Shown: positions 1-64,000 of the stretch, one piece after another
Layout: the number at the start of each line of letters is the position of its first letter
Position numbering within the stretch: the stretch's first letter is position 1
Origin: Thermoleophilia bacterium SCSIO 60948
GTDB taxonomy: Bacteria; Actinomycetota; Thermoleophilia; Solirubrobacterales; 70-9
Assembly (NCBI GenBank): GCA_021496505.1
Contig: CP053031.1
Coordinates: 1,054,001-1,118,000, forward strand
Length of the DNA: 64,000 nucleotides
Reading direction: 5' to 3'
Notes under the pieces: model-generated
Database searches by the model: none
What the model saw: the letters and a program-made list of their open reading frames with translations, nothing else
What the model was told of the DNA's origin: nothing
Position numbers and translations under genes: made by a program

Positions 1-1
1 C

Positions 2-1210
2 GAGGGCTGGGCCTCCTGGGGGATGCGCTCCTGCGCCGACTGGGTCGCCTGGCGCTGCGCTCTGTCCACCCGTTCCGCCCGCGAGCACGTCCAGATCGCC
101 CGCGCGCTTCGAGAGCTGCGTCTGATCCAAGCCGAGTTCGAGGCGGGCCGGCTCAGCTACTCCAAGGTCCGCGCGCTCTGTCGCATCGCCGAGCCCGCGA
201 CCGAGGCCGATCTGCTCGAGCTCGCCCAGCAACTCACCGCCGCGCAACTCGAGGGCTCGGTTCGCGCGATGGTCCGGATCGACGAGATCCAGGCGCGCGA
301 GCGCGAGGAGCGCCGGCGGGTCTCCTGGTTCTGGGAGGACGACGGCTGTCTCGAGCTTCGCGCGACGCTGCCACCCGAGGAAGGCGCGCTCCTGCTGGCC
401 GCGATCGAGTCAGCGCGCGACGAGCTCTTCGCGCTCGATGACCATTCCGATCCCGACGACGCTTCGGAGGCCCAGCACGAAAACGGCACCGCGGTGCCGC
501 GGAACGAGCCTGCCGACGAGCTGCCGGCCCCGCCCCCGACCAGCTCGGACGCCCTCCTCTACATCTGCGAGAAGGCGATGAAGCGTTCCCGGGAGGTGTC
601 GCCGAGCTCTTGCGACCGCAATCAGGTCGTCGTCCACCTCGACCTGGCCGAGGATCATGCCCACGTGGAGTCCGGACCTTCACTTCACCCCAAGACGGCG
701 AGGCGGCTCGGCTGCGATGCGGCCGCGGTCGCCCAGATCGAGCGCGGAGAACGCGTGCTCTCAGTCGGCCGACGCACCAGGGTGGTCCCGCCGCAGATCA
801 GACGCGCGCTGGCGGGTCGCGATCCCGCCTGTCGCTTCCCTGGCTGCAGTTCACGACGCGGACTGGACGCTCACCACGTCCGCCATTGGCAGGACGGGGG
901 CGAGACCGCGCTCGACAACCTGGTTCTCGTCTGCCGTCGTCATCATCGAGCGCTCCACGAAGGGGGTTGCTCGGTCGAGCAGCGGACCGATGGCGACGGC
1001 TTCGTCTTCCGCGACCCGCACGACCGGCTCCTCGAACGATCGCCGAGGCCGTCGAGGTTCAAGAACGGCTGGACACCGGACGCCGCGGGGCCACTGTCCC
1101 CAGGGACCGGCGAGCGCGCGGACCGCGCGTTGGTCGTCGACGCGCTGATCGCGATCCGCAGACGTGCGCGAGCGCGGAGGGGGGACGCCGATGCTCAGCC
1201 GGACGGCTGA
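2..1210 (+). CDS. DUF222 / HNH endonuclease domain protein, 5' truncated by window edge
   Basis: The reading frame is open to the left edge, so the true start lies outside; the first internal ATG is at 23. The N-terminal part (SCADWVAWRC, AREHVQIARAL) looks like the DUF222 helical domain (13E12-repeat family). The C-terminal third holds an HNH nuclease motif: CRFPGC, then LDAHHVRHW, then CRRHHRALHEGG. Such proteins are abundant in actinobacteria, often in many divergent copies, and are thought to be DNA-binding nucleases, but their role is not established. The next gene is convergent and its stop overlaps this 3' end. Confidence 0.85.
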   Translation, partial: EGWASWGMRSCADWVAWRCALSTRSAREHVQIARALRELRLIQAEFEAGRLSYSKVRALCRIAEPATEADLLELAQQLTAAQLEGSVRAMVRIDEIQAREREERRRVSWFWEDDGCLELRATLPPEEGALLLAAIESARDELFALDDHSDPDDASEAQHENGTAVPRNEPADELPAPPPTSSDALLYICEKAMKRSREVSPSSCDRNQVVVHLDLAEDHAHVESGPSLHPKTARRLGCDAAAVAQIERGERVLSVGRRTRVVPPQIRRALAGRDPACRFPGCSSRRGLDAHHVRHWQDGGETALDNLVLVCRRHHRALHEGGCSVEQRTDGDGFVFRDPHDRLLERSPRPSRFKNGWTPDAAGPLSPGTGERADRALVVDALIAIRRRARARRGDADAQPDG

Positions 1211-2067
1211 TCGGCCGTGACCACCGGGTCACCGACCGCGATCGTCCCCGGGGTGACCACGTCGGCGCGCAGACCGCCGCGGTGGATGAACGCGCGGAGG
1301 ATTCCGTGACGGGTGAGTCGCTGGAGGTGGGCGCAGGGCTCGCAGGGCCGGCGCCCCACGAGCTCGACCTCTCCGACCCTGAACCGCCGCCCGACGAGCG
1401 CGTTGAGCTCGACGCCGCGGGTGACGAGGTTGCGTCGCATCTCCACCGCGGAGGAGAGGGTCCCGTCCGGGAGCCTGGTGTCCTCGAGTGCTTCGGCGGC
1501 GATCAGCGTCACGGCATGGCCGTTCGAGCTCGGGTTTGTGAAAGTGCCTTCGCCGCGGGCGTAGCGGTCGTCGGCGATGCCTTCCGCTCCGACCGTCGCG
1601 GTCTCGAGCGCTGTCATCGGACCCTCGCGGTCCTGGGCGATGTAGATCGCCTCGATGGCGGCGCTCTCGGTCGCAGCGACCCTGCCGCCCGCGGCTTCGT
1701 GTTCGCCCTCGACCGCGTGGTCGCGGAGATCGAGTGGCGCCAGGACCCAGCCGCGCTCGACCTCGCCGGCCGGCAGTTCGACCCCCCGCGGGTCGAAGAC
1801 GGCGCCCGACGGCACGCCGAACATGACGACCGGTCTCGGCTCCTCTCCGGTGGGCCGCAGCAGCGCGATCCAGTAGCCCGGCATCGCGAACGTGCGCGGC
1901 GCGTCGACCTCGACCATCGCGAACCCCCGCTCGGAGAGCCAGGCGCGCCAGACGGGCATCGGATCGTCCGCGTCGGGACGGGGTGGGGGAGTGCCGAGGT
2001 CGCCGAGGACGTGGGCGAGGCAGGCGGCGAAGGCGAGTCGGTCCTCCGCGCCGAGCTCAGATCCCAT
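1195..2067 (-). CDS. MOSC domain protein with extra N-terminal domain
   Basis: About 290 aa. The C-terminal half (from roughly residue 145) carries MOSC features: GIADDRYARGEGTF, the HAVTLIAAEAL segment, RRNLVTRGVELNAL and a Cys pair in GRRPCEPCAHL. MOSC domains occur in molybdenum-cofactor sulfurases and related sulfur-transfer proteins. The first 140 residues (for example PGYWIALLRP, VVMFGVPSGAVFDP) are a separate conserved-looking module I cannot name. I chose the ATG at 2067 because it overlaps the ccmH stop by 11 bp. Sulfur carrier or transfer is likely; the substrate is unknown. Confidence 0.75.
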   Translation of the reverse strand: MGSELGAEDRLAFAACLAHVLGDLGTPPPRPDADDPMPVWRAWLSERGFAMVEVDAPRTFAMPGYWIALLRPTGEEPRPVVMFGVPSGAVFDPRGVELPAGEVERGWVLAPLDLRDHAVEGEHEAAGGRVAATESAAIEAIYIAQDREGPMTALETATVGAEGIADDRYARGEGTFTNPSSNGHAVTLIAAEALEDTRLPDGTLSSAVEMRRNLVTRGVELNALVGRRFRVGEVELVGRRPCEPCAHLQRLTRHGILRAFIHRGGLRADVVTPGTIAVGDPVVTADQPSG

Positions 2068-2638
2068 AGCGCTCGATGTCCTCGTCGAGTCGCTTGCGGT
2101 CGGTGTCTGCGATCGCGGGACCCGGACCGTCGGACCCGCCGTCGCCGCCGGGGCCGCCGCCCGGACCATTCGAGCGCCAGCGGCGAAGCCCGACGACGAT
2201 GCCGATCGCCGCCACGATCACGACGACGCCCGGAACGAGCCAGGCGAACAGGTCGAAGCCGCTCGTCGCCGGCGTCGCGAGGACGTCCTCGCCGTACTCG
2301 GCGACGAGCTGGTCCTTGATCTCGTCCTTCGTCAGACCCTGCGCGATCAGCTCGCGGATCAGCTCGCGCTGCTGGAGGGCCTGCGGGGCCTCCGTCGCCC
2401 GATCGAGCGTGACGCCGCAGACGACGCAGTTGACCTCGTCCTCGATGTCGGGGAGCGAGGCCTGCGGCTCGACGCCCGGCTCGAGCTCGGGCTCCGCGGG
2501 CTCGGCCTCGATCTGCGGGGCCTGCGCGTTCGACTGCGCGCCGGATCCGTTCTGGTTCTGGGCGGTGGCGACCCCGGGGATCGCGAGGAGCGACAGAAGC
2601 AGGGCGAGCAGCGCGCCGACCGCCCGGCCCGACCTCAC
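2057..2638 (-). CDS. ccmH: Cytochrome c maturation protein CcmH (CcmH/CycL/NrfF family)
   Basis: 193 aa. A signal peptide (about residues 1-26) precedes an acidic linker. The CcmH domain follows, with the CxxC motif in VNCVVCGVTL and the family's helical segment (RELIRELIAQGLTKDEI, QLVAEYGEDVL). A transmembrane helix (FAWLVPGVVVIVAAIGIVVG) and a basic-then-acidic tail end the protein. CcmH keeps apocytochrome c cysteines reduced for heme ligation outside the membrane. The GTG start overlaps the upstream tlpA/ccmG stop by 4 bp (GTGA), so the two are probably translationally coupled. Other ccm genes lie at 14.4-17.4 kb. Confidence 0.9.
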   Translation of the reverse strand: MRSGRAVGALLALLLSLLAIPGVATAQNQNGSGAQSNAQAPQIEAEPAEPELEPGVEPQASLPDIEDEVNCVVCGVTLDRATEAPQALQQRELIRELIAQGLTKDEIKDQLVAEYGEDVLATPATSGFDLFAWLVPGVVVIVAAIGIVVGLRRWRSNGPGGGPGGDGGSDGPGPAIADTDRKRLDEDIERYGI

Positions 2639-3198
2639 GACGAGCCTCGGATCAGCGGCTTGATCTGGTCGTCGAGGAAGGCGGTGTCGACCGGTCCGCG
2701 GACGTAGGTGACGAGGTTGCCCTGGGGGTCGAGGAGGAAGTTCTCCGGCACGCCGGTCGTCTTGAGCACGTCATCGGCGAAGGTGCCGCCGCCGTCGTGG
2801 AGCAGGGGATAGGTGAGGTCGAACTCCTCCGCGAACTCCATCCCGTCGCCGCTCGCGTCCTTCGTGTCGATGCCGACGACCTCGAAATCCTGCGATCGGT
2901 TCTGGCGGTAGAAGCGCTCGAGGTCGGGCGCCTCGTCGATGCACGGGTCACACCACGACGCCCAGACGTTGACCAGCACCCACTTGCCCTCGAAGTCCGA
3001 CAGCGAGGCGGTCCGCGGCTCGGCGACACCGTCGGCCGCGTCGGCCAGCAGCGGTAGTGGCGGGCCTCCCGGCTCGCCCTCCTCGCCCACCGGCTCGCCG
3101 ATCGCGAGCGCGTCCGGACTACGGGCGGCGAGGCCCCAGGCCAGTAGCCCGACGAGGGCCACGACCAGGACCAGAACGGAGATCGCGCGGGCGCTCAT
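2635..3198 (-). CDS. TlpA/ResA/CcmG-like membrane-anchored thioredoxin
   Basis: 187 aa. An N-terminal membrane anchor (residues about 5-25, VLVLVVALVGLLAWGL) precedes a thioredoxin fold with WCDPC in VWASWCDPCIDEAP and the cis-Pro region GVPENFLLD. These are hallmarks of TlpA/ResA/CcmG (DsbE) proteins that pass electrons to apocytochrome c or CcmH. The position directly upstream of ccmH, with overlapping stop and start, supports a CcmG role. The symbol ccmG is plausible but the tlpA/resA subfamilies are not separable by eye. Confidence 0.9.
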   Translation of the reverse strand: MSARAISVLVLVVALVGLLAWGLAARSPDALAIGEPVGEEGEPGGPPLPLLADAADGVAEPRTASLSDFEGKWVLVNVWASWCDPCIDEAPDLERFYRQNRSQDFEVVGIDTKDASGDGMEFAEEFDLTYPLLHDGGGTFADDVLKTTGVPENFLLDPQGNLVTYVRGPVDTAFLDDQIKPLIRGSS

Positions 3199-3254
3199 CG
3201 GCCACTCAGGTTAGGCCCGTGGCACTCCGCGCCTCTAAACTCGCGGCCTCGCGG

Positions 3255-3326
3255 GCGGGCGAAGTGTTAACGGCTGCACGAGAGCTTCCCAAGCTCTAAG
3301 AACGGGTTCGAGCCCCGTCGCCCGCT
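3255..3326 (+). tRNA. tRNA-Gly (anticodon CCC)
   Basis: A full cloverleaf can be folded. The acceptor GCGGGCG (3255-3261) pairs with CGCCCGC (3319-3325). The D arm starts GTGT. The anticodon stem AGAGC/GCTCT (3281-3297) encloses loop TTCCCAA, giving anticodon CCC. The T arm is ACGGG-TTCGAGC-CCCGT (3302-3318) and the discriminator is U. The 3' CCA is not encoded. It lies between ccmG and the signal-peptidase-like gene. Confidence 0.95.
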
Positions 3327-3338
3327 CTCCTGGTACCG

Positions 3339-4016
3339 CTAGTCGATGACCTCGGCGTAGATCTTCTCGCCCCACACCGCACCCCAGATGCGGCTGTCGT
3401 TCGAGAGCGCCGAGTCGTTGCCCATCATGAAGTAGTGGTCCTCGGAGACGACGATCGGGTTCGGCAGCTGGCAGCCGGGGCCGCGGCAGGGGATCATCTC
3501 GTCGGCGAATCGGGTCTCGCCGTCAACCACCGGCAACCCGTTCTCGATCGCGACCGACTCGCCCGGCCCAGCGACGACCCGGCCGAGGAAGCGGGCACGG
3601 TCGTCGGTCGCGTGTACGGCCTCCGGGCAGGGTGAGCCGCGCGGTGGCTCGACCTCGCAGACGCCCTCGCCGACACCGGCGCCGCGCGGCGGGTGGTAGG
3701 TGACGATGTCACCCACCTGTGGCTCGGAGCTGTCGAAGGCGGTCGGATCGATGTCGATCCACGTGCTCGATTCGTAGATCGGCTCCATCCCCGCGCTCGG
3801 CACCAGGAACCGGACCGTGCTGGAAGTGGCGGCGCTGCCGCCGAGGGCGACGATCGTGATCACGAGGGCCGCCGCCACGACGCTCCCGGCGGCTGCCATC
3901 CAGATCGCCATGCGGCGCGCCTGGCGCTTGCTGGCGACGCTCTCGCGCCGCTCGGCCTCGGTTGGGACGTAGGGCTCGACCTTCTCCCAGTCGTCGTCGT
4001 CGCGGGATCCGAGCAT
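3339..4016 (-). CDS. Signal peptidase I-like protein, catalytic Ser and Lys both replaced
   Basis: 225 aa, S26 family architecture: a cytoplasmic N-terminus, one transmembrane helix (about residues 37-57) and an extracellular beta domain. Box E is well kept (HYFMMGND...SNDSRIWGAV). However, the box B motif reads VPSAGMEPIY, with Gly where the nucleophile Ser should precede Met. The box D motif reads RFLGRVVAGPGE, with Gly where the general-base Lys should be. By family knowledge this should abolish the Ser-Lys dyad, so this may be a non-catalytic paralogue. The start at 4016 lies 2 bases past the osmC stop, suggesting one operon. Confidence 0.85.
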   Translation of the reverse strand: MLGSRDDDDWEKVEPYVPTEAERRESVASKRQARRMAIWMAAAGSVVAAALVITIVALGGSAATSSTVRFLVPSAGMEPIYESSTWIDIDPTAFDSSEPQVGDIVTYHPPRGAGVGEGVCEVEPPRGSPCPEAVHATDDRARFLGRVVAGPGESVAIENGLPVVDGETRFADEMIPCRGPGCQLPNPIVVSEDHYFMMGNDSALSNDSRIWGAVWGEKIYAEVID

Positions 4017-4018
4017 GG

Positions 4019-4498
4019 TCAGACCGTTCCCGTCGCCGCGATGTCGATCTCGATCTTGAGGTCCACCTCGGAGCGCAGCGAGTTGGCGACGTAGCAGTGC
4101 TCGTGTGCCAACTCGGCGAGGCGCTCGAGTCGCTCGCGCGGCGCGTCCGCGTCGCCGGCCACCTCGATCCGTGGTCGCAGCTCGATCCGCTCGATCCACT
4201 GGGGACCCGAGCCCTCCTCGGACATGAACCCGGCCGCCGAGTCGCGGTAGCCGACGATGTCGATCCGCGCCTTCGCGGCCAGGTGCAGAAAGACGAGCAT
4301 CTGGCACGAGGACGCCGCGATCACTACGAGCTGCTCGGGGTTGTGCAGCGACGGGTCGCCGTGCGACTCGCCGGTCGTCAGTCCGATCTCCTGCGCGGTT
4401 CCAGGCGAGGAGCCGTGGTGCTCGCGCCCGTAGCCCGACCAGCCGGCGCCGGTCGATCCCGTCCACTCGACGGTCGCGTCGTGTCTTTGCGGTGACAT
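4019..4498 (-). CDS. OsmC/Ohr-family peroxidase
   Basis: 159 aa. Two conserved Cys are in family context: the SSCQMLVFLHLAA motif in the middle and HEHCYVANSL near the end, matching the peroxidatic and resolving cysteines of OsmC/Ohr enzymes that reduce organic hydroperoxides. Length is normal (140-160 aa). The ATG at 4498 was chosen because family homology begins at once (HDATVEWTG). An inverted repeat lies 59 bp upstream. The downstream signal-peptidase-like gene starts 2 bp after the stop. Confidence 0.88.
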   Translation of the reverse strand: MSPQRHDATVEWTGSTGAGWSGYGREHHGSSPGTAQEIGLTTGESHGDPSLHNPEQLVVIAASSCQMLVFLHLAAKARIDIVGYRDSAAGFMSEEGSGPQWIERIELRPRIEVAGDADAPRERLERLAELAHEHCYVANSLRSEVDLKIEIDIAATGTV

Positions 4499-4556
4499 CG
4501 GATCCGTACGATCCCAGGAATGGGTGACCGCTCGGGTCGCCAGACCTCCGTCGGCT

Positions 4557-4572
4557 GTTCTCGTGTGAGAAC
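4557..4572. promoter_or_regulatory. Inverted repeat GTTCTC-GTGT-GAGAAC upstream of osmC
   Basis: A perfect 6-bp inverted repeat with a 4-nt spacer sits between the osmC start (4498) and the 3' end of the beta-helix gene (4626). It could be an operator for the osmC/signal-peptidase-like pair or a weak hairpin terminator for the upstream gene. No regulator gene is adjacent. Confidence 0.35.
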
Positions 4573-4625
4573 CCGGGGGCGGGGTCCGGCAGCCCCGTCG
4601 CGATCGGCAGGGGCGGGCGCCAGGG

Positions 4626-6032
4626 TTAGCGGACCCGCTCGCAGTTGCGAGCGAGCTGATCCGCGGCGTCCGCGAGCACGAGGTCGTTCCCGGCGCCGCA
4701 GTTGACCTGGTCGCCCGACCCATCGCCACGCGCATCGATGATGTCCTGGCCGGGCCCACCGCGAAGGACGTCCGCGTTCGACCCGCCGTGGAGGTAGTCG
4801 GAGCCCGCCCCGCCGACGAGGGTGTCGAGGTCGTCGCCGCCGTAGACGCAGTCGGCGCCGTCGGCACCGTTCAGCGTGTCCGGCCCGTCCTCGCCCGCGA
4901 GCATGTCACCACCGCGGCGCCCCGTGACGGTGTCGGCGACGGCTGAACCGCGCGTGTAGTTCACGCACCTGCCGGCTGCGCCGACCCCGTCGACCCCGAC
5001 CTCGAGCGCGCAGAACGGCGAGCTCGGCTCGCCGGTCGTGTTGCGGGCAGCGAGGAAGCCGGTCGCGTCGACGTTGCCCGCTCCACGAGGCCGGTCGATG
5101 CAGTTGCCGGTCACGAGGTTGCCGCCCCCGGCCGCCGCGAATCCGGTCACCTGGAAGTCGTCGACGACGTCACCCTCGGCGTTCCTGGTGCGGCCGTTGC
5201 CTCGGATCAGGTTTCCTGCGACCACGTTCTCCGCGGTCGGCGGGGGCTCGACGGTCGAGGGGTTCCCGTCGTCGGCGACCGCGCTGAAGGCGACCGCGCT
5301 TCCGTTGCCGCGGATGTCGTTGCCGAGGATCGCGGAGTGCAGCGCGCTCGGGTAGAGCTGGACGGCCCGCGAGCCGTTGCTCGTCAGGGCGTTCCCGACG
5401 ATGCGGGTGCCGTCGGCGTTGTAGACCGAGACCGCGTTGCCGCCGCGGAGTCCCGGCAGACCGCAGTCGTAGATCCGGTTGTCCGTGATGACCGCGTCGT
5501 CGGCGCGATCGCGCCGCGTGCCGAGCTCGATGCACGTGGTGAGTCGCGGATCGCTCCCAGCGTGGCGCTCGGTGACCTCGCTCGAGGTGAGTGAGAAGTC
5601 GTCGCCGAGGACCTCGAGGGTGCCGGCGCCGGTCTCAGTGGACCCATCGAGCACGAGGCGGTCGAGCGCCACGGCGCTCGCGCCGGGCTCGACGCGAACC
5701 GCGCCCTCGAGCTCGGCGGGCGAGCCGAGGCTCTCAAGCCGCAGATAGGAGCCCTCGATCGTCGTGACCGGGCCGGCGTCGTAGCTGCCCGGCTCGAAGC
5801 ACCCGACCACGGGATCGCCGAGCGTGCCGGATCCGAGTTCGTCAACAAGCGCCTGGGGGCTGCGAAGCGGATCCGCGGACGTCCCGGCGCCAGAGTCGGA
5901 GCCGTCCGGCGCCGCGAAGAGGTCGCACTCCGGTTGCTCGCCGGCGTTCGCGGGCCCCGCCGTGGCGCCACCGATCGCGAGCACGGACGCGGCGAGCGCC
6001 ACCGATCCCAATCCCCAGCCCCTGAACCTCAT
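4626..6032 (-). CDS. Secreted parallel beta-helix protein with C-terminal RTX-type repeats
   Basis: 468 aa. A clear signal peptide (about residues 1-31, ending GPANAGEQ) is followed by a long Asn/Gly-rich region of short repeats (VVAGNLIRGNGRT, ILGNDIRGNGSA, ITDNRIYDCGLPG) typical of right-handed parallel beta-helices (NosD/pectate-lyase-like). The last 100 residues contain Ca-binding nonapeptide-like repeats (GEDGPDTLNG, GGDDLDTLVGG, GGAGSDYLHGG, GGPGQDIID). The ATG at 6032 has a good ribosome site (GAGGGGA). Substrate unknown; polysaccharide binding or cell-surface structure is plausible. Confidence 0.82.
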   Translation of the reverse strand: MRFRGWGLGSVALAASVLAIGGATAGPANAGEQPECDLFAAPDGSDSGAGTSADPLRSPQALVDELGSGTLGDPVVGCFEPGSYDAGPVTTIEGSYLRLESLGSPAELEGAVRVEPGASAVALDRLVLDGSTETGAGTLEVLGDDFSLTSSEVTERHAGSDPRLTTCIELGTRRDRADDAVITDNRIYDCGLPGLRGGNAVSVYNADGTRIVGNALTSNGSRAVQLYPSALHSAILGNDIRGNGSAVAFSAVADDGNPSTVEPPPTAENVVAGNLIRGNGRTRNAEGDVVDDFQVTGFAAAGGGNLVTGNCIDRPRGAGNVDATGFLAARNTTGEPSSPFCALEVGVDGVGAAGRCVNYTRGSAVADTVTGRRGGDMLAGEDGPDTLNGADGADCVYGGDDLDTLVGGAGSDYLHGGSNADVLRGGPGQDIIDARGDGSGDQVNCGAGNDLVLADAADQLARNCERVR

Positions 6033-6177
6033 GAACGACTCCCCTCGACACGACCCACGCTTTACGCAGCGCACCCTGAGCGCCACGGATGAGTCGAGCG
6101 TGAGATCCGGCTGAGAAGTTCTCTTAGGTTCGGGGCGGTTCGGGCAGCTTCAGCAGGACCTAAAGGCTTGTGATTGG

Positions 6178-7284
6178 ATGCCCGACCTCATGGCTGCCGA
6201 CGAAACCGATCGATCCATCCTGCTGACCGGATTCCCGGGCTTCATCGGGCGCCGGCTGGCGGCTGAGCTGCTCGAGCGAGACCCAGCGACGAAGCTCGTC
6301 GCGCTCGTCGAGGGGAAGATGGCCGACGACGCCAAGCAGGCCGCCGCGGAGCTCGACGCGGAGCGCATCGAGGTGGTCTCGGGAGACATCGGTGAGCGCC
6401 ACCTCGGGCTCGCCGACTCGGATTGGGAGCGGCTCTCGGCCGCGGTCGACGTCGTCTACCACCTGGCGGCGATCTACGACCTCGCCGTCCCGTTCGAGGC
6501 CGCCCAGCGCGTCAACGTCGACGGCACCGGAAACGTCCTCGAGTTCTGCGAGGCCTGCGAGGCCAACGGCGGGCTCGATCGCCTCAACTACGTCTCGACC
6601 GCCTACGTCGCCGGCGACCGCCACGGGGTCGTCTACGAGCACGAGCTCTCGCTCGGCCAGGGATTCAAGAACCACTACGAGTCGACGAAGTTCCAGGCCG
6701 AGCTCTGGGTCGAGAAGCTCCGTGACCGCGTCCCGACGACGATCTATCGCCCGGCGATCGTGGTCGGCGACTCGAAGACCGGCCGCACGGCCAAGTTCGA
6801 CGGCCCCTATTACATCCTGCGGATGGCCCGCAAGCTCGCCGAGAGCCACCGCCCGATGAGCCAGATCGGCAGCGGATCGGTCCCGTTCAACGTCGTCCCG
6901 GTCGATTTCGTCGTCGAGGCGATGCTCGCGGGCGCGGCCGAGCCGACGGCCGTCGACGCGACCCTCCACCTCGTCGATCCCGACCCACTCTCGACGCACG
7001 AGCTGTTCGAGCTCCTGACCGACGAGCTCACGGGGACGAAGCCGAAGCTGCGGATCCCGCCGAAGATCGCCGAGTTCGCGATGCGCTCGCCGCAGATGCG
7101 TGAGGCCTTCGGCAACACGCCACGCCAATCGATCCGCTATCTCAACCACTCCGTGCGCTTCGACGCGCGCCAGGCGACGGACCTCCTCGCCAAGCAGGGC
7201 CTCGAGTGCCCGCGGTTCACCGACTACGTCTCGACGATCGTCGGCTTCTACCGCGATCACGCCGACGACCCGGCGTTCGCCTAG
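6178..7284 (+). CDS. SDR-family NAD(P)-dependent oxidoreductase (acyl-reductase-like)
   Basis: 368 aa. A Rossmann motif TGFPGFIG near residue 16 and the extended-SDR active site Y-x-x-x-K in NHYESTKFQAE (about residue 165). The segment VVYHLAAIYDLAVPFE and later IYRPAIVVGDSKTG are typical of the NAD_binding_4/thioester-reductase-like group that includes fatty acyl reductases and 3-beta-HSD-like enzymes. ATG at 6178, with a second in-frame ATG at 6190. Divergent from the beta-helix gene. Substrate not predictable. Confidence 0.85.
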   Translation: MPDLMAADETDRSILLTGFPGFIGRRLAAELLERDPATKLVALVEGKMADDAKQAAAELDAERIEVVSGDIGERHLGLADSDWERLSAAVDVVYHLAAIYDLAVPFEAAQRVNVDGTGNVLEFCEACEANGGLDRLNYVSTAYVAGDRHGVVYEHELSLGQGFKNHYESTKFQAELWVEKLRDRVPTTIYRPAIVVGDSKTGRTAKFDGPYYILRMARKLAESHRPMSQIGSGSVPFNVVPVDFVVEAMLAGAAEPTAVDATLHLVDPDPLSTHELFELLTDELTGTKPKLRIPPKIAEFAMRSPQMREAFGNTPRQSIRYLNHSVRFDARQATDLLAKQGLECPRFTDYVSTIVGFYRDHADDPAFA

Positions 7285-7383
7285 CGGCCGCGCGCGCCGG
7301 GCGTTCGAGTCCTCCGAGCGGACGACCCCGAATCGCCCGTCGCGCCGATTCGACGTGGGGCCGCTGCGGCGAATCTGCAGGCG

Positions 7384-8286
7384 ATGAACCCGCCCCGCCT
7401 CATACCGACGTCCGAGAGAATCATGTTCGCGCTGCTCGCCGCCCTGACCGCGCTCGCGTTGTTCGCGGGTGCCACGGTGCCGCGCGCCGACGCCGCCGCC
7501 AAGCCGCGCAAGGCTGACCGCGTCGCCTACTTCAACGCCAAGCTCGAGGCGACCCAGGAGATCGGCTGGCTCTATCAGCGCGACCTCGACGTCTCGAACG
7601 AATGTCTCGGCTGGCAGCTCGCCGACGGCAAGACCGTCCTCGATTACCGCAGCCCGGGCTCCGGCGAGAAGATCGTCGCGATGGAGGTGTCGAAGCGCTC
7701 GCCGCTTTGGTCGCAGACCCGAGGGCGCCCGTACGTGGGCGCGCTCGACGGTGCGTTCGAGACCGACGCGGCTATCTACATGGAGGGCGAGAGCGAGACC
7801 GGCGGCGTGGACCCGATCAAGTGCCCTGGCGCCGACGGCGGAGGAAAGCAGCCGACCGAGTGCTCGTCGGGGCTCGGTGACGACATCCGCTGGGACTTCT
7901 TCACCACCGGCACCGCAAAGCGCTACAGCCTCGGTCTCGAGGGTTTCCAGCGCGGGATGTGGCGCGGCAACCAAGCACCCTCGGGCTCGCTCTCGACCGC
8001 TTTTCGCAACTGCCCGCACTGGGTCGGAGGCGGCCCGGCGCCCGACTACTCGGCGATCGCCGACGGCTCATTCGATCCGGGCGCCGATCACCTCGCGAGC
8101 CGCAAGGGTCTGTTCGACCCGAAGCGCAAGCGGATCGTCCTGACGTTCGAGGACTACGTCTGCTTCGACCACGACGGCGTGGTCCCTTGCGAGGAATCCA
8201 ATCAACCCAATCCCGAGGATGGCTCGTTCTTCGACGGGACCCTTGAGTCCGAGTACCGGCTGACGCTGACCCGGACCAGGCGCTAG
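7384..8286 (+). CDS. Secreted protein of unknown function
   Basis: 300 aa. An N-terminal hydrophobic segment (MFALLAALTALALFAGATV) ends in a signal-peptidase-like site (PRADAAA), so it is probably exported. The mature part is Trp/Tyr/Cys-rich with no motif I recognise (YQRDLDVSNECLGWQL, YVCFDHDGVVPCEE); the several cysteines suggest disulfides. The true start may be the ATG at 7423, just before the hydrophobic segment. Flanked by an SDR gene and an ABC exporter, with no clear functional link. Confidence 0.7.
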   Translation: MNPPRLIPTSERIMFALLAALTALALFAGATVPRADAAAKPRKADRVAYFNAKLEATQEIGWLYQRDLDVSNECLGWQLADGKTVLDYRSPGSGEKIVAMEVSKRSPLWSQTRGRPYVGALDGAFETDAAIYMEGESETGGVDPIKCPGADGGGKQPTECSSGLGDDIRWDFFTTGTAKRYSLGLEGFQRGMWRGNQAPSGSLSTAFRNCPHWVGGGPAPDYSAIADGSFDPGADHLASRKGLFDPKRKRIVLTFEDYVCFDHDGVVPCEESNQPNPEDGSFFDGTLESEYRLTLTRTRR

Positions 8287-8343
8287 CGGGACACCGAAAG
8301 TTCACCCTGTGCGTCCGTCCGTGCGGCTAGCGTTCCGCGCTTC

Positions 8344-9351
8344 GTGTCCGGAGCCAGCGCAAACTCACCCGCGATCGAGACCGAGAACCTCTCGAAGGAC
8401 TTCGGTGACGTTCACGCGCTCGGTGGTGTGACCCTCAGCGTGCCCCAGGGCACGGTTCTCGGGCTGCTCGGACCGAACGGTGCCGGCAAGACCACAGCGG
8501 TGCGGATCCTGACGACGCTGCTCGCGCCGAGCGGCGGCAGCGCGAGGGTCGCCGGGCTCGACGTGGTCGATGACGCCGACAGGCTGCGAGCGCAGATCGG
8601 GCTCGCGGGGCAGTACGCCGCCGTCGACGAGAACCTGACCGGGTTCGAGAACCTCGACATGGTCGGCCGGCTCTACCACATGGGTCGCAAGCCGGCGGCC
8701 GACCGCGCGAAGGAGCTGCTCGAGCGCTTCTCGCTCGCCGACGCCGGCGATCGCCTCGTCCGCACCTACTCCGGCGGCATGCGCCGGCGGCTGGACCTCG
8801 CCGCGGCTCTCGTCGCGCGGCCGCCGATCGTCTTCCTCGACGAGCCGACGACCGGGCTCGACCCGCGCTCGCGGATCTCACTGTGGGAGACGATCGAGGA
8901 GCGCGTCTCGGCCGGCACCACGGTCCTGCTGACGACGCAGTACCTCGACGAGGCCGACCGGCTCGCCGACTCGATCGCGGTCATCGACCGCGGCACCGTC
9001 ATCGCCGAGGGCACCTCCGACCAGCTCAAGGACCGGCTCGGGGGCGAGCGGCTCGAGGTCGAGCCCGACGACACCGCCCAGCTCGAGACCGCGCGCGCGG
9101 CGCTGGCCGAGCTCGCCGCCGACGAACCGGCGCTCGAGGACGGACACGTGAAGTTCGCGCCGCGCGAGCGCCAGGGCGTCATCGCCGAGGCGGTCCGCCG
9201 ACTCGACCGCGCCGGGGTCGGCATCGCCGACATCGCGATCCGCCGCCCGACCCTCGACGACGTCTTCCTCCAGCTCACCGGGCGCGGCGTGGACGAGGTC
9301 GAGAACGGCGAGGCCGGCGCCGAGGGCGAAGCCGGGGAGGAGGGTCGATGA
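8344..9351 (+). CDS. ABC transporter ATP-binding protein, DrrA type
   Basis: 335 aa. Walker A GPNGAGKTT (about residue 44), the signature YSGGMRRRLDL, Walker B IVFLDEPTTGLD and the H-loop replaced by TTQYLDEADRLAD are those of DrrA/NodI-type ATPases. The C-terminal extension (from about 230) resembles DUF4162. It starts with GTG. Its stop overlaps the next gene's ATG (ATGA), so ATPase and permease are translationally coupled and likely form an ABC-2 type drug or lipid exporter. Confidence 0.93.
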   Translation: MSGASANSPAIETENLSKDFGDVHALGGVTLSVPQGTVLGLLGPNGAGKTTAVRILTTLLAPSGGSARVAGLDVVDDADRLRAQIGLAGQYAAVDENLTGFENLDMVGRLYHMGRKPAADRAKELLERFSLADAGDRLVRTYSGGMRRRLDLAAALVARPPIVFLDEPTTGLDPRSRISLWETIEERVSAGTTVLLTTQYLDEADRLADSIAVIDRGTVIAEGTSDQLKDRLGGERLEVEPDDTAQLETARAALAELAADEPALEDGHVKFAPRERQGVIAEAVRRLDRAGVGIADIAIRRPTLDDVFLQLTGRGVDEVENGEAGAEGEAGEEGR

Positions 9352-10115
9352 AGAACACGATCTCCGACACGCTCGTGCTCGCGGGTCGCAACCTGAAGCG
9401 GATCCCGCGCCAGCCCGACCTGCTCACCGGCTACACGATCCAGCCGGTCATGTTCACGCTGCTGTTCGTCTTCGTGTTCGGCGGCGCGATCGCGACGCCG
9501 GGCTACGACGACTACACGGACTTCCTGATCCCGGGGATCGTCGTCCAGACGATTTCCTTCGGCGGCTTCACGACCGCGCTCGGGCTCTCCGACGACCTGC
9601 GAAAGGGCCTCATCGACCGCTTCCGCTCGCTGCCGATGTCGCGCGCCGCGGTGCTCGCGGGACGGACGCTGTCTGACGTCCTGCTCAACTGCGTCTCGCT
9701 CGTGATCATGTTCGGCGTCGGTCTCGCGGTCGGCTTCAGCTTCGCATCGAGCGTGCCCGAGGTGATCCTCGGACTGATCCTGATGCTGATGTTCGGCTAC
9801 GCGTTCTCGTGGGTCTTCGCCTACGTCGGCCTGAACGCGTCCTCGCCCGAGACCGCGAACGCGCTCGGCTTCATCGCGATCTTCCCGCTGACCTTCGCGT
9901 CGGGCATCTTCGTCCCGACCTCCTCGATGCCGAGCTGGCTCGAGGCGTTCGCGAACGTCAATCCGTTCACCACCGTCACCGATGCCGCCCGCGCCCTGTT
10001 CGTCGGTGCGCCGGCCGGGGACGACGTCTGGGGCGCCTTCGTCTGGACGATCGGGATCACCGTCGTCTTCGCGGCGCTCTCGATCTCGCGCTACCGCCGC
10101 GCGGTCAGCTCGTGA
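9348..10115 (+). CDS. ABC-2 type transport permease, DrrB type
   Basis: 255 aa with six predicted hydrophobic segments (for example PVMFTLLFVFVFGGAI, VSLVIMFGVGLAVGF, VILGLILMLMFGYAFSWVFAY, FIAIFPLTFASGIFVPTSSM). The signature region DLRKGLIDRFRSLPMSRAAVLAGRTLSD is typical of DrrB-like permeases, and the NPFT..TDAARALFVG segment near the end is also diagnostic. Coupled to the ATPase by ATGA. The 3' end overlaps the convergent cyclic-di-GMP gene by 11 bp. Confidence 0.92.
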   Translation: MKNTISDTLVLAGRNLKRIPRQPDLLTGYTIQPVMFTLLFVFVFGGAIATPGYDDYTDFLIPGIVVQTISFGGFTTALGLSDDLRKGLIDRFRSLPMSRAAVLAGRTLSDVLLNCVSLVIMFGVGLAVGFSFASSVPEVILGLILMLMFGYAFSWVFAYVGLNASSPETANALGFIAIFPLTFASGIFVPTSSMPSWLEAFANVNPFTTVTDAARALFVGAPAGDDVWGAFVWTIGITVVFAALSISRYRRAVSS

Positions 10116-13100
10116 CCGGCTCTGCGTAGGCGAGGTCGATCTCGTCGGTCGGGCACGGCTTGCCGATGTGGTAGCCCTGCGCGTAGTCGACACCGAGCTC
10201 GCGCAGCAGCTCGAGCGTCGGCTGATCGCCGACGAACTCGGCGACGGTTCGCTTGCCGAGTCCCTGGGCGATGTCGACGACCGCACGGACGACCATCTGG
10301 TCCGTGTGGCTCGAGGCGAGCTCCTTGACGAACTCGCCGTCGATCTTGAGGTAGTCGAACGACAGGTGCTTGAGGTAGTAGAAGCTCGCGAAGCCGGCGC
10401 CGAAGTCGTCGAGCGCGAAGCCGCAGCCGATCGCCATCAGCTCGTCGGCGAACGCCTTGGCCGAAGCGACGTTGACTATCGCCTCGGTCTCGGTGATCTC
10501 GAAGACGAGGCCGCGCGGGTCCGCGCCGGTGCGCGCGACGACGTCGGCGATCAGGCCGGGGAGGCTGAGGTCGCCGAGCGAGCTCGCGGAAAGGTTGATC
10601 TCGAAGACGACGTCGTTGCCTCGGCGCTGTTCGCGGGCGAGCAGGCTGATCCCGTGCTCGATCACCCAGCGGTCGATCGAGCGGATCAGGTCGAAGCGCT
10701 CGGCGATCGGCAGGAAGCTGCCGGGCGGGATCAGGTTGCCCGCGTGGTCGAGCATGCGGACGAGCAGCTCGTGCCGTGCGCGCCCGTCGTCCTCGCCGAG
10801 CGAGACGATCCGCTGCGCGTGGAGGCAGAAGCGGTCGTGCTCGAGCGCCTCGCGGATCCGCTCGACCCACTGCATCCGGTCCTGCATCAGGTCGCGGCTC
10901 TCGTCGGTCGGGTCGAAGATCGAGAATCCGTCGCGGCCGGCCTCCTTGGCGGCGTACATCGCGACGTCGGCCTCGACGACGAGGTCGTCGCCGCTTGGCG
11001 GCGGTCCGTCACCGCGGTCGCCGAACAGCGACACGCCGATGCTCGCCGTCGCGCGCCGCGTCACGCCGCCCGAGTCGACGTGCGCCTGGCCGCGCACGAC
11101 CTCGACGAGCTCGGCCGCGACGATCCGTGCCTCCTGGGGGGTGGCGTGCGGCAGGATGACTCCGAACTCGTCACCGCCGAGCCGGGCGATGACGTCGCTC
11201 GAGCGCAGTCGGCTGCGCAGCGAGCGGGAAGTGCGCTTGAGCAGCTCGTCGCCCGTGCCATGGCCGAGCGAGTCGTTGATGTACTTGAAGTTGTCGATGT
11301 CGAGCACGAGGACGGCGCCGGAGGTGTCGTAGCGCGCGGCCTCGGCGATCTGGCGCTCGAGCTCCTGCTCGAAGCGGCGGCGGTTGTAGAGGCCGGTCAG
11401 CGGATCGTGGTCGGCCATGTACTGGAGCTGGCCCTCGAACTGCTTGCGCTCGGTCACGTCGTGGATCTGGACGACCGCGTGGCCCGACCCTTCGCGAGCG
11501 GTGGTCACGAGTGAGATGTCGAGGCCGATCCAGTGCATCCGGCCACCGCTCGCGATCAGGCGGTGCTCGCCGCCGTAGGTCCGCGAGCTGCCCGCGATCA
11601 GCTCGTCGATCGCCGCACGCACCCGGTCGATGTCGTCGGGGTGGAGCAGGCTCCAGAGGTCGGTGGCGCAGATCTCGGCGCGCGTCCGGTCGGCGATCTG
11701 ACAGATCGCCTGGTTGGCGTCGATGAAGCGGCCCTCCTGGCCGGGCGCCGTGGCGACGAGCGCCATCCCTGCGGCCGAGTCCTCGAAGGCACGGCGGAAG
11801 CGCTCCTCGGCCTCGTTTCGCTCGAGCTCGGCGATCCGCTCGGCGGTGACGTCGCGGGTCGTGCCGCGCATCAGCGTCGAGCCGTCCTCACCGATGTCGG
11901 CGCGGCCCTGGATCTCGAGGTAGTGGACGTCGCCGTACTGCGAGACGGTGCGGTAGTCGTCGCGGAACGAGCGTGGCGACTCCGCGAGACCGGCCAGAAG
12001 GCGCTCGATCGCGGGGCGGTCGTCGGCGTGGATCGTCGGCATGTGGAGCGAGACGGTGAACGGGCCCTCCGCCGGCTCGAGGAAGTGGTTGCGGTACTGC
12101 TGCGCGGACCAGACGATCGCGCCGCCTGCGATGTCCCATTCCCAGCTGCCGACGCCGGCGATCTCCTGGGCCTCGCTGAGCTGGTGGCGCTCGCTCGCGA
12201 TCTGGCGCTCCTTGGCGCGCTGCTTCGTCTCGTCGCCGAGCGCGACGACGGCGCCCATCGGATGCCCGTCGTCGTCGGTGATCGGCTCGGCGCTCACCTT
12301 GACGTCGCGGGCGGTCTCGCCGGGAGGGGTGATCCGCAGCTCGTGGTTTCGGACCGAGTCGCCGTTCAGCGCCCGGTGGATCGGTAGGTCCGTGTGGCGC
12401 AGCGCCGTGAGGCCGGTCGAGTCGTAGCGCTCGTAGCGCGCCCGCCAGGAGTCGCGATCCGCGTCGAGGTCCTCGAGCGGCACGTCGGCGACGTTGTGGA
12501 TCCGGCGCGCCTCGCGATTGAAGACTGTGAGGCGCCCGTCCTCGTCCATCGCGACGACGCCTTCACCGACGCTCTCGAGCAACGCCGCCGAGAAGCGGCG
12601 CGAGCGCTCGGTCCAGGCCAGCAGGCGCGAGCGCTCGGCGTTGAGCGCGCCGGCGATCAGCGCGCTCAGGCTGACGACGGCTGCGAAGACCTGAAGCTGG
12701 AGGTTCTGCTCGGATGGGTTCAGAACCGGGTTGGCGAACGGGCCGATCCCGCTCTCGGTCCCGGCGAAGGCCGCCGAGCAGAGCCCGACGACGACGGTCC
12801 AGGTGACCCACGGCGGGAGGCGGAGCGCGCTCCAGACGACGAACGGCAGGCACGCGAACGGCAGGTCGACGATCCGGTTCGTCCCGGCGACGATGAACAA
12901 CAGCGTCGCGCTGACCGCCGCTCCGGCGATGACGAGCGCGACCTCGATCAGCCGGCGTGAGTCGAGGCTCGAGTGCTCACGGCTCCGGAGCTCCTCGCCG
13001 GCGATGAGGAGAGCGGGTGTGAAGAGCACGAACGCGGCGAGATTGCCGAACACCCAGCCGCCGATCGTCGTCAGCGTCGCGGCGTCGTGGAGTACGGCCG

Positions 13101-13521
13101 AGGCCGGCCCGCCGACGAGCGCGCCCGCGATCGCCCCGCAGCTGACGCCTGCGATCAGGACGCCGACGCCGCTGACGCTTGCGAGCAGCGATTCGCCGTC
13201 GTAGCGGCGCCCGATGACGTCGATCGCATAGGCGGCGACGAGCGCCGAGCCGCAGCTCGCGACCGCCATCACCGTCGCGATCAGAAGCGGCGTGTCGAAC
13301 CCGACGAAGGCGAGGATCGAGCCGGCGATCGCGCCGGCCGACAGCTCGAGGCGGCGATCCCTGGCGATGAGCAGGAGCGCGGCGAGGAGGGCGGCGTTCG
13401 GCGGCCAGACCACGGCGGCCGCTCCCTCGCGTGGGATCAGGACGATGCTCCCCGACGTCAGCGCGACCGCGCCCGCGAGGCCGATCGCGAACCAACCGAG
13501 GTTTCTCGTTCGATCCCCCAC
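10105..13521 (-). CDS. Membrane MASE1-PAS-PAS-PAS-GGDEF-EAL signalling protein
   Basis: 1138 aa, GTG start. About eight to ten hydrophobic helices (residues 1-310) form a MASE1-like sensor, followed by three PAS-type modules (about 310-430, 440-565, 570-700). The GGDEF domain has an intact RLGGDEFG motif and an RSSD inhibitory site five residues upstream. In the EAL domain the signature reads ELL (ARHELLVRM), but other catalytic landmarks remain (EINLSA, EITETEA, DDFGAGF, LKIDGEF, QGYHIGKP). Likely both makes and degrades c-di-GMP, or uses one domain as a sensor; which activity dominates cannot be read from sequence. Confidence 0.93.
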   Translation of the reverse strand: MGDRTRNLGWFAIGLAGAVALTSGSIVLIPREGAAAVVWPPNAALLAALLLIARDRRLELSAGAIAGSILAFVGFDTPLLIATVMAVASCGSALVAAYAIDVIGRRYDGESLLASVSGVGVLIAGVSCGAIAGALVGGPASAVLHDAATLTTIGGWVFGNLAAFVLFTPALLIAGEELRSREHSSLDSRRLIEVALVIAGAAVSATLLFIVAGTNRIVDLPFACLPFVVWSALRLPPWVTWTVVVGLCSAAFAGTESGIGPFANPVLNPSEQNLQLQVFAAVVSLSALIAGALNAERSRLLAWTERSRRFSAALLESVGEGVVAMDEDGRLTVFNREARRIHNVADVPLEDLDADRDSWRARYERYDSTGLTALRHTDLPIHRALNGDSVRNHELRITPPGETARDVKVSAEPITDDDGHPMGAVVALGDETKQRAKERQIASERHQLSEAQEIAGVGSWEWDIAGGAIVWSAQQYRNHFLEPAEGPFTVSLHMPTIHADDRPAIERLLAGLAESPRSFRDDYRTVSQYGDVHYLEIQGRADIGEDGSTLMRGTTRDVTAERIAELERNEAEERFRRAFEDSAAGMALVATAPGQEGRFIDANQAICQIADRTRAEICATDLWSLLHPDDIDRVRAAIDELIAGSSRTYGGEHRLIASGGRMHWIGLDISLVTTAREGSGHAVVQIHDVTERKQFEGQLQYMADHDPLTGLYNRRRFEQELERQIAEAARYDTSGAVLVLDIDNFKYINDSLGHGTGDELLKRTSRSLRSRLRSSDVIARLGGDEFGVILPHATPQEARIVAAELVEVVRGQAHVDSGGVTRRATASIGVSLFGDRGDGPPPSGDDLVVEADVAMYAAKEAGRDGFSIFDPTDESRDLMQDRMQWVERIREALEHDRFCLHAQRIVSLGEDDGRARHELLVRMLDHAGNLIPPGSFLPIAERFDLIRSIDRWVIEHGISLLAREQRRGNDVVFEINLSASSLGDLSLPGLIADVVARTGADPRGLVFEITETEAIVNVASAKAFADELMAIGCGFALDDFGAGFASFYYLKHLSFDYLKIDGEFVKELASSHTDQMVVRAVVDIAQGLGKRTVAEFVGDQPTLELLRELGVDYAQGYHIGKPCPTDEIDLAYAEPVTS

Positions 13522-13611
13522 TGACCGTCGCTATCGGCGGCTTGAGGGCGAATCCTTAGCTCTGGACGTGTGTCCGATGCCTCCGCAGCGCAACGGCGCC
13601 GGGCTCGCCCG

Positions 13612-14334
13612 TCAGCTCGACTGCGCCGTCGGCCGGATCAGGATCTCGTTCACGTCGACGTGCTCCGGTTGTCCGAGCGCGTAGATGACGGCGCGGGCGA
13701 TGTCCTCGCCCTCGAGCGCGGTTCCCTGCTCGAGCGGGTTGTCGAAGAACGGCGTATCGACCATGCCCGGCTCGACGACCGTCACACGGATGGTGTTCTG
13801 ATCGTGCATCTCGCGCAACTCGGCCCGTAGCGCCTCGCCGATCGCGGTGACGGCGTGCTTCGAGGCCGAGTACATCGACCCCGGGAGGGCGCGGCGGCCC
13901 GCGATCGAGCTCGTGATCAGGAAGTGCCCGCGGCGCTCCGAGAGCATGTGCGGCAGGCTGGCCCGGATCGTCAGGCCGACCCCGAGGATGTTCGTCAGCA
14001 CCATCTCGCGCCAGTGCTCCGGGGACTCCTCTAGAAACCCGCGCGAGGCGCCGAAGCCGGCGTTCGCGAACACCGCGTCGAGCCGGCCGAAGCCATCGAT
14101 GGCGGCCGCGACGGCGCGCTCGTTGTCGGCCATCTCGGTGACGTCGCAGCGCACGACGAGAGCGCGGTCGGGCCCGCCGAGCTCCGAGGCGAGCTCGGTC
14201 AGCTTGTCCTCGCTTCGCGCCGCGAGAACGAGCCGGTATCCGGCCTCGGCCGCGGCGCGGGCGGTGGCGGCGCCGATGCCTGTCGACGCGCCGGTGATCA
14301 GGAGGGCCGGATCCTTCGGCGATACGGGGCTCAT
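13612..14334 (-). CDS. Classical short-chain dehydrogenase/reductase
   Basis: 240 aa. The cofactor motif TGASTGIG (residues about 12-19), FANAG, the Ser in ITSSIAG and YSASK are the full classical-SDR set. The length is typical. ATG at 14334 gives the Rossmann fold directly after the N-terminus. The upstream gene ccmE is divergent with only 27 bp between starts. 90 bp separate its stop from the downstream GGDEF-EAL gene. Substrate unknown. Confidence 0.9.
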   Translation of the reverse strand: MSPVSPKDPALLITGASTGIGAATARAAAEAGYRLVLAARSEDKLTELASELGGPDRALVVRCDVTEMADNERAVAAAIDGFGRLDAVFANAGFGASRGFLEESPEHWREMVLTNILGVGLTIRASLPHMLSERRGHFLITSSIAGRRALPGSMYSASKHAVTAIGEALRAELREMHDQNTIRVTVVEPGMVDTPFFDNPLEQGTALEGEDIARAVIYALGQPEHVDVNEILIRPTAQSS

Positions 14335-14361
14335 GAGCCGCGACTCTAAACTCCATCGGGC

Positions 14362-14805
14362 ATGAGTCCGGACCGCAAGCGAAGGATCCGCCTGATCGCC
14401 GCGCTCGGCACGGCGGTGCTCCTGGCCGTCGGCCTCATCTATACGTCGTTCAGTGCCTCGAGCGAGGCTCGCGAGCCCTCCGACCTGATCGCCGACTCCG
14501 AGCCCGGCGCCTCCTACGACCTCACCGGCGAGGTCGTCGACGGCTCGATCGAGCGCGACGGACGCAGCTCCGAGCTCAGCTTCGAGGTCGCCGACCGCGA
14601 CGACCCCGAGGCGACGATCCCGGTCGTCTACTCGGGCCAGATCCCCGACCCGTTCCGCGAGGGGCGCGAGGTCATCGTGACCGGCGAGGTCGCCGACGGG
14701 ACGTTCATGGCCGAGCACGACAGCCTGATCACGAAGTGCCCGTCGAAGTTCGAGGACGAGGCCGAGCAGGACCCAAACGTCGTGATCGACCCGGCGCTCG
14801 GCTGA
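14362..14805 (+). CDS. ccmE: Heme chaperone CcmE, cysteine-type variant
   Basis: 147 aa. An N-terminal membrane anchor (residues about 10-28) precedes an OB-fold domain (SYDLTGEVVDGSI, IPVVYSGQIPDPFREGREVIVTGEV). The heme-attachment region reads LITKCPSKFE. The canonical heme-binding His of HxxxY-type CcmE is replaced by Cys, as in the known CxxxY variants, and the Tyr of that motif is Phe here. CcmE holds heme covalently before transfer by CcmF. It is followed 19 bp later by ccmF. Confidence 0.9.
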   Translation: MSPDRKRRIRLIAALGTAVLLAVGLIYTSFSASSEAREPSDLIADSEPGASYDLTGEVVDGSIERDGRSSELSFEVADRDDPEATIPVVYSGQIPDPFREGREVIVTGEVADGTFMAEHDSLITKCPSKFEDEAEQDPNVVIDPALG

Positions 14806-14824
14806 TCGCGATCCAGGCATTCAC

Positions 14825-17053
14825 GTGTTCGCAGCTCTAGGCGCAGCGTCGGTGTTCACGGGTTTCGCCGCCTGCCTGTACGCCGTCTTCGCGTCGCTCA
14901 AGGGCCGCAACGGTCAGCGCCGGTGGGTGATCTCGGCACGTCGCAGCGTGTACGCCTTCGCCGCCTTGATGCTGATCGCGGCGGTCTGCCTCGAGATCTC
15001 CTTCCTCCGCGACGACTTCTCCCTGGCGCTGGTCGCCAACTACTCCTCGCAGGCGACCCCCGTCGGATTCAAGCTGACCGCGATGTGGTCCAGCCAGGCC
15101 GGCTCATTGCTCCTGTGGGCGACCGTGCTGTCGATCGCCTCCTCGGCCGTGCTGCGCGTCACCCGCAATCGTCACCGCGAGATAGTTCCCTATGCGACGG
15201 CGATCCTGGCCGGACTCGGGGCGTTCTTCACGGGCCTGATGCTCTGGGGCGTCCTCTTGCCGGTCGCCGAGTCGTTCCCGTTCACGACCCAGAGTCCCGC
15301 GCCGGCTGACGGTGTCGGCCTCAACCCGCTGTTGCGACATCCGGCGATGGCGATCCATCCGCCAATGCTCTACTCGGGCTACGTGTTCTTCGCCGTCCCG
15401 TTCGCGTTCGCGATCGGCGCGCTGATCACGCGACGGGTCGACGCGAGCTGGATTCGCTCGACCCGCCGTTTCGCCTTGATCGCCTGGGTCCTGCTCGGGA
15501 CGGGGATCGTCCTCGGCTCGTTCTGGAGCTACAACGAGCTCGGCTGGGGTGGCTACTGGGGATGGGACCCGGTCGAGAACGCCTCGCTGATGCCGTGGCT
15601 GGTCGGCACAGCGTTCATCCATTCGGTGATGGTGCAGGAAAAGCGCGGGATGCTGAAGGTCTGGAACGTGTCGCTGATCGTCGCGACGTTCGCGCTCTCG
15701 TTGCTCGGCACTTTCCTCGTGCGCTCGGGCGTGCTTCAGTCGATCCACGCCTTCGGAGTGTCGAAGGTCGGCGGTCCGCTTCTCATGCTGATCGCGGTCG
15801 TCGTCATCGGTTCGGCGGTGTTGATCGCGCGCCGGCTCGACTCGCTGCGCTCAGAGCGCCGGATCGATTCGCTGATCTCGCGCGAGTCGGTCTTCCTGAT
15901 CAACAACCTGTTGCTCGTCGGCATCAGCGTCGCGATCCTCTGGGGCACTCTGTTCCCGCTCGTCTCGGAGCTCCTCACGGGCGAGGAGCGCACCGTCGGG
16001 CCACCGTTCTTCGACTCCATCGTGACCCCGCTCGCGATCGCTCTCGTCCTGTTCACCGGCATCGGGCCGATGCTCGCTTGGCGCCGCGTCACGCCGCGTC
16101 GCGCTTGGTCGCTTCTCGCCTGGCCGACCGCGATCGCGGTCCTCGTCGCCATCGCGAGCATCGTCCTCATCGACGCCGCCTCGTCGCCCGGGGCGCTTCT
16201 CATGTTCAGCTTCGCCGCCTTCACGCTGGCCGCGCTCGGCCAGGAGCTGATCCGCTCGGCGGGGGCGCATCGGCGCCTCGCGGGCGGCTCGCGCCTCGGC
16301 TCCGCGACGTCGGTGGTACGCCGCAACCGGCGTCGCTACGGCGGCTACACGGTCCATGCGGGAATCGTCCTGTTGTTCGTCGCGGTCGCGGCGTCGTCCT
16401 CGTTCCAGACGAGCCGCGACGTCCGCCTCGACGTCGGCCAGTCGGCGAGCGTCGACGATTACGACGTGACGTATGAGTCCGCGTTCGCGCGGGTCGACGG
16501 CGAGGAGCAGAAGGTCGTCTTCGGCGCCCGGCTCGTGATCGAGCGCGACGGCGAGCTCGTCACGACGATGGACCCCTCGCGCGAGTACTTCTCCGTGGCG
16601 GCCTCGGACGACACCGGCCTGATCCGCGGCTTCTTCGAGGGCGAGGCGACGAGCGAGGTCGGGCGCGAGGGCGGCCCGACACGCGACATCTGGGCCGCGA
16701 TGCGCCCCGATCTCGCGGTCTACGACCGCCAGATCGACGACCTCGACTCGCAGCTCGCGAAGATCGCCGGCTCGGCCGACGGCGGCACGCCCGAGCAGCA
16801 GGCGCAGCTCCAGGCGTTGCTCTCCGAGCTCCAGGGCCGCGGGGTGACCGAGATCGTCGAGGCCTACGAGGCCAACCCGCCGCCGGCCGACTTCCGCGTC
16901 AACGTCAACCCGTTCGTGATCTGGCTGTGGATCGGCGCCGCGATCGCGGTGCTCGGCGGGGTCGCCGCTGCCTGGCCGCCCGGATCGGGCGGACGCCGCG
17001 CCGTGTCCGAGGCCTACGCGGCCCGCGTCGCGCGCGACCTCGGACGCGCCTGA
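14825..17053 (+). CDS. ccmF: Cytochrome c heme lyase subunit CcmF
   Basis: 742 aa, GTG start, many transmembrane helices. The tryptophan-rich heme-handling motif WGGYWGWDPVENASLMPW is intact, as are the neighbouring conserved segments (MWSSQAGSLLLW, HPPMLYSGYV). A periplasmic domain follows the last core helices (residues about 535-690) and one more helix ends the protein. It is longer than the usual 630-660 aa owing to this C-terminal region (DRQIDDLDSQLAKIAG..EQQAQLQALLSEL, a likely coiled stretch). CcmF receives heme from CcmE and joins it to apocytochrome c. Confidence 0.95.
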   Translation: MFAALGAASVFTGFAACLYAVFASLKGRNGQRRWVISARRSVYAFAALMLIAAVCLEISFLRDDFSLALVANYSSQATPVGFKLTAMWSSQAGSLLLWATVLSIASSAVLRVTRNRHREIVPYATAILAGLGAFFTGLMLWGVLLPVAESFPFTTQSPAPADGVGLNPLLRHPAMAIHPPMLYSGYVFFAVPFAFAIGALITRRVDASWIRSTRRFALIAWVLLGTGIVLGSFWSYNELGWGGYWGWDPVENASLMPWLVGTAFIHSVMVQEKRGMLKVWNVSLIVATFALSLLGTFLVRSGVLQSIHAFGVSKVGGPLLMLIAVVVIGSAVLIARRLDSLRSERRIDSLISRESVFLINNLLLVGISVAILWGTLFPLVSELLTGEERTVGPPFFDSIVTPLAIALVLFTGIGPMLAWRRVTPRRAWSLLAWPTAIAVLVAIASIVLIDAASSPGALLMFSFAAFTLAALGQELIRSAGAHRRLAGGSRLGSATSVVRRNRRRYGGYTVHAGIVLLFVAVAASSSFQTSRDVRLDVGQSASVDDYDVTYESAFARVDGEEQKVVFGARLVIERDGELVTTMDPSREYFSVAASDDTGLIRGFFEGEATSEVGREGGPTRDIWAAMRPDLAVYDRQIDDLDSQLAKIAGSADGGTPEQQAQLQALLSELQGRGVTEIVEAYEANPPPADFRVNVNPFVIWLWIGAAIAVLGGVAAAWPPGSGGRRAVSEAYAARVARDLGRA

Positions 17054-17082
17054 AACCGGGCGGAGGGGCGGAGGGTCAGGGC

Positions 17083-17382
17083 GTGGAGTACGTGCTGGGG
17101 ATCGTCGTCCTCGCGCTCGTCGCAGCCTTCGTCGCCGTTCCGCTGCTGCGGTCCTCCGACTCGGGCTCGCAGGCCGAGGACCCGGAGCTCGCTGAGCTCG
17201 AGGCTCTCAAGCTGGCCAAGTACCGCGAGATCCGCGACGCCGAGGAGGATCGCGCGCAGGGCAAGCTGAGCGAGGCAGACTGGCGTCGTCAGGACGCCGA
17301 GCTGCGAGCGGAGGCGATCGCGATCCTCAAGCGCGCCGACGAGCTCGAGGCCTCGCGCCGCGAACGGGGCGAACGCGACTAA
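17083..17382 (+). CDS. CcmI-like small membrane protein
   Basis: 99 aa, GTG start. One N-terminal transmembrane helix (YVLGIVVLALVAAFVAVPLL) is followed by a charged helical tail (LEALKLAKYREIRDAEEDRAQGKLSEADWRRQD). That pattern resembles the N-terminal segment of CcmI/CycH, which starts with a helix and an LE..K...YR.I.D.E.D...GKLSEAD motif. No TPR domain is present. Position directly after ccmF supports a cytochrome c maturation role. Confidence 0.7.
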   Translation: MEYVLGIVVLALVAAFVAVPLLRSSDSGSQAEDPELAELEALKLAKYREIRDAEEDRAQGKLSEADWRRQDAELRAEAIAILKRADELEASRRERGERD

Positions 17383-17394
17383 ACTCGCGCAACG

Positions 17395-17616
17395 GTGGAA
17401 GCAGCCCTCTCGGTCATCCAGATCGTCATCGCGGTCGTTCTGATCTGCCTCGTGCTCCTGCATTCGGGCAAGGACACGGGTCTGTCGGGCGCGTTCGGCG
17501 TCGGCGGTGGCGGCAGCTCGTTCGGTGGATCGCTCGTCGAGCAGAACCTGAATCGCTGGACGATCTTCTTCGCGATCCTCTTCGTCCTCAACACCATCGT
17601 CCTGCTCAAGATCTAG
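17395..17616 (+). CDS. secG: Preprotein translocase subunit SecG
   Basis: 73 aa, GTG start. Two transmembrane helices (residues 5-22 and about 52-70) flank the conserved Gly/Ser-rich loop LHSGKDTGLSGAFG. Length and topology match SecG, the accessory subunit of the SecYEG channel. It lies 12 bp after the CcmI-like gene. The stop overlaps the Shine-Dalgarno region of the following lipoprotein gene. Confidence 0.93.
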   Translation: MEAALSVIQIVIAVVLICLVLLHSGKDTGLSGAFGVGGGGSSFGGSLVEQNLNRWTIFFAILFVLNTIVLLKI

Positions 17617-17626
17617 AGGAGCTCCG

Positions 17627-18544
17627 GTCACGGCGCGGCTGCTCGCCATCCTCGCCACGATCGCCGCGACCGTCTGGGCTGCCGCATGCGCGGAGGCGCC
17701 AGCGCCCGAGCCCGAGCCGGTGGGGCCGCAGTCGGGTGGGACGCTCGAGGTGGTGGCGACCGGGGAGGGGGAGACGTTCGACCCGCTGCTCGCCGACGAC
17801 TTCGCCGAGCGGCTCGTCGCGCGCCAGGTCTCCGAACCGCTGCTCGCTCGTGCGCAGGAGCCGTTCGTTGCCGCGGGGTCTCGCGCAACCGCGGGGCTGG
17901 CGACCCGAGCCGCGCCCGCCGACGGCGCGACGGTCTGGCGGGTCAGCCTCCGTTCCGGGGTCCGCTTCCAGGACGGGTCGCGCCTCGATGCCGCCGCGGT
18001 GCTCGCCAACGCCGATCGCTGGCAGGCGCTCGGCGCACCCCAGGTCGCCGGTCTGCTCGGCACCGACTCGCCGAAGCCCGGCCTCGTGCGCTTCATCCTC
18101 GCCGCCCCGGACCGCGGGTTCGGCGCCGCGCTCGCGGAGCCGCGCCTCGGGCTGGTCTCTCCGCGTGCGATCGAGGCCGACGGCACGCTCGCGGCCGGGA
18201 GCGCGTCGGGGTCGGGGGCGTTCGAGCTCGTCGGGGCGGACGGGGCGGCGATCGAGCTGCGCCGCTACGACGGCTGGTGGGGCACCTCGCTCGAGCTCGG
18301 CCCCGGTTTCGCGGCGCTGCTCGTCGAGCGGACCACGGCGGGGGAGGCGCTCGGCCGGCTGCGCCGCGGTGCGGCTCGCCTCGCGGGCGGTCTCGGCGCG
18401 CGGGAGATGAGGCTCGCCGCGCGCGATCCGCTGCTGATCCAGGTCGGCGACGGGGTCGTAGCCGAGCGCTCGTTGCGCGGACTCTCGGGGCCGCCGGAAG
18501 CGCCGGCCCTGTCGGGCGCCTGGTCCACCGACCTGACCGACTGA
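17627..18544 (+). CDS. Short family-5 solute-binding lipoprotein with a non-standard start codon
   Basis: About 305 aa. The body (GGTLEVVATGEGETFDPLL, WRVSLRSGVRFQDGSRLDAAAVL) matches the N-terminal lobe of family-5 extracellular solute-binding proteins (oligopeptide/nickel type). It is much shorter than the usual 500 aa or more. In frame upstream of the first ordinary start (GTG 17720) lies a lipoprotein signal (R-LLAILATIAATVWAAAC) with lipobox AAAC. It is preceded by AGAGGAG and only GTC (17627), ACG (17630) or CTG (17639) codons. Either a rare start is used or one base is miscalled. No permease genes are near. Confidence 0.65.
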   Translation, partial: VTARLLAILATIAATVWAAACAEAPAPEPEPVGPQSGGTLEVVATGEGETFDPLLADDFAERLVARQVSEPLLARAQEPFVAAGSRATAGLATRAAPADGATVWRVSLRSGVRFQDGSRLDAAAVLANADRWQALGAPQVAGLLGTDSPKPGLVRFILAAPDRGFGAALAEPRLGLVSPRAIEADGTLAAGSASGSGAFELVGADGAAIELRRYDGWWGTSLELGPGFAALLVERTTAGEALGRLRRGAARLAGGLGAREMRLAARDPLLIQVGDGVVAERSLRGLSGPPEAPALSGAWSTDLTD

Positions 18545-18569
18545 GTCAGCGGGCGGGTCAGCGAGTGAG

Positions 18570-18655
<86 letters not shown>

Positions 18656-18700
18656 CTGAGGGACGCAGGAGTGTATCCGTCCGAGAGGGTGGCTAGGCTA

Positions 18701-18714
18701 CGAACACTTGTTCG
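18701..18714. promoter_or_regulatory. LexA (SOS) box upstream of lexA
   Basis: CGAACACTTGTTCG, with perfect 6-bp arms CGAACA/TGTTCG. It matches the actinobacterial/Gram-positive LexA consensus. It ends 16 bp before the lexA GTG, so it should mediate autorepression. A second box with identical arms lies at 29579. Confidence 0.93.
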
Positions 18715-18730
18715 ACCGAGGAGACCCAAG

Positions 18731-19336
18731 GTGGACCTGACCAAGCGACAGCAGGAGATCTTCGAGTTCATCGGCCGCTACGCCGAGCGCAACGGGTACC
18801 CCCCGACCGTGCGCGAGATCGGCAAGGCGGTCGGACTCCACTCCTCATCCACGGTGCACGCGCACCTGGCGAACCTCGAGCGCGCCGGTGTCATCCGCCG
18901 CGACCCGACCAAACCGCGCGCTCTCGAGCTGCTCGTCGGCGGCGCCAAGCGGGTGGTCGGCGGCGCGTTGCCGCTGGTCGGCCAGGTCGCCGCCGGCGCG
19001 CCGATCCTCGCCGAGGAGAACATCGAGGACTACCTCGAGGTGCCGGACGTGATCGGCGGCGAGGAGGGCGACTACATCCTGCGGATCAAGGGCGACTCGA
19101 TGCAGGGCGCCGGGATCCTCGACGGCGACTACGTCGTCGTCCGGCCGGCCGACGACGCGACGGACGGCGAGGTCGTCGTCGCGCTGATCGACGACGAGGC
19201 GACCTGCAAGCGCTTCTTCCGTACGGCCGACGAGATCAGGCTGGAGTCCGAGAACCCGGAGTACGAGCCGATCGTGGTCCGTGAGCTCCGGCTGCTCGGC
19301 AAGGTGACGGGGGTCTTCAGGAGGTTGAACCCATGA
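18731..19336 (+). CDS. lexA: SOS repressor LexA
   Basis: 201 aa, GTG start. The N-terminal winged helix (TKRQQEIFEFIGRYAERNGYPPTVREI..LHSSSTVHAHLANLE) binds SOS boxes. The autocleavage site is the Ala-Gly in VAAGAPILAEENIED. The S24 protease dyad is Ser in KGDSMQGAGI and Lys in DDEATCKRFF. RecA-stimulated self-cleavage derepresses SOS genes. The start is fixed by family length. The 3' end overlaps the next gene (ATGA). Confidence 0.97.
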   Translation: MDLTKRQQEIFEFIGRYAERNGYPPTVREIGKAVGLHSSSTVHAHLANLERAGVIRRDPTKPRALELLVGGAKRVVGGALPLVGQVAAGAPILAEENIEDYLEVPDVIGGEEGDYILRIKGDSMQGAGILDGDYVVVRPADDATDGEVVVALIDDEATCKRFFRTADEIRLESENPEYEPIVVRELRLLGKVTGVFRRLNP

Positions 19337-19554
19337 CGAGCTTCATGACCACCACGACCGGTGCCGCGCGCTCCTCACGCTCACGGCGGCGCGGAGCCGC
19401 GGCCGGACGGCCGCGCGGGGGCGAGAGCCTGGCGCGGCGGATCGAGCGCACCTGGCGGACGTTGGGAGAGCGCGGCGAGGCCCAGTGCCCCGTATGCGGA
19501 GGCGGGATGGGCGCCGAGGGTGACTGCGGCGGTTGCGGAGCGCGGCTCGGCTGA
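19333..19554 (+). CDS. Small zinc-ribbon protein coupled to lexA
   Basis: 73 aa. A basic, Ser/Arg-rich N-terminus (ARSSRSRRRGAAAGR) is followed by a helix and a C-terminal four-cysteine ribbon: CPVCGGGM then CGGCGARL. The ATG overlaps the lexA stop (ATGA), so it is translated with lexA and should share its SOS control. Function unknown; a nucleic-acid binder is plausible from the basic N-terminus. RNase P RNA follows. Confidence 0.72.
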   Translation: MTSFMTTTTGAARSSRSRRRGAAAGRPRGGESLARRIERTWRTLGERGEAQCPVCGGGMGAEGDCGGCGARLG

Positions 19555-19579
19555 GTCCGCCGGCTCTATGCTCGGTCGC

Positions 19580-19952
19580 GCTCGCAGTCGGCCGTGCAGT
19601 CGCGGGAGGTGACTCTCGAGGAAAGTCCGGACACCGCAGGGCAGGGCGGTGGGTAACTCCCACCCGGGGCGACCCGCGGGATCAGTGCCACAGAAAACAC
19701 ACCGCCGATGGCGCGGCGAGCCTTCGGGCTCACGCGCACAGGCAAGGTTGAAAAGGTGCGGTAAGAGCGCACCGGCGTCGTGGTGACACGGCGGCCAGGT
19801 AAACCCCGCCCGGTGCAAGGTCAAGCAGGATCGATGAGCCGACCCGGTGAGATCCAGGTGGACCGCAGGAGCCGCGAGGCCCCGGAGGGCTCAGGCCCTC
19901 CGAGACGGATGACTGCACCAGACAGAATCCGGCTTACAGGCCGGCTGCGAGC
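19580..19952 (+). ncRNA. rnpB: RNase P RNA (bacterial type A)
   Basis: The universally conserved elements appear in order: GAGGAAAGTCCGGAC (19618 region), ACAGAAAACA, the GGTTGAAAAGGTGCGGTAAGAGCGCACCG block, GGTAAACCCC, and AGACAGAATCCGGCTTACAGGCC near the 3' end. The termini form P1 (CTCGCAGTCGG at 19581 pairing with CCGGCTGCGAG ending 19951, with a G-U). The RNA is the catalytic subunit that trims tRNA 5' leaders. Exact ends are approximate by a few bases. Confidence 0.96.
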
Positions 19953-19979
19953 CTTCTCACCCGCGCCGCGACGGTCGCC

Positions 19980-20552
19980 TCAGGCGGCCGCGGCGGCGGG
20001 GAGGACGGTCGGGTCGGTCTGATCGAGCGGCAGGGCGGCGGCGTTGGAGATCAGCGACTCGAACTCACACAACGCGAGCTGGGAGATCGCCTCGAGGATC
20101 GCCTCGTCACTCCAGCCGATCTCTCGCGCCTCCTCGACGAGGTGTGTCTTCGGACGTCCCTCGCCGCGCAGCAGCGTGCCGAGCAGGGTCAGCAGCGTGT
20201 CCTCGCGCTCGTCGCCGGAGCTGAAGTTCCGCGCCTTGGAGATCTCGTCGAGCCCGAGCCCGGACGCGAGCGCCGAGCGGCCGTGGTGGGCGATCGAGTA
20301 GTTGTCCGAGCGGTACTCGGCGACCGCCAGGGCGATCCGCTCGCGCGTCTGGTCGGGCAGGACCCCGGCGCGCAGCTCGCTGCGCATCCGGGCGTAGGCG
20401 CGTAGCGCGGGCGCCGACCCGGCGAGGGCGCCGATGAACTTCGAGATCGATGCGCCGGCGGTCTGGATCCCCTTCAGGATCTTGACGCTGCCCTCGGGAG
20501 CGGTGAGTTCGTCGTGGATGTGGAACCGGCTCATGTCGGTCTTGACAGTCAT
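19980..20552 (-). CDS. Carboxymuconolactone decarboxylase/AhpD-like protein without the CxxC motif
   Basis: 190 aa. The helical AhpD-like core is visible (LPDQTRERIALAVAEYRSDNYSIAHHGRSALASGLGLDEI, then LLGTLLRGEGRP, WSDEAILEAISQLALCEFES). In redox-active members the segment reads CxxC-xxH; here it is SDNYSIAHH, with both cysteines absent but the His kept. So peroxidase activity through a Cys pair is unlikely. An inverted-repeat region lies upstream. Divergent from glnA. Confidence 0.8.
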   Translation of the reverse strand: MTVKTDMSRFHIHDELTAPEGSVKILKGIQTAGASISKFIGALAGSAPALRAYARMRSELRAGVLPDQTRERIALAVAEYRSDNYSIAHHGRSALASGLGLDEISKARNFSSGDEREDTLLTLLGTLLRGEGRPKTHLVEEAREIGWSDEAILEAISQLALCEFESLISNAAALPLDQTDPTVLPAAAAA

Positions 20553-20597
20553 CTGGGAGGCCTCGTGGTCGTGGGGGGAGGACTTAGACGCGTTGTT

Positions 20598-20644
20598 TAA
20601 GCGACTTTTACTTCACTTCCAGCAGGTCGCTTACCTTGAGTAAG
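20598..20644. promoter_or_regulatory. Overlapping inverted repeats between the AhpD-like gene and glnA
   Basis: TAAGCGAC (20598-20605) is repeated as GTCGCTTA (20626-20633), 20 bp apart. A second repeat, CTTAC-CTTGA-GTAAG (20630-20644), overlaps the right arm. The block is AT-richer than its surroundings and lies 46-92 bp upstream of the AhpD-like start. It may be a repressor operator for that gene; control of glnA (start 20731) is less likely by distance. Confidence 0.4.
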
Positions 20645-20730
20645 GACTATACCCGGATTCCGGCTCTCAAGCAGCCCGCGCGCCCGCGGGCTCGCCCCCG
20701 CGATCGGCCCGCGGGTATCGTCCCGTCGCC

Positions 20731-22089
20731 ATGGCCGACGAAGCACTCGCCACCGAGACCGCCGAGGATGTGCTCCGGGTCGTGCGCGACCGCGACGTCC
20801 GCTTCATCCGGCTCTGGTTCACGGACGTTCTCGGACAACTGAAGAGCTTCTCGGTCAACTCCGAGGAGCTCGAGGATGCCTTCGAGGGCGGCATGGGCTT
20901 CGACGGGTCCTCGATCACGGGCTTCAACCCGATCGAGGAATCGGACATGATCGCGATGCCCGATCCGACGACCTTCGCGATCCTGCCGTGGCGACCCGAG
21001 GAGAACGCGACGGCGCGGATGTTCTGCGACGTCCAGGTGCCCGGCGGTCAGGCCTACGAGGGAGACCCGCGCTGGATCCTCCGGCGCGCCCTCGAGCGCG
21101 CAGAGCGGATGGGCTTCGACGCTTTCAACGTCGGCCCCGAGCTCGAGTTCTTCTATTTCAAGAGCGCCAGGCCCAAGAAGGGGGTCCCGAAGGTCCTCGA
21201 CGAGGGTGGCTACTTCGACCTGACCACGCTCGACGCCGGCTCCGACGTGCGCCGCGAGACGGTGCTCGCGCTCGAGCGCCTCGGGATCCACGTCGAGTAC
21301 ACGCACCACGAGGTCGGGCCCTCGCAGCACGAGGTCGACATGCGCTACAAGGACGCGCTGCACATGGCCGACGACTGCATGACCTACCGCATCGTCGTCA
21401 AGGAGTACGCGATGATGCACGGCTTCCACGCGACGTTCATGCCGAAGCCGCTGACCGACGAGAACGGCTCGGGAATGCACGTCCACCAGTCGCTCTCGAA
21501 GGGTGGCAAGAACGCGTTCTACGACGCCGAGGACCCGTTCTTCCTCTCGGACACGGCGAAGTCGTTCATCGCCGGCCAGCTGCGCCACGCGCGCGAGATC
21601 GCGCCGCTCTTCGCGCAGTGGGTCAACTCCTACAAGCGCCTCGTCCCCGGATATGAGGCCCCGACCTATCTCGCCTGGTCGCGCAGAAACCGCTCGGCGC
21701 TGATCCGGGTGCCGCTCTACCACCCGGGCAAGGAGAGTGCCACGCGAGCGGAGCTGCGCTGCCCCGATCCGGCTTCGAACCCCTATCTGTGCTTCGCCGG
21801 GATGCTCCATGCCGGCCTCGAGGGAATCGAGAAGGGCTACGAGCTGCCCGAGCCGATGGAGCAGAACCTCTACCACCTGACCCCGGAGGAGCGCGCCCAA
21901 CGCGGGATCGAGCAGCTCCCCGAGACGCTGGGAGAGGCGATCGAGATCGCCGCCGAGTCCGAGCTGATGCTCCGCGTCCTCGGCGAGCACACCTTCAAGC
22001 GCTTCATCGAGATCAAGCGCGAGGAGTGGGAGGCCTACCGCGTCCAGGTCACCCCTTGGGAGATCGAGCGCTTCCTGCCGATCCTCTGA
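20731..22089 (+). CDS. glnA: Glutamine synthetase type I
   Basis: 452 aa, the length of GSI-alpha enzymes. Conserved blocks are present: GFDGSSITGF, VGPELEFFYFK, the Glu metal ligands in YTHHEVGPSQHEVDMRY, the His-rich NGSGMHVHQSL, and NRSALIRVP for ATP/glutamate. It ligates ammonium to glutamate in the cytoplasm using ATP. ATG at 20731. A short GC hairpin follows the stop. A DUF1800 gene follows after 74 bp. Confidence 0.96.
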   Translation: MADEALATETAEDVLRVVRDRDVRFIRLWFTDVLGQLKSFSVNSEELEDAFEGGMGFDGSSITGFNPIEESDMIAMPDPTTFAILPWRPEENATARMFCDVQVPGGQAYEGDPRWILRRALERAERMGFDAFNVGPELEFFYFKSARPKKGVPKVLDEGGYFDLTTLDAGSDVRRETVLALERLGIHVEYTHHEVGPSQHEVDMRYKDALHMADDCMTYRIVVKEYAMMHGFHATFMPKPLTDENGSGMHVHQSLSKGGKNAFYDAEDPFFLSDTAKSFIAGQLRHAREIAPLFAQWVNSYKRLVPGYEAPTYLAWSRRNRSALIRVPLYHPGKESATRAELRCPDPASNPYLCFAGMLHAGLEGIEKGYELPEPMEQNLYHLTPEERAQRGIEQLPETLGEAIEIAAESELMLRVLGEHTFKRFIEIKREEWEAYRVQVTPWEIERFLPIL

Positions 22090-22100
22090 TCCGGGGAGCC

Positions 22101-22117
22101 CGGGCCTAGGAGGCCCG
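22101..22117 (+). terminator. Short hairpin after glnA
   Basis: CGGGCCT-AGG-AGGCCCG forms a 7-bp GC stem with a 3-nt loop, starting 11 bp after the glnA stop. There is no T-tract, as is common in high-GC actinobacteria, so this is a possible rather than certain terminator. Confidence 0.45.
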
Positions 22118-22132
22118 TCCAGGATCGATCAA

Positions 22133-22144
22133 GCAAACGCTTGC
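22133..22144. promoter_or_regulatory. LacI-type operator-like palindrome
   Basis: GCAA-ACGC-TTGC has GCAA/TTGC arms around a central CG, the geometry of LacI/PurR-family operators. It ends 19 bp before the GTG start of the DUF1800 gene. No LacI-family regulator is in the window, so the assignment rests only on shape. Confidence 0.3.
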
Positions 22145-22163
22145 GCGTGCCGATGAGGGCGGC

Positions 22164-23507
22164 GTGGGGGTGGTGCCCAGCTACGCAGGTCCCTTCGGCC
22201 GCGCACAGGCCGAGCGACTGATCTGGCGCGCCGGGTTCGGTCCCAAGCCCGGCCAGCTCGACCGGCTCGCGGCGAAGGGGATGCGAGGCGCCGTGCTCTC
22301 GCTGACTCGCCCGTCGGGTGAGGCCAAGCTCTCCGGCCCGCGTCCGGTCGACAGCGACGGCAATCCGCTGGCGCCGAAGGACGTCTGGGGGCACGACCAC
22401 GTCTGGTGGCTCGACCGGATGGTCCGCTCGAGCCAGAGCCTGGTCGAGCGGATGGCGCTCAACTGGCACGACTGGTTCGCGACGGGCGACCAGGCGCCGA
22501 AGATGATGATCGCCCAGTCGAACCTGTTCCGAGCCAAGGCGCTCGGTCCGTTCGACGGGCTGCTGCTCGGCGTCACGAAGGACAAGGCGATGCTCGCGTG
22601 GCTCTCCGGGCTGTGGAACACGCGGTGGGAGCCGAACGAGAACTACGCCCGCGAGCTGATGGAGCTGTTCACCCTCGGCGTCAGCGACGGGAGCGGCTAT
22701 CCCTACTCCGAGGACGACGTCCGCGAGCTCGCGCGCGCCCTGACCGGGTGGCAGGCCGACTGGTCCGACGGGATCGGCCTCCACAACTATCGCTACGAGC
22801 GCGAGGCGCATGACGGCGGCTCGAAGACGGTGTTCGGCAGGACCGGGCGCTTCGACTGGAAGGACGCGTGCCGGCTCTGCCTCGAGCACGAGGCCCACGC
22901 GCCGTTCCTCGTCGACAAGCTCTGGAGCTACTTCATCCCCGAGCCGCCCGATGCCGCGACCCGCGACGGCCTCGTCGCGATCTACCGCAACGGCTACCGG
23001 ATCCGGCCGCTCGTCGAGGCGATCCTCCAGCACCCGCGCTTTTATGAGGGCCCGCGGCTGGTCAAGCCGCCGGTCGTGCATACGGCGGGGCTGCTCCGCG
23101 CCCGCGATCTGCCGGTCAGGACCGATGCCTGGCACTGGATCAACGAGCTCGGCGGACAGCGGCTCTTCCGGCCGCCGAACGTCGCCGGCTGGGACGAGGA
23201 GCGCTGGCTCGACACATCCACCTTCCGCGGCCGCTGGTTCGCCGCCAACGAGATAGCGAGGCGCGACGTGATCGACTGGGACGAGGGCTATCCGAAGACC
23301 GAGACGGCGGCCGAGGGCGTCGACAAGGCACTTCGCTACTGGGGCGACCCGTCGCTCAGCTCCGGCGGGCGCGCCGTTCTAGAGCAGTACGCGCGGCGGG
23401 TCGAATCGATGGCCGTCGAGGACTGGCAGCGAAGCGCCTTCCGCGCGACGCGCCAGAACGCGCTCCGGATGCTGATCGCGACGAGCCCGGACATGCAGGC
23501 GATCTGA
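22164..23507 (+). CDS. DUF1800 family protein
   Basis: 447 aa. DUF1800 landmarks are present: LIWRAGFGPKPGQLDRL near the start, VERMALNWHDWFATG, ENYARELMELFTLGV, ALTGWQADW, and FRPPNVAGWDE near the end. The family is of unknown function and is very often encoded next to DUF1501, as here: the next ATG overlaps this stop (TGATG). GTG at 22164 is the chosen start; GTG 22170 or 22173 are alternatives. No signal peptide is obvious. Confidence 0.88.
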   Translation: MGVVPSYAGPFGRAQAERLIWRAGFGPKPGQLDRLAAKGMRGAVLSLTRPSGEAKLSGPRPVDSDGNPLAPKDVWGHDHVWWLDRMVRSSQSLVERMALNWHDWFATGDQAPKMMIAQSNLFRAKALGPFDGLLLGVTKDKAMLAWLSGLWNTRWEPNENYARELMELFTLGVSDGSGYPYSEDDVRELARALTGWQADWSDGIGLHNYRYEREAHDGGSKTVFGRTGRFDWKDACRLCLEHEAHAPFLVDKLWSYFIPEPPDAATRDGLVAIYRNGYRIRPLVEAILQHPRFYEGPRLVKPPVVHTAGLLRARDLPVRTDAWHWINELGGQRLFRPPNVAGWDEERWLDTSTFRGRWFAANEIARRDVIDWDEGYPKTETAAEGVDKALRYWGDPSLSSGGRAVLEQYARRVESMAVEDWQRSAFRATRQNALRMLIATSPDMQAI

Positions 23508-24859
23508 TGGCGCACCACTGCAAGGAATTCAGCCGCTCGCACCTGCTCCGCGGCGCGGCCGCCGAGGCGGGGCGCGGGCTGCCGCAGATCGAGTCGGGGA
23601 TGCCGCTTCCGGCCGGGACGGGACTGAGCCGGCGCTCGTTCCTGTGGCGTTCGGGGGCCGTCGCGTTGTCGGTCTACGGCGCTTCGAAGCTCGGCTTCGG
23701 CGCACTCGAGGAGGGGATCGTCGAGGCGGCCGCGGCGCCCGACTCGCCCGTCCTCGTGACGATCTTCCTCGACGGCGGCGCCGATTCGCTGTCGATCCTC
23801 GCCCCGACCGAAGACCGCCGCTACCACGAGCTTCGTGGCCGGCTCGCGGTCCCCCGAGGTGCCGGCACGCAGTTCACGGAGGATTCGCGGCTTCGCTGGG
23901 CGCCTTCGGCGGCCGCGATGGGCCGTATGCACGAGGCCGGCAAGGTCACGGTCTTCCCGGGGATCGGCTACTCCTCGCCGGATCAGTCGCACTTCACCTC
24001 GCGCCACTACTGGGAGGTCGGCGAGCTCGACCACGGCGCGAAGACGGGCTGGATGGGGCGGATGCTCGACGTCGTGGGAAGCGACACGAACCCGCTCCAG
24101 GGTCTGTCGCTCGACGGTTGGCTCTCGCCGGCCCTCGCGACGGCGAACCACCCGGTCGCGGCGGTCGACGGCACGAAGTACGACTTCTGGACCCAGGGTG
24201 TGTGGAACGAGCACGAGGACCCGATGTTCGACGCCGTCGGCGCGCTCGGGCGCGCCGCGATGGGCGGCGATCCGGGCCTCGCGACGGCCGGGGTCACGGC
24301 GGAGAGGGCCGCGAACCTGCGCCGCGACCTGCGCCAGTTCACGGCCGATGAAAGCGGCGTCAGCTATCCCGACGACGATTTCGCCGAGCGTCTCAGCGGG
24401 CTCGCGAGCATGCTCGACAAGGGTCTGCCGATCCGCTGCGCGTCGATCTCCGCGCCCGGGGGCTACGACACCCACGACTCGCAGGCCGACAGCTTCGACC
24501 GCGACATCAAGCTGACGTTCGACTCGATCGCCGCGTTCCAGGCCGATCTCGAGGCGCGCGGGATCGCCGACCGGGTCATGACCCTCGTCTGGTCGGAGTT
24601 CGGCCGCCGGCCGGAGGCCTATGGCAGCGGCACGGACCACGGCGCCGCGGGCAGCGCCTTCCTCGTCGGCTCGCGGGCCAAGGGGACGATGGTCGGCGAG
24701 TTCCCGGGGCTCGACCGCCTCGATGAGGACGACAACCTGCGCAGCACCTCCGACTTCCGGGCGATGTACTGCTCCCTGCTCGAGCAGTGGTTCGATGTCG
24801 ACGCCGGCGCGGTCATCCCGGGGGCGAGCGGGTTCGACCGACCGACGCTGATCTCGTGA
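23507..24859 (+). CDS. DUF1501 family protein with Tat-type signal
   Basis: 450 aa. A twin-arginine motif (LSRRSFLWRSGAVAL, about residues 42-56) suggests Tat export. The body carries DUF1501 landmarks: LVTIFLDGGADSLSIL, the DQSHFTSRHYWEVGEL block, GGYDTHDSQAD, and VWSEFGRRPEAYGSGTDHG. The His and Asp residues resemble a sulfatase/alkaline-phosphatase-like metal site, but no reaction is established. It is coupled on both sides: ATG in the DUF1800 stop and its own stop overlapping the cupredoxin gene (GTGA). Confidence 0.88.
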   Translation: MAHHCKEFSRSHLLRGAAAEAGRGLPQIESGMPLPAGTGLSRRSFLWRSGAVALSVYGASKLGFGALEEGIVEAAAAPDSPVLVTIFLDGGADSLSILAPTEDRRYHELRGRLAVPRGAGTQFTEDSRLRWAPSAAAMGRMHEAGKVTVFPGIGYSSPDQSHFTSRHYWEVGELDHGAKTGWMGRMLDVVGSDTNPLQGLSLDGWLSPALATANHPVAAVDGTKYDFWTQGVWNEHEDPMFDAVGALGRAAMGGDPGLATAGVTAERAANLRRDLRQFTADESGVSYPDDDFAERLSGLASMLDKGLPIRCASISAPGGYDTHDSQADSFDRDIKLTFDSIAAFQADLEARGIADRVMTLVWSEFGRRPEAYGSGTDHGAAGSAFLVGSRAKGTMVGEFPGLDRLDEDDNLRSTSDFRAMYCSLLEQWFDVDAGAVIPGASGFDRPTLIS

Positions 24860-25257
24860 GTCGCCACGGCCGCCAACGGTGGCGAGCGGCGATCCTCGCT
24901 CCGGTACTCGCGCTCTGCGTGCTCGGCTCGCTCGCGCCGACCGCCGGGGCGGGAGGCTCGCGGCCCTCGAACCTCGGCGTCACCGGTGACGAGTTCTCAC
25001 TCGTCTTCTCGCGACCCGTCGTCAAGCCCGGCCCGTCACTGGTCCAGTTCCAAAACGCCGGCGAGGATGAGCACGACCTCGTCTGGAAGCGCGTCCCGGG
25101 CGACCATCCCAAGCGCGCGATCGGGCCGGTCGCGCCGGGCGAGGTCTCCGAGCGAACGCCGACGCGGTTCCGCGCCGGCGCGCAGTACCGCTTCTGGTGC
25201 ACGCTCGCCGACCACCGCGAGCGCGGGATGCGCGCGACCCTGCGCGTCCGCCGATGA
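24856..25257 (+). CDS. Secreted cupredoxin-like (blue copper) protein
   Basis: 133 aa, GTG start overlapping the DUF1501 stop. A signal peptide (residues 1-33, ending PTAGAGG) precedes a single cupredoxin domain. Probable type-1 copper ligands are His in GEDEHDLVWKR and Cys, His and Met in FWCTLADHRERGM. The order H...C-x4-H-x4-M is that of plastocyanin-like proteins. Its operon with DUF1800-DUF1501 suggests the copper protein serves that pair. Confidence 0.8.
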   Translation: MSRHGRQRWRAAILAPVLALCVLGSLAPTAGAGGSRPSNLGVTGDEFSLVFSRPVVKPGPSLVQFQNAGEDEHDLVWKRVPGDHPKRAIGPVAPGEVSERTPTRFRAGAQYRFWCTLADHRERGMRATLRVRR

Positions 25258-25323
25258 GGCCTGCTTAGATGCCGCGCGCTGCGCTCCGCAGCGCTGACAC
25301 GAACTGGGGGAAGGACCCTTCTG

Positions 25324-25710
25324 ATGCAGTCACTGAAGACTCGCGCCGGCGCCGCCGCGCTCGCCGCGCTCACCGCCGCGGCGATCGCCGTCGCGCCCGC
25401 CGATGCGGGCACCGCCGCCGGGGGCAAGCTCACGATCCAGGTCAACGAGGCCGGATCGAAGATCGGCGGCAAGATGACCTCGAACAAGGCCAGCTGCGAG
25501 CGCAACCGCAGGGTGAAGCTCTTCTTCGGTGAGATGGGTGCGTTCAGGCCCGTGGCGATGGACCAGACCAACGAGGACGGGCGCTGGTCGATCGGTGGTC
25601 CCGATGGATCGATTCCTTCCGGCAGGTACTACGCCAAGGCCACGCGGAAGGACGGCTGCAAGGTCGTCAAGTCGGAGCGGATCTCCTACGAGGGCGGCCC
25701 GGTCCGTTAG
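25324..25710 (+). CDS. Small secreted protein of unknown function
   Basis: 128 aa. A signal peptide (residues 1-28, ending PADAGTAA) precedes a domain with two widely spaced Cys (KASCERNRRVKLFF and KDGCKVVKSERI). The pattern of alternating strands with NEDGRWSIGG and SGRYYAKA resembles the Ig-like fold of carboxypeptidase-regulatory or Cna-B-like domains. The ribosome site GGGGGAAGGA precedes the ATG. 66 bp after the cupredoxin gene. Confidence 0.7.
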   Translation: MQSLKTRAGAAALAALTAAAIAVAPADAGTAAGGKLTIQVNEAGSKIGGKMTSNKASCERNRRVKLFFGEMGAFRPVAMDQTNEDGRWSIGGPDGSIPSGRYYAKATRKDGCKVVKSERISYEGGPVR

Positions 25711-25739
25711 GTCGCATTCTTGAGCAAGCGTGCTGGGCT

Positions 25740-25789
25740 CCCGTGGCTCCCACGGGCGCCCGGCACGCCGCGCTCGGGATCCCGAGCGC
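25740..25789. other. Two strong hairpins in the 25.7-25.88 kb intergenic region
   Basis: CCCGTGG-CTC-CCACGGG (25740-25756) and the perfect palindrome GCGCTCGGGATCCCGAGCGC (25770-25789) lie after the stop at 25710. They may terminate the upstream transcript. Alternatively they may form the 5' part of the structured leader that continues at 25807. Confidence 0.5.
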
Positions 25790-25806
25790 CGTCGCTAGCC
25801 TGAAGA

Positions 25807-25865
25807 TCGCTTAAGGGGACCTGGTCGCCCAGGTCGAATCGGGGGGCCCGATTAACCGAAAGCGA
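25807..25865 (+). ncRNA. Candidate structured 5' leader: three-way junction RNA upstream of the M28 peptidase gene
   Basis: A closed three-way junction can be folded by hand. P1 is TCGCTT (25807-25812) with AAGCGA (25860-25865). P2 is ACCTGG-TCGC-CCAGGT (25819-25834). P3 is AATCGGG-GGG-CCCGATT (25837-25853). Junction strands are AAGGGG, CG and AACCGA. The ribosome site AGGGAG begins two bases after P1 and the ATG is at 25879. So folding could gate translation. It does not match a riboswitch class I can recall, and there is no comparative evidence in the window. Confidence 0.5.
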
Positions 25866-25878
25866 CAGGGAGAAACGG

Positions 25879-27402
25879 ATGTTTTCCAGAGGACGGGTGG
25901 TTCTCGGCGTGCTCGCGCTGATGATCGCCTCACTCGTGGCCGCGCCCGCAGCGAACGCGGCGACGCCGGTCCAGAAGTTCGAGCGTGCCGTGGGCGTCGA
26001 CGGGATCACGAAGCATCTCAAGGCGTTCCAGCGGATCGCGAACCAGAACGACGGCAACCGCGCCTCGGGCCTGCCGGGCTTCGATGCCTCGGTCAAGTTC
26101 GTGCGCGACAAGCTCAAGCGGGCCGGCTACGAGACGTCGGTCCAGAAGTTCGACTTCGACCTCTACGAGGAGCAGGCGGACGCCGAGTTCGAGCAGCTGA
26201 CGCCGGAGGCGGTCGAGTACACCGTCGACGACGACTTCTCCTCGGCCGAGTTCTCCGGGTCCGGTGAGGCGGAGGGCGACGTGACGCCGGTCGACGTCCA
26301 GCTTCCGCCGGGACCGACCGACAACAGCTCGACCTCGGGTTGCGAGGCGGAGGACTTCGCCAGCTTCCCCGAGGGCGACATCGCGCTCGTCCAGCGCGGC
26401 ACCTGCGACTTCGGTCTCAAGGCGGAGAACGCCGACGAGGCCGGTGCGTCCGGCGTGATCATCTTCAACGAGGGTCAGCCGGGCCGCACCGATGTGCTGG
26501 TTCCGACGCTCGGGGAGTTCCGCCCGAGCGTTCCCGTGATCGGGACCTCGTTCGAGATCGGCCAGGACCTCGCTTCGGAGGGGACCACGGCACGGATCTC
26601 GGTGACCTCGACGATCACCCCGTCGAGCTCGAAGAACGTCATCGCCGACACGAAGGCCGGTCGTGAGAACCGGACCGTGGTCGTCGGTGCGCATCTCGAC
26701 TCGGTGCCCGACGGCCCCGGGATCAACGACAACGGCTCCGGCAGCGCGCAGAACCTCGAGATGGCTCTGCAGATGTCGAAGCTCGGGATCAAGCCCCGCA
26801 ACCAGGTGCGCTTCGCGTTCTGGGGCGCCGAGGAGTCCGGGCTGATCGGCTCGACCCACTACGTCGACACCCTGAAGGCGAAGGAGAGGCGGGCGATCGA
26901 CCTGAACCTCAACTTCGACATGGTCGGCTCACCGAACTACGGCCGCTTCATCTACGACGGTGACGGCGACGCGTTCGGCGAGGAGGGACCCGCGGGCTCC
27001 GATGCGATCGAGCGCTCGTTCGAGCGTGCGTTCGCCGCCAAGGACCTCGCGACGGAGCCGACGGCGTTCGACGGTCGCTCCGACTACTACGGGTTCATCA
27101 CGGCCGGTATCCCGGCCGGTGGCCTGTTCTCGGGTGCCGAGGACGTCAAGTCCGAGGAGCAGGTCGAGCTCTACGGCGGCACCGCCGGCGAGGCGTTCGA
27201 CCCCTGCTACCACCAGGAGTGCGACGACATCAACAACGTGTCGAACAAGGCGCTGAACGAGTTCTCGAACGCCGCCGCGCAGGTGACGTTCAAGTTCGCG
27301 CAGCGCAAGGCGCCGATCGGCGGCAACGAGCCGCAGACTGCGCGCGCGTCGGTATCGCAGGGCTCCGCGGCCGATTACCGCGGCAGCCATCTGGTGCGCT
27401 AA
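25879..27402 (+). CDS. Secreted M28-family aminopeptidase with PA domain
   Basis: 507 aa. A signal peptide (residues 1-27, ending PAANAAT) precedes an N-terminal segment and a PA insert (about 135-235: GDIALVQRGTCDFGLKAENA, GVIIFNEG, VPVIGTSFEIG). The M28 catalytic domain follows, with the di-zinc ligands in order: His in VGAHLDSV, Asp in GINDNGSG, Glu in WGAEESGL, Asp in NFDMVGSPN and His in YHQECDD. This is the layout of extracellular leucyl/aminopeptidases. The ATG has a strong AGGGAG site right after a structured leader. Confidence 0.93.
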   Translation: MFSRGRVVLGVLALMIASLVAAPAANAATPVQKFERAVGVDGITKHLKAFQRIANQNDGNRASGLPGFDASVKFVRDKLKRAGYETSVQKFDFDLYEEQADAEFEQLTPEAVEYTVDDDFSSAEFSGSGEAEGDVTPVDVQLPPGPTDNSSTSGCEAEDFASFPEGDIALVQRGTCDFGLKAENADEAGASGVIIFNEGQPGRTDVLVPTLGEFRPSVPVIGTSFEIGQDLASEGTTARISVTSTITPSSSKNVIADTKAGRENRTVVVGAHLDSVPDGPGINDNGSGSAQNLEMALQMSKLGIKPRNQVRFAFWGAEESGLIGSTHYVDTLKAKERRAIDLNLNFDMVGSPNYGRFIYDGDGDAFGEEGPAGSDAIERSFERAFAAKDLATEPTAFDGRSDYYGFITAGIPAGGLFSGAEDVKSEEQVELYGGTAGEAFDPCYHQECDDINNVSNKALNEFSNAAAQVTFKFAQRKAPIGGNEPQTARASVSQGSAADYRGSHLVR

Positions 27403-27405
27403 GCG

Positions 27406-27897
27406 CTAGAGCACACCGCTCGGTTCGGCCGAGCGGCGGGCGGAGGCAGACTCGTCGAGCTCGGCGCCGATCCGGCGCCAGAGCTCGGCGAGCTCCTCCT
27501 GCTCGCTGGCGTCGAGCTGGCTGAGGAAGTGTCGGCGCACACCGGCGAGGTGGTCGGGTCGCGCGGCCTCGATCCGCCCGCGACCCTCCGCCGTCAGGAC
27601 CGCCAGGGTCCCCCGCGCATCGTCGGGGCACGGCGCACGCTCGACCAGCCCGCTGCGCTCGAGCCGGTCGACGAGCCGCGTGAGACCGCTGCGGCTCAGC
27701 AGCAGCCCGTCGGCGATCGCGCTCATCCGCATCCGTCCGTCAGGCGCGTCGGCGAGTTGCATCAACACCTCATAGGAGGTCAGGGGCAGGTCGTGGCGCT
27801 CGATCAGCTCGGCGTCGAGCCGCGCGACAACCCGCTGGTGGATGCGCAGGAACCCCTTCCAGGATCCGAGCTCGCGTTCGTCGAGGAGAGCGCCCAT
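27406..27897 (-). CDS. MarR-family transcriptional regulator
   Basis: 163 aa. The winged-helix core is typical: LTSYEVLMQLADAPDGRMRMSAIADGLLLSRSGLTRLVDRLERSGLV, wing EDARGTLAVLT-like (here CPDDARGTLAVLTAEGR). ATG at 27897 fits family length; an in-frame open frame extends further upstream through the operators. Divergent from an MhqO-like dioxygenase gene with two matching palindromes between. The arrangement mirrors the MhqR-controlled quinone-detoxification genes of Firmicutes. No obvious sensing Cys beyond the one in APCPDD. Confidence 0.92.
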   Translation of the reverse strand: MGALLDERELGSWKGFLRIHQRVVARLDAELIERHDLPLTSYEVLMQLADAPDGRMRMSAIADGLLLSRSGLTRLVDRLERSGLVERAPCPDDARGTLAVLTAEGRGRIEAARPDHLAGVRRHFLSQLDASEQEELAELWRRIGAELDESASARRSAEPSGVL

Positions 27898-27917
27898 GAG
27901 GCGATCGTAGCGGATAG

Positions 27918-27929
27918 TTGCACTTGCAA
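27918..27929. promoter_or_regulatory. MarR operator candidate 1
   Basis: TTGC-ACTT-GCAA, within AGTTGCACTTGCAATC. It shares the flanks AGTTGC/GCAATC with a second site 28 bp downstream, so both are probably bound by the divergent MarR protein. It lies 20 bp from the marR ATG. Confidence 0.7.
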
Positions 27930-27945
27930 TCACCTGGTATAGTAG

Positions 27946-27957
27946 TTGCAGAAGCAA
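27946..27957. promoter_or_regulatory. MarR operator candidate 2
   Basis: TTGC-AGAA-GCAA, within AGTTGCAGAAGCAATC, 28 bp centre to centre from site 1. A -10-like TATAGT (27938-27943) lies between the two sites on the plus strand, so occupancy should block the mhqO-like promoter. Confidence 0.7.
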
Positions 27958-27995
27958 TCAAATTCCCGGACCTGAAGCCAGGGAGGACGTTCCAA

Positions 27996-28916
27996 ATGCA
28001 GCTCGAGGGCATCCACCACATCACCGCGATCACGGCCGACGCGCAGCAGAACGTCGACTTCTACGCCGGCACGTTGGGGCTGCGGATGGTCAAGAAGACC
28101 GTCAACCAGGACGAGCCCAGCGTCTACCACCTGTTCTACGCCGACGAGGACGGCAGCCCTGGTGCCGACCTGACCTTCTTCGAGTTCCCGCACGCCGCTC
28201 TCGGCCGGGCCGGAGCGGGGATGGTGTACCGGATCGGCTGGCGCGTCGCCTCGGAGGCCTCGCTCGACTTCTGGGCCGACCGTCTCGCCTCGCAGGGCTT
28301 CGAGTCCGAGCGGGTCGGGGACGTCCTGCGCTTCCGTGACCCCGAGGGCCTCGAGCACGAGCTCGGCGTCGACGACTCGGGCGATGATCCGCTGATCGCC
28401 GAGCACCCGGAGGTGCCGGCAGAGCACGCGCTGCGCGGCTTCTCGAGCGCTCGCGCCTACTCCGCCGATCCCTCTCGCAGCCAGCGCCTACTCGACGGGC
28501 TCGGCTTCGAGGGCTCCGACGGGTCCTACGAGCTCCGCGGATCCGAGCGCGGCGGCACGTGGCACTACGACGCTCCGCCGGCCGAGCGCGGGATCCAGGG
28601 GGCCGGAACGGTCCACCACATCGCCTGGGCCTCGCGGATGGACGACCAGGAGGCGTGGCGCGACCGCGCCGCCGAGTACGGCGCGCGGCCGACCGACGTC
28701 ATCGATCGCTTCTGGTTCCGGTCGATCTATTTCCGCGAGCCGAGCGGGGTGCTGTTCGAGATCGCGACGATAGGCCCCGGCTTCGACGCCGACGAGCCGA
28801 AGGAGTCGCTCGGCGAGTCGCTGGTCCTGCCGCCGTTCCTCGAGGACCGGCGAGAGCAGATCGAGCGCGTCCTGACCCCGATCACGAATCCGCGCCAGGC
28901 CCGCGAGGCGAGCTGA
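27996..28916 (+). CDS. Ring-cleaving dioxygenase, glyoxalase fold, MhqO type
   Basis: 306 aa with two vicinal-oxygen-chelate repeats (residues about 1-150 and 155-290). Metal ligands visible are His in GIHHITAIT, His in TVHHIAWAS and Glu in LFEIATIGPGFD. The C-terminus LVLPPFLEDRREQIERVLTPI is typical of the MhqO group, which is linked to hydroquinone/catechol detoxification. ATG at 27996 follows GGGAGG. It is followed by an MhqD-like hydrolase 1 bp after the stop codon. Confidence 0.9.
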   Translation: MQLEGIHHITAITADAQQNVDFYAGTLGLRMVKKTVNQDEPSVYHLFYADEDGSPGADLTFFEFPHAALGRAGAGMVYRIGWRVASEASLDFWADRLASQGFESERVGDVLRFRDPEGLEHELGVDDSGDDPLIAEHPEVPAEHALRGFSSARAYSADPSRSQRLLDGLGFEGSDGSYELRGSERGGTWHYDAPPAERGIQGAGTVHHIAWASRMDDQEAWRDRAAEYGARPTDVIDRFWFRSIYFREPSGVLFEIATIGPGFDADEPKESLGESLVLPPFLEDRREQIERVLTPITNPRQAREAS

Positions 28917-28917
28917 G

Positions 28918-29559
28918 GTGGCCGATCTCGTCCATCGTCTGCGCGAGCCCGACGGGGATCCCGAGGGCGCGCTGATCCTCAACCACGGCCGGGGGTCGGA
29001 CGAAAACGATCTCTTCGGGCTCCTCGACGAGCTCGACCCGGAGCGTCGTCTGCTCGGCGTGACGACCGGTGCGCCCCTGACCGGCATCCCGCCGGGCGGG
29101 CGCCACTGGTACGTCGTGCCACGGGTCGGATATCCGGAGCCGAGGACGTTCGCGAGCAGCCTCGCGATGCTCGACGGGTTCATCGACCGGCTGCTCGCCG
29201 AGCGCGGCATCGCACCGGAGCGGACCGTGATCGGCGGTTTCTCGATGGGCAGCGTGATGTCGTATGCGACCGGGCTCGGACCGGGTCGGCCCCGTCCCGC
29301 CGGCATCATCGCGATGTCCGGCTTCGTGCCCACCGTCGAGGGCTGGGAACCCGAGCTCGAGGGCCGCGAGGGTCTGCCGGTCCTGATCGCGCACGGACGC
29401 CAGGACCCGGTGATCGAGTTCGGCTTCGCCGATCGCGCCGCGGCCCTGCTCGAGCCGGCCGGTCTCGATGTTCGTCGCGTCAGCACCGAAACGGGTCACT
29501 GGGTGGCGCCCGAGGCCCTCGACGCGGGCCGCGAGCTGGTCGCGGAAGCGTTGGCCTAG
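28918..29559 (+). CDS. Alpha/beta hydrolase, MhqD-like (carboxylesterase/phospholipase family)
   Basis: 213 aa, GTG start. The nucleophile elbow is GFSMGS (Ser about residue 108). The acid is Asp in HGRQDPVIEF and the base is His in TETGHWVAPE. The oxyanion region LNHGRGSDEND near the start is characteristic. Such hydrolases pair with MhqO dioxygenases and are thought to process ring-cleavage products. Immediate linkage to the dioxygenase and the divergent MarR operator supports co-regulation. Confidence 0.9.
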   Translation: MADLVHRLREPDGDPEGALILNHGRGSDENDLFGLLDELDPERRLLGVTTGAPLTGIPPGGRHWYVVPRVGYPEPRTFASSLAMLDGFIDRLLAERGIAPERTVIGGFSMGSVMSYATGLGPGRPRPAGIIAMSGFVPTVEGWEPELEGREGLPVLIAHGRQDPVIEFGFADRAAALLEPAGLDVRRVSTETGHWVAPEALDAGRELVAEALA

Positions 29560-29578
29560 CTTCCGTCCACCCGTCGTG

Positions 29579-29592
29579 CGAACATGTGTTCG
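29579..29592. promoter_or_regulatory. LexA (SOS) box overlapping the radical SAM start codon
   Basis: CGAACATGTGTTCG has the same CGAACA/TGTTCG arms as the lexA box at 18701. Its last G is the first base of the GTG at 29592. A LexA dimer here would cover the initiation region of the gene. Confidence 0.9.
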
Positions 29593-31553
29593 TGCGTTGG
29601 GAGAACCTGTCGCTGGATCGCGAGGACGAGGGGGCTGACGCCAAGCTCCCCGGCTTCCGCGATCCAGCGCGGGTGCGCACGTTCGACGCGCCCGAGGCGC
29701 TCGGAACCCGCTTCTACGAGGTCGGCGCCCGCTCGATCCTCAACCGCGTTCCCGAGCGATCGCGGATGCCGTTCAGGTGGACCATCAACCCTTATCGCGG
29801 ATGCAGTCATGCCTGCGCCTACTGCGTGTCGGGCGATACCCAGATCCTCCTCGCGGACGGCCGCTCGAAGCGGATGGACGCGATCGAGGTCGATGACCGC
29901 GTGGTGGGCACGAAGCGGATCGGCCGCTACCGACGTTACGCAGAGGCGACCGTCACCGACCACTGGGCGACGGGGCGCCGCCCCGCCTACCGAGTGACCC
30001 TCGCCGACGGCACTGAACTGATCGCGAGTGCCGACCATCGATTCCTGACAGACAGGGGCTGGAAGCACGTGCTCGACGCGCCGGGTCCTGGGTCCCAGCG
30101 TCCCCACCTGACCCTGAACAACAGATTGCTCGGTTTCGGATCGATCCCCCCGGCGCCGGACCACGACGCGGACTACCGGGCGGGCTACCTGTGCGGGATG
30201 ATCCGCGGTGACGGAAGTCTCGGCCACTACCGCTACAAGCGCCCCGGCCGGACATCTTCGGACGTGTACCGGTTTCGCCTCGCGTTGATCGACTTCGACG
30301 CGCTCGATCGGACGAAGCGCTACCTGAGTCGTGAAGGAATCGATTGCGGGGAGTTCCTGTTCCAGCCCGCCGGAGCGATCGGGTCGTCCCGTGAGGTCAG
30401 AGCGATCCGGACGGGTCGCAGAAGCGACTTCGAGACCATCTCGAGGTTGATCGAGTGGCCCGCCACCCCTTCGGACTCGTGGGTTCGCGGCTATCTGGGT
30501 GGCGATCCGGGAGGGCCGGACCGTGTTCGGTCGGTTCGAATCCGCGGGCGGCTGAATGAACGCCTGCGGTTCCTCTCAGTCTGCGATTCGGCCGTCGCGC
30601 GGAAGCGCACCATCGTCGGGAGCGCGGTCAAGTTGAAAGCGGACCTGCGGGTCGTCTCGATCGAACCGGTCGGCGAGCAGTCCCTCTGGGACATGACGAC
30701 GTCGACGGGGGACTTCGTGGCGAACGGAGTGATCAGCCACAACTGCTTTGCCCGGCCGACCCACAAGTTCCTCGACTTCGGCGCCGGCCGCGATTTCGAG
30801 CGCGAGATCGTCGTCAAGACAAATGCCCCCGAGCGTCTGCGGGCCGAGCTCGCCAAGCCGAGCTGGAACCGCGAGCACGTCGCGCTCGGCACCAACACCG
30901 ACCCCTACCAATGGGTCGAGGGGCGCTACCGCCTGATGGTCGGCATCTGGGAGGCGATGCGCGACTTCGCGAACCCGTGCTCGGTCCTGACCAAGTCGCC
31001 GCTGCTGCTGCGCGACCTCGACCTGATGAAGCAGATCGCCGCGGGGACCGAGTTTCACGCCAACCTCTCGATCCCGACACTCGACGAGCGGGCCTGGCGC
31101 GAGACCGAGCCCCACACCCCGAACCCGCGCAAGCGGCTCGAGGCGGTCGCGGCGCTGAACGAAGCCGGGATCCCGACGGGGATCCTGATCGCGCCGCTGA
31201 TGCCCGGGATCAACGACTCGCCGGCCCAGGTCGAGGAGATATTGCGCCTGGCCGCGGAGGCCGGAGCCACGAACGTCGGCGGGATCGGGCTTCACCTGCG
31301 TGGCGAGACGCGCGAGGTCTTCTTCGACTGGCTCGCCGAGTTCCGCCCCGATCTGATCGAGCTGTATGAGCGCCTCTACTCGCGCGGCGCGTACCTGCCG
31401 AAGCCCGAGCGCGAGCGGCTTGCCAAGCTGGCGCGCGGGCGCCACCCGCCGCGTCGCTTCCTGCGCGAGGTCGGCGAGCGTGCCGAGGCGTCAGAGGCGG
31501 GCGGTCGCGGAACCGCGGTGCCGCGAGAGGCGACGCAGCCGGGCCTCTTCTAG
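29592..31553 (+). CDS. Rv2578c-family (SplB-like) radical SAM protein containing an intein
   Basis: 653 aa before splicing, about 346 aa after. The GTG at 29592 gives MRWENLSL, matching the N-terminus I recall for Mycobacterium Rv2578c. The radical SAM cluster motif is Cys71 and Cys75 in RGCSHACAY, then, after a 307-aa intein, the third Cys (385) in CFARPTH. The remaining barrel is standard (LGTNTDPYQWVEG, SVLTKSPLLLRDLDLM, NLSIPTLDE, PLMPGINDS). The family (COG1533) includes spore photoproduct lyase relatives. The SOS box at the start predicts DNA-damage induction. The 3' end overlaps the convergent MFS gene by 4 bp. Confidence 0.93.
   Translation: MRWENLSLDREDEGADAKLPGFRDPARVRTFDAPEALGTRFYEVGARSILNRVPERSRMPFRWTINPYRGCSHACAYCVSGDTQILLADGRSKRMDAIEVDDRVVGTKRIGRYRRYAEATVTDHWATGRRPAYRVTLADGTELIASADHRFLTDRGWKHVLDAPGPGSQRPHLTLNNRLLGFGSIPPAPDHDADYRAGYLCGMIRGDGSLGHYRYKRPGRTSSDVYRFRLALIDFDALDRTKRYLSREGIDCGEFLFQPAGAIGSSREVRAIRTGRRSDFETISRLIEWPATPSDSWVRGYLGGDPGGPDRVRSVRIRGRLNERLRFLSVCDSAVARKRTIVGSAVKLKADLRVVSIEPVGEQSLWDMTTSTGDFVANGVISHNCFARPTHKFLDFGAGRDFEREIVVKTNAPERLRAELAKPSWNREHVALGTNTDPYQWVEGRYRLMVGIWEAMRDFANPCSVLTKSPLLLRDLDLMKQIAAGTEFHANLSIPTLDERAWRETEPHTPNPRKRLEAVAALNEAGIPTGILIAPLMPGINDSPAQVEEILRLAAEAGATNVGGIGLHLRGETREVFFDWLAEFRPDLIELYERLYSRGAYLPKPERERLAKLARGRHPPRRFLREVGERAEASEAGGRGTAVPREATQPGLF
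29823..30743 (+). mobile_element. Intein with LAGLIDADG homing endonuclease, inserted in the radical SAM CxxxCxxC motif
   Basis: 307 aa. The N-terminal splice block begins CVSGDTQILLADGR (Cys1). Block B is IASADHRFLTDRGW. The endonuclease core has a first LAGLIDADG motif YLCGMIRGDGSL (about intein residue 121). A weaker second motif, WVRGYLGGDPGG (about 218), keeps the acidic residue. The C-terminal block is WDMTTSTGDFVANGVISHN, with the +1 residue Cys. Codon use is less G/C-biased than in the exteins (AGT, AAA, TTG, GGA appear), which fits horizontal entry. Confidence 0.95.
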
Positions 31554-32746
31554 GGCAGCGGGAGCTCCTCGCTCGGCGGCGCGAACGAGACGTCGAGTCT
31601 GCGACGGCGTCGCTGTGATGCCGCGATCGCGGCGATCCCGAGGCCGCCCGCCGCCATGACGAGGAACGAGGCCTCGTAGCCGCCGAACTGCGCGATCGCG
31701 CCGGCTATCGGTCCGCCGATCCCGAGTCCGAGGTCGAAGCAGGCGGTGAACGTCCCCATCGCCGCGCCACGGCGCTCGGGCGGCGTCGGGCCGAGGACGA
31801 GCAGCGCAAGCGACGGGAAGATGAGCGAGAACGAGGCGCCCATGATCGCGGCGCCCGCGATCAGAACCGGGGCCGATCCGGCGAGGGCGATCATGACCAG
31901 TCCGACCGCGTCGCCGAACCCCGCGACGACGGCGCACGGAACCGCGCCCAGCCGGTCGGGCAGTCCGCCGCCGATCACGCGCATCGCGACCACCGAGCCG
32001 GCGAAGGCGGTGAACGCGATCGCGCCGACGTCGAGGCCGCGTTGCTCGGCCGAGAGCACGATGAACCCGGCGACCGTCGCGAACCCCATCGACGCGAGTG
32101 CGAGCCCAGCGCCGGGCAGAAGCGCACCCCGGTGGATCAGGCTCCCCCGTGCGGCGGGGCTGTCGGACGCCTCCGCGACCGCGGCGGGCTCGCGCAGCGT
32201 CGCGGCCGTGGCCGCGGCGAGAACGGGGGTCAGCGTGGCGAACGCCCAGACCGCGGTGTAGCCGAACTCGGCCCGCAGGACCTCGCCGATCGGCGCGCCG
32301 AGGCTGAGCCCGCCCCAGATCGCGAGTCCGAACAGCCCGACGAGACGGCCGCGTCTCGCGGGCGGTGCGATGTCGACCACCCACGCCGACGCGGCGGTGT
32401 AGAGCGTCCCCTCGCCCGCGCCGAGAATCATTCGCGCCGCGATCAGGCCGCCGAGTCCCGCCGGGAGCAGCAGGACGAAGCCCGCCAGCGCCGCCCCCGA
32501 TGCACCGATCAAGACCGCCGGCCTGCGCCCCCGGACGTCGGCGAAGCGGCCTGCAAGGGGTCGGCAGGCCAGGCCGGTGAGCGAGAAAGCCCCGATCACG
32601 ATCCCGACCTCGACCTGTCCGCCACCGAGCTCCTCGGTCACGAAGCGGGGGAGGACCGGAAGCGTCGCGCCGGCCGCGAGCAGGATCAGCCCGGTGGCGA
32701 TGAACAGCCGCGCGAAGGCGGAGCGGGCCTCGCGAGGGGTGCTCAC
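31550..32746 (-). CDS. Major facilitator superfamily transporter
   Basis: 398 aa, GTG start. About twelve transmembrane helices; the loop 2-3 signature is RPLAGRFADVRGRRPAVLIG and a second copy is weaker (IGGGLPDRLGAVPCAV). GAGEGTLYTAASAWVVDIAPPARRGRLVGLFG is typical of the drug-efflux branch (MFS_1). Substrate unknown. It is convergent with the radical SAM gene (4-bp overlap) and divergent from the acetate permease genes. Confidence 0.88.
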   Translation of the reverse strand: MSTPREARSAFARLFIATGLILLAAGATLPVLPRFVTEELGGGQVEVGIVIGAFSLTGLACRPLAGRFADVRGRRPAVLIGASGAALAGFVLLLPAGLGGLIAARMILGAGEGTLYTAASAWVVDIAPPARRGRLVGLFGLAIWGGLSLGAPIGEVLRAEFGYTAVWAFATLTPVLAAATAATLREPAAVAEASDSPAARGSLIHRGALLPGAGLALASMGFATVAGFIVLSAEQRGLDVGAIAFTAFAGSVVAMRVIGGGLPDRLGAVPCAVVAGFGDAVGLVMIALAGSAPVLIAGAAIMGASFSLIFPSLALLVLGPTPPERRGAAMGTFTACFDLGLGIGGPIAGAIAQFGGYEASFLVMAAGGLGIAAIAASQRRRRRLDVSFAPPSEELPLP

Positions 32747-32941
32747 CGGCAGGATCGTCTCACCTCGCGGAGTCGTTCGCCGCCGTGCGCCGTTCGGTCC
32801 GAGTTTTGACGGAATCCTTGTCCATGTCGGACCTGTGAGCACGATCACTTACGTCTGGTTAAGGTTCCGTGAGGGAGTCCGGTGGGGTGGCGGACGTCGA
32901 CGGCGGGTCTTCGGGCCCGGTGATAACGACGAGGAGAGGTG

Positions 32942-33363
32942 ATGGTCGACTCGACCGACGAACCCCGCGGGTCTTCGCCACCCGCGAGCCGTGCGTCCAC
33001 GACGGGCGGGGCGGGGCGCAACAAGGACATCGACTGGGTCGCGGCCGAGCGATCGCCCGAGTTCAAGGAGATGATCGCCAAGAAGCGGTCGTTCGTCGTT
33101 CCGGCGATCATCTTCACCGCCGTCTGGTATCTCGGCTTCATCCTGCTCGCGGGCTACGCGCCCGAGTTCATGGGCGAGCGCGTCACCGGCGGGCTGACGA
33201 TCGGCTATCTGCTCGCGCTGACGCAGTTCGTGATGGTCTGGGTCCTGGCATGGGCCTATATCCGCCGTGCCGACAAGGTCTTCGACCCGCTCGCCGAGCG
33301 CGCGGCCAAGACCGCGGTCGAGGCCGGCCGGAAGGGCGGCTCCGAGGCTGAAGGGACGACGCG

Positions 33364-33367
<4 letters not shown>
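32942..33367 (+). CDS. DUF485 membrane protein (ActP partner)
   Basis: 141 aa. A hydrophilic N-terminus precedes the conserved DUF485 core: SPEFKEMIAKKRSFVVPAIIF, two transmembrane helices (IIFTAVWYLGFILLAGYAPEF, TIGYLLALTQFVMVWVLAWAY) and the ending YIRRADKVFDPLAE. Genes of this family (YjcH) sit directly upstream of acetate permease actP, as here, with the stop overlapping actP (ATGA). The ribosome site GAGGAGAGG precedes the ATG; GTG 32939 is an alternative. An accessory role in monocarboxylate uptake is inferred. Confidence 0.9.
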
Positions 33368-34968
<1,601 letters not shown>

Positions 34969-35121
34969 GCGCGCGGCGGGCGCCGGACGAGCGCGGGGTC
35001 GGCGGTGGAGGAGGAGAGCACCGCCGGCCCGGCTCTCCGCCGAACGCCGGCCGGTGTCGGCAGTTGAGATCGCCGCCCGCCGGGTAGCGATTCTGTGGGT
35101 CAACGAAGGAGGAGCACGGAG

Positions 35122-37119
<1,998 letters not shown>

Positions 37120-37136
37120 CTCCGCGCCCGTAGGAC

Positions 37137-37487
37137 TCAGGCGGGCGGGTGCTCGGCGTCGTAGGCGGCGAGCATCCGCTTCGGCGCGCGGTGTCGCCAG
37201 GACTCGACGAGCATCTCCTCGAGCTCGTCGCGTCCGATCGCGGCGAGCCGGATGAGGATCATCGGGTAATCGCGGTAATGGTCGGTGAGCTCGTAGGCCG
37301 GTGAGCCCGACTGCAGCAGCGCCTCGCGCTCGATGAAATCGCAGAAGACGACGAGACGCTCGTCGTCATCGCGAAGCCGGGCGAAGAGCGTCCCGCGCAC
37401 CTTCCAGGCGGTCGTCCGGTAGGAGGTCCCCTCCTCGGCGCCCGGGAGCGCAAGCGCGAGCGCTCGGACATCGTCGATCCCGGCCAC
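37137..37487 (-). CDS. MmcQ/YjbR family protein
   Basis: 116 aa, GTG start 4 bp after the stop of the upstream acyl-CoA ligase. The CyaY-like fold motif of the family is visible: LALPGAEEGTSYRTTAWKVRGTLFARLRDDDERLVVFC, DHYRDYPMILIRLA, LVESWRHRAPKRMLAAYD. YjbR-family proteins are described as DNA-binding-like but of unclear role. Operonic with the ligase. Confidence 0.87.
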   Translation of the reverse strand: MAGIDDVRALALALPGAEEGTSYRTTAWKVRGTLFARLRDDDERLVVFCDFIEREALLQSGSPAYELTDHYRDYPMILIRLAAIGRDELEEMLVESWRHRAPKRMLAAYDAEHPPA

Positions 37488-37491
37488 GGGC

Positions 37492-38961
37492 TCAGTCGCC
37501 GCCGGACTCGCGCTCTCGCAGCGCGACGCGGCGGACCTTGCCGGTCGCCGTCTTCGGCAGCTCGTCGATGAACTCGATCCGGCGCGGGGCCTTGTAGGGA
37601 GCGCTCTCGGCGCGGGCATGGGTGATCAGCGCCCGCGCGAGCTCCTCGCCCGGGGCACCCTCGCGCAGGACGACGTAGGCCTTGACGATCTGGCCGCGCT
37701 CGGGGTCGGTGACGCCGATCGCGGCGGCCTCGGCGACCGCGGGATGGGACCCGAGCGCCGATTCGACCTCGGCGGGGCCGATCCGGTAGCCGGACGAGGA
37801 GATCACGTCGTCGGAGCGGCCCTCGTAGACGAGCGCGCCGTCCTCGCGGGCCGAGACGTAGTCGCCCGTGGCCCACCAGCCGCCGTCGAGCAGCCGCGGG
37901 CCGCCGTCCTCGTCGAGGTAGCCGAGGAAGAACGTCGGGACGCTCGATGCGAGGACCTGCAGCTCGCCGTCCTCGGCGATCCGGGTCTCGATCCCGGGGA
38001 GCGGCGTGCCCATCGAGCCCGCGACCGGGTCCTCGCCGGGGCGCCAGCCGGTGATCTGGCCGGTCTCGGTCTGCCCGTAGCCGTCCGCGATCGCAAGTCC
38101 GGTGCGCTCGCGAAAGTGCGCTCCCACCTCGGTTCCGAGCGCCTCGCCGGCGGCGACCATGCGGCGCATCTCCGGCAGCGGTCCGACCTCCGTCCGCTTG
38201 GCCAGCATCCGGTATTCCGTCGGCGCCTGGCAGAGCACGGAGACGCCCTCGCGCCTGCAGATCTCGAGCCGCTCGGAGGCGTCGAAGCGCGCGTCGTGCA
38301 CCATCGCCGCGGCGCCGCGAAGCCACGGGGCGAGGAAGACGTTGCGAGAGGACTTCGACCAGCCCGGCGCGGCCGTGCACCAGACGAGGTCGTCCGGGCC
38401 GGCTCCGAGCCAGTGCTCGGCCTGAAGGCTCTGGCCGGGGATGTAGCCCTGGCCATGGAGCGCGGGCCGCGCGGCGCCCGTGGTTCCTGACGTGAAGATG
38501 ACGAGCGCCGGGTCGGACGCGTCGAGGTCGATCGCCTCGACCGGCGTCTCCTGATCGAGGTCCTCGTCGAGGACGCGCTCGACATCGGCCATGTCCATGG
38601 CCTCGACTCCGGCCGGGAGCGCCCCCAGGAGGTCCGCCTCACCGACGCACAGCGAAGGATTCGTAGCAGCGCAACGGGCCGCGAGATCGCCCGCGCGTAG
38701 CTGGGTCGAGCACGGCATCGCGACGGCCCCCATCCGCCAGCAGGCGAGCATCGCCAGCACCCACTCGAGGCGGCTTGCGCACAGCGTCATCACGACGTCG
38801 CCGCGACCGACCCCGCGTGCGGCGAAGGCGCCGGAGAGTCCGGCCGACTGCGCGATCAGCTCGCCGAAGTGCCACACACGCCTCTCGCCCTCTGCGGTCA
38901 GCTCGAGCAGGGCGGGGCGCGCCGCGGGGAAGCGCTCGAGGAGGTCGGTGACGACGTTCAT
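37492..38961 (-). CDS. AMP-dependent acyl-CoA ligase
   Basis: 489 aa. ANL superfamily motifs: FTSGTTGAARPALHGQG (A3), YGQTETGQITG (A5), TGDYVSAREDGALVYEGRSDDVISSSGYRIGPAEVES (A7-A8) and LPKTATGKVRRVALRE (A10 Lys). It is shorter than Acs and groups by eye with medium-chain/benzoate-type ligases (WSKSSRNVFLAPWLRGA). Substrate unresolved. ATG 38961 is chosen by family alignment. Divergent from gdhA, 64 bp apart. Confidence 0.9.
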   Translation of the reverse strand: MNVVTDLLERFPAARPALLELTAEGERRVWHFGELIAQSAGLSGAFAARGVGRGDVVMTLCASRLEWVLAMLACWRMGAVAMPCSTQLRAGDLAARCAATNPSLCVGEADLLGALPAGVEAMDMADVERVLDEDLDQETPVEAIDLDASDPALVIFTSGTTGAARPALHGQGYIPGQSLQAEHWLGAGPDDLVWCTAAPGWSKSSRNVFLAPWLRGAAAMVHDARFDASERLEICRREGVSVLCQAPTEYRMLAKRTEVGPLPEMRRMVAAGEALGTEVGAHFRERTGLAIADGYGQTETGQITGWRPGEDPVAGSMGTPLPGIETRIAEDGELQVLASSVPTFFLGYLDEDGGPRLLDGGWWATGDYVSAREDGALVYEGRSDDVISSSGYRIGPAEVESALGSHPAVAEAAAIGVTDPERGQIVKAYVVLREGAPGEELARALITHARAESAPYKAPRRIEFIDELPKTATGKVRRVALRERESGGD

Positions 38962-39025
38962 CGGCGCCCATCCTTCCAGTTCGGAGCTCGTTTGCTCGCC
39001 TCCGGCAGAGGGCAGGGACGTCTGC

Positions 39026-40393
39026 GTGACCAAGACGTGGAACGACAGATACGAGGAGCTGATGGCTCGCGTCGAGGAGCGAAATCCCGGCGAACCCGAG
39101 TTCCACCAGGCGGTGCGCGGCGTCCTCGGCGACGTCTTCGGCGCGATCACCGAGGAGGACCAGCGCTCGGAGTACATGCGACTCGGGGTCTTCGAGCGGC
39201 TCGTCGAGCCGGACCGCCAGATCTCCTTCCGCGTCGCCTGGCAGGACGACGACGGTCAGGTCCGGGTCAACCGCGCCCACAGGGTCCAGTTCAACAATTC
39301 GCTCGGTCCGTACAAGGGCGGCCTGCGCTTCGCGCCGTCGGTCAACCCGAGCGTTCTCAAGTTCCTCGGCTTCGAGCAGACGTTCAAGAACGCGCTCACC
39401 GGGCTGCCGATGGGCGGGGCCAAGGGCGGGGCGGACCTCGACCCGAAGGGTCTCTCCGACGATGAGATGATGCGCTTCTGCCAGGCGCTGATGGCCGAGC
39501 TCCATCGCCACATCGGCGAGAACGTCGACGTGCCCGCGGGTGACATCGGGGTCTCCGAGCGCGAGATCTCGTTCCTGTTCGGCCAGTACAAGCGGATCCG
39601 GAATCGCTTCACGGGGATCCTCACCGGCAAGGGCCTCAGCTTCGGCGGATCCGCCGGCCGCGTCGAGGCGACCGGCTACGGAGCCGCCTACTTCGTCGAG
39701 GAGATGCTCTCGCAGGCCGGCGAGGAGATCGAGGGCAAGCGCTGCGCGATCTCCGGCGCGGGCAACGTCTCGATCTATTGCGCCGAGAAGCTGATCGAGC
39801 TCGGTGGGACGGTCGTCACGCTGTCGGATTCCGACGGCACGATCCACGACCCCGACGGCATCGACGAGTCGAAGCTCGCCTGGGTCAAGCGGCTCAAGCT
39901 CAAGCGCAAGGGGCGGATCTCAGAGTACGCCGACGAGTACGGCGACTCCGAGTACCTCGAGGGCGAGACGCCGTGGGCGGTCGAGTGCGACCTCGCTTTC
40001 CCGTGCGCGACGCAGAACGAGCTCGGCCGCGAGGACGCCGAGAAGCTGGTCGCAAACGACTGCCTCGCCGTCGTCGAGGGCGCCAACATGCCGATCGACG
40101 ATGACGCGATGGAGCTGTTTCGCTCCGAGGGCGTGCTGATCGGGCCGGCGAAGGCGGCCAACGCCGGCGGAGTCGCGGTCTCGGGCCTCGAGCAGTCCCA
40201 GAACGCCCAGCACATGTACTGGCAGCCCGAGGAGGTCGACCGCCAGCTGCGAGAGATCATGAGCCGGATCCATCTCGAGTGCGTCGAGCGCGGGGGCGGG
40301 GAGGACGCGGAGCGGATCGACTACGTGCGCGGCGCGAACCTCGCCTCGTTCCACCGCGTCTCGCAGGCGATGGTCGCCTACGGCGCGGTCTAG
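39026..40393 (+). CDS. gdhA: NADP-specific glutamate dehydrogenase
   Basis: 455 aa, GTG start. Hallmarks: RVQFNNSLGPYKGGLRFAPSVN, the catalytic-Lys region LTGLPMGGAKGGADLDPKG, PAGDIGVSEREISFLFGQYK and the dinucleotide fold ISGAGNVSIYCAEKL, whose context fits the hexameric NADP-dependent biosynthetic type. It aminates 2-oxoglutarate to glutamate. With glnA at 20.7 kb it gives two routes of ammonium assimilation in the window. Confidence 0.95.
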   Translation: MTKTWNDRYEELMARVEERNPGEPEFHQAVRGVLGDVFGAITEEDQRSEYMRLGVFERLVEPDRQISFRVAWQDDDGQVRVNRAHRVQFNNSLGPYKGGLRFAPSVNPSVLKFLGFEQTFKNALTGLPMGGAKGGADLDPKGLSDDEMMRFCQALMAELHRHIGENVDVPAGDIGVSEREISFLFGQYKRIRNRFTGILTGKGLSFGGSAGRVEATGYGAAYFVEEMLSQAGEEIEGKRCAISGAGNVSIYCAEKLIELGGTVVTLSDSDGTIHDPDGIDESKLAWVKRLKLKRKGRISEYADEYGDSEYLEGETPWAVECDLAFPCATQNELGREDAEKLVANDCLAVVEGANMPIDDDAMELFRSEGVLIGPAKAANAGGVAVSGLEQSQNAQHMYWQPEEVDRQLREIMSRIHLECVERGGGEDAERIDYVRGANLASFHRVSQAMVAYGAV

Positions 40394-40403
40394 TCTGGGG
40401 CGC

Positions 40404-40880
40404 ATGGGCGCCCCCGGCTTCGAGATCAGGTTCGCGACGCCAGCGGACGCGGGCGAGCTGGTCGATGCGTACGAGTGGCTCTTCGCGCCGCCCGGCGAGG
40501 CGCCGCCCGGTTGGGACCCCGAGCGGGCCCGCGAGGCGATCGGGCGCGTGGTCGCGGCCACCGGCAGCGACATCATCATCGCCGAGGCCGACGGGCGGAT
40601 CGCGGGGTTCTGTTCGGTCTACCTCGACATCGACTCGGTGCGCTTCGGGCGCCGGGTCTGGGTCGAGGACCTCGCAGTCGACCCGGCGCGGCGCTCCGGC
40701 GGGATCGGAGCCGAGCTGCTCTCGCGGGCGCGCGCCTGGGCGCGCGAGCGCGGCGCGACGCATCTCGAGCTCGACTCGGGCCTCGCGAGGCCGGACGCGC
40801 ACCGCTTCTACGAGCGCGAGGGCGCTCCGCGGAGCAGCTACGTCTTCGGTTGGCGGCTGGGTGCCGCCGACGGCGTCTAG
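40404..40880 (+). CDS. GNAT-family N-acetyltransferase
   Basis: 158 aa. GNAT motif A is VEDLAVDPARRSGGIGAELLSRARAWARERGA, with the acetyl-CoA pyrophosphate loop RRSGGIG. Motif B follows (ELDSGLARPDAHRFYEREGA). Substrate unknown. It begins 10 bp after gdhA and its end overlaps by 4 bp the convergent ferredoxin gene. Confidence 0.88.
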   Translation: MGAPGFEIRFATPADAGELVDAYEWLFAPPGEAPPGWDPERAREAIGRVVAATGSDIIIAEADGRIAGFCSVYLDIDSVRFGRRVWVEDLAVDPARRSGGIGAELLSRARAWARERGATHLELDSGLARPDAHRFYEREGAPRSSYVFGWRLGAADGV

Positions 40881-41137
40881 CGGCGCAGTTCCGAACCGTC
40901 GTAGAGCTTGCGGACGGCGAGCTTGCCGTCCGGGGCGGCCTCGAGGCAGAGCTCGCAGAGCACGCACTCGTCGACGTTGCGGCGATTGATCCCGACGCGG
41001 CCGTCGGCGGCGTTGAAGATGTCGACGGGGCAGACCTCCTCGAGCTTCTTGGCGAGCTCGGCGTCACCCTCGATCTCGGGATCGACCTCGATCTCGATGA
41101 ACACGGCCTCGGGGGTCTGGTCTCCGACTTCAGCCAT
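40877..41137 (-). CDS. Small [4Fe-4S] ferredoxin-like protein coupled to sucD
   Basis: 86 aa. Cys ligands are in EEVCPVDIFNA and DECVLCELCLEAAP, enough for one [4Fe-4S] cluster with the CP cysteine preceding CxxCxxC. The first 30 residues are acidic. Its ATG overlaps the sucD stop (ATGA), so it is the third gene of sucC-sucD-fd. A ferredoxin fused into a succinyl-CoA ligase operon is not part of the standard enzyme; it could serve a 2-oxoacid:ferredoxin oxidoreductase encoded elsewhere. Confidence 0.85.
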   Translation of the reverse strand: MAEVGDQTPEAVFIEIEVDPEIEGDAELAKKLEEVCPVDIFNAADGRVGINRRNVDECVLCELCLEAAPDGKLAVRKLYDGSELRR

Positions 41138-42069
41138 CAGGCGCTCGCTCCCGCGGTCTGGTGGCCCAACGCCGACTTGACGGCGTCGGGGATCTCGTCG
41201 ATCCGCTCCACGACCCTGATCCCGGCCTCCTCGAGGCGCGCGATCTTCTCCGTCGCGGTGTCCTCCTTGCCCTCGACGATCGTGCCGGCGTGGCCGAAGC
41301 TCATGCCCTTCATCTCCTCGTCGTCCATGAACTTGCCCGCCATGAAGGCGATGATCGGCAGCTCGCAGTCGTTGTCGGCGACCCATGCGGAGAGCTGGGC
41401 CTCCATCCGGCCGCCGGGCTCGGTGTAGATGACGATCGCCTCGGTCTGCTCGTCGGCGTCGAAGTAGGGCATCAGCTCGGCGTAGGTCGAGCCGATGATC
41501 GCGTCGCCGCCGATCGAGATCGCGGTCGAGACGCCGAGGCCGGCCTGCGTGAGTGACGAGGAGATCTCGGTCGTCATGCCGCCCGAGCGGCTCATCACGC
41601 CGACGGGACCGGGCTGGTAGGCCTTCGCGGCGTCCTTGGCCGGCCCGCCGATCCCGCCCATCTTGCAGACCTGCGGCACGATGAGACCGAGGCAGTTCGG
41701 GCCGATGATCCGCGCGCCGCGCAGTTCGGCGAGCTCGACCATCACGGCGACGTCGCGGCGCGGGATCCGCTCCGTGACGATGACGATGAGCTCGATCCCG
41801 TTCTCGATCGCCTCGACGACCGCGTCCTTGGTGAAGGCCGGTGGGACGGTGACCACGGAGCCCTTGGGCGTGTAGCCGAGGTGCTCGGTGACCTGCTCCA
41901 CCGTGTCGAAGACCGGTACGCCATGGACCTCGCGGCCCTTGCGGCCCGGGGTCACGCCGCCGACGACCTTCGAGCCGTAATCGAGGCACTCGCGCGTCAG
42001 GTTCACGGCTTCGCGGCCCGTGATGCCCTGGACGATGAAGGTGAAGTCCTCGTCGAGCAGGATGCTCAT
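41137..42069 (-). CDS. sucD: Succinate-CoA ligase, alpha subunit
   Basis: 310 aa. CoA-binding Rossmann domain (FIVQGITGREAVNLTRECLDYGSKVVGGVTPGRKG), conserved IGPNCLGLI and SRSGGMTTEI, and the phosphorylated His in MSFGHAGTIVEGKED. It converts succinyl-CoA to succinate with nucleotide phosphorylation. The ATG overlaps the sucC stop. In this neighbourhood succinyl-CoA would arrive from propionyl-CoA. A related acyl/malate-CoA ligase role cannot be excluded. Confidence 0.9.
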   Translation of the reverse strand: MSILLDEDFTFIVQGITGREAVNLTRECLDYGSKVVGGVTPGRKGREVHGVPVFDTVEQVTEHLGYTPKGSVVTVPPAFTKDAVVEAIENGIELIVIVTERIPRRDVAVMVELAELRGARIIGPNCLGLIVPQVCKMGGIGGPAKDAAKAYQPGPVGVMSRSGGMTTEISSSLTQAGLGVSTAISIGGDAIIGSTYAELMPYFDADEQTEAIVIYTEPGGRMEAQLSAWVADNDCELPIIAFMAGKFMDDEEMKGMSFGHAGTIVEGKEDTATEKIARLEEAGIRVVERIDEIPDAVKSALGHQTAGASA

Positions 42070-43289
42070 GCCGCGGCCTCCTGTCCCTGGATCTTCTCGA
42101 CGGCTCGGCGCGCGGCCTCCCACATCGAGACGGAGCGATCGCAGTACTCGACGCCGTAGTGGTCGAGGATCTTGAAGCCCTCGTCCTCCCAGGCGCCCGG
42201 GATCCGGAAGATCGCGATCGTCTCACCCGGGTCCTTGCCGAGCTCCAGGCAGGCGCGGATCACGCCGCGGGCGACGATGTCCACGCGGGTGTTGGAGACG
42301 ATCGACATCATCACGGCGATCTTCTCGACGCCGTCCTTCTCGAGCACCTGGCGCGCCAGGCCCGCGGCCTTCGCGACGGAAGGGTTGCCGCCGATCTCCG
42401 AGTAGTTCGCGGGCCTGCCGCCCTGGCTTCGGACCGCGTCGGTCAGCGTCAGCGAGCCGCCGCCGGCCCCGATCACGAGGCCGAGGTTGCCCGAGAAGCC
42501 GTGGTCCTTGCCCTGGATCACGCCGCGGTGGTCGGCGGCGTCGATCGCCGCGACCTCGCGCTCGAACCGCGACGGCTCGTAGCCCTCGCGGTTGTCGTCG
42601 GCGGCGATGTTGAGGACGCCCTCGAGCAGCGCCTTGTGGCGCGGGGTGGCCTCGTTCTCCATCTCCATGTGTGCGTCGAGCGCGACGAAGCGCCCGTCGG
42701 AGAGCCGCGCGAGCGGGTTGATCTCGGCCAGCGTCATGTCGTAGTCGCGCTGCAGCCGGGCGAGGCGGGCGAGGATCGGCGTCGCGCGGGTCAGCTCACG
42801 GCCGGAGACTCCCGAGCCCGCGACGACCTCCTTGGCGCGGAAGTCCGGGACCTCGAGCAGGTTCGAGAGGTGGCCGCGGCCGACGTGGTCGGGATGCTCG
42901 GTGGCGACCTGCTCGATGTCGATGCCGCCCATGTCCGAGAACAGCATCAGCGGCTTCTTCGCGGTCCCGTCCCAGACGACGCCGGCGTAGTACTCCTGCT
43001 CGACTTCGGCCTTGGGGTCGACGAGCACGCCGCGCGGTATGTGGCCGTTGATCTCGAGCTCGAGGATCTCGGCGGCGTGGGCCTGGGCCTCCTCGGCGGT
43101 ATCGGCGAACTTGACGCCGCCGGCCTTCATCCGGCCGCCGGTGAGGACCTGCGACTTGATCACCGTCGGGCCGTCGATCCGCTGGGCGACCTCGTAGGCC
43201 TCCTGGGCGGTGGTGCAGAACCCGTAGTCGGTGACCGGGATCCCGGCCCGCTCGATTATCTGGCGTGACTCGTACTCGAAGAAGCGCAT
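42066..43289 (-). CDS. sucC: Succinate-CoA ligase, beta subunit (divergent type)
   Basis: 407 aa. ATP-grasp domain (TVIKSQVLTGGRMKAGGVKFADTAEEAQ) followed by the ligase CoA domain (LGLVIGAGGGSLTLTDAVRSQGGRPANYSEIGGNPSVAKA). The start MRFFEYESRQIIERAGIPV replaces the usual MNLHEYQAK. The text around LFSDMGGIDIEQVATEHPD is intact. It is longer and more divergent than typical bacterial SucC. First gene of sucC-sucD-ferredoxin. Confidence 0.9.
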   Translation of the reverse strand: MRFFEYESRQIIERAGIPVTDYGFCTTAQEAYEVAQRIDGPTVIKSQVLTGGRMKAGGVKFADTAEEAQAHAAEILELEINGHIPRGVLVDPKAEVEQEYYAGVVWDGTAKKPLMLFSDMGGIDIEQVATEHPDHVGRGHLSNLLEVPDFRAKEVVAGSGVSGRELTRATPILARLARLQRDYDMTLAEINPLARLSDGRFVALDAHMEMENEATPRHKALLEGVLNIAADDNREGYEPSRFEREVAAIDAADHRGVIQGKDHGFSGNLGLVIGAGGGSLTLTDAVRSQGGRPANYSEIGGNPSVAKAAGLARQVLEKDGVEKIAVMMSIVSNTRVDIVARGVIRACLELGKDPGETIAIFRIPGAWEDEGFKILDHYGVEYCDRSVSMWEAARRAVEKIQGQEAAA

Positions 43290-43341
43290 CGGCGGCGGCG
43301 CAGCCTATAGGGATCGCCGGGCGTAGCGGCGCGGTGCGCGT

Positions 43342-43638
43342 CTATCGGCGCGGCGGCTCGGTGCGGCGCGGCGTCGGCCCACCCGTGATCGCCCGGTAGA
43401 CCAGCAGCGCGATCACGGCGCCGATCACGGACCCGATCAGGCCGGAAGCCTGGAGGGCGCTGTCGTCGAAGTCGTGGCCGAACAGCACGTAACCGAGGAA
43501 CCCGCCGATGAAGCTGCCGACGATCCCGAGCAACACGGTGCGCAGGAAGCCGATCTTGTCCGGACCGGGGACCAGGAGCCGCGCGAGGTAGCCCGCGATG
43601 ATCCCGATGACGAACAGGTAGAGCAGAAAGCCGATCAC
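43342..43638 (-). CDS. GlsB/YeaQ/YmgE-family stress membrane protein
   Basis: 98 aa, mostly membrane. Three hydrophobic segments carry the repeated glycine-rich pattern of the transglycosylase-associated family: [35 protein letters not shown], and [20 protein letters not shown]. Function in cells is not established; relatives respond to general stress. ATG at 43638. It lies between sucC and pckA. Confidence 0.87.
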
Positions 43639-43689
43639 GCTCTCCTGCTTCCCCCCTGCTCAGGCGGGCAAACAGTCGCCGGGGGCGGC

Positions 43690-43705
43690 AAACGGCCGCC
43701 CGTTT
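43690..43705. promoter_or_regulatory. Inverted repeat AAACGG-CCGC-CCGTTT upstream of pckA
   Basis: A perfect 6-bp inverted repeat, preceded by two direct copies of GGCAAAC (in GGGCAAACAG and GCGGCAAACGG). It lies about 130 bp upstream of the pckA start, next to a -10-like CACAAT. It may be the operator of the pckA promoter; no regulator is adjacent. Confidence 0.35.
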
Positions 43706-43832
43706 AGGCACAATGGCCCCAAGGTCCAAGAAACCGCACCTCCCGACCGCCGTCGGGTCCTTCGCGAGAAAACATGAGGGCGTGGCCTCCGCAGACGCAG
43801 GAACAGGCCGCCCGAGAGGAGTGACTCGTCCC

Positions 43833-45659
43833 TTGAGTGAGAGCAGCACCGCAATCGCAGCCGACGCGCCGACCGACAACCAGGGACTGATCTCCTGGGT
43901 CGAGAAGATCGCGGCGCTCACCGAGCCCGACCGGGTCCACTGGTGCGACGGCTCCGCCGAGGAGTACGACCAGCTCTGCGGCGCGCTCGTCGAGGCCGGG
44001 ACCTTCGAGACGCTCTCCGAGGCCAAGCGGCCGAACTCGTACCTCTGCCGCTCCGATCCGGCCGATGTCGCTCGCGTCGAGGACCGGACCTTCATCTGTT
44101 CGCCGACCGAGGAGGAGGCGGGGCCGACCAACAACTGGACCGACCCGGCCGAGATGCGACAGACCCTCGACGGCCTGTTCTCCGGCTGCATGCGCGGGCG
44201 CACGATGTACGTCGTCCCGTTCTCGATGGGCCCGCTGGGCTCGCCGATCTCCCACATCGGCGTCGAGATCACCGACTCGGCCTACGTCGCCGTCTCGATG
44301 CGGATCATGACCCGGATGGGCGCCGGCGCACTCGAGGTGCTCGGCTCGGACGGCGAGTTCGTGCCCTGCGTGCACTCGGTCGGCGCGCCGCTCGCCGCGG
44401 GCGATCAGGACGTGCCGTGGCCCTGTAACGCCGAGAACAAGTACATCGTCCACTACCCCGAGACGCGCGAGATCTGGTCGTTCGGCTCGGGCTACGGCGG
44501 CAACGCTCTGCTCGGCAAGAAGTGCTTCGCGCTGCGGATCGCCTCGATCATGGCCCGCGATCAGGGCTGGCTGGCCGAGCACATGCTGATCCTCAAGCTG
44601 ACCTCGCCGGAGGGGCGGACGAAGTTCGTCACCGGCGCCTTCCCCTCGGCATGCGGCAAGACCAACCTCGCGATGTTGATCCCGAGCCTCGAGGGCTGGA
44701 CCGTCGAGACCGTCGGCGACGACATCGCCTGGATGAAGTGGGGCCCGGACGGGCGGCTTCGCGCCGTCAACCCGGAGGCCGGCTTCTTCGGCGTCGCGCC
44801 CGGCACGGGTGAGAAGACGAACCCGAACGCGATGGCGACGATCGAGACCGGGACGATCTTCACCAACACCGCGCGCACCGACGACGGTGACGTGTGGTGG
44901 GAGGAGATGACCTCCGAGCCGCCGGCCCACGCGATCGACTGGCATGGCAACGACTGGACGCCGGACGCCGGCCACCCGGCGGCGCACCCGAACGCGCGCT
45001 TCACGACGCCCGCGTCGCAGTGCCCGACGATGGCGCCCGAGTGGGAGGACCCCGCGGGCGTGCCGATCGACGCGTTCATGTTCGGCGGCCGCCGCGCGAC
45101 CGTCGTGCCGCTCGTCCGCGAGGCGTTCGACTGGGAGCACGGCGTTTTCCTCGGCGCGACGATGTCCTCGGAGACGACCGCGGCGGCGGCCGGCGAGGTC
45201 GGCAAGCTGCGCTTCGACCCGATGGCGATGCTGCCGTTCTGCGGTTACAACATGGCCGACTACTTCAGCCACTGGCTCGGGGTGGCAGAGGACGCCGACC
45301 CGGCCTCGCTGCCGAAGGTCTTCGTCGTCAACTGGTTTCGCAAGGACGAGGAGACGGGCAAGTTCGTCTGGCCGGGATTCGGCGAGAACAGCCGCGTGCT
45401 CGAGTACATCTTCCGCCGCTGCGACGGCGAGGGCGAGACGGTCGAGACGCCGATCGGCCTCGTGCCGGCCGAGGGAGAGCTCAAGGTCGACGGCCTGGGC
45501 CTCTCAGATCAGGACATGCAGGAGCTGCTCGAGGTCGACGCCGACAAGGCGCGCGACGAGATCCCGCAGATCGAGGAGCACCTCGCGCGCTTCGGCGACC
45601 GGCTACCGGATGGGATCCAGCGCCAGCTCGACGGGTTGAAGGAGCGCCTCGGCGCCTAG
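43833..45659 (+). CDS. pckA: Phosphoenolpyruvate carboxykinase (GTP)
   Basis: 608 aa with the TTG start at 43833 ([19 protein letters not shown]), which aligns with actinobacterial PckA N-termini; the frame is open back to an ATG at 43713. Motifs: the P-loop [15 protein letters not shown], metal/PEP residues in [24 protein letters not shown], and [12 protein letters not shown]. It converts oxaloacetate and GTP to PEP and CO2, the committed step from C4 acids to sugars during growth on acetate. A perfect hairpin follows. Confidence 0.95.
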
Positions 45660-45670
45660 CGGTTCGAGGC

Positions 45671-45696
45671 CGGCCGGGGTCCCCGGACCCCGGCCG
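45671..45696. terminator. Bidirectional hairpin between pckA and mcl
   Basis: CGGCCGGGGTCC, two bases, then GGACCCCGGCCG: a perfect 12-bp GC stem between two convergent genes (stops at 45659 and 45717). No T-tract. Placement makes a shared terminator the likely role. Confidence 0.75.
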
Positions 45697-45716
45697 TGCG
45701 CTCGGTCGGCCGCGGA

Positions 45717-46775
45717 TCAGCTCAGCTCGTAGGCCTCGGCGAGCTCGGGGTCCTTCTCGGCCAGCATCTCCGCGAGGTCGACCATGACCTTGCACTGCTT
45801 CCAGGTCGCGTCGTCCTGCATCTTGCCGTCGATCATGTGGACGCCGCGGCCGTCGGGGATCGCCTCGATGACCTTCTTGGCGAACAGGACCTCGTCGACC
45901 GGCGGCGAGAAGACGCGCTTGGCGATCTCGATCTGCGCCGGGTGCAGCGACCAGGTGCCGACGCAGCCGAGCAGGAACGCGGCGCGGAACTGGGCCTCGC
46001 AGCCCTCCGTGTCCTTGATGTCGCCGAACGGGCCGTAGAACGGCAGGATCCCGGCGGCCGCGCAGGCGTCGACCATGCGCGCCAGGGTGTAGTGCCACGG
46101 GTCCTGCTGAGCCGTCTGGCGGCGTGCCGTCTGCTTCTCCGGATCGGTCTCGGGGTCGTCGATGACGAGATACCCCGGGTGGCCGCCGCCGACCCGGGTC
46201 GTCTTCATCCGGCGTGAGGCGGCGAGGTCGGCCGGGCCGAGACTTATCCCCTGCATCCGCGGGCTGGCGGTGGCTATCTCCTCGACGTTGGCGACGCCGA
46301 GCGCCGTCTCGAGGATCGCGTGGATCCCGATCGGGCGCTTGACCTCGGCCTTCGCCTCGAGCTGGGCGAGCAGGCGGTCGACGTAGTGGATGTCCCACGC
46401 GCCCTCGACCTTCGGGATCATCACGACCTCGAGCTCGTCGCCGATCTCGGTCACCAGCTCGGTCAGGTCGTCGAGCACCCACGGGCTCTCGAGCGAGTTG
46501 ACGCGCGACCACAGCTGGGTGTCGCCGAAGTCGGTCTCCTTCGCGGCCTTGATCAGACCCGCGCGCGCCGCCTCCTTGCGGTCGACGGAGATCGCGTCCT
46601 CGAGGTTCCCGAGCAGGATGTCGGCCTTCTTCGCGATGTCGCCGGCCTTGGCGACCATCTTCTCGTTCGAGAAGTCGAGGAAATGGATCATCCGCGAGGG
46701 CCGGAAGGGCACCTCGAGCGTCGGATCCGGGGCGCCGATCGCGAGCGGCTTGGCGAAATCGCGTGGGTTTCTCAT
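45717..46775 (-). CDS. mcl: L-malyl-CoA/beta-methylmalyl-CoA lyase (HpcH/HpaI family)
   Basis: 352 aa. The sequence is strikingly like the Chloroflexus-type Mcl I remember: [125 protein letters not shown]. It cleaves beta-methylmalyl-CoA to glyoxylate and propionyl-CoA and can condense glyoxylate with acetyl-CoA. ATG 46775 aligns with family starts; 46787 is an alternative. Last cleavage step of the ethylmalonyl-CoA pathway. Confidence 0.93.
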
Positions 46776-46841
46776 GCCGGCGATCATATTTCCGACGCCG
46801 CGATCTCTACTATGCGCCCCGCATCCCAACAGGAGGACGAC

Positions 46842-47354
46842 TTGTTTCGCAACTTCAAGATCGGAGCGCTCGCCGCGCTGATCGCAGCACTCCTCGTCGC
46901 GGTCGGCTGCGGAGGCGACGACGGCGGCGGTGAATCCAGCGAGCCGCTTTCGCCCGACGACTACGCCAGCGAGGTCAACGGCATCCTCACGCCGGTCGGC
47001 GAGAACCTGACCTCGATCGGCGCCGACATCAGCGCCTCGGGCTCGCCGCAGGAGCTCGCGGAAACCGTCGGTCAGGCCGAGGACGAGCTCAACGGCGCCG
47101 TCGAGGAGCTCTCCTCGCTCGAGCCGCCGGAGGAGGCCGTCGAGGCCAACGATCAGCTGATCCAGACGATCGAGGACTTCAACGAGAACCTCACCGCGGT
47201 CCGCGAGGCGGCCGAGGACGAGGATCAGCAGGCGGTCCTCCAGGCCGCGCAGCAGTTCCCGACGGCGCTGCAGGACTTCCAGACGTCGCTTCAGGACGTC
47301 CAGCAGCAGCTCGCCGACGAGGGCATCGACCTCGGCGCCTCCGCCGAGGGCTAG
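46842..47354 (+). CDS. Putative lipoprotein
   Basis: 170 aa. A TTG start at 46842 follows AGGAGG with 5-nt spacing; the product begins [23 protein letters not shown] with lipobox VAVGC. An acidic, helical mature domain follows ([48 protein letters not shown]), probably coiled-coil-like. No known function. Divergent from mcl, upstream of the acyl-CoA dehydrogenase. Confidence 0.75.
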
Positions 47355-47370
47355 AGCCGGATACGCGTGG

Positions 47371-47398
47371 CGCCGGGGCCCCTCCGAGGGTCCCGGCG
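47371..47398 (+). terminator. Hairpin after the lipoprotein gene
   Basis: CGCCGGGGCCC-CTCCGA-GGGTCCCGGCG folds into an 11-bp stem (one G-U pair) with a 6-nt loop, 16 bp after the stop. It separates the lipoprotein gene from the acyl-CoA dehydrogenase gene. Confidence 0.6.
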
Positions 47399-47472
47399 AA
47401 GCCGCGCCGATATCGTTGCCGGGTCGCACCTGACGCCGTAGACCCCGATCTCAGAGGGCAGCGAGACTGACA

Positions 47473-48681
47473 ATGGCCGTAGCCACTTCCACCTACTCGG
47501 AGCAGACCGAGGACCAGCAGGCGATCATCGAGATGGTCCGCTCGTTCGTCGACAACGAGATCATCCCGGTCGCCGAGGAGTACGACGCGGAGGACAAGTT
47601 CCCCGAGCCGATCGTCGAGCAGATGAAGGAGCTCGGTCTGTTCGGGGTCACGATCCCCGAGGAGTACGGCGGGATGGGTCTCGACCTGACGACCTACACG
47701 ATGATCGTCGAGGAGCTCTCGCGCGGCTGGATCTCGATCTCGGGTGTCGTCAACACCCACTTCATCGGCTGCTACCTGCTGATGAAGTTCGGCACCGACG
47801 AGCAGAAGGACTACTTCCTGCCGAAGATGGCGACCGGCGAGATCCGTGCCGCCTTCTCGCTCTCCGAGCCGGAGGTCGGCTCCGACGTCCAGGGCATCAA
47901 GGGCTCGGCGACCCAGGACGGCTCGGACTGGATCCTCGACGGCCAGAAGATGTGGGTCACCAACGGCCTCGGTTCGAGCGTCGTCTTCGTGCTGATGAAG
48001 AACGACCCGAAGGCCGAGCCCCGCCACAAGGGCATGACCTGCTTCATCACCGAGAAGGAGCCCTGGGTCGACAAGGGCGAGGGCAAGTTCGCCGGCCTCG
48101 ATGTCCCGCCGAAGATCAAGAAGATGGGCTACAAGGGCGTCGAGTCCACCGAGCTCGTCTACAACGGCTATCGCTGCCCCGAGAGCCGCATCCTCGGCGG
48201 CCCCGACGGACTCGGCAAGGGCTTCTCGCAGATGATGGACGCGCTCGAGGTCGGTCGTGTCAACGTCGCCGCCCGCGGCGTCGGCATCGCCCAGCGCGCG
48301 CTCGAGCTCGGGCTGCGCTACAGCCAGGAGCGCAAGTCGTTCGGCAAGCCGATCGCCCAGCACCAGGCGATCCAGTTCAAGCTCGCCGACATGGCGACGA
48401 AGGTCGAGGCCGCGCGCCTGATCACGCTCAAGGCCGCACGGATGAAGGACGCCGGCGAGCGTTCGGACCTCGAGGCCGGGATGGCGAAGCTGCTGGCCTC
48501 GGAGACCGGCAAGGACGTGGTCGAGCAGAGCTTCCGGATCCACGGTGGCTACGGGTACTCCAAGGAGTACGAGATCGAGCGCCTCTATCGCGACGCGCCG
48601 CTGCTGCTGATCGGCGAGGGAACGTCGGAGATCCAGCGGATGGTCATCGGCAAGAAGCTGCTCGCCCGCCACAAGATCTAG
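47473..48681 (+). CDS. Acyl-CoA dehydrogenase, probable (2S)-methylsuccinyl-CoA dehydrogenase
   Basis: 402 aa, three-domain ACAD. FAD/substrate motifs: FSLSEPEVGSDVQGI, WVTNGLGSSVVFVLMK, and HGGYGYSKEYEIERLYRD...GEGTSEIQRMVIG with the usual base-region Glu. The family alone does not reveal the substrate. Context (mcl, mch-like, ecm and ccr within 14 kb, as in the Streptomyces ccr cluster) suggests methylsuccinyl-CoA to mesaconyl-CoA oxidation, i.e. mcd. It lacks the long N-terminal extension of proteobacterial Mcd. Confidence 0.9.
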   Translation: MAVATSTYSEQTEDQQAIIEMVRSFVDNEIIPVAEEYDAEDKFPEPIVEQMKELGLFGVTIPEEYGGMGLDLTTYTMIVEELSRGWISISGVVNTHFIGCYLLMKFGTDEQKDYFLPKMATGEIRAAFSLSEPEVGSDVQGIKGSATQDGSDWILDGQKMWVTNGLGSSVVFVLMKNDPKAEPRHKGMTCFITEKEPWVDKGEGKFAGLDVPPKIKKMGYKGVESTELVYNGYRCPESRILGGPDGLGKGFSQMMDALEVGRVNVAARGVGIAQRALELGLRYSQERKSFGKPIAQHQAIQFKLADMATKVEAARLITLKAARMKDAGERSDLEAGMAKLLASETGKDVVEQSFRIHGGYGYSKEYEIERLYRDAPLLLIGEGTSEIQRMVIGKKLLARHKI

Positions 48682-48692
48682 GGTCTCGGGGC

Positions 48693-49064
48693 GTGGCCTC
48701 GACCAACGACCTGATCATCACCGCCTACCGGCGGTTCGTAGCCGAGGTTCCGGCGCTCGCGAAGCTGCCGCTGGTCTTCCGGCTCGAGCTCAAGGGCCGC
48801 GGCGACGTTCAGGTCTTCCGGGTCGAGGTCCCCGGCCCCGGCGAGCCGGTGGTCAGCCGCCAAGAGCCCGAGGACGCGCGCTGCGAGGTCTCGATCCCGC
48901 GCGCGGACTTCAACGTCCTCGCCGAGAAGGGGACGCTCGGCGACTGGCACGACGCCTGGGACAAGGGGCTGATCAAGTCCGGGGGCGACCCGGCGATCCG
49001 CCAGCTCGTCGCCAACCTGGTCCAGCGCCAGGAAGCCCGCTCGCAGCTGCGCCGCACGCACTGA
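48693..49064 (+). CDS. Small SCP2-like protein
   Basis: 123 aa, GTG start, 11 bp after the acyl-CoA dehydrogenase. The pattern VFRLELKGRGDVQVFRVEVPG, DARCEVSIPRADFNVLAEKGTLGDWHDAWDKGLIKSGGDPAIRQLVANLV resembles sterol-carrier-protein-2 folds that bind lipids or acyl-CoA. I cannot assign a function. Likely co-transcribed with the dehydrogenase. A conserved 75-bp repeat begins 24 bp after its stop. Confidence 0.7.
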   Translation: MASTNDLIITAYRRFVAEVPALAKLPLVFRLELKGRGDVQVFRVEVPGPGEPVVSRQEPEDARCEVSIPRADFNVLAEKGTLGDWHDAWDKGLIKSGGDPAIRQLVANLVQRQEARSQLRRTH

Positions 49065-49087
49065 ATAAACGCCGCCGGCTCCTCCGA

Positions 49088-49162
49088 GATAACTCCGGCG
49101 AGATCCTCCGCTTCGCGTCCGGTCTCGCCGGGTCAGGGCGCGTTACGAAACGGCAAGGATGT
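49088..49162 (+). repeat. 75-bp intergenic repeat, copy 1 (direct orientation)
   Basis: It matches 50915-50989 in inverted orientation at 67 of 75 positions without gaps, including a 43-base perfect block (49091-49133). Inside is a hairpin: CCGGCGAGA (49095-49103), a 19-nt loop, TCTCGCCGG (49123-49131). It follows the stop of the SCP2-like gene in the sense direction. Confidence 0.9.
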
Positions 49163-49195
49163 AGGCATTTTCACCGTTGACGATCGAAAGAAGAG

Positions 49196-49714
49196 ATGAC
49201 AGACACCGAATCACACGAGCTTCAGACCGACCAGGCCTCGCGCGAGGCCTCGGGTGCCCGCGCCTACGGGCGCTACCTCGAGGAGTTCGAGGTCGGCGCG
49301 GTCTACAAGCACTGGCCCGCGAAGACCGTGACCGAGGCCGACGATCACCTGTTCTGCCTGATCACGATGAATCACCATCCGCTGCACATCAACGACGTCT
49401 ACGCCGGCGAGTCCCAGCAGGGCCGCAACGTCGTCGTCGGCCCGCTCGTCTACTCGCTGGCGCTCGGGATGTCGGTCGGTGACGTGTCGGGCAAGGCGAT
49501 CGCGAACCTCGCGACCGAGGAGCTCAGTCATCCCGCGCCGGTGTTCCACGGCGACACGCTGTTCTGCGAGTCCGAGGTCCTCGACGTTCGCCCGTCGAGC
49601 TCGAAGCCCGACCGCGGAGTCGTCAAGGTCCACACTCGGGTCTTCAAGCAGGACGGCACGCTCGTCGCCGAGTTCAAGCGCGCGGTGCTGATCCCGAAGA
49701 AGAACCCGGGCTAG
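49196..49714 (+). CDS. MaoC-family hydratase, probable mesaconyl-CoA hydratase
   Basis: 172 aa, one hot-dog domain. TVTEADDHLFCLITMNHHPLHINDVYA holds the hydratase motif with Asp and His. RNVVVGPLVYSLALGMSVGDVSGKAIANL and HPAPVFHGDTLFCESEVLDV complete the family pattern seen in short Mch-like proteins of actinobacteria. It would hydrate mesaconyl-CoA to beta-methylmalyl-CoA, the Mcl substrate. Assignment relies on context as well as family. ATG preceded by GAAAGAAG. Confidence 0.88.
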   Translation: MTDTESHELQTDQASREASGARAYGRYLEEFEVGAVYKHWPAKTVTEADDHLFCLITMNHHPLHINDVYAGESQQGRNVVVGPLVYSLALGMSVGDVSGKAIANLATEELSHPAPVFHGDTLFCESEVLDVRPSSSKPDRGVVKVHTRVFKQDGTLVAEFKRAVLIPKKNPG

Positions 49715-49733
49715 GGAGCGGGGCCGACCCTCC

Positions 49734-50906
49734 GTGAGCACGCGGGTCGCCGGCGCCGAGCTGCCGCGGCGGATCCTGCTCGCCGAGGCGGATCCGGCGC
49801 CGGCGGCCTCGGAGGAGGCCGCGCGCGAGCCGCTCGTCGTCAAGGACCTGCTGGACACGGCGGGCCTCGAGACGACCTACGGGTCGCGGATCTTCGCCGG
49901 TCACGTGCCCGCGCGGAGCGCCGCGGCCGTCGAGCGCGCCGAGACCGCCGGCTACCGGGTGAGCGCGAAGGCGAACCTGCACGAGTTCGCCTGGGGGATC
50001 ACGTCGGAGAACGAGCACTTCGGGTGGGTCCCGAACCCGCTCGATCCCGCGCGCACGCCGGGCGGCTCGAGCGGCGGCTCGGCGGCGGCGATCGCGGCGG
50101 GCATCGCGCGGGTCGCGATCGGGACCGATACGGGGGGTTCGATCCGGATCCCGTCGGCCTGTTGCGGGACGGTCGGGTTCAAACCGAGCTGGGGGAGGGT
50201 GCCGGTCACGGGCTGCTTCCCGCTGGCGCCGAGCTTCGACACGGTCGGCGCGATGGGCGCTGACGTCGCCTCGTGCGTGGGTCTTGCGACGGCCCTCGAC
50301 CCGGAGCTCGACCCCCCGGAGCTCGGCGCGCTGTCGGAGCTTCGAATCGGGGTCGCGTGGCTCGACCGCGCAGAGCCGACGATCGCCGCCCGTGTCGCGG
50401 CGATCGCCGCGCGGATCGGCGCGAGGACGGTCGGCCTGGAGACGGGTTCGCGGCCGGGGACGGCTGTGTTCGGGCGCGAGTCACTCGAGTCGCACGCCGG
50501 GATGTTCCCCGAGCGAGAGGCAGAGTACGGAGAGAACGTCCGAACCAAGCTCCGCAACGCGATGGCAATCTCGGACGCCGATCTGAACGCCGCCGAGCGC
50601 GAGCGCGAGCTCTACCGCCAGCGCTGGGCCGATCTGTTCGAACGCGAGCGCGGTCTCGATCTGCTGATCGCGCCGACGCTGCCGTGGGTGGCTCCTCGTG
50701 CGGGTCTCGGCGACCTCACGATCCGCGAGCGCCAGCTCGAGCTGACCTACCCGGCCAACGCGGTCGGCGCGCCCGCCTTCGCGCTGCCGTGCGGAGCCGC
50801 GGAGGACGGCCTGCCGGCCTCGATCCAGGTCATGGCCATGCCCGGCGACGATTCCCTGGTCATCGCGGCGGCGAGGTTGATCGAGCTAGCGACGAAGTCG
50901 CGGTAG
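49734..50906 (+). CDS. Amidase-signature family protein
   Basis: 390 aa, GTG start. The Ser-cisSer-Lys triad is visible: Lys in LVVKDLLDTAG, Ser in TPGGSSGGSAAA, and the nucleophile Ser in GTDTGGSIRIPS. It is somewhat shorter than GatA (about 480 aa) and lacks gatB/gatC neighbours, so a general amide hydrolase is more likely than tRNA amidotransferase. It follows mch by 19 bp; both are bracketed by the inverted 75-bp repeats. Confidence 0.9.
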   Translation: MSTRVAGAELPRRILLAEADPAPAASEEAAREPLVVKDLLDTAGLETTYGSRIFAGHVPARSAAAVERAETAGYRVSAKANLHEFAWGITSENEHFGWVPNPLDPARTPGGSSGGSAAAIAAGIARVAIGTDTGGSIRIPSACCGTVGFKPSWGRVPVTGCFPLAPSFDTVGAMGADVASCVGLATALDPELDPPELGALSELRIGVAWLDRAEPTIAARVAAIAARIGARTVGLETGSRPGTAVFGRESLESHAGMFPEREAEYGENVRTKLRNAMAISDADLNAAERERELYRQRWADLFERERGLDLLIAPTLPWVAPRAGLGDLTIRERQLELTYPANAVGAPAFALPCGAAEDGLPASIQVMAMPGDDSLVIAAARLIELATKSR

Positions 50907-50914
50907 ACCGCCTC

Positions 50915-50989
50915 ACATCCCTGCCGTTCCGCAACAGGCTCTAACCCGGCGAGACCGGACGCGAAGCGGAGGATCTCGCCGGAGTTGTC
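50915..50989 (-). repeat. 75-bp intergenic repeat, copy 2 (inverted)
   Basis: Reverse-complement copy of 49088-49162 (67 of 75 identical; 50944-50986 perfect). On the minus strand it starts 2 bp after the stop of the gene at 50992. It is on the plus-strand 3' side of the amidase gene. The internal 9-bp hairpin and its loop are unchanged. Confidence 0.9.
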
Positions 50990-50991
50990 TT

Positions 50992-51567
50992 TCAGTGGGC
51001 CTCGTCGGCCGCGTGGGCCGGCGGGCGCGACTCCTCGGCGAGCGATGTGAGCTCGAGGGTTCCGCGCGCGGCCTCGGAGAGGACCTCGGTCGCCTCCTCG
51101 GACGAGCGCGCGTAGAGCTCGACGAGCAGGTGGACGACGATCAGCTCCTCGTCGTGCTTGTGGAAGCGCACGTGGGTGAAGAACTCGCGCGTTCCCTGCT
51201 CGCCGAAGGCGGCGAAGGTCAGGCTGTCGGCGGCGTCGGGGCCGGAGCAGGTCTCGACCGAGTCCTGGTCGACCGTCACGGTGCACGAGGCGACCCAGGG
51301 CGTCCCGGCGACCATCCGCTCCCAGCGCTCGCCGCTCGCGACGACGCGGCCCTCGGTCACGGTCAGGTGCGGCTGGTCGTGCATGCAGTCGAGGCACTGC
51401 ACGACGGCTTCCTGGACCTCTTCGATCCGCTCGGCGGCCTCGCCCGATTCCGGGTCCACGCGCAGGATCGCGTCGTAGTGGACCTGCGCCTCGAGGCGCT
51501 GGGACCAACAGCGATAGCAGCGCAGCCAGGAGCCGCGGCCGGCGGGATCTGCCTCCATATCGCTCAC
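50992..51567 (-). CDS. Protein of unknown function with two CxxC pairs
   Basis: 191 aa. The GTG at 51567 overlaps the upstream GNAT stop (GTGA); ATG 51558 is an alternative. The CxxC pairs are in RCYRCWSQRLE (about residue 17) and QCLDCMHDQPHL (about residue 61), plus a His/Asp-containing segment; together they suggest a zinc site. The rest (FFTHVRFHKHDEELIVVHLLVELYARS) matches nothing I know. Operon with the GNAT gene. Confidence 0.72.
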   Translation of the reverse strand: MSDMEADPAGRGSWLRCYRCWSQRLEAQVHYDAILRVDPESGEAAERIEEVQEAVVQCLDCMHDQPHLTVTEGRVVASGERWERMVAGTPWVASCTVTVDQDSVETCSGPDAADSLTFAAFGEQGTREFFTHVRFHKHDEELIVVHLLVELYARSSEEATEVLSEAARGTLELTSLAEESRPPAHAADEAH

Positions 51568-52148
51568 GTTCCTGAGCCTAGTGGCGGGCGGTCGGGCGGC
51601 GGGATCAGCGCGTACATCAGCATGTCGCGTCGCAGCCCGGAGACCGGCATGAACGAGCGCATCAATCCCTCGCGGGTGAAGCCCGCGCGCTCGGCGACGC
51701 GCTGCGAGCCAGCGTTCGCCGGCTCGATCCAGAGCTCGATCCGCGCGACGCCCAGCGCCCGGAAGGCGAACTCGGCGAGCAGGACCAGGGCCCGAGCCGC
51801 ATACCCGGACCCCCGAGCCGGGGCGGCGATCCAATAGCCGCCCTGACAGCGGCGGGTGAACGGATCGATCGCGTTCACGCCGACGGCTCCGACGACCTCC
51901 TCGACCCCCGCCGGCGAGCTCGCGACGATCAGCGTGTGCAGGCCGGTGCCGGCGTCGAACTCAGCCCGGGAGGCTCGCATCCAGTCGCGTGCGTCACGCT
52001 CGGAGTAGGGCGAGGGAACCATCGTCCAGCGCTGGATCTCCGGGTCCTGGCACGCCGCGGTCACCGCCGGAACGTCGGCCTCGTCCATCTCGCGCAGGCC
52101 GACGATCCCGTCGGTCAGTCCTGAGGCCGGGAACGAGACCTGCGCCAC
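51564..52148 (-). CDS. GNAT-family N-acetyltransferase, RimJ/RimL type
   Basis: 194 aa. Acetyl-CoA-binding motif A is GGYWIAAPARGSGYAARALVLLAEFAFRALG. It is followed by RIELWIEPANAGSQRVAERAGFTREGLMRS, a RimJ/RimL hallmark. It acetylates an N-terminus or small amine, target unknown. It begins 15 bp after the ethylmalonyl-CoA mutase stop, so the two may be co-transcribed. Confidence 0.9.
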   Translation of the reverse strand: MAQVSFPASGLTDGIVGLREMDEADVPAVTAACQDPEIQRWTMVPSPYSERDARDWMRASRAEFDAGTGLHTLIVASSPAGVEEVVGAVGVNAIDPFTRRCQGGYWIAAPARGSGYAARALVLLAEFAFRALGVARIELWIEPANAGSQRVAERAGFTREGLMRSFMPVSGLRRDMLMYALIPPPDRPPLGSGT

Positions 52149-52163
52149 GACCGGGCGGGCGCG

Positions 52164-54155
52164 CTAGCCGGCGACCGTGGCGCCGCGCTCGGCGACGAGC
52201 TCGACGACCTCCGACATGATCTTCGAGATGTCGAAGTCCTTCGGGGTGTAGACGGCGGCGACTCCGGCGTCGCGCAGGCGCTCGACGTGCGAGGCGGGGA
52301 TGATCCCGCCGACGATCACCGGGCAGTCGGCTCCCTGCTCGCGGATCAGGCGGACCGTCTCGGGGATTAGCTCGAGGTGCGAGCCCGACAGGATCGAGAG
52401 GCCGACCACGTCGACGTCCTCCTGGACCGCAGAGTTGGCGATCTGCTCGGGGGTCAGGCGGATGCCCTGGTAGATGACCTCCATCCCGACGTCGCGCGCG
52501 CGGACGGCGATCTGCTCGGCGCCGTTGGAGTGCCCGTCGAGACCGGGCTTGCCGACGAGGATCCGGACGCGGTGGCCGATCTCCTCGGAGACCCGCTCGA
52601 CGCGCTCGCGAACCGCCTCGAGCTCGTCCGAGCCGCCACCCTGAGCCGAGCCGCCGACGCCGGTCGGGCCGCGGTAGTCGCCGAAGACGTCGCGCAGCGT
52701 CTGCGCCCACTCGCCCGTCGTCGCGCCGGCCTTCGCGGCCGCGATCGTCGCCGGCATGATGTTCTGCGAATCGTCGGCGGCGACCTCCGCGAGCTTCGCC
52801 AGCGCCGCGTCGACGGCCTCCTGGTCGCGCTCGGAGCGCCAGACCTCGAGCGCCTCCACCCGCTCGCGCTCGACCTCGGGGTCGGGGGTCATGATTCCGC
52901 CCTCGGCGTCGGCGGTGAGCGGCGAATCCTCGCTCGAGGTGTAGGCGTTCTGGCCGACGATCTTCACGTCTCCGGCCTCGATCCGCGCGATCCGCTCGCG
53001 ATGGGACTCGACGAGGCGCGCCTTCATGTAGGGCACCGCCTCGACGGCGCCGCCCTGCTCCTCGACCGTGGCCATCTCCGCCTCGGCTCCCTCGATCAGC
53101 TCCGCGACGAGGCCGTCCATCACCTTCGAGCCCTCGAAGATGTCGGGGTATTCGAGCATGTCGGTCTCGAACGCGAGCACCTGCTGGATCCGCAACGACC
53201 ACTGCTGATCCCAGGGTCTGGGCAGGCCGAGCGCCTCGTTCCAGGCCGGGAGCTGGAGGGCGCGGGCACGGGCGTCGCGGCCGAGCGTCACCGCGAGCGC
53301 TTCGAGGACGATCCGCTGGACGTTGTTCTCGGGCTGGGACTCGGTCAGGCCGAGCGAGTTGACCTGGACGCCGTAGCGCAGCCGCAGCAGCTTCGGGTCG
53401 GTGACGCCGTAGCGCTCGCGGCCGATCCGCTCCCACATCCGGGTCATCGCGCGGAGCTTCGCGTGCTCCTCGATGAACCGGACGCCGGCGTTGACGAAGA
53501 ACGAGATCCGGCCGAAGACCTTCGGGAAGTCCTCGTCGGCGACCTGACCGCGGCGCTTGACCTCGTCGAGCACCGCAATCGCGGTCGACAGCGAGTAGGC
53601 GATCTCCTGGACCGGCGTCGCCCCGGCCTCCTGGAGGTGGTAGGAGCAGACGTTCGTCGGGTTCCACTTCGGGCTCTCGTTGACCGTGAACGCGACGGTG
53701 TCGGCGATCAGGCGCAGCGACGGCCCGGGCGGGAACGCGTAGGTCCCGCGCGAGAGGTACTCCTTGATGATGTCGTTCTGCGTCGTGCCCTTGAGCTGCG
53801 AGCGCTCGACGCCGGTCTCCTCGGCGACCGTCGCGTAGAGGGCGAGCAGCCAGGCCGCGGTCGCGTTGATCGTCATCGACGTGTTCATCTCGTCGAGCGG
53901 GATCTCGGCGAGCAGGTCGTGCATGTCGCCCTTGTGCGCGACCGAGACGCCGACCTTGCCGACCTCGCCTCGGGCGAGGATGTGGCCCGGGTCGTAGCCC
54001 GTCTGCGTCGGCAGGTCGAAGGCGATCGACAGGCCGGTCTGGCCCTTCGCGAGGTTGCGGCGGTAGAGCTCGTTCGAGCGCTTTGCGTCGGAGTGGCCGG
54101 CGTAGGTGCGCATCACCCAGGGGCGATCCGGCTCCGGCAGGCGGTGCTCGCTCAT
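52164..54155 (-). CDS. ecm: Ethylmalonyl-CoA mutase (B12-dependent, MeaA/Ecm type)
   Basis: 663 aa, single-chain acyl-CoA mutase. The N-terminal barrel (RTYAGHSDAKRSNELYRRNLAKGQTGLSIAFDLPTQTGYD) and the C-terminal cobalamin domain with VGKPGLDGHSNGAEQI (DxHxxG) and LSILSGSHLELIP are both intact. The length and N-terminus fit MeaA/Ecm rather than the 700-aa MutB. It converts ethylmalonyl-CoA to methylsuccinyl-CoA. A very long open frame on the opposite strand is a codon-bias shadow. Confidence 0.93.
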   Translation of the reverse strand: MSEHRLPEPDRPWVMRTYAGHSDAKRSNELYRRNLAKGQTGLSIAFDLPTQTGYDPGHILARGEVGKVGVSVAHKGDMHDLLAEIPLDEMNTSMTINATAAWLLALYATVAEETGVERSQLKGTTQNDIIKEYLSRGTYAFPPGPSLRLIADTVAFTVNESPKWNPTNVCSYHLQEAGATPVQEIAYSLSTAIAVLDEVKRRGQVADEDFPKVFGRISFFVNAGVRFIEEHAKLRAMTRMWERIGRERYGVTDPKLLRLRYGVQVNSLGLTESQPENNVQRIVLEALAVTLGRDARARALQLPAWNEALGLPRPWDQQWSLRIQQVLAFETDMLEYPDIFEGSKVMDGLVAELIEGAEAEMATVEEQGGAVEAVPYMKARLVESHRERIARIEAGDVKIVGQNAYTSSEDSPLTADAEGGIMTPDPEVERERVEALEVWRSERDQEAVDAALAKLAEVAADDSQNIMPATIAAAKAGATTGEWAQTLRDVFGDYRGPTGVGGSAQGGGSDELEAVRERVERVSEEIGHRVRILVGKPGLDGHSNGAEQIAVRARDVGMEVIYQGIRLTPEQIANSAVQEDVDVVGLSILSGSHLELIPETVRLIREQGADCPVIVGGIIPASHVERLRDAGVAAVYTPKDFDISKIMSEVVELVAERGATVAG

Positions 54156-54164
54156 GCGCCGATT

Positions 54165-54611
54165 CTATGTCCGCACGGCGCCGGCGTGACCGATCGCGAC
54201 CGCGGCGCCGCTCGCGAGTCCGAGCCGGCTCGTCGTGCCCGTCGGAAGCTCGAGCGCCGCGACCCGCCGGCGCGGGGTGCCGCGGCGAAGCCCGCGCGCG
54301 AGCGCGACCGAGCGGCGGCGGCGCAGCACACGCACGTCGAGGACCACGGCCGAGGAGCCCTCGGCGGGCATGGCCAGGAAGCAGACGTCGAGGTCCGCCC
54401 GCATCCAGAAGCCATGGACCGCGTCGCATCGCAGCAGCAGGAGCGGCCCGATGCGCTCCGGCTCGACCCGCGTCAGCCCGAGCAGTCGCGCGGCGGGCGT
54501 CGTCGCGAGCGTCGCCTCGATCGCGCGGCCGGACGGTGTCCTCAGATCGACCGTTCCGCAACGCGCAAAGCGCCTCAGCCCGACTGCGGCGGGGGTGGGG
54601 TGGGGGCACAC
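54165..54611 (-). CDS. DUF192 family protein
   Basis: 148 aa, GTG start at 54611. The DUF192 core is recognisable: ARLLGLTRVEPERIGPLLLLRCDAVHGFWMRADLDVCFLA, VLDVRVLRRRRS, ALELPTGTTSRLGLASGAAVAI. The conserved Trp/Met segment (HGFWMRADLDV) corresponds to the usual SFWMKNTLIPLD. Function unknown. It lies 9 bp upstream of ecm on the same strand and is divergent from an MBL-fold gene. Confidence 0.78.
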   Translation of the reverse strand: MCPHPTPAAVGLRRFARCGTVDLRTPSGRAIEATLATTPAARLLGLTRVEPERIGPLLLLRCDAVHGFWMRADLDVCFLAMPAEGSSAVVLDVRVLRRRRSVALARGLRRGTPRRRVAALELPTGTTSRLGLASGAAVAIGHAGAVRT

Positions 54612-54648
54612 GGCTTTGACGCTACGGCCGCCGGGTAGCGGCGCTCGC

Positions 54649-55497
54649 GTGAGCCGAACAAGAGAGATCGATCTGCGACACCTCGGTATCGATCGGGTGA
54701 TCGCGGCACACCAGGTCGGCGAGTTGATCATCGACCCGGGGCCGCCGAACTCGCTCGACACCCTGCTCGCAGAGCTCGAGGGCGAGCCGCGGGCGATCCT
54801 GCTGACCCACATCCACCTCGACCACGCGGGAGCCACCGGCGCCCTCATAGAGCGCTTCCCGGCGGCGAAGGTCTACGTGCACCGGATCGGTGCGCCGCAC
54901 ATGGCCGACCCGTCGAAGCTGTGGAAGAGCGCGTCGCGCATCTACGACGACATGGAGGGCACCTGGGGCGAGCCCGTGCCGGTCCCCGAATCCTCGATCG
55001 AGGTTCTCGAGGGCGGTGAGACGGTCGAGGGGATGCGCGTGCTGCACACGCCCGGGCACGCCAGCCATCACGTCACGTTCTTCGACGAGTCCTCCGGCGA
55101 GGCGTTCACGGGCGATGTCGCCGGTGTGCGCGTGCCGCCGATCGACCACGTCATCGCACCGACCCCGCCGCCGGAGGTCGACATCGAGGCCTGGAACGAC
55201 TCGCTCGACGCGGTCGCCGGGCTCGGGGCCGAACGGTTGCGGCTGACCCACTTCGGGGTCGCCGAGGACGCCGCTCGCCAGATCGAGGCGACCCGGGCCT
55301 CGCTCGCCCGCAACGCCGAGGCGGTACGCGAGCTCGAGCACGACGAGTTCATGCGCTGGCTCGCCGACGACCTCGAGGCGGCGACAGACGCCGAGGTCGG
55401 CAAGCGCCTGCGCGAGGCGGTCCCGCCCGAGCACATCTGGCTCGGTCTCGAGCGCTACTGGCGCAAGCGCGCCGAGCGTGAGGCGGGCGATTCCTGA
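54649..55497 (+). CDS. MBL-fold metallohydrolase
   Basis: 282 aa, GTG start. The HxHxDH motif is in LTHIHLDHAGATG (about residue 53). Further ligands are His in HTPGHASHHVTF, Asp in FTGDVAGVRV and His in RLTHFGVAED. This is a standard dinuclear zinc beta-lactamase-fold hydrolase, probably glyoxalase-II-like or phosphodiesterase-like. The C-terminal 60 residues are helical. Substrate unknown. Confidence 0.9.
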   Translation: MSRTREIDLRHLGIDRVIAAHQVGELIIDPGPPNSLDTLLAELEGEPRAILLTHIHLDHAGATGALIERFPAAKVYVHRIGAPHMADPSKLWKSASRIYDDMEGTWGEPVPVPESSIEVLEGGETVEGMRVLHTPGHASHHVTFFDESSGEAFTGDVAGVRVPPIDHVIAPTPPPEVDIEAWNDSLDAVAGLGAERLRLTHFGVAEDAARQIEATRASLARNAEAVRELEHDEFMRWLADDLEAATDAEVGKRLREAVPPEHIWLGLERYWRKRAEREAGDS

Positions 55498-55550
55498 CGC
55501 GCCGGCCGTGCGCCGCTCCGATGCGCGCGTGCCCGTGTTAGAAGACGTCG

Positions 55551-56243
55551 ATGGGCATCCAGAACCGAAACGGCCTGACCGGCCGCCGCCTCACGACGCT
55601 CGGCCTCGCCGCCGCGGGAGCCTTCCTGCTCGCCGTCGCGGTCGCCGCCGCGGCCACGGTGGTCTACTCGAACGACTTCTCGAACCGCTCCGAGGCGAAG
55701 GAGCTGCGTCCGGTCTCCAAGTCCAAGCGCTGCGACCGCAAGTACGCGTCCAAGCAGAAGGCGCTGCGGCTCAGCGTCAAGGGCAAGACGTCGTGCTCCT
55801 ACGCGCCTCCGGTCGAGGGTGACGGGGCGGCCCCGAACCTGACCGTGACGCTCGACGCGCGGATGCCGAAGGGCACCCCGAAGGCGCTTCGCAAGACGAG
55901 TTATCTATCGGCCGGGGTCCGTGGCGGCTACACGCTCCGGGTCTTCCCGGGCTCGAAGCGTTTCGAGCTCGTGCGCAGGCCGACCGGCGGCGGCTCGGAC
56001 TTCCCGGCCGATGGCCGCGACGCCAAGATCGGCGGCCTCGGCGACCGCAACAACCTGCAGGTCACCGCGAAGGGCGACCGGATCGTCGCCAAGGTCAACG
56101 GCAAAGCCGTGGCGCGTGTCCGCGATACGGACGCGGGGCAGGTCGACGGCCGCGGCGTCGAGGTCGGAGCCGGCTCGATGAAGGCCTCGAAGCGCCCGAC
56201 CAAGGCGACGCTCGGGAAGGTCAAGGTCGCGATCCCGAAGTGA
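55551..56243 (+). CDS. Secreted protein of unknown function
   Basis: 230 aa. A membrane/signal segment (LGLAAAGAFLLAVAVAAAATVV) precedes a beta-rich domain beginning VVYSNDFSNRSEAKELRPV, with two Cys (KRCDRKY, TSCSYAPP). The pattern of a leading FSN segment, later YLSAGVRGGYTLRVFPGSKRFELVR and RNNLQVTAKGDRIVAKVNGKAVARVRDTDAG, is that of concanavalin/LamG-like jelly rolls (DUF1080-type). Carbohydrate binding is plausible only. Confidence 0.72.
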   Translation: MGIQNRNGLTGRRLTTLGLAAAGAFLLAVAVAAAATVVYSNDFSNRSEAKELRPVSKSKRCDRKYASKQKALRLSVKGKTSCSYAPPVEGDGAAPNLTVTLDARMPKGTPKALRKTSYLSAGVRGGYTLRVFPGSKRFELVRRPTGGGSDFPADGRDAKIGGLGDRNNLQVTAKGDRIVAKVNGKAVARVRDTDAGQVDGRGVEVGAGSMKASKRPTKATLGKVKVAIPK

Positions 56244-56298
56244 TCGGCCGGTCCGTGCTTGGTCAAGCCTCCTCGACCATGGGTCGATAGGGCCTAGC

Positions 56299-56598
56299 AT
56301 GGCGGTGATGGGCAGTGAGACGATCGAGCGGCCGCGGGTCGGCGGCCCGGGCTCGGACCTGAGCGGCAACTGGAGCGTGATCGTCCTCAACGACGACCAC
56401 AACACCTTCGACCACGTCGCGGCGACGCTCGCCGCGACGATCCCCGGTGTCGACATCGGTCGCGGTTACGCGATCGCCGACAAGGTCCACAACTCCGGCC
56501 GCGCCCTCGTCTGGAGCGGTCCGCGCGAGATCGCCGAGCACTACTGGCTCGAGCTCAAGAACGCCGGCCTGACGATGGCCGCACTCGAGCGCTCCTGA
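56299..56598 (+). CDS. clpS: ATP-dependent Clp protease adaptor ClpS
   Basis: 99 aa. The core WSVIVLNDDHNTFDHVAATLAATIPGVDIGRGYAIADKVHNSGRALVWSGPREIAEHY matches ClpS: the NDD substrate pocket near the start and VH..G.A later. ClpS delivers N-degron proteins to ClpAP/ClpCP. ATG at 56299; ATG 56308 is possible. The following gene is convergent. Confidence 0.9.
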   Translation: MAVMGSETIERPRVGGPGSDLSGNWSVIVLNDDHNTFDHVAATLAATIPGVDIGRGYAIADKVHNSGRALVWSGPREIAEHYWLELKNAGLTMAALERS

Positions 56599-56611
56599 CC
56601 TTTCGCGCCGA

Positions 56612-57007
56612 CTAGCGCGGGGGCAGTACGAGGAGCCGCCCGCCGGCGCCGGGAGGCGAGCCGGCGAGGGATCCGCGCCCGTGCGAGCCGGCGTGGTCGC
56701 GCCTGCCGCGGCGCCGGCGGCGCAGCTGACGGCTTCGCATCCGCAGCAGCGCGAGCGCGCCCGCGCTGTGCTCGAACGGATCGGCGACCGCCGTGGCGTC
56801 GTCGAGCGATATCGCGGCGACGGCGCGCTCGCCGACCTCGGCGATCAGCACATCGCCCTCCGGCACCGGGCTTGAGTCGCGCTCGGCCAGCCGCCCGATC
56901 GCGGCCCGGTCGGCCGGGGTGGCGCGCCGGATCGTCAGCTCTCCACCGCCGACCGCCTCGTGCCCCTCGCGCGCCTGGATCTCCATCTCATTCTCTTTCC
57001 GCCTCAT
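56612..57007 (-). CDS. Small GNAT-like N-terminal domain protein
   Basis: 131 aa. The segment LTIRRATPADRAAIGRLAERDSSPVPEGDVLIAEVGERAVAAISLDDATAVADPFEHSAGALALLRMR is a partial GNAT-like beta-alpha unit that recurs in actinobacterial hypotheticals, without the acetyl-CoA loop. A basic Arg/Gly-rich tail ends the protein. ATG at 57007 has GAGGTGAG upstream. Divergent from the LysR gene. Function unknown. Confidence 0.7.
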   Translation of the reverse strand: MRRKENEMEIQAREGHEAVGGGELTIRRATPADRAAIGRLAERDSSPVPEGDVLIAEVGERAVAAISLDDATAVADPFEHSAGALALLRMRSRQLRRRRRGRRDHAGSHGRGSLAGSPPGAGGRLLVLPPR

Positions 57008-57041
57008 CGCAACTCACCTCACTCGTCGTTCGCCTTCGGTG

Positions 57042-57096
57042 AGATGCAGGCTCTCGCGTCCCGGGTATCAGCACAACAGGAAGTAGCTCTGCATCT
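57042..57096. promoter_or_regulatory. Inverted repeat upstream of the LysR gene
   Basis: AGATGCAG (57042-57049) and CTGCATCT (57089-57096) are a perfect 8-bp inverted repeat, 39 nt apart, in the 103-bp divergent region. The right arm ends 14 bp before the LysR ATG. It could be an autoregulatory site or a hairpin in the leader. Confidence 0.4.
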
Positions 57097-57110
57097 GATA
57101 AGTTCACCTA

Positions 57111-58049
57111 ATGCTGGATGTGAAGCGGATGCGGATACTTCGCGAGGTCGCCAGGCAGGGGTCCTTCTCGGCCGCGGCGGACGCGCTGTACCTCTCGCAG
57201 TCGGCCGTCAGCCAGCAGATCGCGACGCTCGAGCGCGAGACGGGCACCCGGCTCATCGACCGCACGCGCTCGGGTCCTCGCCTCACGGATGCGGGCCGGG
57301 TGCTGACCTCCCACGCCGACGCGATCCTCAGCCGGCTCGCCGAGGCCGAGCGCGAGCTCGACGCGCTCGCGGGTCTCGAGGGTGGAGAGCTCCGGCTGGC
57401 CAGCTTCCCGAGCGCGAGCGCCGCGATCCTCACCGAGGCCGTCGCCGAGTTCAGCTCGCGCCACCCGCTCGTCAGCATCTCGGTCGCCGAGGCCGAGCCC
57501 GAGGACGCGATCCCGCTGTTGCTCGGCGGCGAGATCGACCTCGCCCTCGTCTTCGACTATCCGGGTCTCGACGGCGCCGAGCAGCGCGATCTCGAGACCA
57601 CTCTGTTACTCGAAGAGTCGATGAGCCTCGTCGTCCCGGCCTCAGATCCGCTGGCCGCGCGCGAGAGCCTGCGGCTGGCCGAGTTCAGCGAGGCCAACTG
57701 GCTCTGCGGGCGCCGCCCGAGTTCGTGCGCCCAGATCATCCTGCGCGCGTGTCGCGACGAGGGCTTCGAGCCTCGGATCGCATACGAGTCCGACGACTAC
57801 AACGTCCTCCAGGGGTTCGTCGCCGCCGGTCTCGGGTTCACGCTGATGCCGGACATGGCGCTCGTCAACCTGCGCTCCGACCTGGTCGCGAGAACGGTCG
57901 TTCCCGCGGCTCCGACGCGCCGGATTCGCGCCGCGACCCGGGCCGAGGCGTCGCGCTCGCTCGCGACGGACGCGATGCTCGAGATCCTGCTCGGCATCGG
58001 GCAGCGGATCGCCGCGCGGTCGGCCGAGCGCCGGCTCGCCGCGGCCTGA
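57111..58049 (+). CDS. LysR-family transcriptional regulator
   Basis: 312 aa. The N-terminal winged helix is standard: MRILREVARQGSFSAAADALYLSQSAVSQQIATLERETGTRLIDRT. The linker helix and periplasmic-binding-like effector domain (residues about 90-300) follow, with the GLGFTLMPDMAL motif of domain II. Target and effector unknown. Its neighbours are a small GNAT-like gene (divergent) and, convergent downstream, a monooxygenase-like gene then ccr. Confidence 0.93.
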   Translation: MLDVKRMRILREVARQGSFSAAADALYLSQSAVSQQIATLERETGTRLIDRTRSGPRLTDAGRVLTSHADAILSRLAEAERELDALAGLEGGELRLASFPSASAAILTEAVAEFSSRHPLVSISVAEAEPEDAIPLLLGGEIDLALVFDYPGLDGAEQRDLETTLLLEESMSLVVPASDPLAARESLRLAEFSEANWLCGRRPSSCAQIILRACRDEGFEPRIAYESDDYNVLQGFVAAGLGFTLMPDMALVNLRSDLVARTVVPAAPTRRIRAATRAEASRSLATDAMLEILLGIGQRIAARSAERRLAAA

Positions 58050-58058
58050 GGGGCCGGC

Positions 58059-58376
58059 TCAGGCGACGGGCGCGCGGCCCGGAACCGGGTCGCCGGCCAC
58101 GACCGTCGCCCATTCGGGCAGAAGCGGCTTGTGGTAGAGCGGCATGATCGACTGGCGCAGCGTCGCGATCTCGTCTGAGGCCCAGTAGCGCTCGAAGTCG
58201 GCTCGTGTCGGCCAGAGCCCGACCTGCTGGAAGTGAAGCGGGTCGGCCTCGGTCCGGATCAGGTATGACGCGACCGCGCCATACGAGGCGGCGCGTTCGA
58301 TCGCGGGGCGCCAGAGCCCGTACCAGCGGTCGGCGCGAAACGGCGTGACGTGCCAGTCGATGTAGTTCAGATCCAC
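58059..58376 (-). CDS. Small protein, possible antibiotic-biosynthesis-monooxygenase-like fold
   Basis: 105 aa. DLNYIDWHVTPFRADRWYGLWRPAIERAASYGAVASYLIRTEADPLHFQQVGLWPTRADFERYWAS suggests a ferredoxin-like alpha/beta dimeric barrel (ABM/EthD type) by strand-helix spacing and the FxxYWxS ending. No catalytic motif can be assigned. It lies 52 bp downstream of ccr on the same strand, so it may be co-transcribed with it. Confidence 0.7.
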   Translation of the reverse strand: MDLNYIDWHVTPFRADRWYGLWRPAIERAASYGAVASYLIRTEADPLHFQQVGLWPTRADFERYWASDEIATLRQSIMPLYHKPLLPEWATVVAGDPVPGRAPVA

Positions 58377-58428
58377 GGCGCGGCGATCCTATCGCTCGGG
58401 GCCGGTCGGCTCGGGGCCGGCGCCGTGC

Positions 58429-59697
58429 CTAGGCGCCGACCTCGGCGCGGATCGCGCCCGGACCGTCCTCGTACTGCCCGTCGGTGTCGGACTCGGCGCC
58501 GACGCGGATCGCGATCTTGCCGTAGTGCCCGTTCTCGTGCATGAGCTGGTGGGCGTCGGCGACGCCGTCGAAGTCCATCGCCCGCCAGATGACCGGCCGG
58601 ACCTTGCCCTCGGCCATCAGCTGGTTGGCGCGCATGCACTCGTACGCGTTGGCGAAGTGCGACCCGATGATCTGCTTCTGGCGCATCCACAGGTAGCGGA
58701 CGTCGAAGTCGAGGTTGTAGCCCGAGGTGGCGCCGCAGATGACGACCTTGCCGAACGGCTTGCAGACGTAGACCGAGGTCGGGAACGTCGCCTGGCCGAC
58801 GTGCTCGAAGACGATGTCCGGCTGGTCGCCGAGCAGCTCCCTGACCCGCTTGAGGAACTCGCGGGATGCCTTGTAGCGAGCCTTGTCGGCGGCCGGATCG
58901 ACGGCCGGGAGGTTCGCGTCGGAGCGCATCATCTCGCCGAACTCGTTGCGGTTGATGTAGTCGACGGCGCCGAGCTTCTTGATCAGCTCGCCCTTCTCGT
59001 CCGAGGAGACGACGCCGATCGCGTTGGCGCCCGCCGCCTTGCAGAGCTGGACGGCGAAGACGCCGAGCCCGCCCGCGGCACCCCAGATCAGGACGTTGTG
59101 TCCGGCCTGGACGCGGCACTGGTCCATCAGCATCCGGTAGGCGGTGAAGTAGGTGAGGCCGTAGCTCGACGAGTCGACCCACGAGAGGTTGCGCGGCTTG
59201 GGCAGCAGCTGCTGGGCCTGGACCTTCGTGAACTGCGCGAACGAGCCCCATGTCGTCTCGTAGCCCCAGATCCGCTGGCTCGGCGCCGCGAGCGGGTCGA
59301 GCCCGTGGACCTCGACATCCTCGTAGGAGGCCTGGTTGCAATGGATGACGACCTCGTCGCCGGGCTTCCAGCGCGTGACGCCCTCGCCCACCTTCCAGAC
59401 GATGCCCGAGGCATCCGAACCGCCGATGTGGTGCCCGTACTCGGGGTGATCGGCGTAGCCGAAGACCGAGACCGGCTTGCCGAGCGATGCCCAGACGTTG
59501 TTGAAGTTGACGCCCGCGGCCATGACGCGGACGATGACCTCGAAGGCGCCGGGCTCCGGGACCTCGATCTCCTCGACCTGGAAGGCGTCCTTCGGCTCGC
59601 CCTCGCGCTCCTGGCGGATCACCCAGGCGGCCATCGTCTCGGGTAGCTCACCCGGCTCTACGTCGAGCTTGGAGACATCGGCGATATCGACGGCCAC
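58429..59697 (-). CDS. ccr: Crotonyl-CoA carboxylase/reductase
   Basis: 422 aa, GTG start preceded by AAAGGA. MDR/zinc-free alcohol-dehydrogenase fold with Ccr hallmarks: VMAAGVNFNNVWASLGKPVSVF, HHIGGSDASGIVWKVG, WGYETTWGSFAQF, SYGLTYFTAYRMLM, the nucleotide motif IWGAAGGLGVFAVQL, and IGSHFANAYECMRANQLM. It reductively carboxylates crotonyl-CoA to ethylmalonyl-CoA with NADPH and CO2, the key reaction of the ethylmalonyl-CoA pathway. The start is set by the ribosome site and family length. Confidence 0.95.
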   Translation of the reverse strand: MAVDIADVSKLDVEPGELPETMAAWVIRQEREGEPKDAFQVEEIEVPEPGAFEVIVRVMAAGVNFNNVWASLGKPVSVFGYADHPEYGHHIGGSDASGIVWKVGEGVTRWKPGDEVVIHCNQASYEDVEVHGLDPLAAPSQRIWGYETTWGSFAQFTKVQAQQLLPKPRNLSWVDSSSYGLTYFTAYRMLMDQCRVQAGHNVLIWGAAGGLGVFAVQLCKAAGANAIGVVSSDEKGELIKKLGAVDYINRNEFGEMMRSDANLPAVDPAADKARYKASREFLKRVRELLGDQPDIVFEHVGQATFPTSVYVCKPFGKVVICGATSGYNLDFDVRYLWMRQKQIIGSHFANAYECMRANQLMAEGKVRPVIWRAMDFDGVADAHQLMHENGHYGKIAIRVGAESDTDGQYEDGPGAIRAEVGA

Positions 59698-59827
59698 AGG
59701 GGATCCTTTCCACGCGCCGGCGGACTCCATGCCCGCCTGAGGACGGGGGCACCATAACCAGTGACCCGCAAGATCGTGCCCGGTGTCAGATCTCTGTCCG
59801 CCTACGCGACTACTTTCGAGAATCGCC

Positions 59828-61144
59828 ATGGAGGCATCCGAGAAGACACAGCTCCAGTTCGACCAGCCCGATCACGGCACGGTTCGCGCGCTCGACGACA
59901 GGATCCTGATCCAGTCGCTGACCGTCGCCGACGAGCGCGCCGCGGCGCTGGTGCGAGAGCGCCAGCAGGCCGGCAAGCCGGCGACCGAGACGGTGCGGCG
60001 CGCGATCGAGATCGGCGCCCGGGTCCTCGACCGCGAGGACACCGCCGCCGAGGTCGAGTGGGTCCGAAACGAGGTGCGCGAGGAGCTCGGCGGTCTCGGC
60101 AAGGCACTAGGCGAGACGATCGACGGCGGCTCCGAGCAGCTCGCCGAGCAGCTCGCGAAGGCGTTCGGCGCCGAGCGCAACGACTCGGTACAGGCGCAGA
60201 TCAAGGAGATCGTCGCCGCGGCCGCCGCCGAGCAGCAGCAGCAGATCGTCAAGACCCTGACGGCCGAGGACATGTCGAACCCGCTCGTCGGTGTCCAGGC
60301 GCGGCTCAGCAAGGCGATGCTCGAGGCCGAGCAACGCCACCGGGTCGAGGTCGAGAAGCTGCGTGAGCAGCACTCGAAGGCTTCGCTGGCCATGCAGGGT
60401 CAGGTCGGCGAGCTGCGGACCGAGCTCCACCGGCTGCTCGAGCGCGAGGCCGGGGAGGAGGCCGTCGCCGAGGCGGAGGCCGCGGGGACCCGCAAGGGCC
60501 TCGGTTTCGAGGAGCGCGTCTTCGCCGCGGTCGAGGAGATCGCCGCCCAGCGCGGCGATGCCGCGACCCACACCGGCGGCGAGCTCGCCGAGGGTGGAGG
60601 CAAGAAGGGCGACGTCCTCGTCGAGATCGGAGCCTGCGCCGGCGCCTCGCAGGGCCGGATCGTCTTCGAGGTCAAGGACAAGAAGCTGTCGAAGAACGCT
60701 GCCTGGAGCGAACTCAACGAGGCGATGGCCGCGCGAGCGGCGTCGTTCGGGGTGCTCGTCGTCGCCGGCGAGGACCGCGTGCCCTCGGGGCGCGAGCAGC
60801 TCGCCGAGTACGAGGGCAACAAGCTGATCGTCGCGGTCGATCGCGACGAGCCGGAGGGCATGGGGCTCTCGCTCGCCTACCGGCTGGCGGCGGCGCGGCT
60901 CGCGATGGCGCGCGATCGCGACCTGAAGGTCGATGCGCCCGCGGTGCGGGACGCCGCCGAGGAGGCGGTCTCGACGCTCAAGCAGGCGCAGGCGATCCGC
61001 ACGTCGCTCACCGGGATCAAGACGTCGTCGGACAAGGCGCGCTCGATGCTCGACGCGATGGTGGCGGCTCTCGAGCTCAAGCTCGAGCGGATCGACTCGC
61101 TGGTCGCCGAGGCCGACGAAGCCGCGTCGGGCGACGCGGCCTAG
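59828..61144 (+). CDS. Coiled-coil protein with PD-(D/E)XK nuclease-like domain
   Basis: 438 aa. The first 240 residues are helical, Gln/Glu-rich and likely coiled-coil (SKAMLEAEQRHRVEVEKLREQHSKASLAMQGQVGELRTELHRLLERE). The middle domain reads GGGKKGDVLVEIG then RIVFEVKDKKLS. The GD...ExK arrangement, with the following SELNEAMAARAASFGVLVVAGEDRVPS, is that of the restriction-like fold in DUF2130-type proteins. Function is unknown; a DNA transaction is possible. The ATG 59828 follows the divergent region with ccr. Confidence 0.72.
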   Translation: MEASEKTQLQFDQPDHGTVRALDDRILIQSLTVADERAAALVRERQQAGKPATETVRRAIEIGARVLDREDTAAEVEWVRNEVREELGGLGKALGETIDGGSEQLAEQLAKAFGAERNDSVQAQIKEIVAAAAAEQQQQIVKTLTAEDMSNPLVGVQARLSKAMLEAEQRHRVEVEKLREQHSKASLAMQGQVGELRTELHRLLEREAGEEAVAEAEAAGTRKGLGFEERVFAAVEEIAAQRGDAATHTGGELAEGGGKKGDVLVEIGACAGASQGRIVFEVKDKKLSKNAAWSELNEAMAARAASFGVLVVAGEDRVPSGREQLAEYEGNKLIVAVDRDEPEGMGLSLAYRLAAARLAMARDRDLKVDAPAVRDAAEEAVSTLKQAQAIRTSLTGIKTSSDKARSMLDAMVAALELKLERIDSLVAEADEAASGDAA

Positions 61145-61148
61145 GGCC

Positions 61149-61571
61149 TCAGGGCAGCAGCAGCTCGTTCTGGGAGCTCGGGCGGTCCTGCCCGACGGCG
61201 AGCCGGGTCGCCTTGGCGCGTGAGCCGTCGCCGGTGGCGGCGACCTCGTAGTCACCCTCGTCGAGCTCGAGCTTCGCGGTCAGGACGCCGCCGGGCGGGA
61301 CGGTGCGCGTCTCGGCCTCGGTCGGGCCCTCGAACGCCAGGCCGGTCGCCTCGTCGGTCTGGTTCGAGACGGTGACGTTGACGATGCCGGCGCCGATCTC
61401 CTGCGGGCCGACCTCGATCGCCCCGTCGGTGACGAGCGCGCTGACCTCGATCGGGGCCGGCGGGCGCGGTTCGTTGGCGAAGTCCTCGGAGCCGCAGCCG
61501 GCGAGCGCGAGCACGCCGAGCAGACCCCCGACGGCGGCCGACCTGCGAATCAGCACCCTCCTCGCGCCCAT
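61149..61571 (-). CDS. Putative lipoprotein
   Basis: 140 aa. A type II signal (LIRRSAAVGGLLGVLALAGC) ends in lipobox LAGC. The mature part is an Ig-like/cupredoxin-fold-like beta domain (IVNVTVSNQTDEATGLAFEGPTEAETRTVPPGGVLTAKLELDEGDYEVAA). Such small lipoproteins are common in Thermoleophilia-like genomes and have no assigned role. No copper ligands are apparent. It is convergent with the coiled-coil gene. Confidence 0.75.
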   Translation of the reverse strand: MGARRVLIRRSAAVGGLLGVLALAGCGSEDFANEPRPPAPIEVSALVTDGAIEVGPQEIGAGIVNVTVSNQTDEATGLAFEGPTEAETRTVPPGGVLTAKLELDEGDYEVAATGDGSRAKATRLAVGQDRPSSQNELLLP

Positions 61572-61635
61572 CCCGCGGCAATCCTACGTGAAGGGCCGGG
61601 CGCCGGGCGCCGGACCCGCGGCGGGCTGGGAAAGC

Positions 61636-62583
61636 TCAGCCGAACGGCAGCTCGACGACTTCGGCAGCGGTCCCGCCGACGTCGACGCTCGTCCCGGGCT
61701 CGGCCTCGCGGCGCAGGACGGCGAGCGCGATCGCGCCGTGGCGCGGATGCACGGCGGCGGAGCCGAGCTCGCCGATCGTCTTGCCGTCGAGCGTCACCTC
61801 GGTGCCGGGCTGCGCCGGGCTCTCGAGCCGCAGGCCGCGGAGGTTGCGGTTCGGGCGGCCGCGGTAGTGCAGGCGGGCGACGGTCTCCTGGCCGATGTAG
61901 CAGCCCTTCGTGAACGACACGGAGCGCTCGACGATCCCGGCCTCGGCGGGCATCGTGCGCTCGCTCATCTCGGCGCCGAAGCGCGGTCGGCCGGACTCGA
62001 TGCGAAGCAGCTCGAAGGCCTCGGGCTCGACGGGCTCCGCGCCACGCGAGCGAAGCGCGGCGACGAGACGGTCGGCCTCGCCGGAGGCGCAGACCAGATC
62101 GGCGCCGCTCTCGGTCGCGATCGCGAGTAGGTCGAGGCCCTCCAGCGCGATCTCGCGGGCGCTGCCCGGGGCGAGCGGGACATCGCCCAGCACGCGCGGC
62201 GTCGCGGGGCCGGCGGTGCGGATAAGCGTCCTGTCGGCGCTGACGTCCGTGAGCTCGACCTCGCGGCCGATCTTGTACATCGACAGGTGGCGCAGGGCGC
62301 GGTCGGCTCCGGGCTCGTCGAGGTCGATCAGCAGCTCATCGGGCGCGTTCCTCGTCACCCGCATGTCCGTCTGCATGTGGCCCTTGCGATCCAGGAGGGC
62401 GGAGTAGGTCGTCTCGCCGGGCGTGAGCGCCTCGACGTCCTGGGTCAACTGGCCCTGGAGGTACTCGGCGGCCTCGGAGCCCGAGGCGAGGAAGAAGCGA
62501 TGCCCCTCTTCGACGACGAAGCCCGAGTCCTGGATCAGGGCGCGGTACTGCGCATCGATCTCGACGCTGACCGGGGGAATCAC
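61636..62583 (-). CDS. YgfZ/GcvT-like folate-binding protein
   Basis: 315 aa, GTG start. The YgfZ signature KGCYIGQETVARLHYRG is intact. FFLASGSEAAEYLQGQLTQDVEALTPGETTYSALLDRKGHMQTDMRV is the family's folate-binding N-terminal region, and the C-terminal beta-barrel ends the protein. These proteins act in folate-dependent iron-sulfur cluster maintenance or tRNA modification. It is divergent from mntR, 82 bp apart. Confidence 0.93.
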   Translation of the reverse strand: MIPPVSVEIDAQYRALIQDSGFVVEEGHRFFLASGSEAAEYLQGQLTQDVEALTPGETTYSALLDRKGHMQTDMRVTRNAPDELLIDLDEPGADRALRHLSMYKIGREVELTDVSADRTLIRTAGPATPRVLGDVPLAPGSAREIALEGLDLLAIATESGADLVCASGEADRLVAALRSRGAEPVEPEAFELLRIESGRPRFGAEMSERTMPAEAGIVERSVSFTKGCYIGQETVARLHYRGRPNRNLRGLRLESPAQPGTEVTLDGKTIGELGSAAVHPRHGAIALAVLRREAEPGTSVDVGGTAAEVVELPFG

Positions 62584-62640
62584 GCGACTGATTCTAGGTC
62601 GGTCTGAAGCCGCTTGAATTTGGCGGCACGCGATTCCGAG

Positions 62641-62655
62641 TTTGGATGTGCCAAA
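62641..62655. promoter_or_regulatory. MntR/DtxR-type operator candidate
   Basis: TTTGG-ATGTG-CCAAA is a 15-bp inverted repeat ending 10 bp before the mntR ATG. A further half-site, TTTGGC, lies at 62619-62624. Location and dyad form suit a metal-dependent DtxR-family repressor controlling its own operon. Confidence 0.65.
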
Positions 62656-62665
62656 ATATCGAACG

Positions 62666-63406
62666 ATGGCTGAGCCCAACCTGATCAGCGACCCCTCGAC
62701 GGCCCGCGCCGGCGTGCGCGGCGTCGCCGGCTCCGAGGCCGTCGAGGACTACGCGAAGGCGATCTACGCGCTCGGCGCTCGCGAGGGCTGGCCGGTCTCG
62801 ACTTCGGCGATCGCCGAGCGCCTCGAGATCTCACCCGGCTCGGTGACGGCGATGGTCAAGCGGATGGGCGAGCTGGGCCTGCTCGAGCACCAGCCCTACC
62901 GCGGCGTGACGCTGACCGACGCCGGTGAACGGGTCGCGCTCGAGGTGATCCGCCACCACCGCCTGATCGAGTCCTACCTCGCCGAGGCCCTGGGGATGTC
63001 ATGGGACCGGGTCCACGACGAGGCCGAGGTCCTCGAGCACTACATCTCCGAGGAGCTCGAGGAGCTGATCGCGTGTGCGCTCGGCGACCCCAGCCACGAT
63101 CCTCACGGCGACCCGATACCGGGCCGGGACCTCAGGCTCGAGAGCGTCGAGGGTGACGTCCGCAGCCTCGGGGATCTCGAGCCCCCGGCGACGGCGGAGT
63201 TCACGCGCGTCTCCGACTCGGACCCGGCGATGCTCCGCTACCTGGCCGAGCGCGGGATCAGGCCGGGGATCCGGCTCGAGGTGGTCGAACGCCAGCCGTT
63301 CGGCGGCCCGCAGTTCGTGTCCGTCGGCGGCGAGCGCCACGCGATCGGTGGCGAGCTCGCACGACGCATGCTCGTCAGGGTCGACGGTGTGGGGGAGGCT
63401 CGGTGA
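62666..63406 (+). CDS. DtxR/MntR-family metal-dependent transcriptional regulator
   Basis: 246 aa. The N-terminal helix-turn-helix (EAVEDYAKAIYALGAREGWPVSTSAIAERLEISPGSVTAMVKRMGELGLLEHQPYRGVTLTDAGE) is followed by the metal-binding dimerisation region (RHHRLIESYLAEALGMSWDRVHDEAEVLEHYISEELEE). An SH3-like C-terminal domain (residues about 160-240) follows. Its stop overlaps the NRAMP gene start (GTGA), giving a manganese/iron sensor-transporter operon. Confidence 0.92.
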   Translation: MAEPNLISDPSTARAGVRGVAGSEAVEDYAKAIYALGAREGWPVSTSAIAERLEISPGSVTAMVKRMGELGLLEHQPYRGVTLTDAGERVALEVIRHHRLIESYLAEALGMSWDRVHDEAEVLEHYISEELEELIACALGDPSHDPHGDPIPGRDLRLESVEGDVRSLGDLEPPATAEFTRVSDSDPAMLRYLAERGIRPGIRLEVVERQPFGGPQFVSVGGERHAIGGELARRMLVRVDGVGEAR

Positions 63407-64000
63407 GCAAGCCCGTCGCGAGTCCTCCGGGCGCCGAGACGCCGACCGCGCCCGCCGGAGAGTCACCCCCGAATCCCGAGTTCGCGCTGCTCCCACCGGA
63501 CGCGCGCCTCTCCGACGCCGCGCGCAACGCGCTCGACGGCAAGACGCGGGGTCCGCGCCGGCTCTGGCCGTTCCTCGGACCGGCGTTCATCGCCTCGGTC
63601 GCCTACATCGATCCCGGCAACTTCGCGACGAACATCTCCGGCGGCGCCCAGTTCGGCCTTTTGCTGCTCTGGGTCGTGCTGTCGGCGAACCTCGTCGCGA
63701 TGCTCGTCCAGACGCTGTCGGCGAAGCTCGGCATCGCGACGGGTCGCAACCTCCCCGAGCTCTGCCGCGAGCAGTTCGGTCGCACGAAGTCCTTCTTCCT
63801 CTGGATCCAGGCCGAGATCGTCGCGATGTCGACCGACATCGCCGAGGTTGTCGGCACCGCGCTCGGCCTCTACCTGCTGTTCGGCATCCCGCTCTTTCCC
63901 GCCGGGCTGATCGCCGGGGCCGGAGCGTTCGCGATCCTCGCTCTACAGGCGCGCGGCTTTCGCAAGCTCGAGGCGGTCATCGCCTCGCTCGCCTTCGTCG
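63403..64000 (+). CDS. NRAMP divalent metal (Mn2+/Fe2+) transporter, 3' truncated by window edge
   Basis: At least 199 aa, open to the right edge. GTG start inside the mntR stop. A hydrophilic N-terminus of about 55 residues precedes the first helix. TM1 contains the metal-binding DPGN in ASVAYIDPGNFATNISGGAQFG. The TM2-3 region MLVQTLSAKLGIATGRNLPELC and the TM4 region MSTDIAEVVGTALGLYLLFGIP match MntH. It is probably a proton-coupled manganese importer controlled by the upstream regulator. Confidence 0.92.
   Translation, partial: MSKPVASPPGAETPTAPAGESPPNPEFALLPPDARLSDAARNALDGKTRGPRRLWPFLGPAFIASVAYIDPGNFATNISGGAQFGLLLLWVVLSANLVAMLVQTLSAKLGIATGRNLPELCREQFGRTKSFFLWIQAEIVAMSTDIAEVVGTALGLYLLFGIPLFPAGLIAGAGAFAILALQARGFRKLEAVIASLAFV

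Follow-up and report, generated by a model that had tools for sequence, protein, structure and literature searches.

How can a radical SAM enzyme work when its cluster-binding motif is split by 307 residues, and how did the split come to lie there? One gene in the window (the whole stretch of 64,000 nucleotides from Thermoleophilia bacterium SCSIO 60948 analysed here) raises this question. Its open reading frame encodes a precursor of 655 aa, 348 aa once spliced (Table 1). The element that splits it is 921 nt long and takes up precursor residues 80-386. It starts with CVSGDTQILLADG, ends with GDFVANGVISHN, and Cys+1 follows. A preliminary description had called an intein at 29823-30743. These coordinates are exact: C1 opens the element, HN closes it before Cys+1, and the models NF038136 and TIGR01445 agree. 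The motif is laid out as GC-SHA-C-AY, then CVSGDTQ...VISHN, then C-FARP. Once joined, the flanks NPYRGCSHACAY-CFARPTHK form the CxxxCxxC motif of a radical SAM enzyme, in the form CSHACAYC. The predicted junction peptide after splicing spans CSHACAYCFARPTHK.

Table 1. Features of the interrupted gene in the window, and frameshifted intein-free genes in related genomes.
Feature	Position in window	Strand	Basis or remark
Precursor gene, intein-containing Rv2578c-type radical SAM protein	29586..31553	+	NF038136, NF038135 and Pfam Radical_SAM matches
N-extein, 79 aa, ends ...NPYRGCSHACAY	29586..29822	+	Matches intein-free homologues
First cluster cysteine codon, Cys-7	29802..29804	+	Direct reading
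Second cluster cysteine codon, Cys-3	29814..29816	+	Direct reading; -3 as in the MoaA redox trap
Class 1 intein, 307 aa, Hint splicing domain and decayed LAGLIDADG endonuclease	29823..30743	+	HMMs, alignment, AF2, structural matches
Intein Cys1 codon, nucleophile; at the third-ligand place in the precursor	29823..29825	+	Invariant in intein alignment
First LAGLIDADG motif, GYLCGMIRGDG, acidic residue retained	30183..30215	+	Alignment
Second LAGLIDADG motif, broken, GYLGGDPGG vs consensus GFLAGIFDAEG	30489..30515	+	Alignment; low pLDDT at residues 231-240
C-terminal splicing region, block F Asp290, block G His306-Asn307	30630..30743	+	Intein alignment
Cys+1 codon, third cluster ligand and splicing nucleophile	30744..30746	+	Sequence reading, homologues
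C-extein, radical SAM core, starts CFARPTHK	30744..31553	+	Sequence reading, family matches
G014 (L196/L030), intein-free Rv2578c gene			+5 nt between second and third cluster-cysteine codons
G019 (L018), intein-free Rv2578c gene			+2 nt between second and third cluster-cysteine codons
G027 (L021/L204), intein-free Rv2578c gene			+5 nt between second and third cluster-cysteine codons
G040 (L017/L199), intein-free Rv2578c gene			+1 nt between second and third cluster-cysteine codons
G324 (L198), intein-free Rv2578c gene			+1 nt between second and third cluster-cysteine codons

The element has the hallmarks of a class 1 intein. The Cys at position 1 is invariant, block B ([T/S]xxH) reads SADH with an invariant H72, and H306-N307 stand at the end, before C+1. 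Altogether 25 columns of the intein alignment are invariant, among them C1, H72, D290, H306 and N307. The model for the intein N-terminal region, TIGR01445, scores above its cut-off. The AF2 model (pLDDT 91.5, pTM 0.83) has the Hint fold, and its structural matches in Foldseek include PI-PfuI, PI-SceI and the inteins of DnaB and RecA. Also among the top structural matches is 3nzm, a DnaE intein whose N-extein is caught in a redox trap (Cys-3). Codon use inside the intein had been described as less biased, and the CAI-like index bears this out (0.56, as against 0.73 in the exteins), with the caveat that the short N-extein alone has an index of 0.61. GC3 is 0.83 in the N-extein, 0.83 in the intein and 0.92 in the C-extein.

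The insertion point had been put just before the third cluster cysteine. Alignment with intein-free Rv2578c homologues places it exactly there, since homologues from the window's family and order read straight through NPYRGC-xHxC-x-[YF]-CFAR; their empty site falls precisely at the codon of the window intein. Among 61 related genomes, seven carry the intein (the window's included) and more than 20 have the gene without it. A class-wide survey gives the same picture: the intein is present in some genomes and absent from most relatives.

An ordinary domain, inserted in frame and never excised, would explain the open frame and nothing else. The terminal splicing residues, the intein HMM matches, the exact empty sites and the existence of mini and full-length allelic forms all contradict it, and we give it hardly any credence. 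The element is almost certainly a class 1 intein, and the codon it occupies a conserved homing site in radical SAM genes of the Rv2578c/PA0069 type. Once the precursor is translated, its Hint domain would cut itself out by means of Cys1, [S]xxH72, Asp290, His306-Asn307 and Cys+1. Excision would join CSHACAY to CFARP and thereby restore CxxxCxxC. We infer from the sequence both that the window intein splices and the order of the steps.

The intein and its host family are already catalogued by NCBI, as NF038136 ("intein-containing Rv2578c family radical SAM protein"), and are widespread. This model is the best family for the window protein in a profile search (645.6 bits, E 8e-194), aligned end to end over residues 3-614 and profile positions 1-562 of 574. 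NF038136 proteins share the host family and the insertion codon with the window copy. They differ in that the window intein is shorter, has a broken second LAGLIDADG motif and scores below the curated cut-off of 700 bits. The plain Rv2578c model, NF038135, also stays below its cut-off (394.3 vs 430 bits). Since the majority of intein-bearing relatives in the same class likewise score under the NF038136 cut-off, we file the window protein, by its sequence, as an allelic relative of this set that fails formal membership by score. A search of the available literature for papers on Rv2578c inteins found none. The preliminary description was right about the intein, the host family, the insertion point and the role of Cys+1; it missed the NCBI name, the wide spread and the dead endonuclease. 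Elsewhere in the source genome, outside the window, there is a second, more distant intein-like match to NF038136 (G000:C1:1421995-1423170, + strand, E 2.5e-9) in an open frame of 1140 aa.

How far does the insertion site extend beyond this family? A DNA pattern combining CxxxCx[YF]C with an intein start, applied to one genome per species, finds at least 120 stretches; the pattern demanded Cys1, and thus the frequency of Cys1 use cannot be estimated from it. Among the matches listed, about 90 are NPYRGC-type radical SAM genes with an intein at the identical codon, from Actinomycetota, Pseudomonadota and others. One proteobacterial extein, L033, clearly belongs to the PA0069 family (474 bits against a cut-off of 360). 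The AmmeMemoRadiSam radical SAM enzyme (TIGR04337, 300 bits, cut-off 220) also has an intein before its third cysteine, in Chloroflexota and Rokubacteria (L083, L099, L063, L064, L031, L128). Hence same-site inteins occur in at least three radical SAM families. In the PA0069-family protein (L033) and the AmmeMemoRadiSam proteins (L083, L099) the intein directly precedes the third CxxxCxxC cysteine, as it does in the window protein. Length and sequence set the AmmeMemoRadiSam inteins (444-445 aa, with VSN at the end) apart as a separate lineage. One of them, L063, is shorter and ends in VKN, followed by CQN. The intein-containing tetraether lipid synthase Tes (NF045703) is likewise a named intein-bearing radical SAM enzyme.

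Intein lengths among the matches listed fall into three classes: mini-inteins of 137-174 aa, inteins of about 280-310 aa and inteins of about 330-350 aa. In the intein tree, sequences cluster imperfectly by taxon, with several crossings between groups. The inteins are distributed sporadically within families, and mini (137-174 aa) and full (~340 aa) forms share one site, a pattern that a homing cycle should produce. The site was probably chosen by homing, the DNA of the cluster motif being the most conserved stretch of the gene. Between closely related allelic inteins, pairwise dN/dS of the splicing region is 0.08-0.31; thus the splicing part is under selection to work. Some intein-bearing alleles may be dead, because one intein-bearing Rv2578c gene has an internal TAG (L158 in G294) and another a frameshift (L160 in G239).

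The window copy has very probably lost the ability to home, judging from its second LAGLIDADG motif, which is broken by a two-residue deletion and a change from A to P, and from the loss of ~33 residues after it. Allelic inteins longer than 320 aa have Ala after the Asp of the second motif in 43 of 43 cases and the IFDAEG form in nearly all. A LAGLIDADG homing endonuclease needs two intact motifs, and the window intein has one. With the endonuclease that spread it inactive, the element would persist because it is inherited and has to be spliced out. Could the decay reach further, so that the intein is dead and the gene a pseudogene? The decayed endonuclease would fit this, as would the broken intein-bearing or scarred alleles among relatives. 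Yet the frame is open across all 655 codons, every splicing residue is present, the Hint fold is modelled with confidence and the extein is well conserved, so that we regard a pseudogene as very improbable.

If the intein works, it must do so before the enzyme does. The radical SAM core is split at its cluster motif by 307 residues, hence activity can safely be taken to require prior splicing. The preliminary description went further and stated that no cluster can be built before splicing is complete. The need for prior splicing holds. The statement on the cluster is conjectural and clashes with the description's own observation that Cys1 takes the third-ligand position in the precursor, which is correct: Cys-7, Cys-3 and Cys1 have the exact CxxxCxxC spacing (CAY followed by C). 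This spacing is not special evidence of adaptation, because any intein with Cys1 that lands before the third cysteine recreates it, and most class 1 inteins begin with Cys. Geometry alone is weak evidence of adaptation.

The same geometry is nevertheless known from a regulated intein. The accounts of the Pyrococcus abyssi MoaA intein (Callahan 2011) given in PMC3922620 and PMC10663303 describe a radical SAM enzyme in which a disulfide between Cys-3 and Cys1 blocks splicing. The window intein has both residues of this redox trap, Cys at -3 and Cys1, in a radical SAM host. It differs from the MoaA intein, as these accounts present it, in belonging to another radical SAM family and another phylum, and the disulfide control is that of MoaA; the likeness drawn here is one of Cys-3/Cys1 spacing, taken from published descriptions. 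Because the MoaA intein has this geometry and is described as a redox trap, redox or metal control of splicing is possible by analogy, and the window intein is a new candidate for the MoaA-type mechanism.

Has the site then been shaped as an adaptive switch? In the oxidised or metal-replete precursor, a disulfide or a metal held by Cys-3 and Cys1 (with Cys-7) would block the first splicing step and hold an oxygen-sensitive enzyme off until conditions are suitable. The spacing identical to that of the MoaA intein speaks for such a switch. So, at first sight, does the precursor triad, which is kept in 105 of 105 Rv2578c, PA0069 and AmmeMemoRadiSam inteins with complete junctions among the matches listed. 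However, the triad follows automatically from Cys1 and the site, and the search patterns demanded it, so its conservation is no test. The intein is missing from most relatives, so the switch is dispensable, and the extein gene itself can be lost in Streptomyces (PMC12924846). On balance we consider an adaptive switch unlikely. Just upstream of the radical SAM gene (27406-29559) lie a MarR-type regulator (- strand), divergent from the next genes, and, on the + strand, a glyoxalase/dioxygenase-like gene and an MhqD-like esterase. The arrangement resembles quinone-stress (mhq) gene sets, with weak matches throughout.

The empty sites of relatives tell more about homing. In the window's order, five of ~67 intein-free copies are frameshifted at the empty site, by +1, +1, +2, +5 and +5 nt (Table 1). 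The pattern search picked up four scarred genes among 66 matches; the fifth, G019, escaped it owing to its Asn codon. When about 65 distinct intein-free genes are compared frame by frame, no other frameshift turns up in the whole coding region, and about 115 intein-free sites outside the order have zero scars. The difference between sites inside and outside the order gives a Fisher p of about 0.006 (counts slightly rounded). If frameshifts arose at random, four or five of them would fall into one 12-nt interval of about 900 nt with a probability of ~1e-6 or less. Random sequencing errors would not gather within one 6-nt interval. A caveat is assembly quality: four of the five scarred genomes exist as drafts, and the sample from outside the order is better assembled. 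The G040 assembly consists of one contig, although its +1 falls in a run of T; G324, from another assembly, shows the same CTTTTA.

In the extein tree, G027, G019, G014 and G324 each adjoin an intact intein-free gene. A common origin is disfavoured for the scars of G019 and G027 (p 0.04) and compatible with the data for G040 and G324 (p 0.37). Sequence comparison hence points to at least four independent events.

What made the scars? In the scarred genes the insertion point keeps its neighbouring bases intact; the additional ones sit 3-6 nt upstream. LAGLIDADG nucleases leave 4-nt overhangs, and the extra bases plausibly mark where such a nuclease could cut, the putative cleavage position. Imprecise loss of the intein does not fit, with TAY-TGC beside the insertion point intact and the extra bases upstream of it. 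Neither does an insertion-sequence footprint, as the +5 cases have no target-site duplication. Phage attachment can be set aside as well: serine integrases are not known to leave small insertions, and the phylum-wide sample holds no scars outside the order. The phage in question is Samy, whose serine integrase inserts into the Rv2578c-family gene of Streptomyces, where inactivation is tolerated (PMC12924846). The gene is thus used by two kinds of mobile element, an intein and a phage. One programmed frameshift cannot account for all scars, because the differing insert lengths need different shifts.

The two +1 scars may be an exception. Both (G040 and G324, of one genus) have the sequence TGY-CTTTTA-Y-TGC. 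Slippage by +1 is classically associated with CUU-U, and a +1 slip there would restore CLYC. If both descend from one ancestral event, a +1 recoding site, or something else, would be needed to explain why the frame is intact in all other respects.

Cutting by a homing endonuclease followed by end joining is the likeliest cause of the scars. We think it reasonably probable that the endonuclease of an allelic intein cut the empty site, that end joining added 1-5 bases and that the gene was thereby knocked out and the site made resistant. On the same reading, and with the same measured confidence, the scarred alleles would be the natural counterpart of gene-drive resistance alleles. They would be visible here because the radical SAM gene tolerates loss. 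Ku is encoded in all five scarred genomes and in 30 of 32 tested, and is therefore permissive rather than diagnostic. Genus g16 has both intein-bearing (G249, G286, G309) and scarred (G040, G324) alleles, in different species.

The window offers a clean, testable second system, in bacteria, for the published idea that a radical SAM enzyme can be gated by redox control of its splicing, and nature supplies many variants (mini, full, absent) at one codon. Since at least three radical SAM families have inteins at this site, trapping between Cys-3 and Cys1 could be a general side effect of the place where these inteins insert. The gating idea extends published work in a sensible way; what most deserves to be followed is the scars in relatives. 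If sequencing reads confirm them, they would show directly, in nature, that homing endonucleases leave behind bacterial alleles that are both knocked out and resistant.
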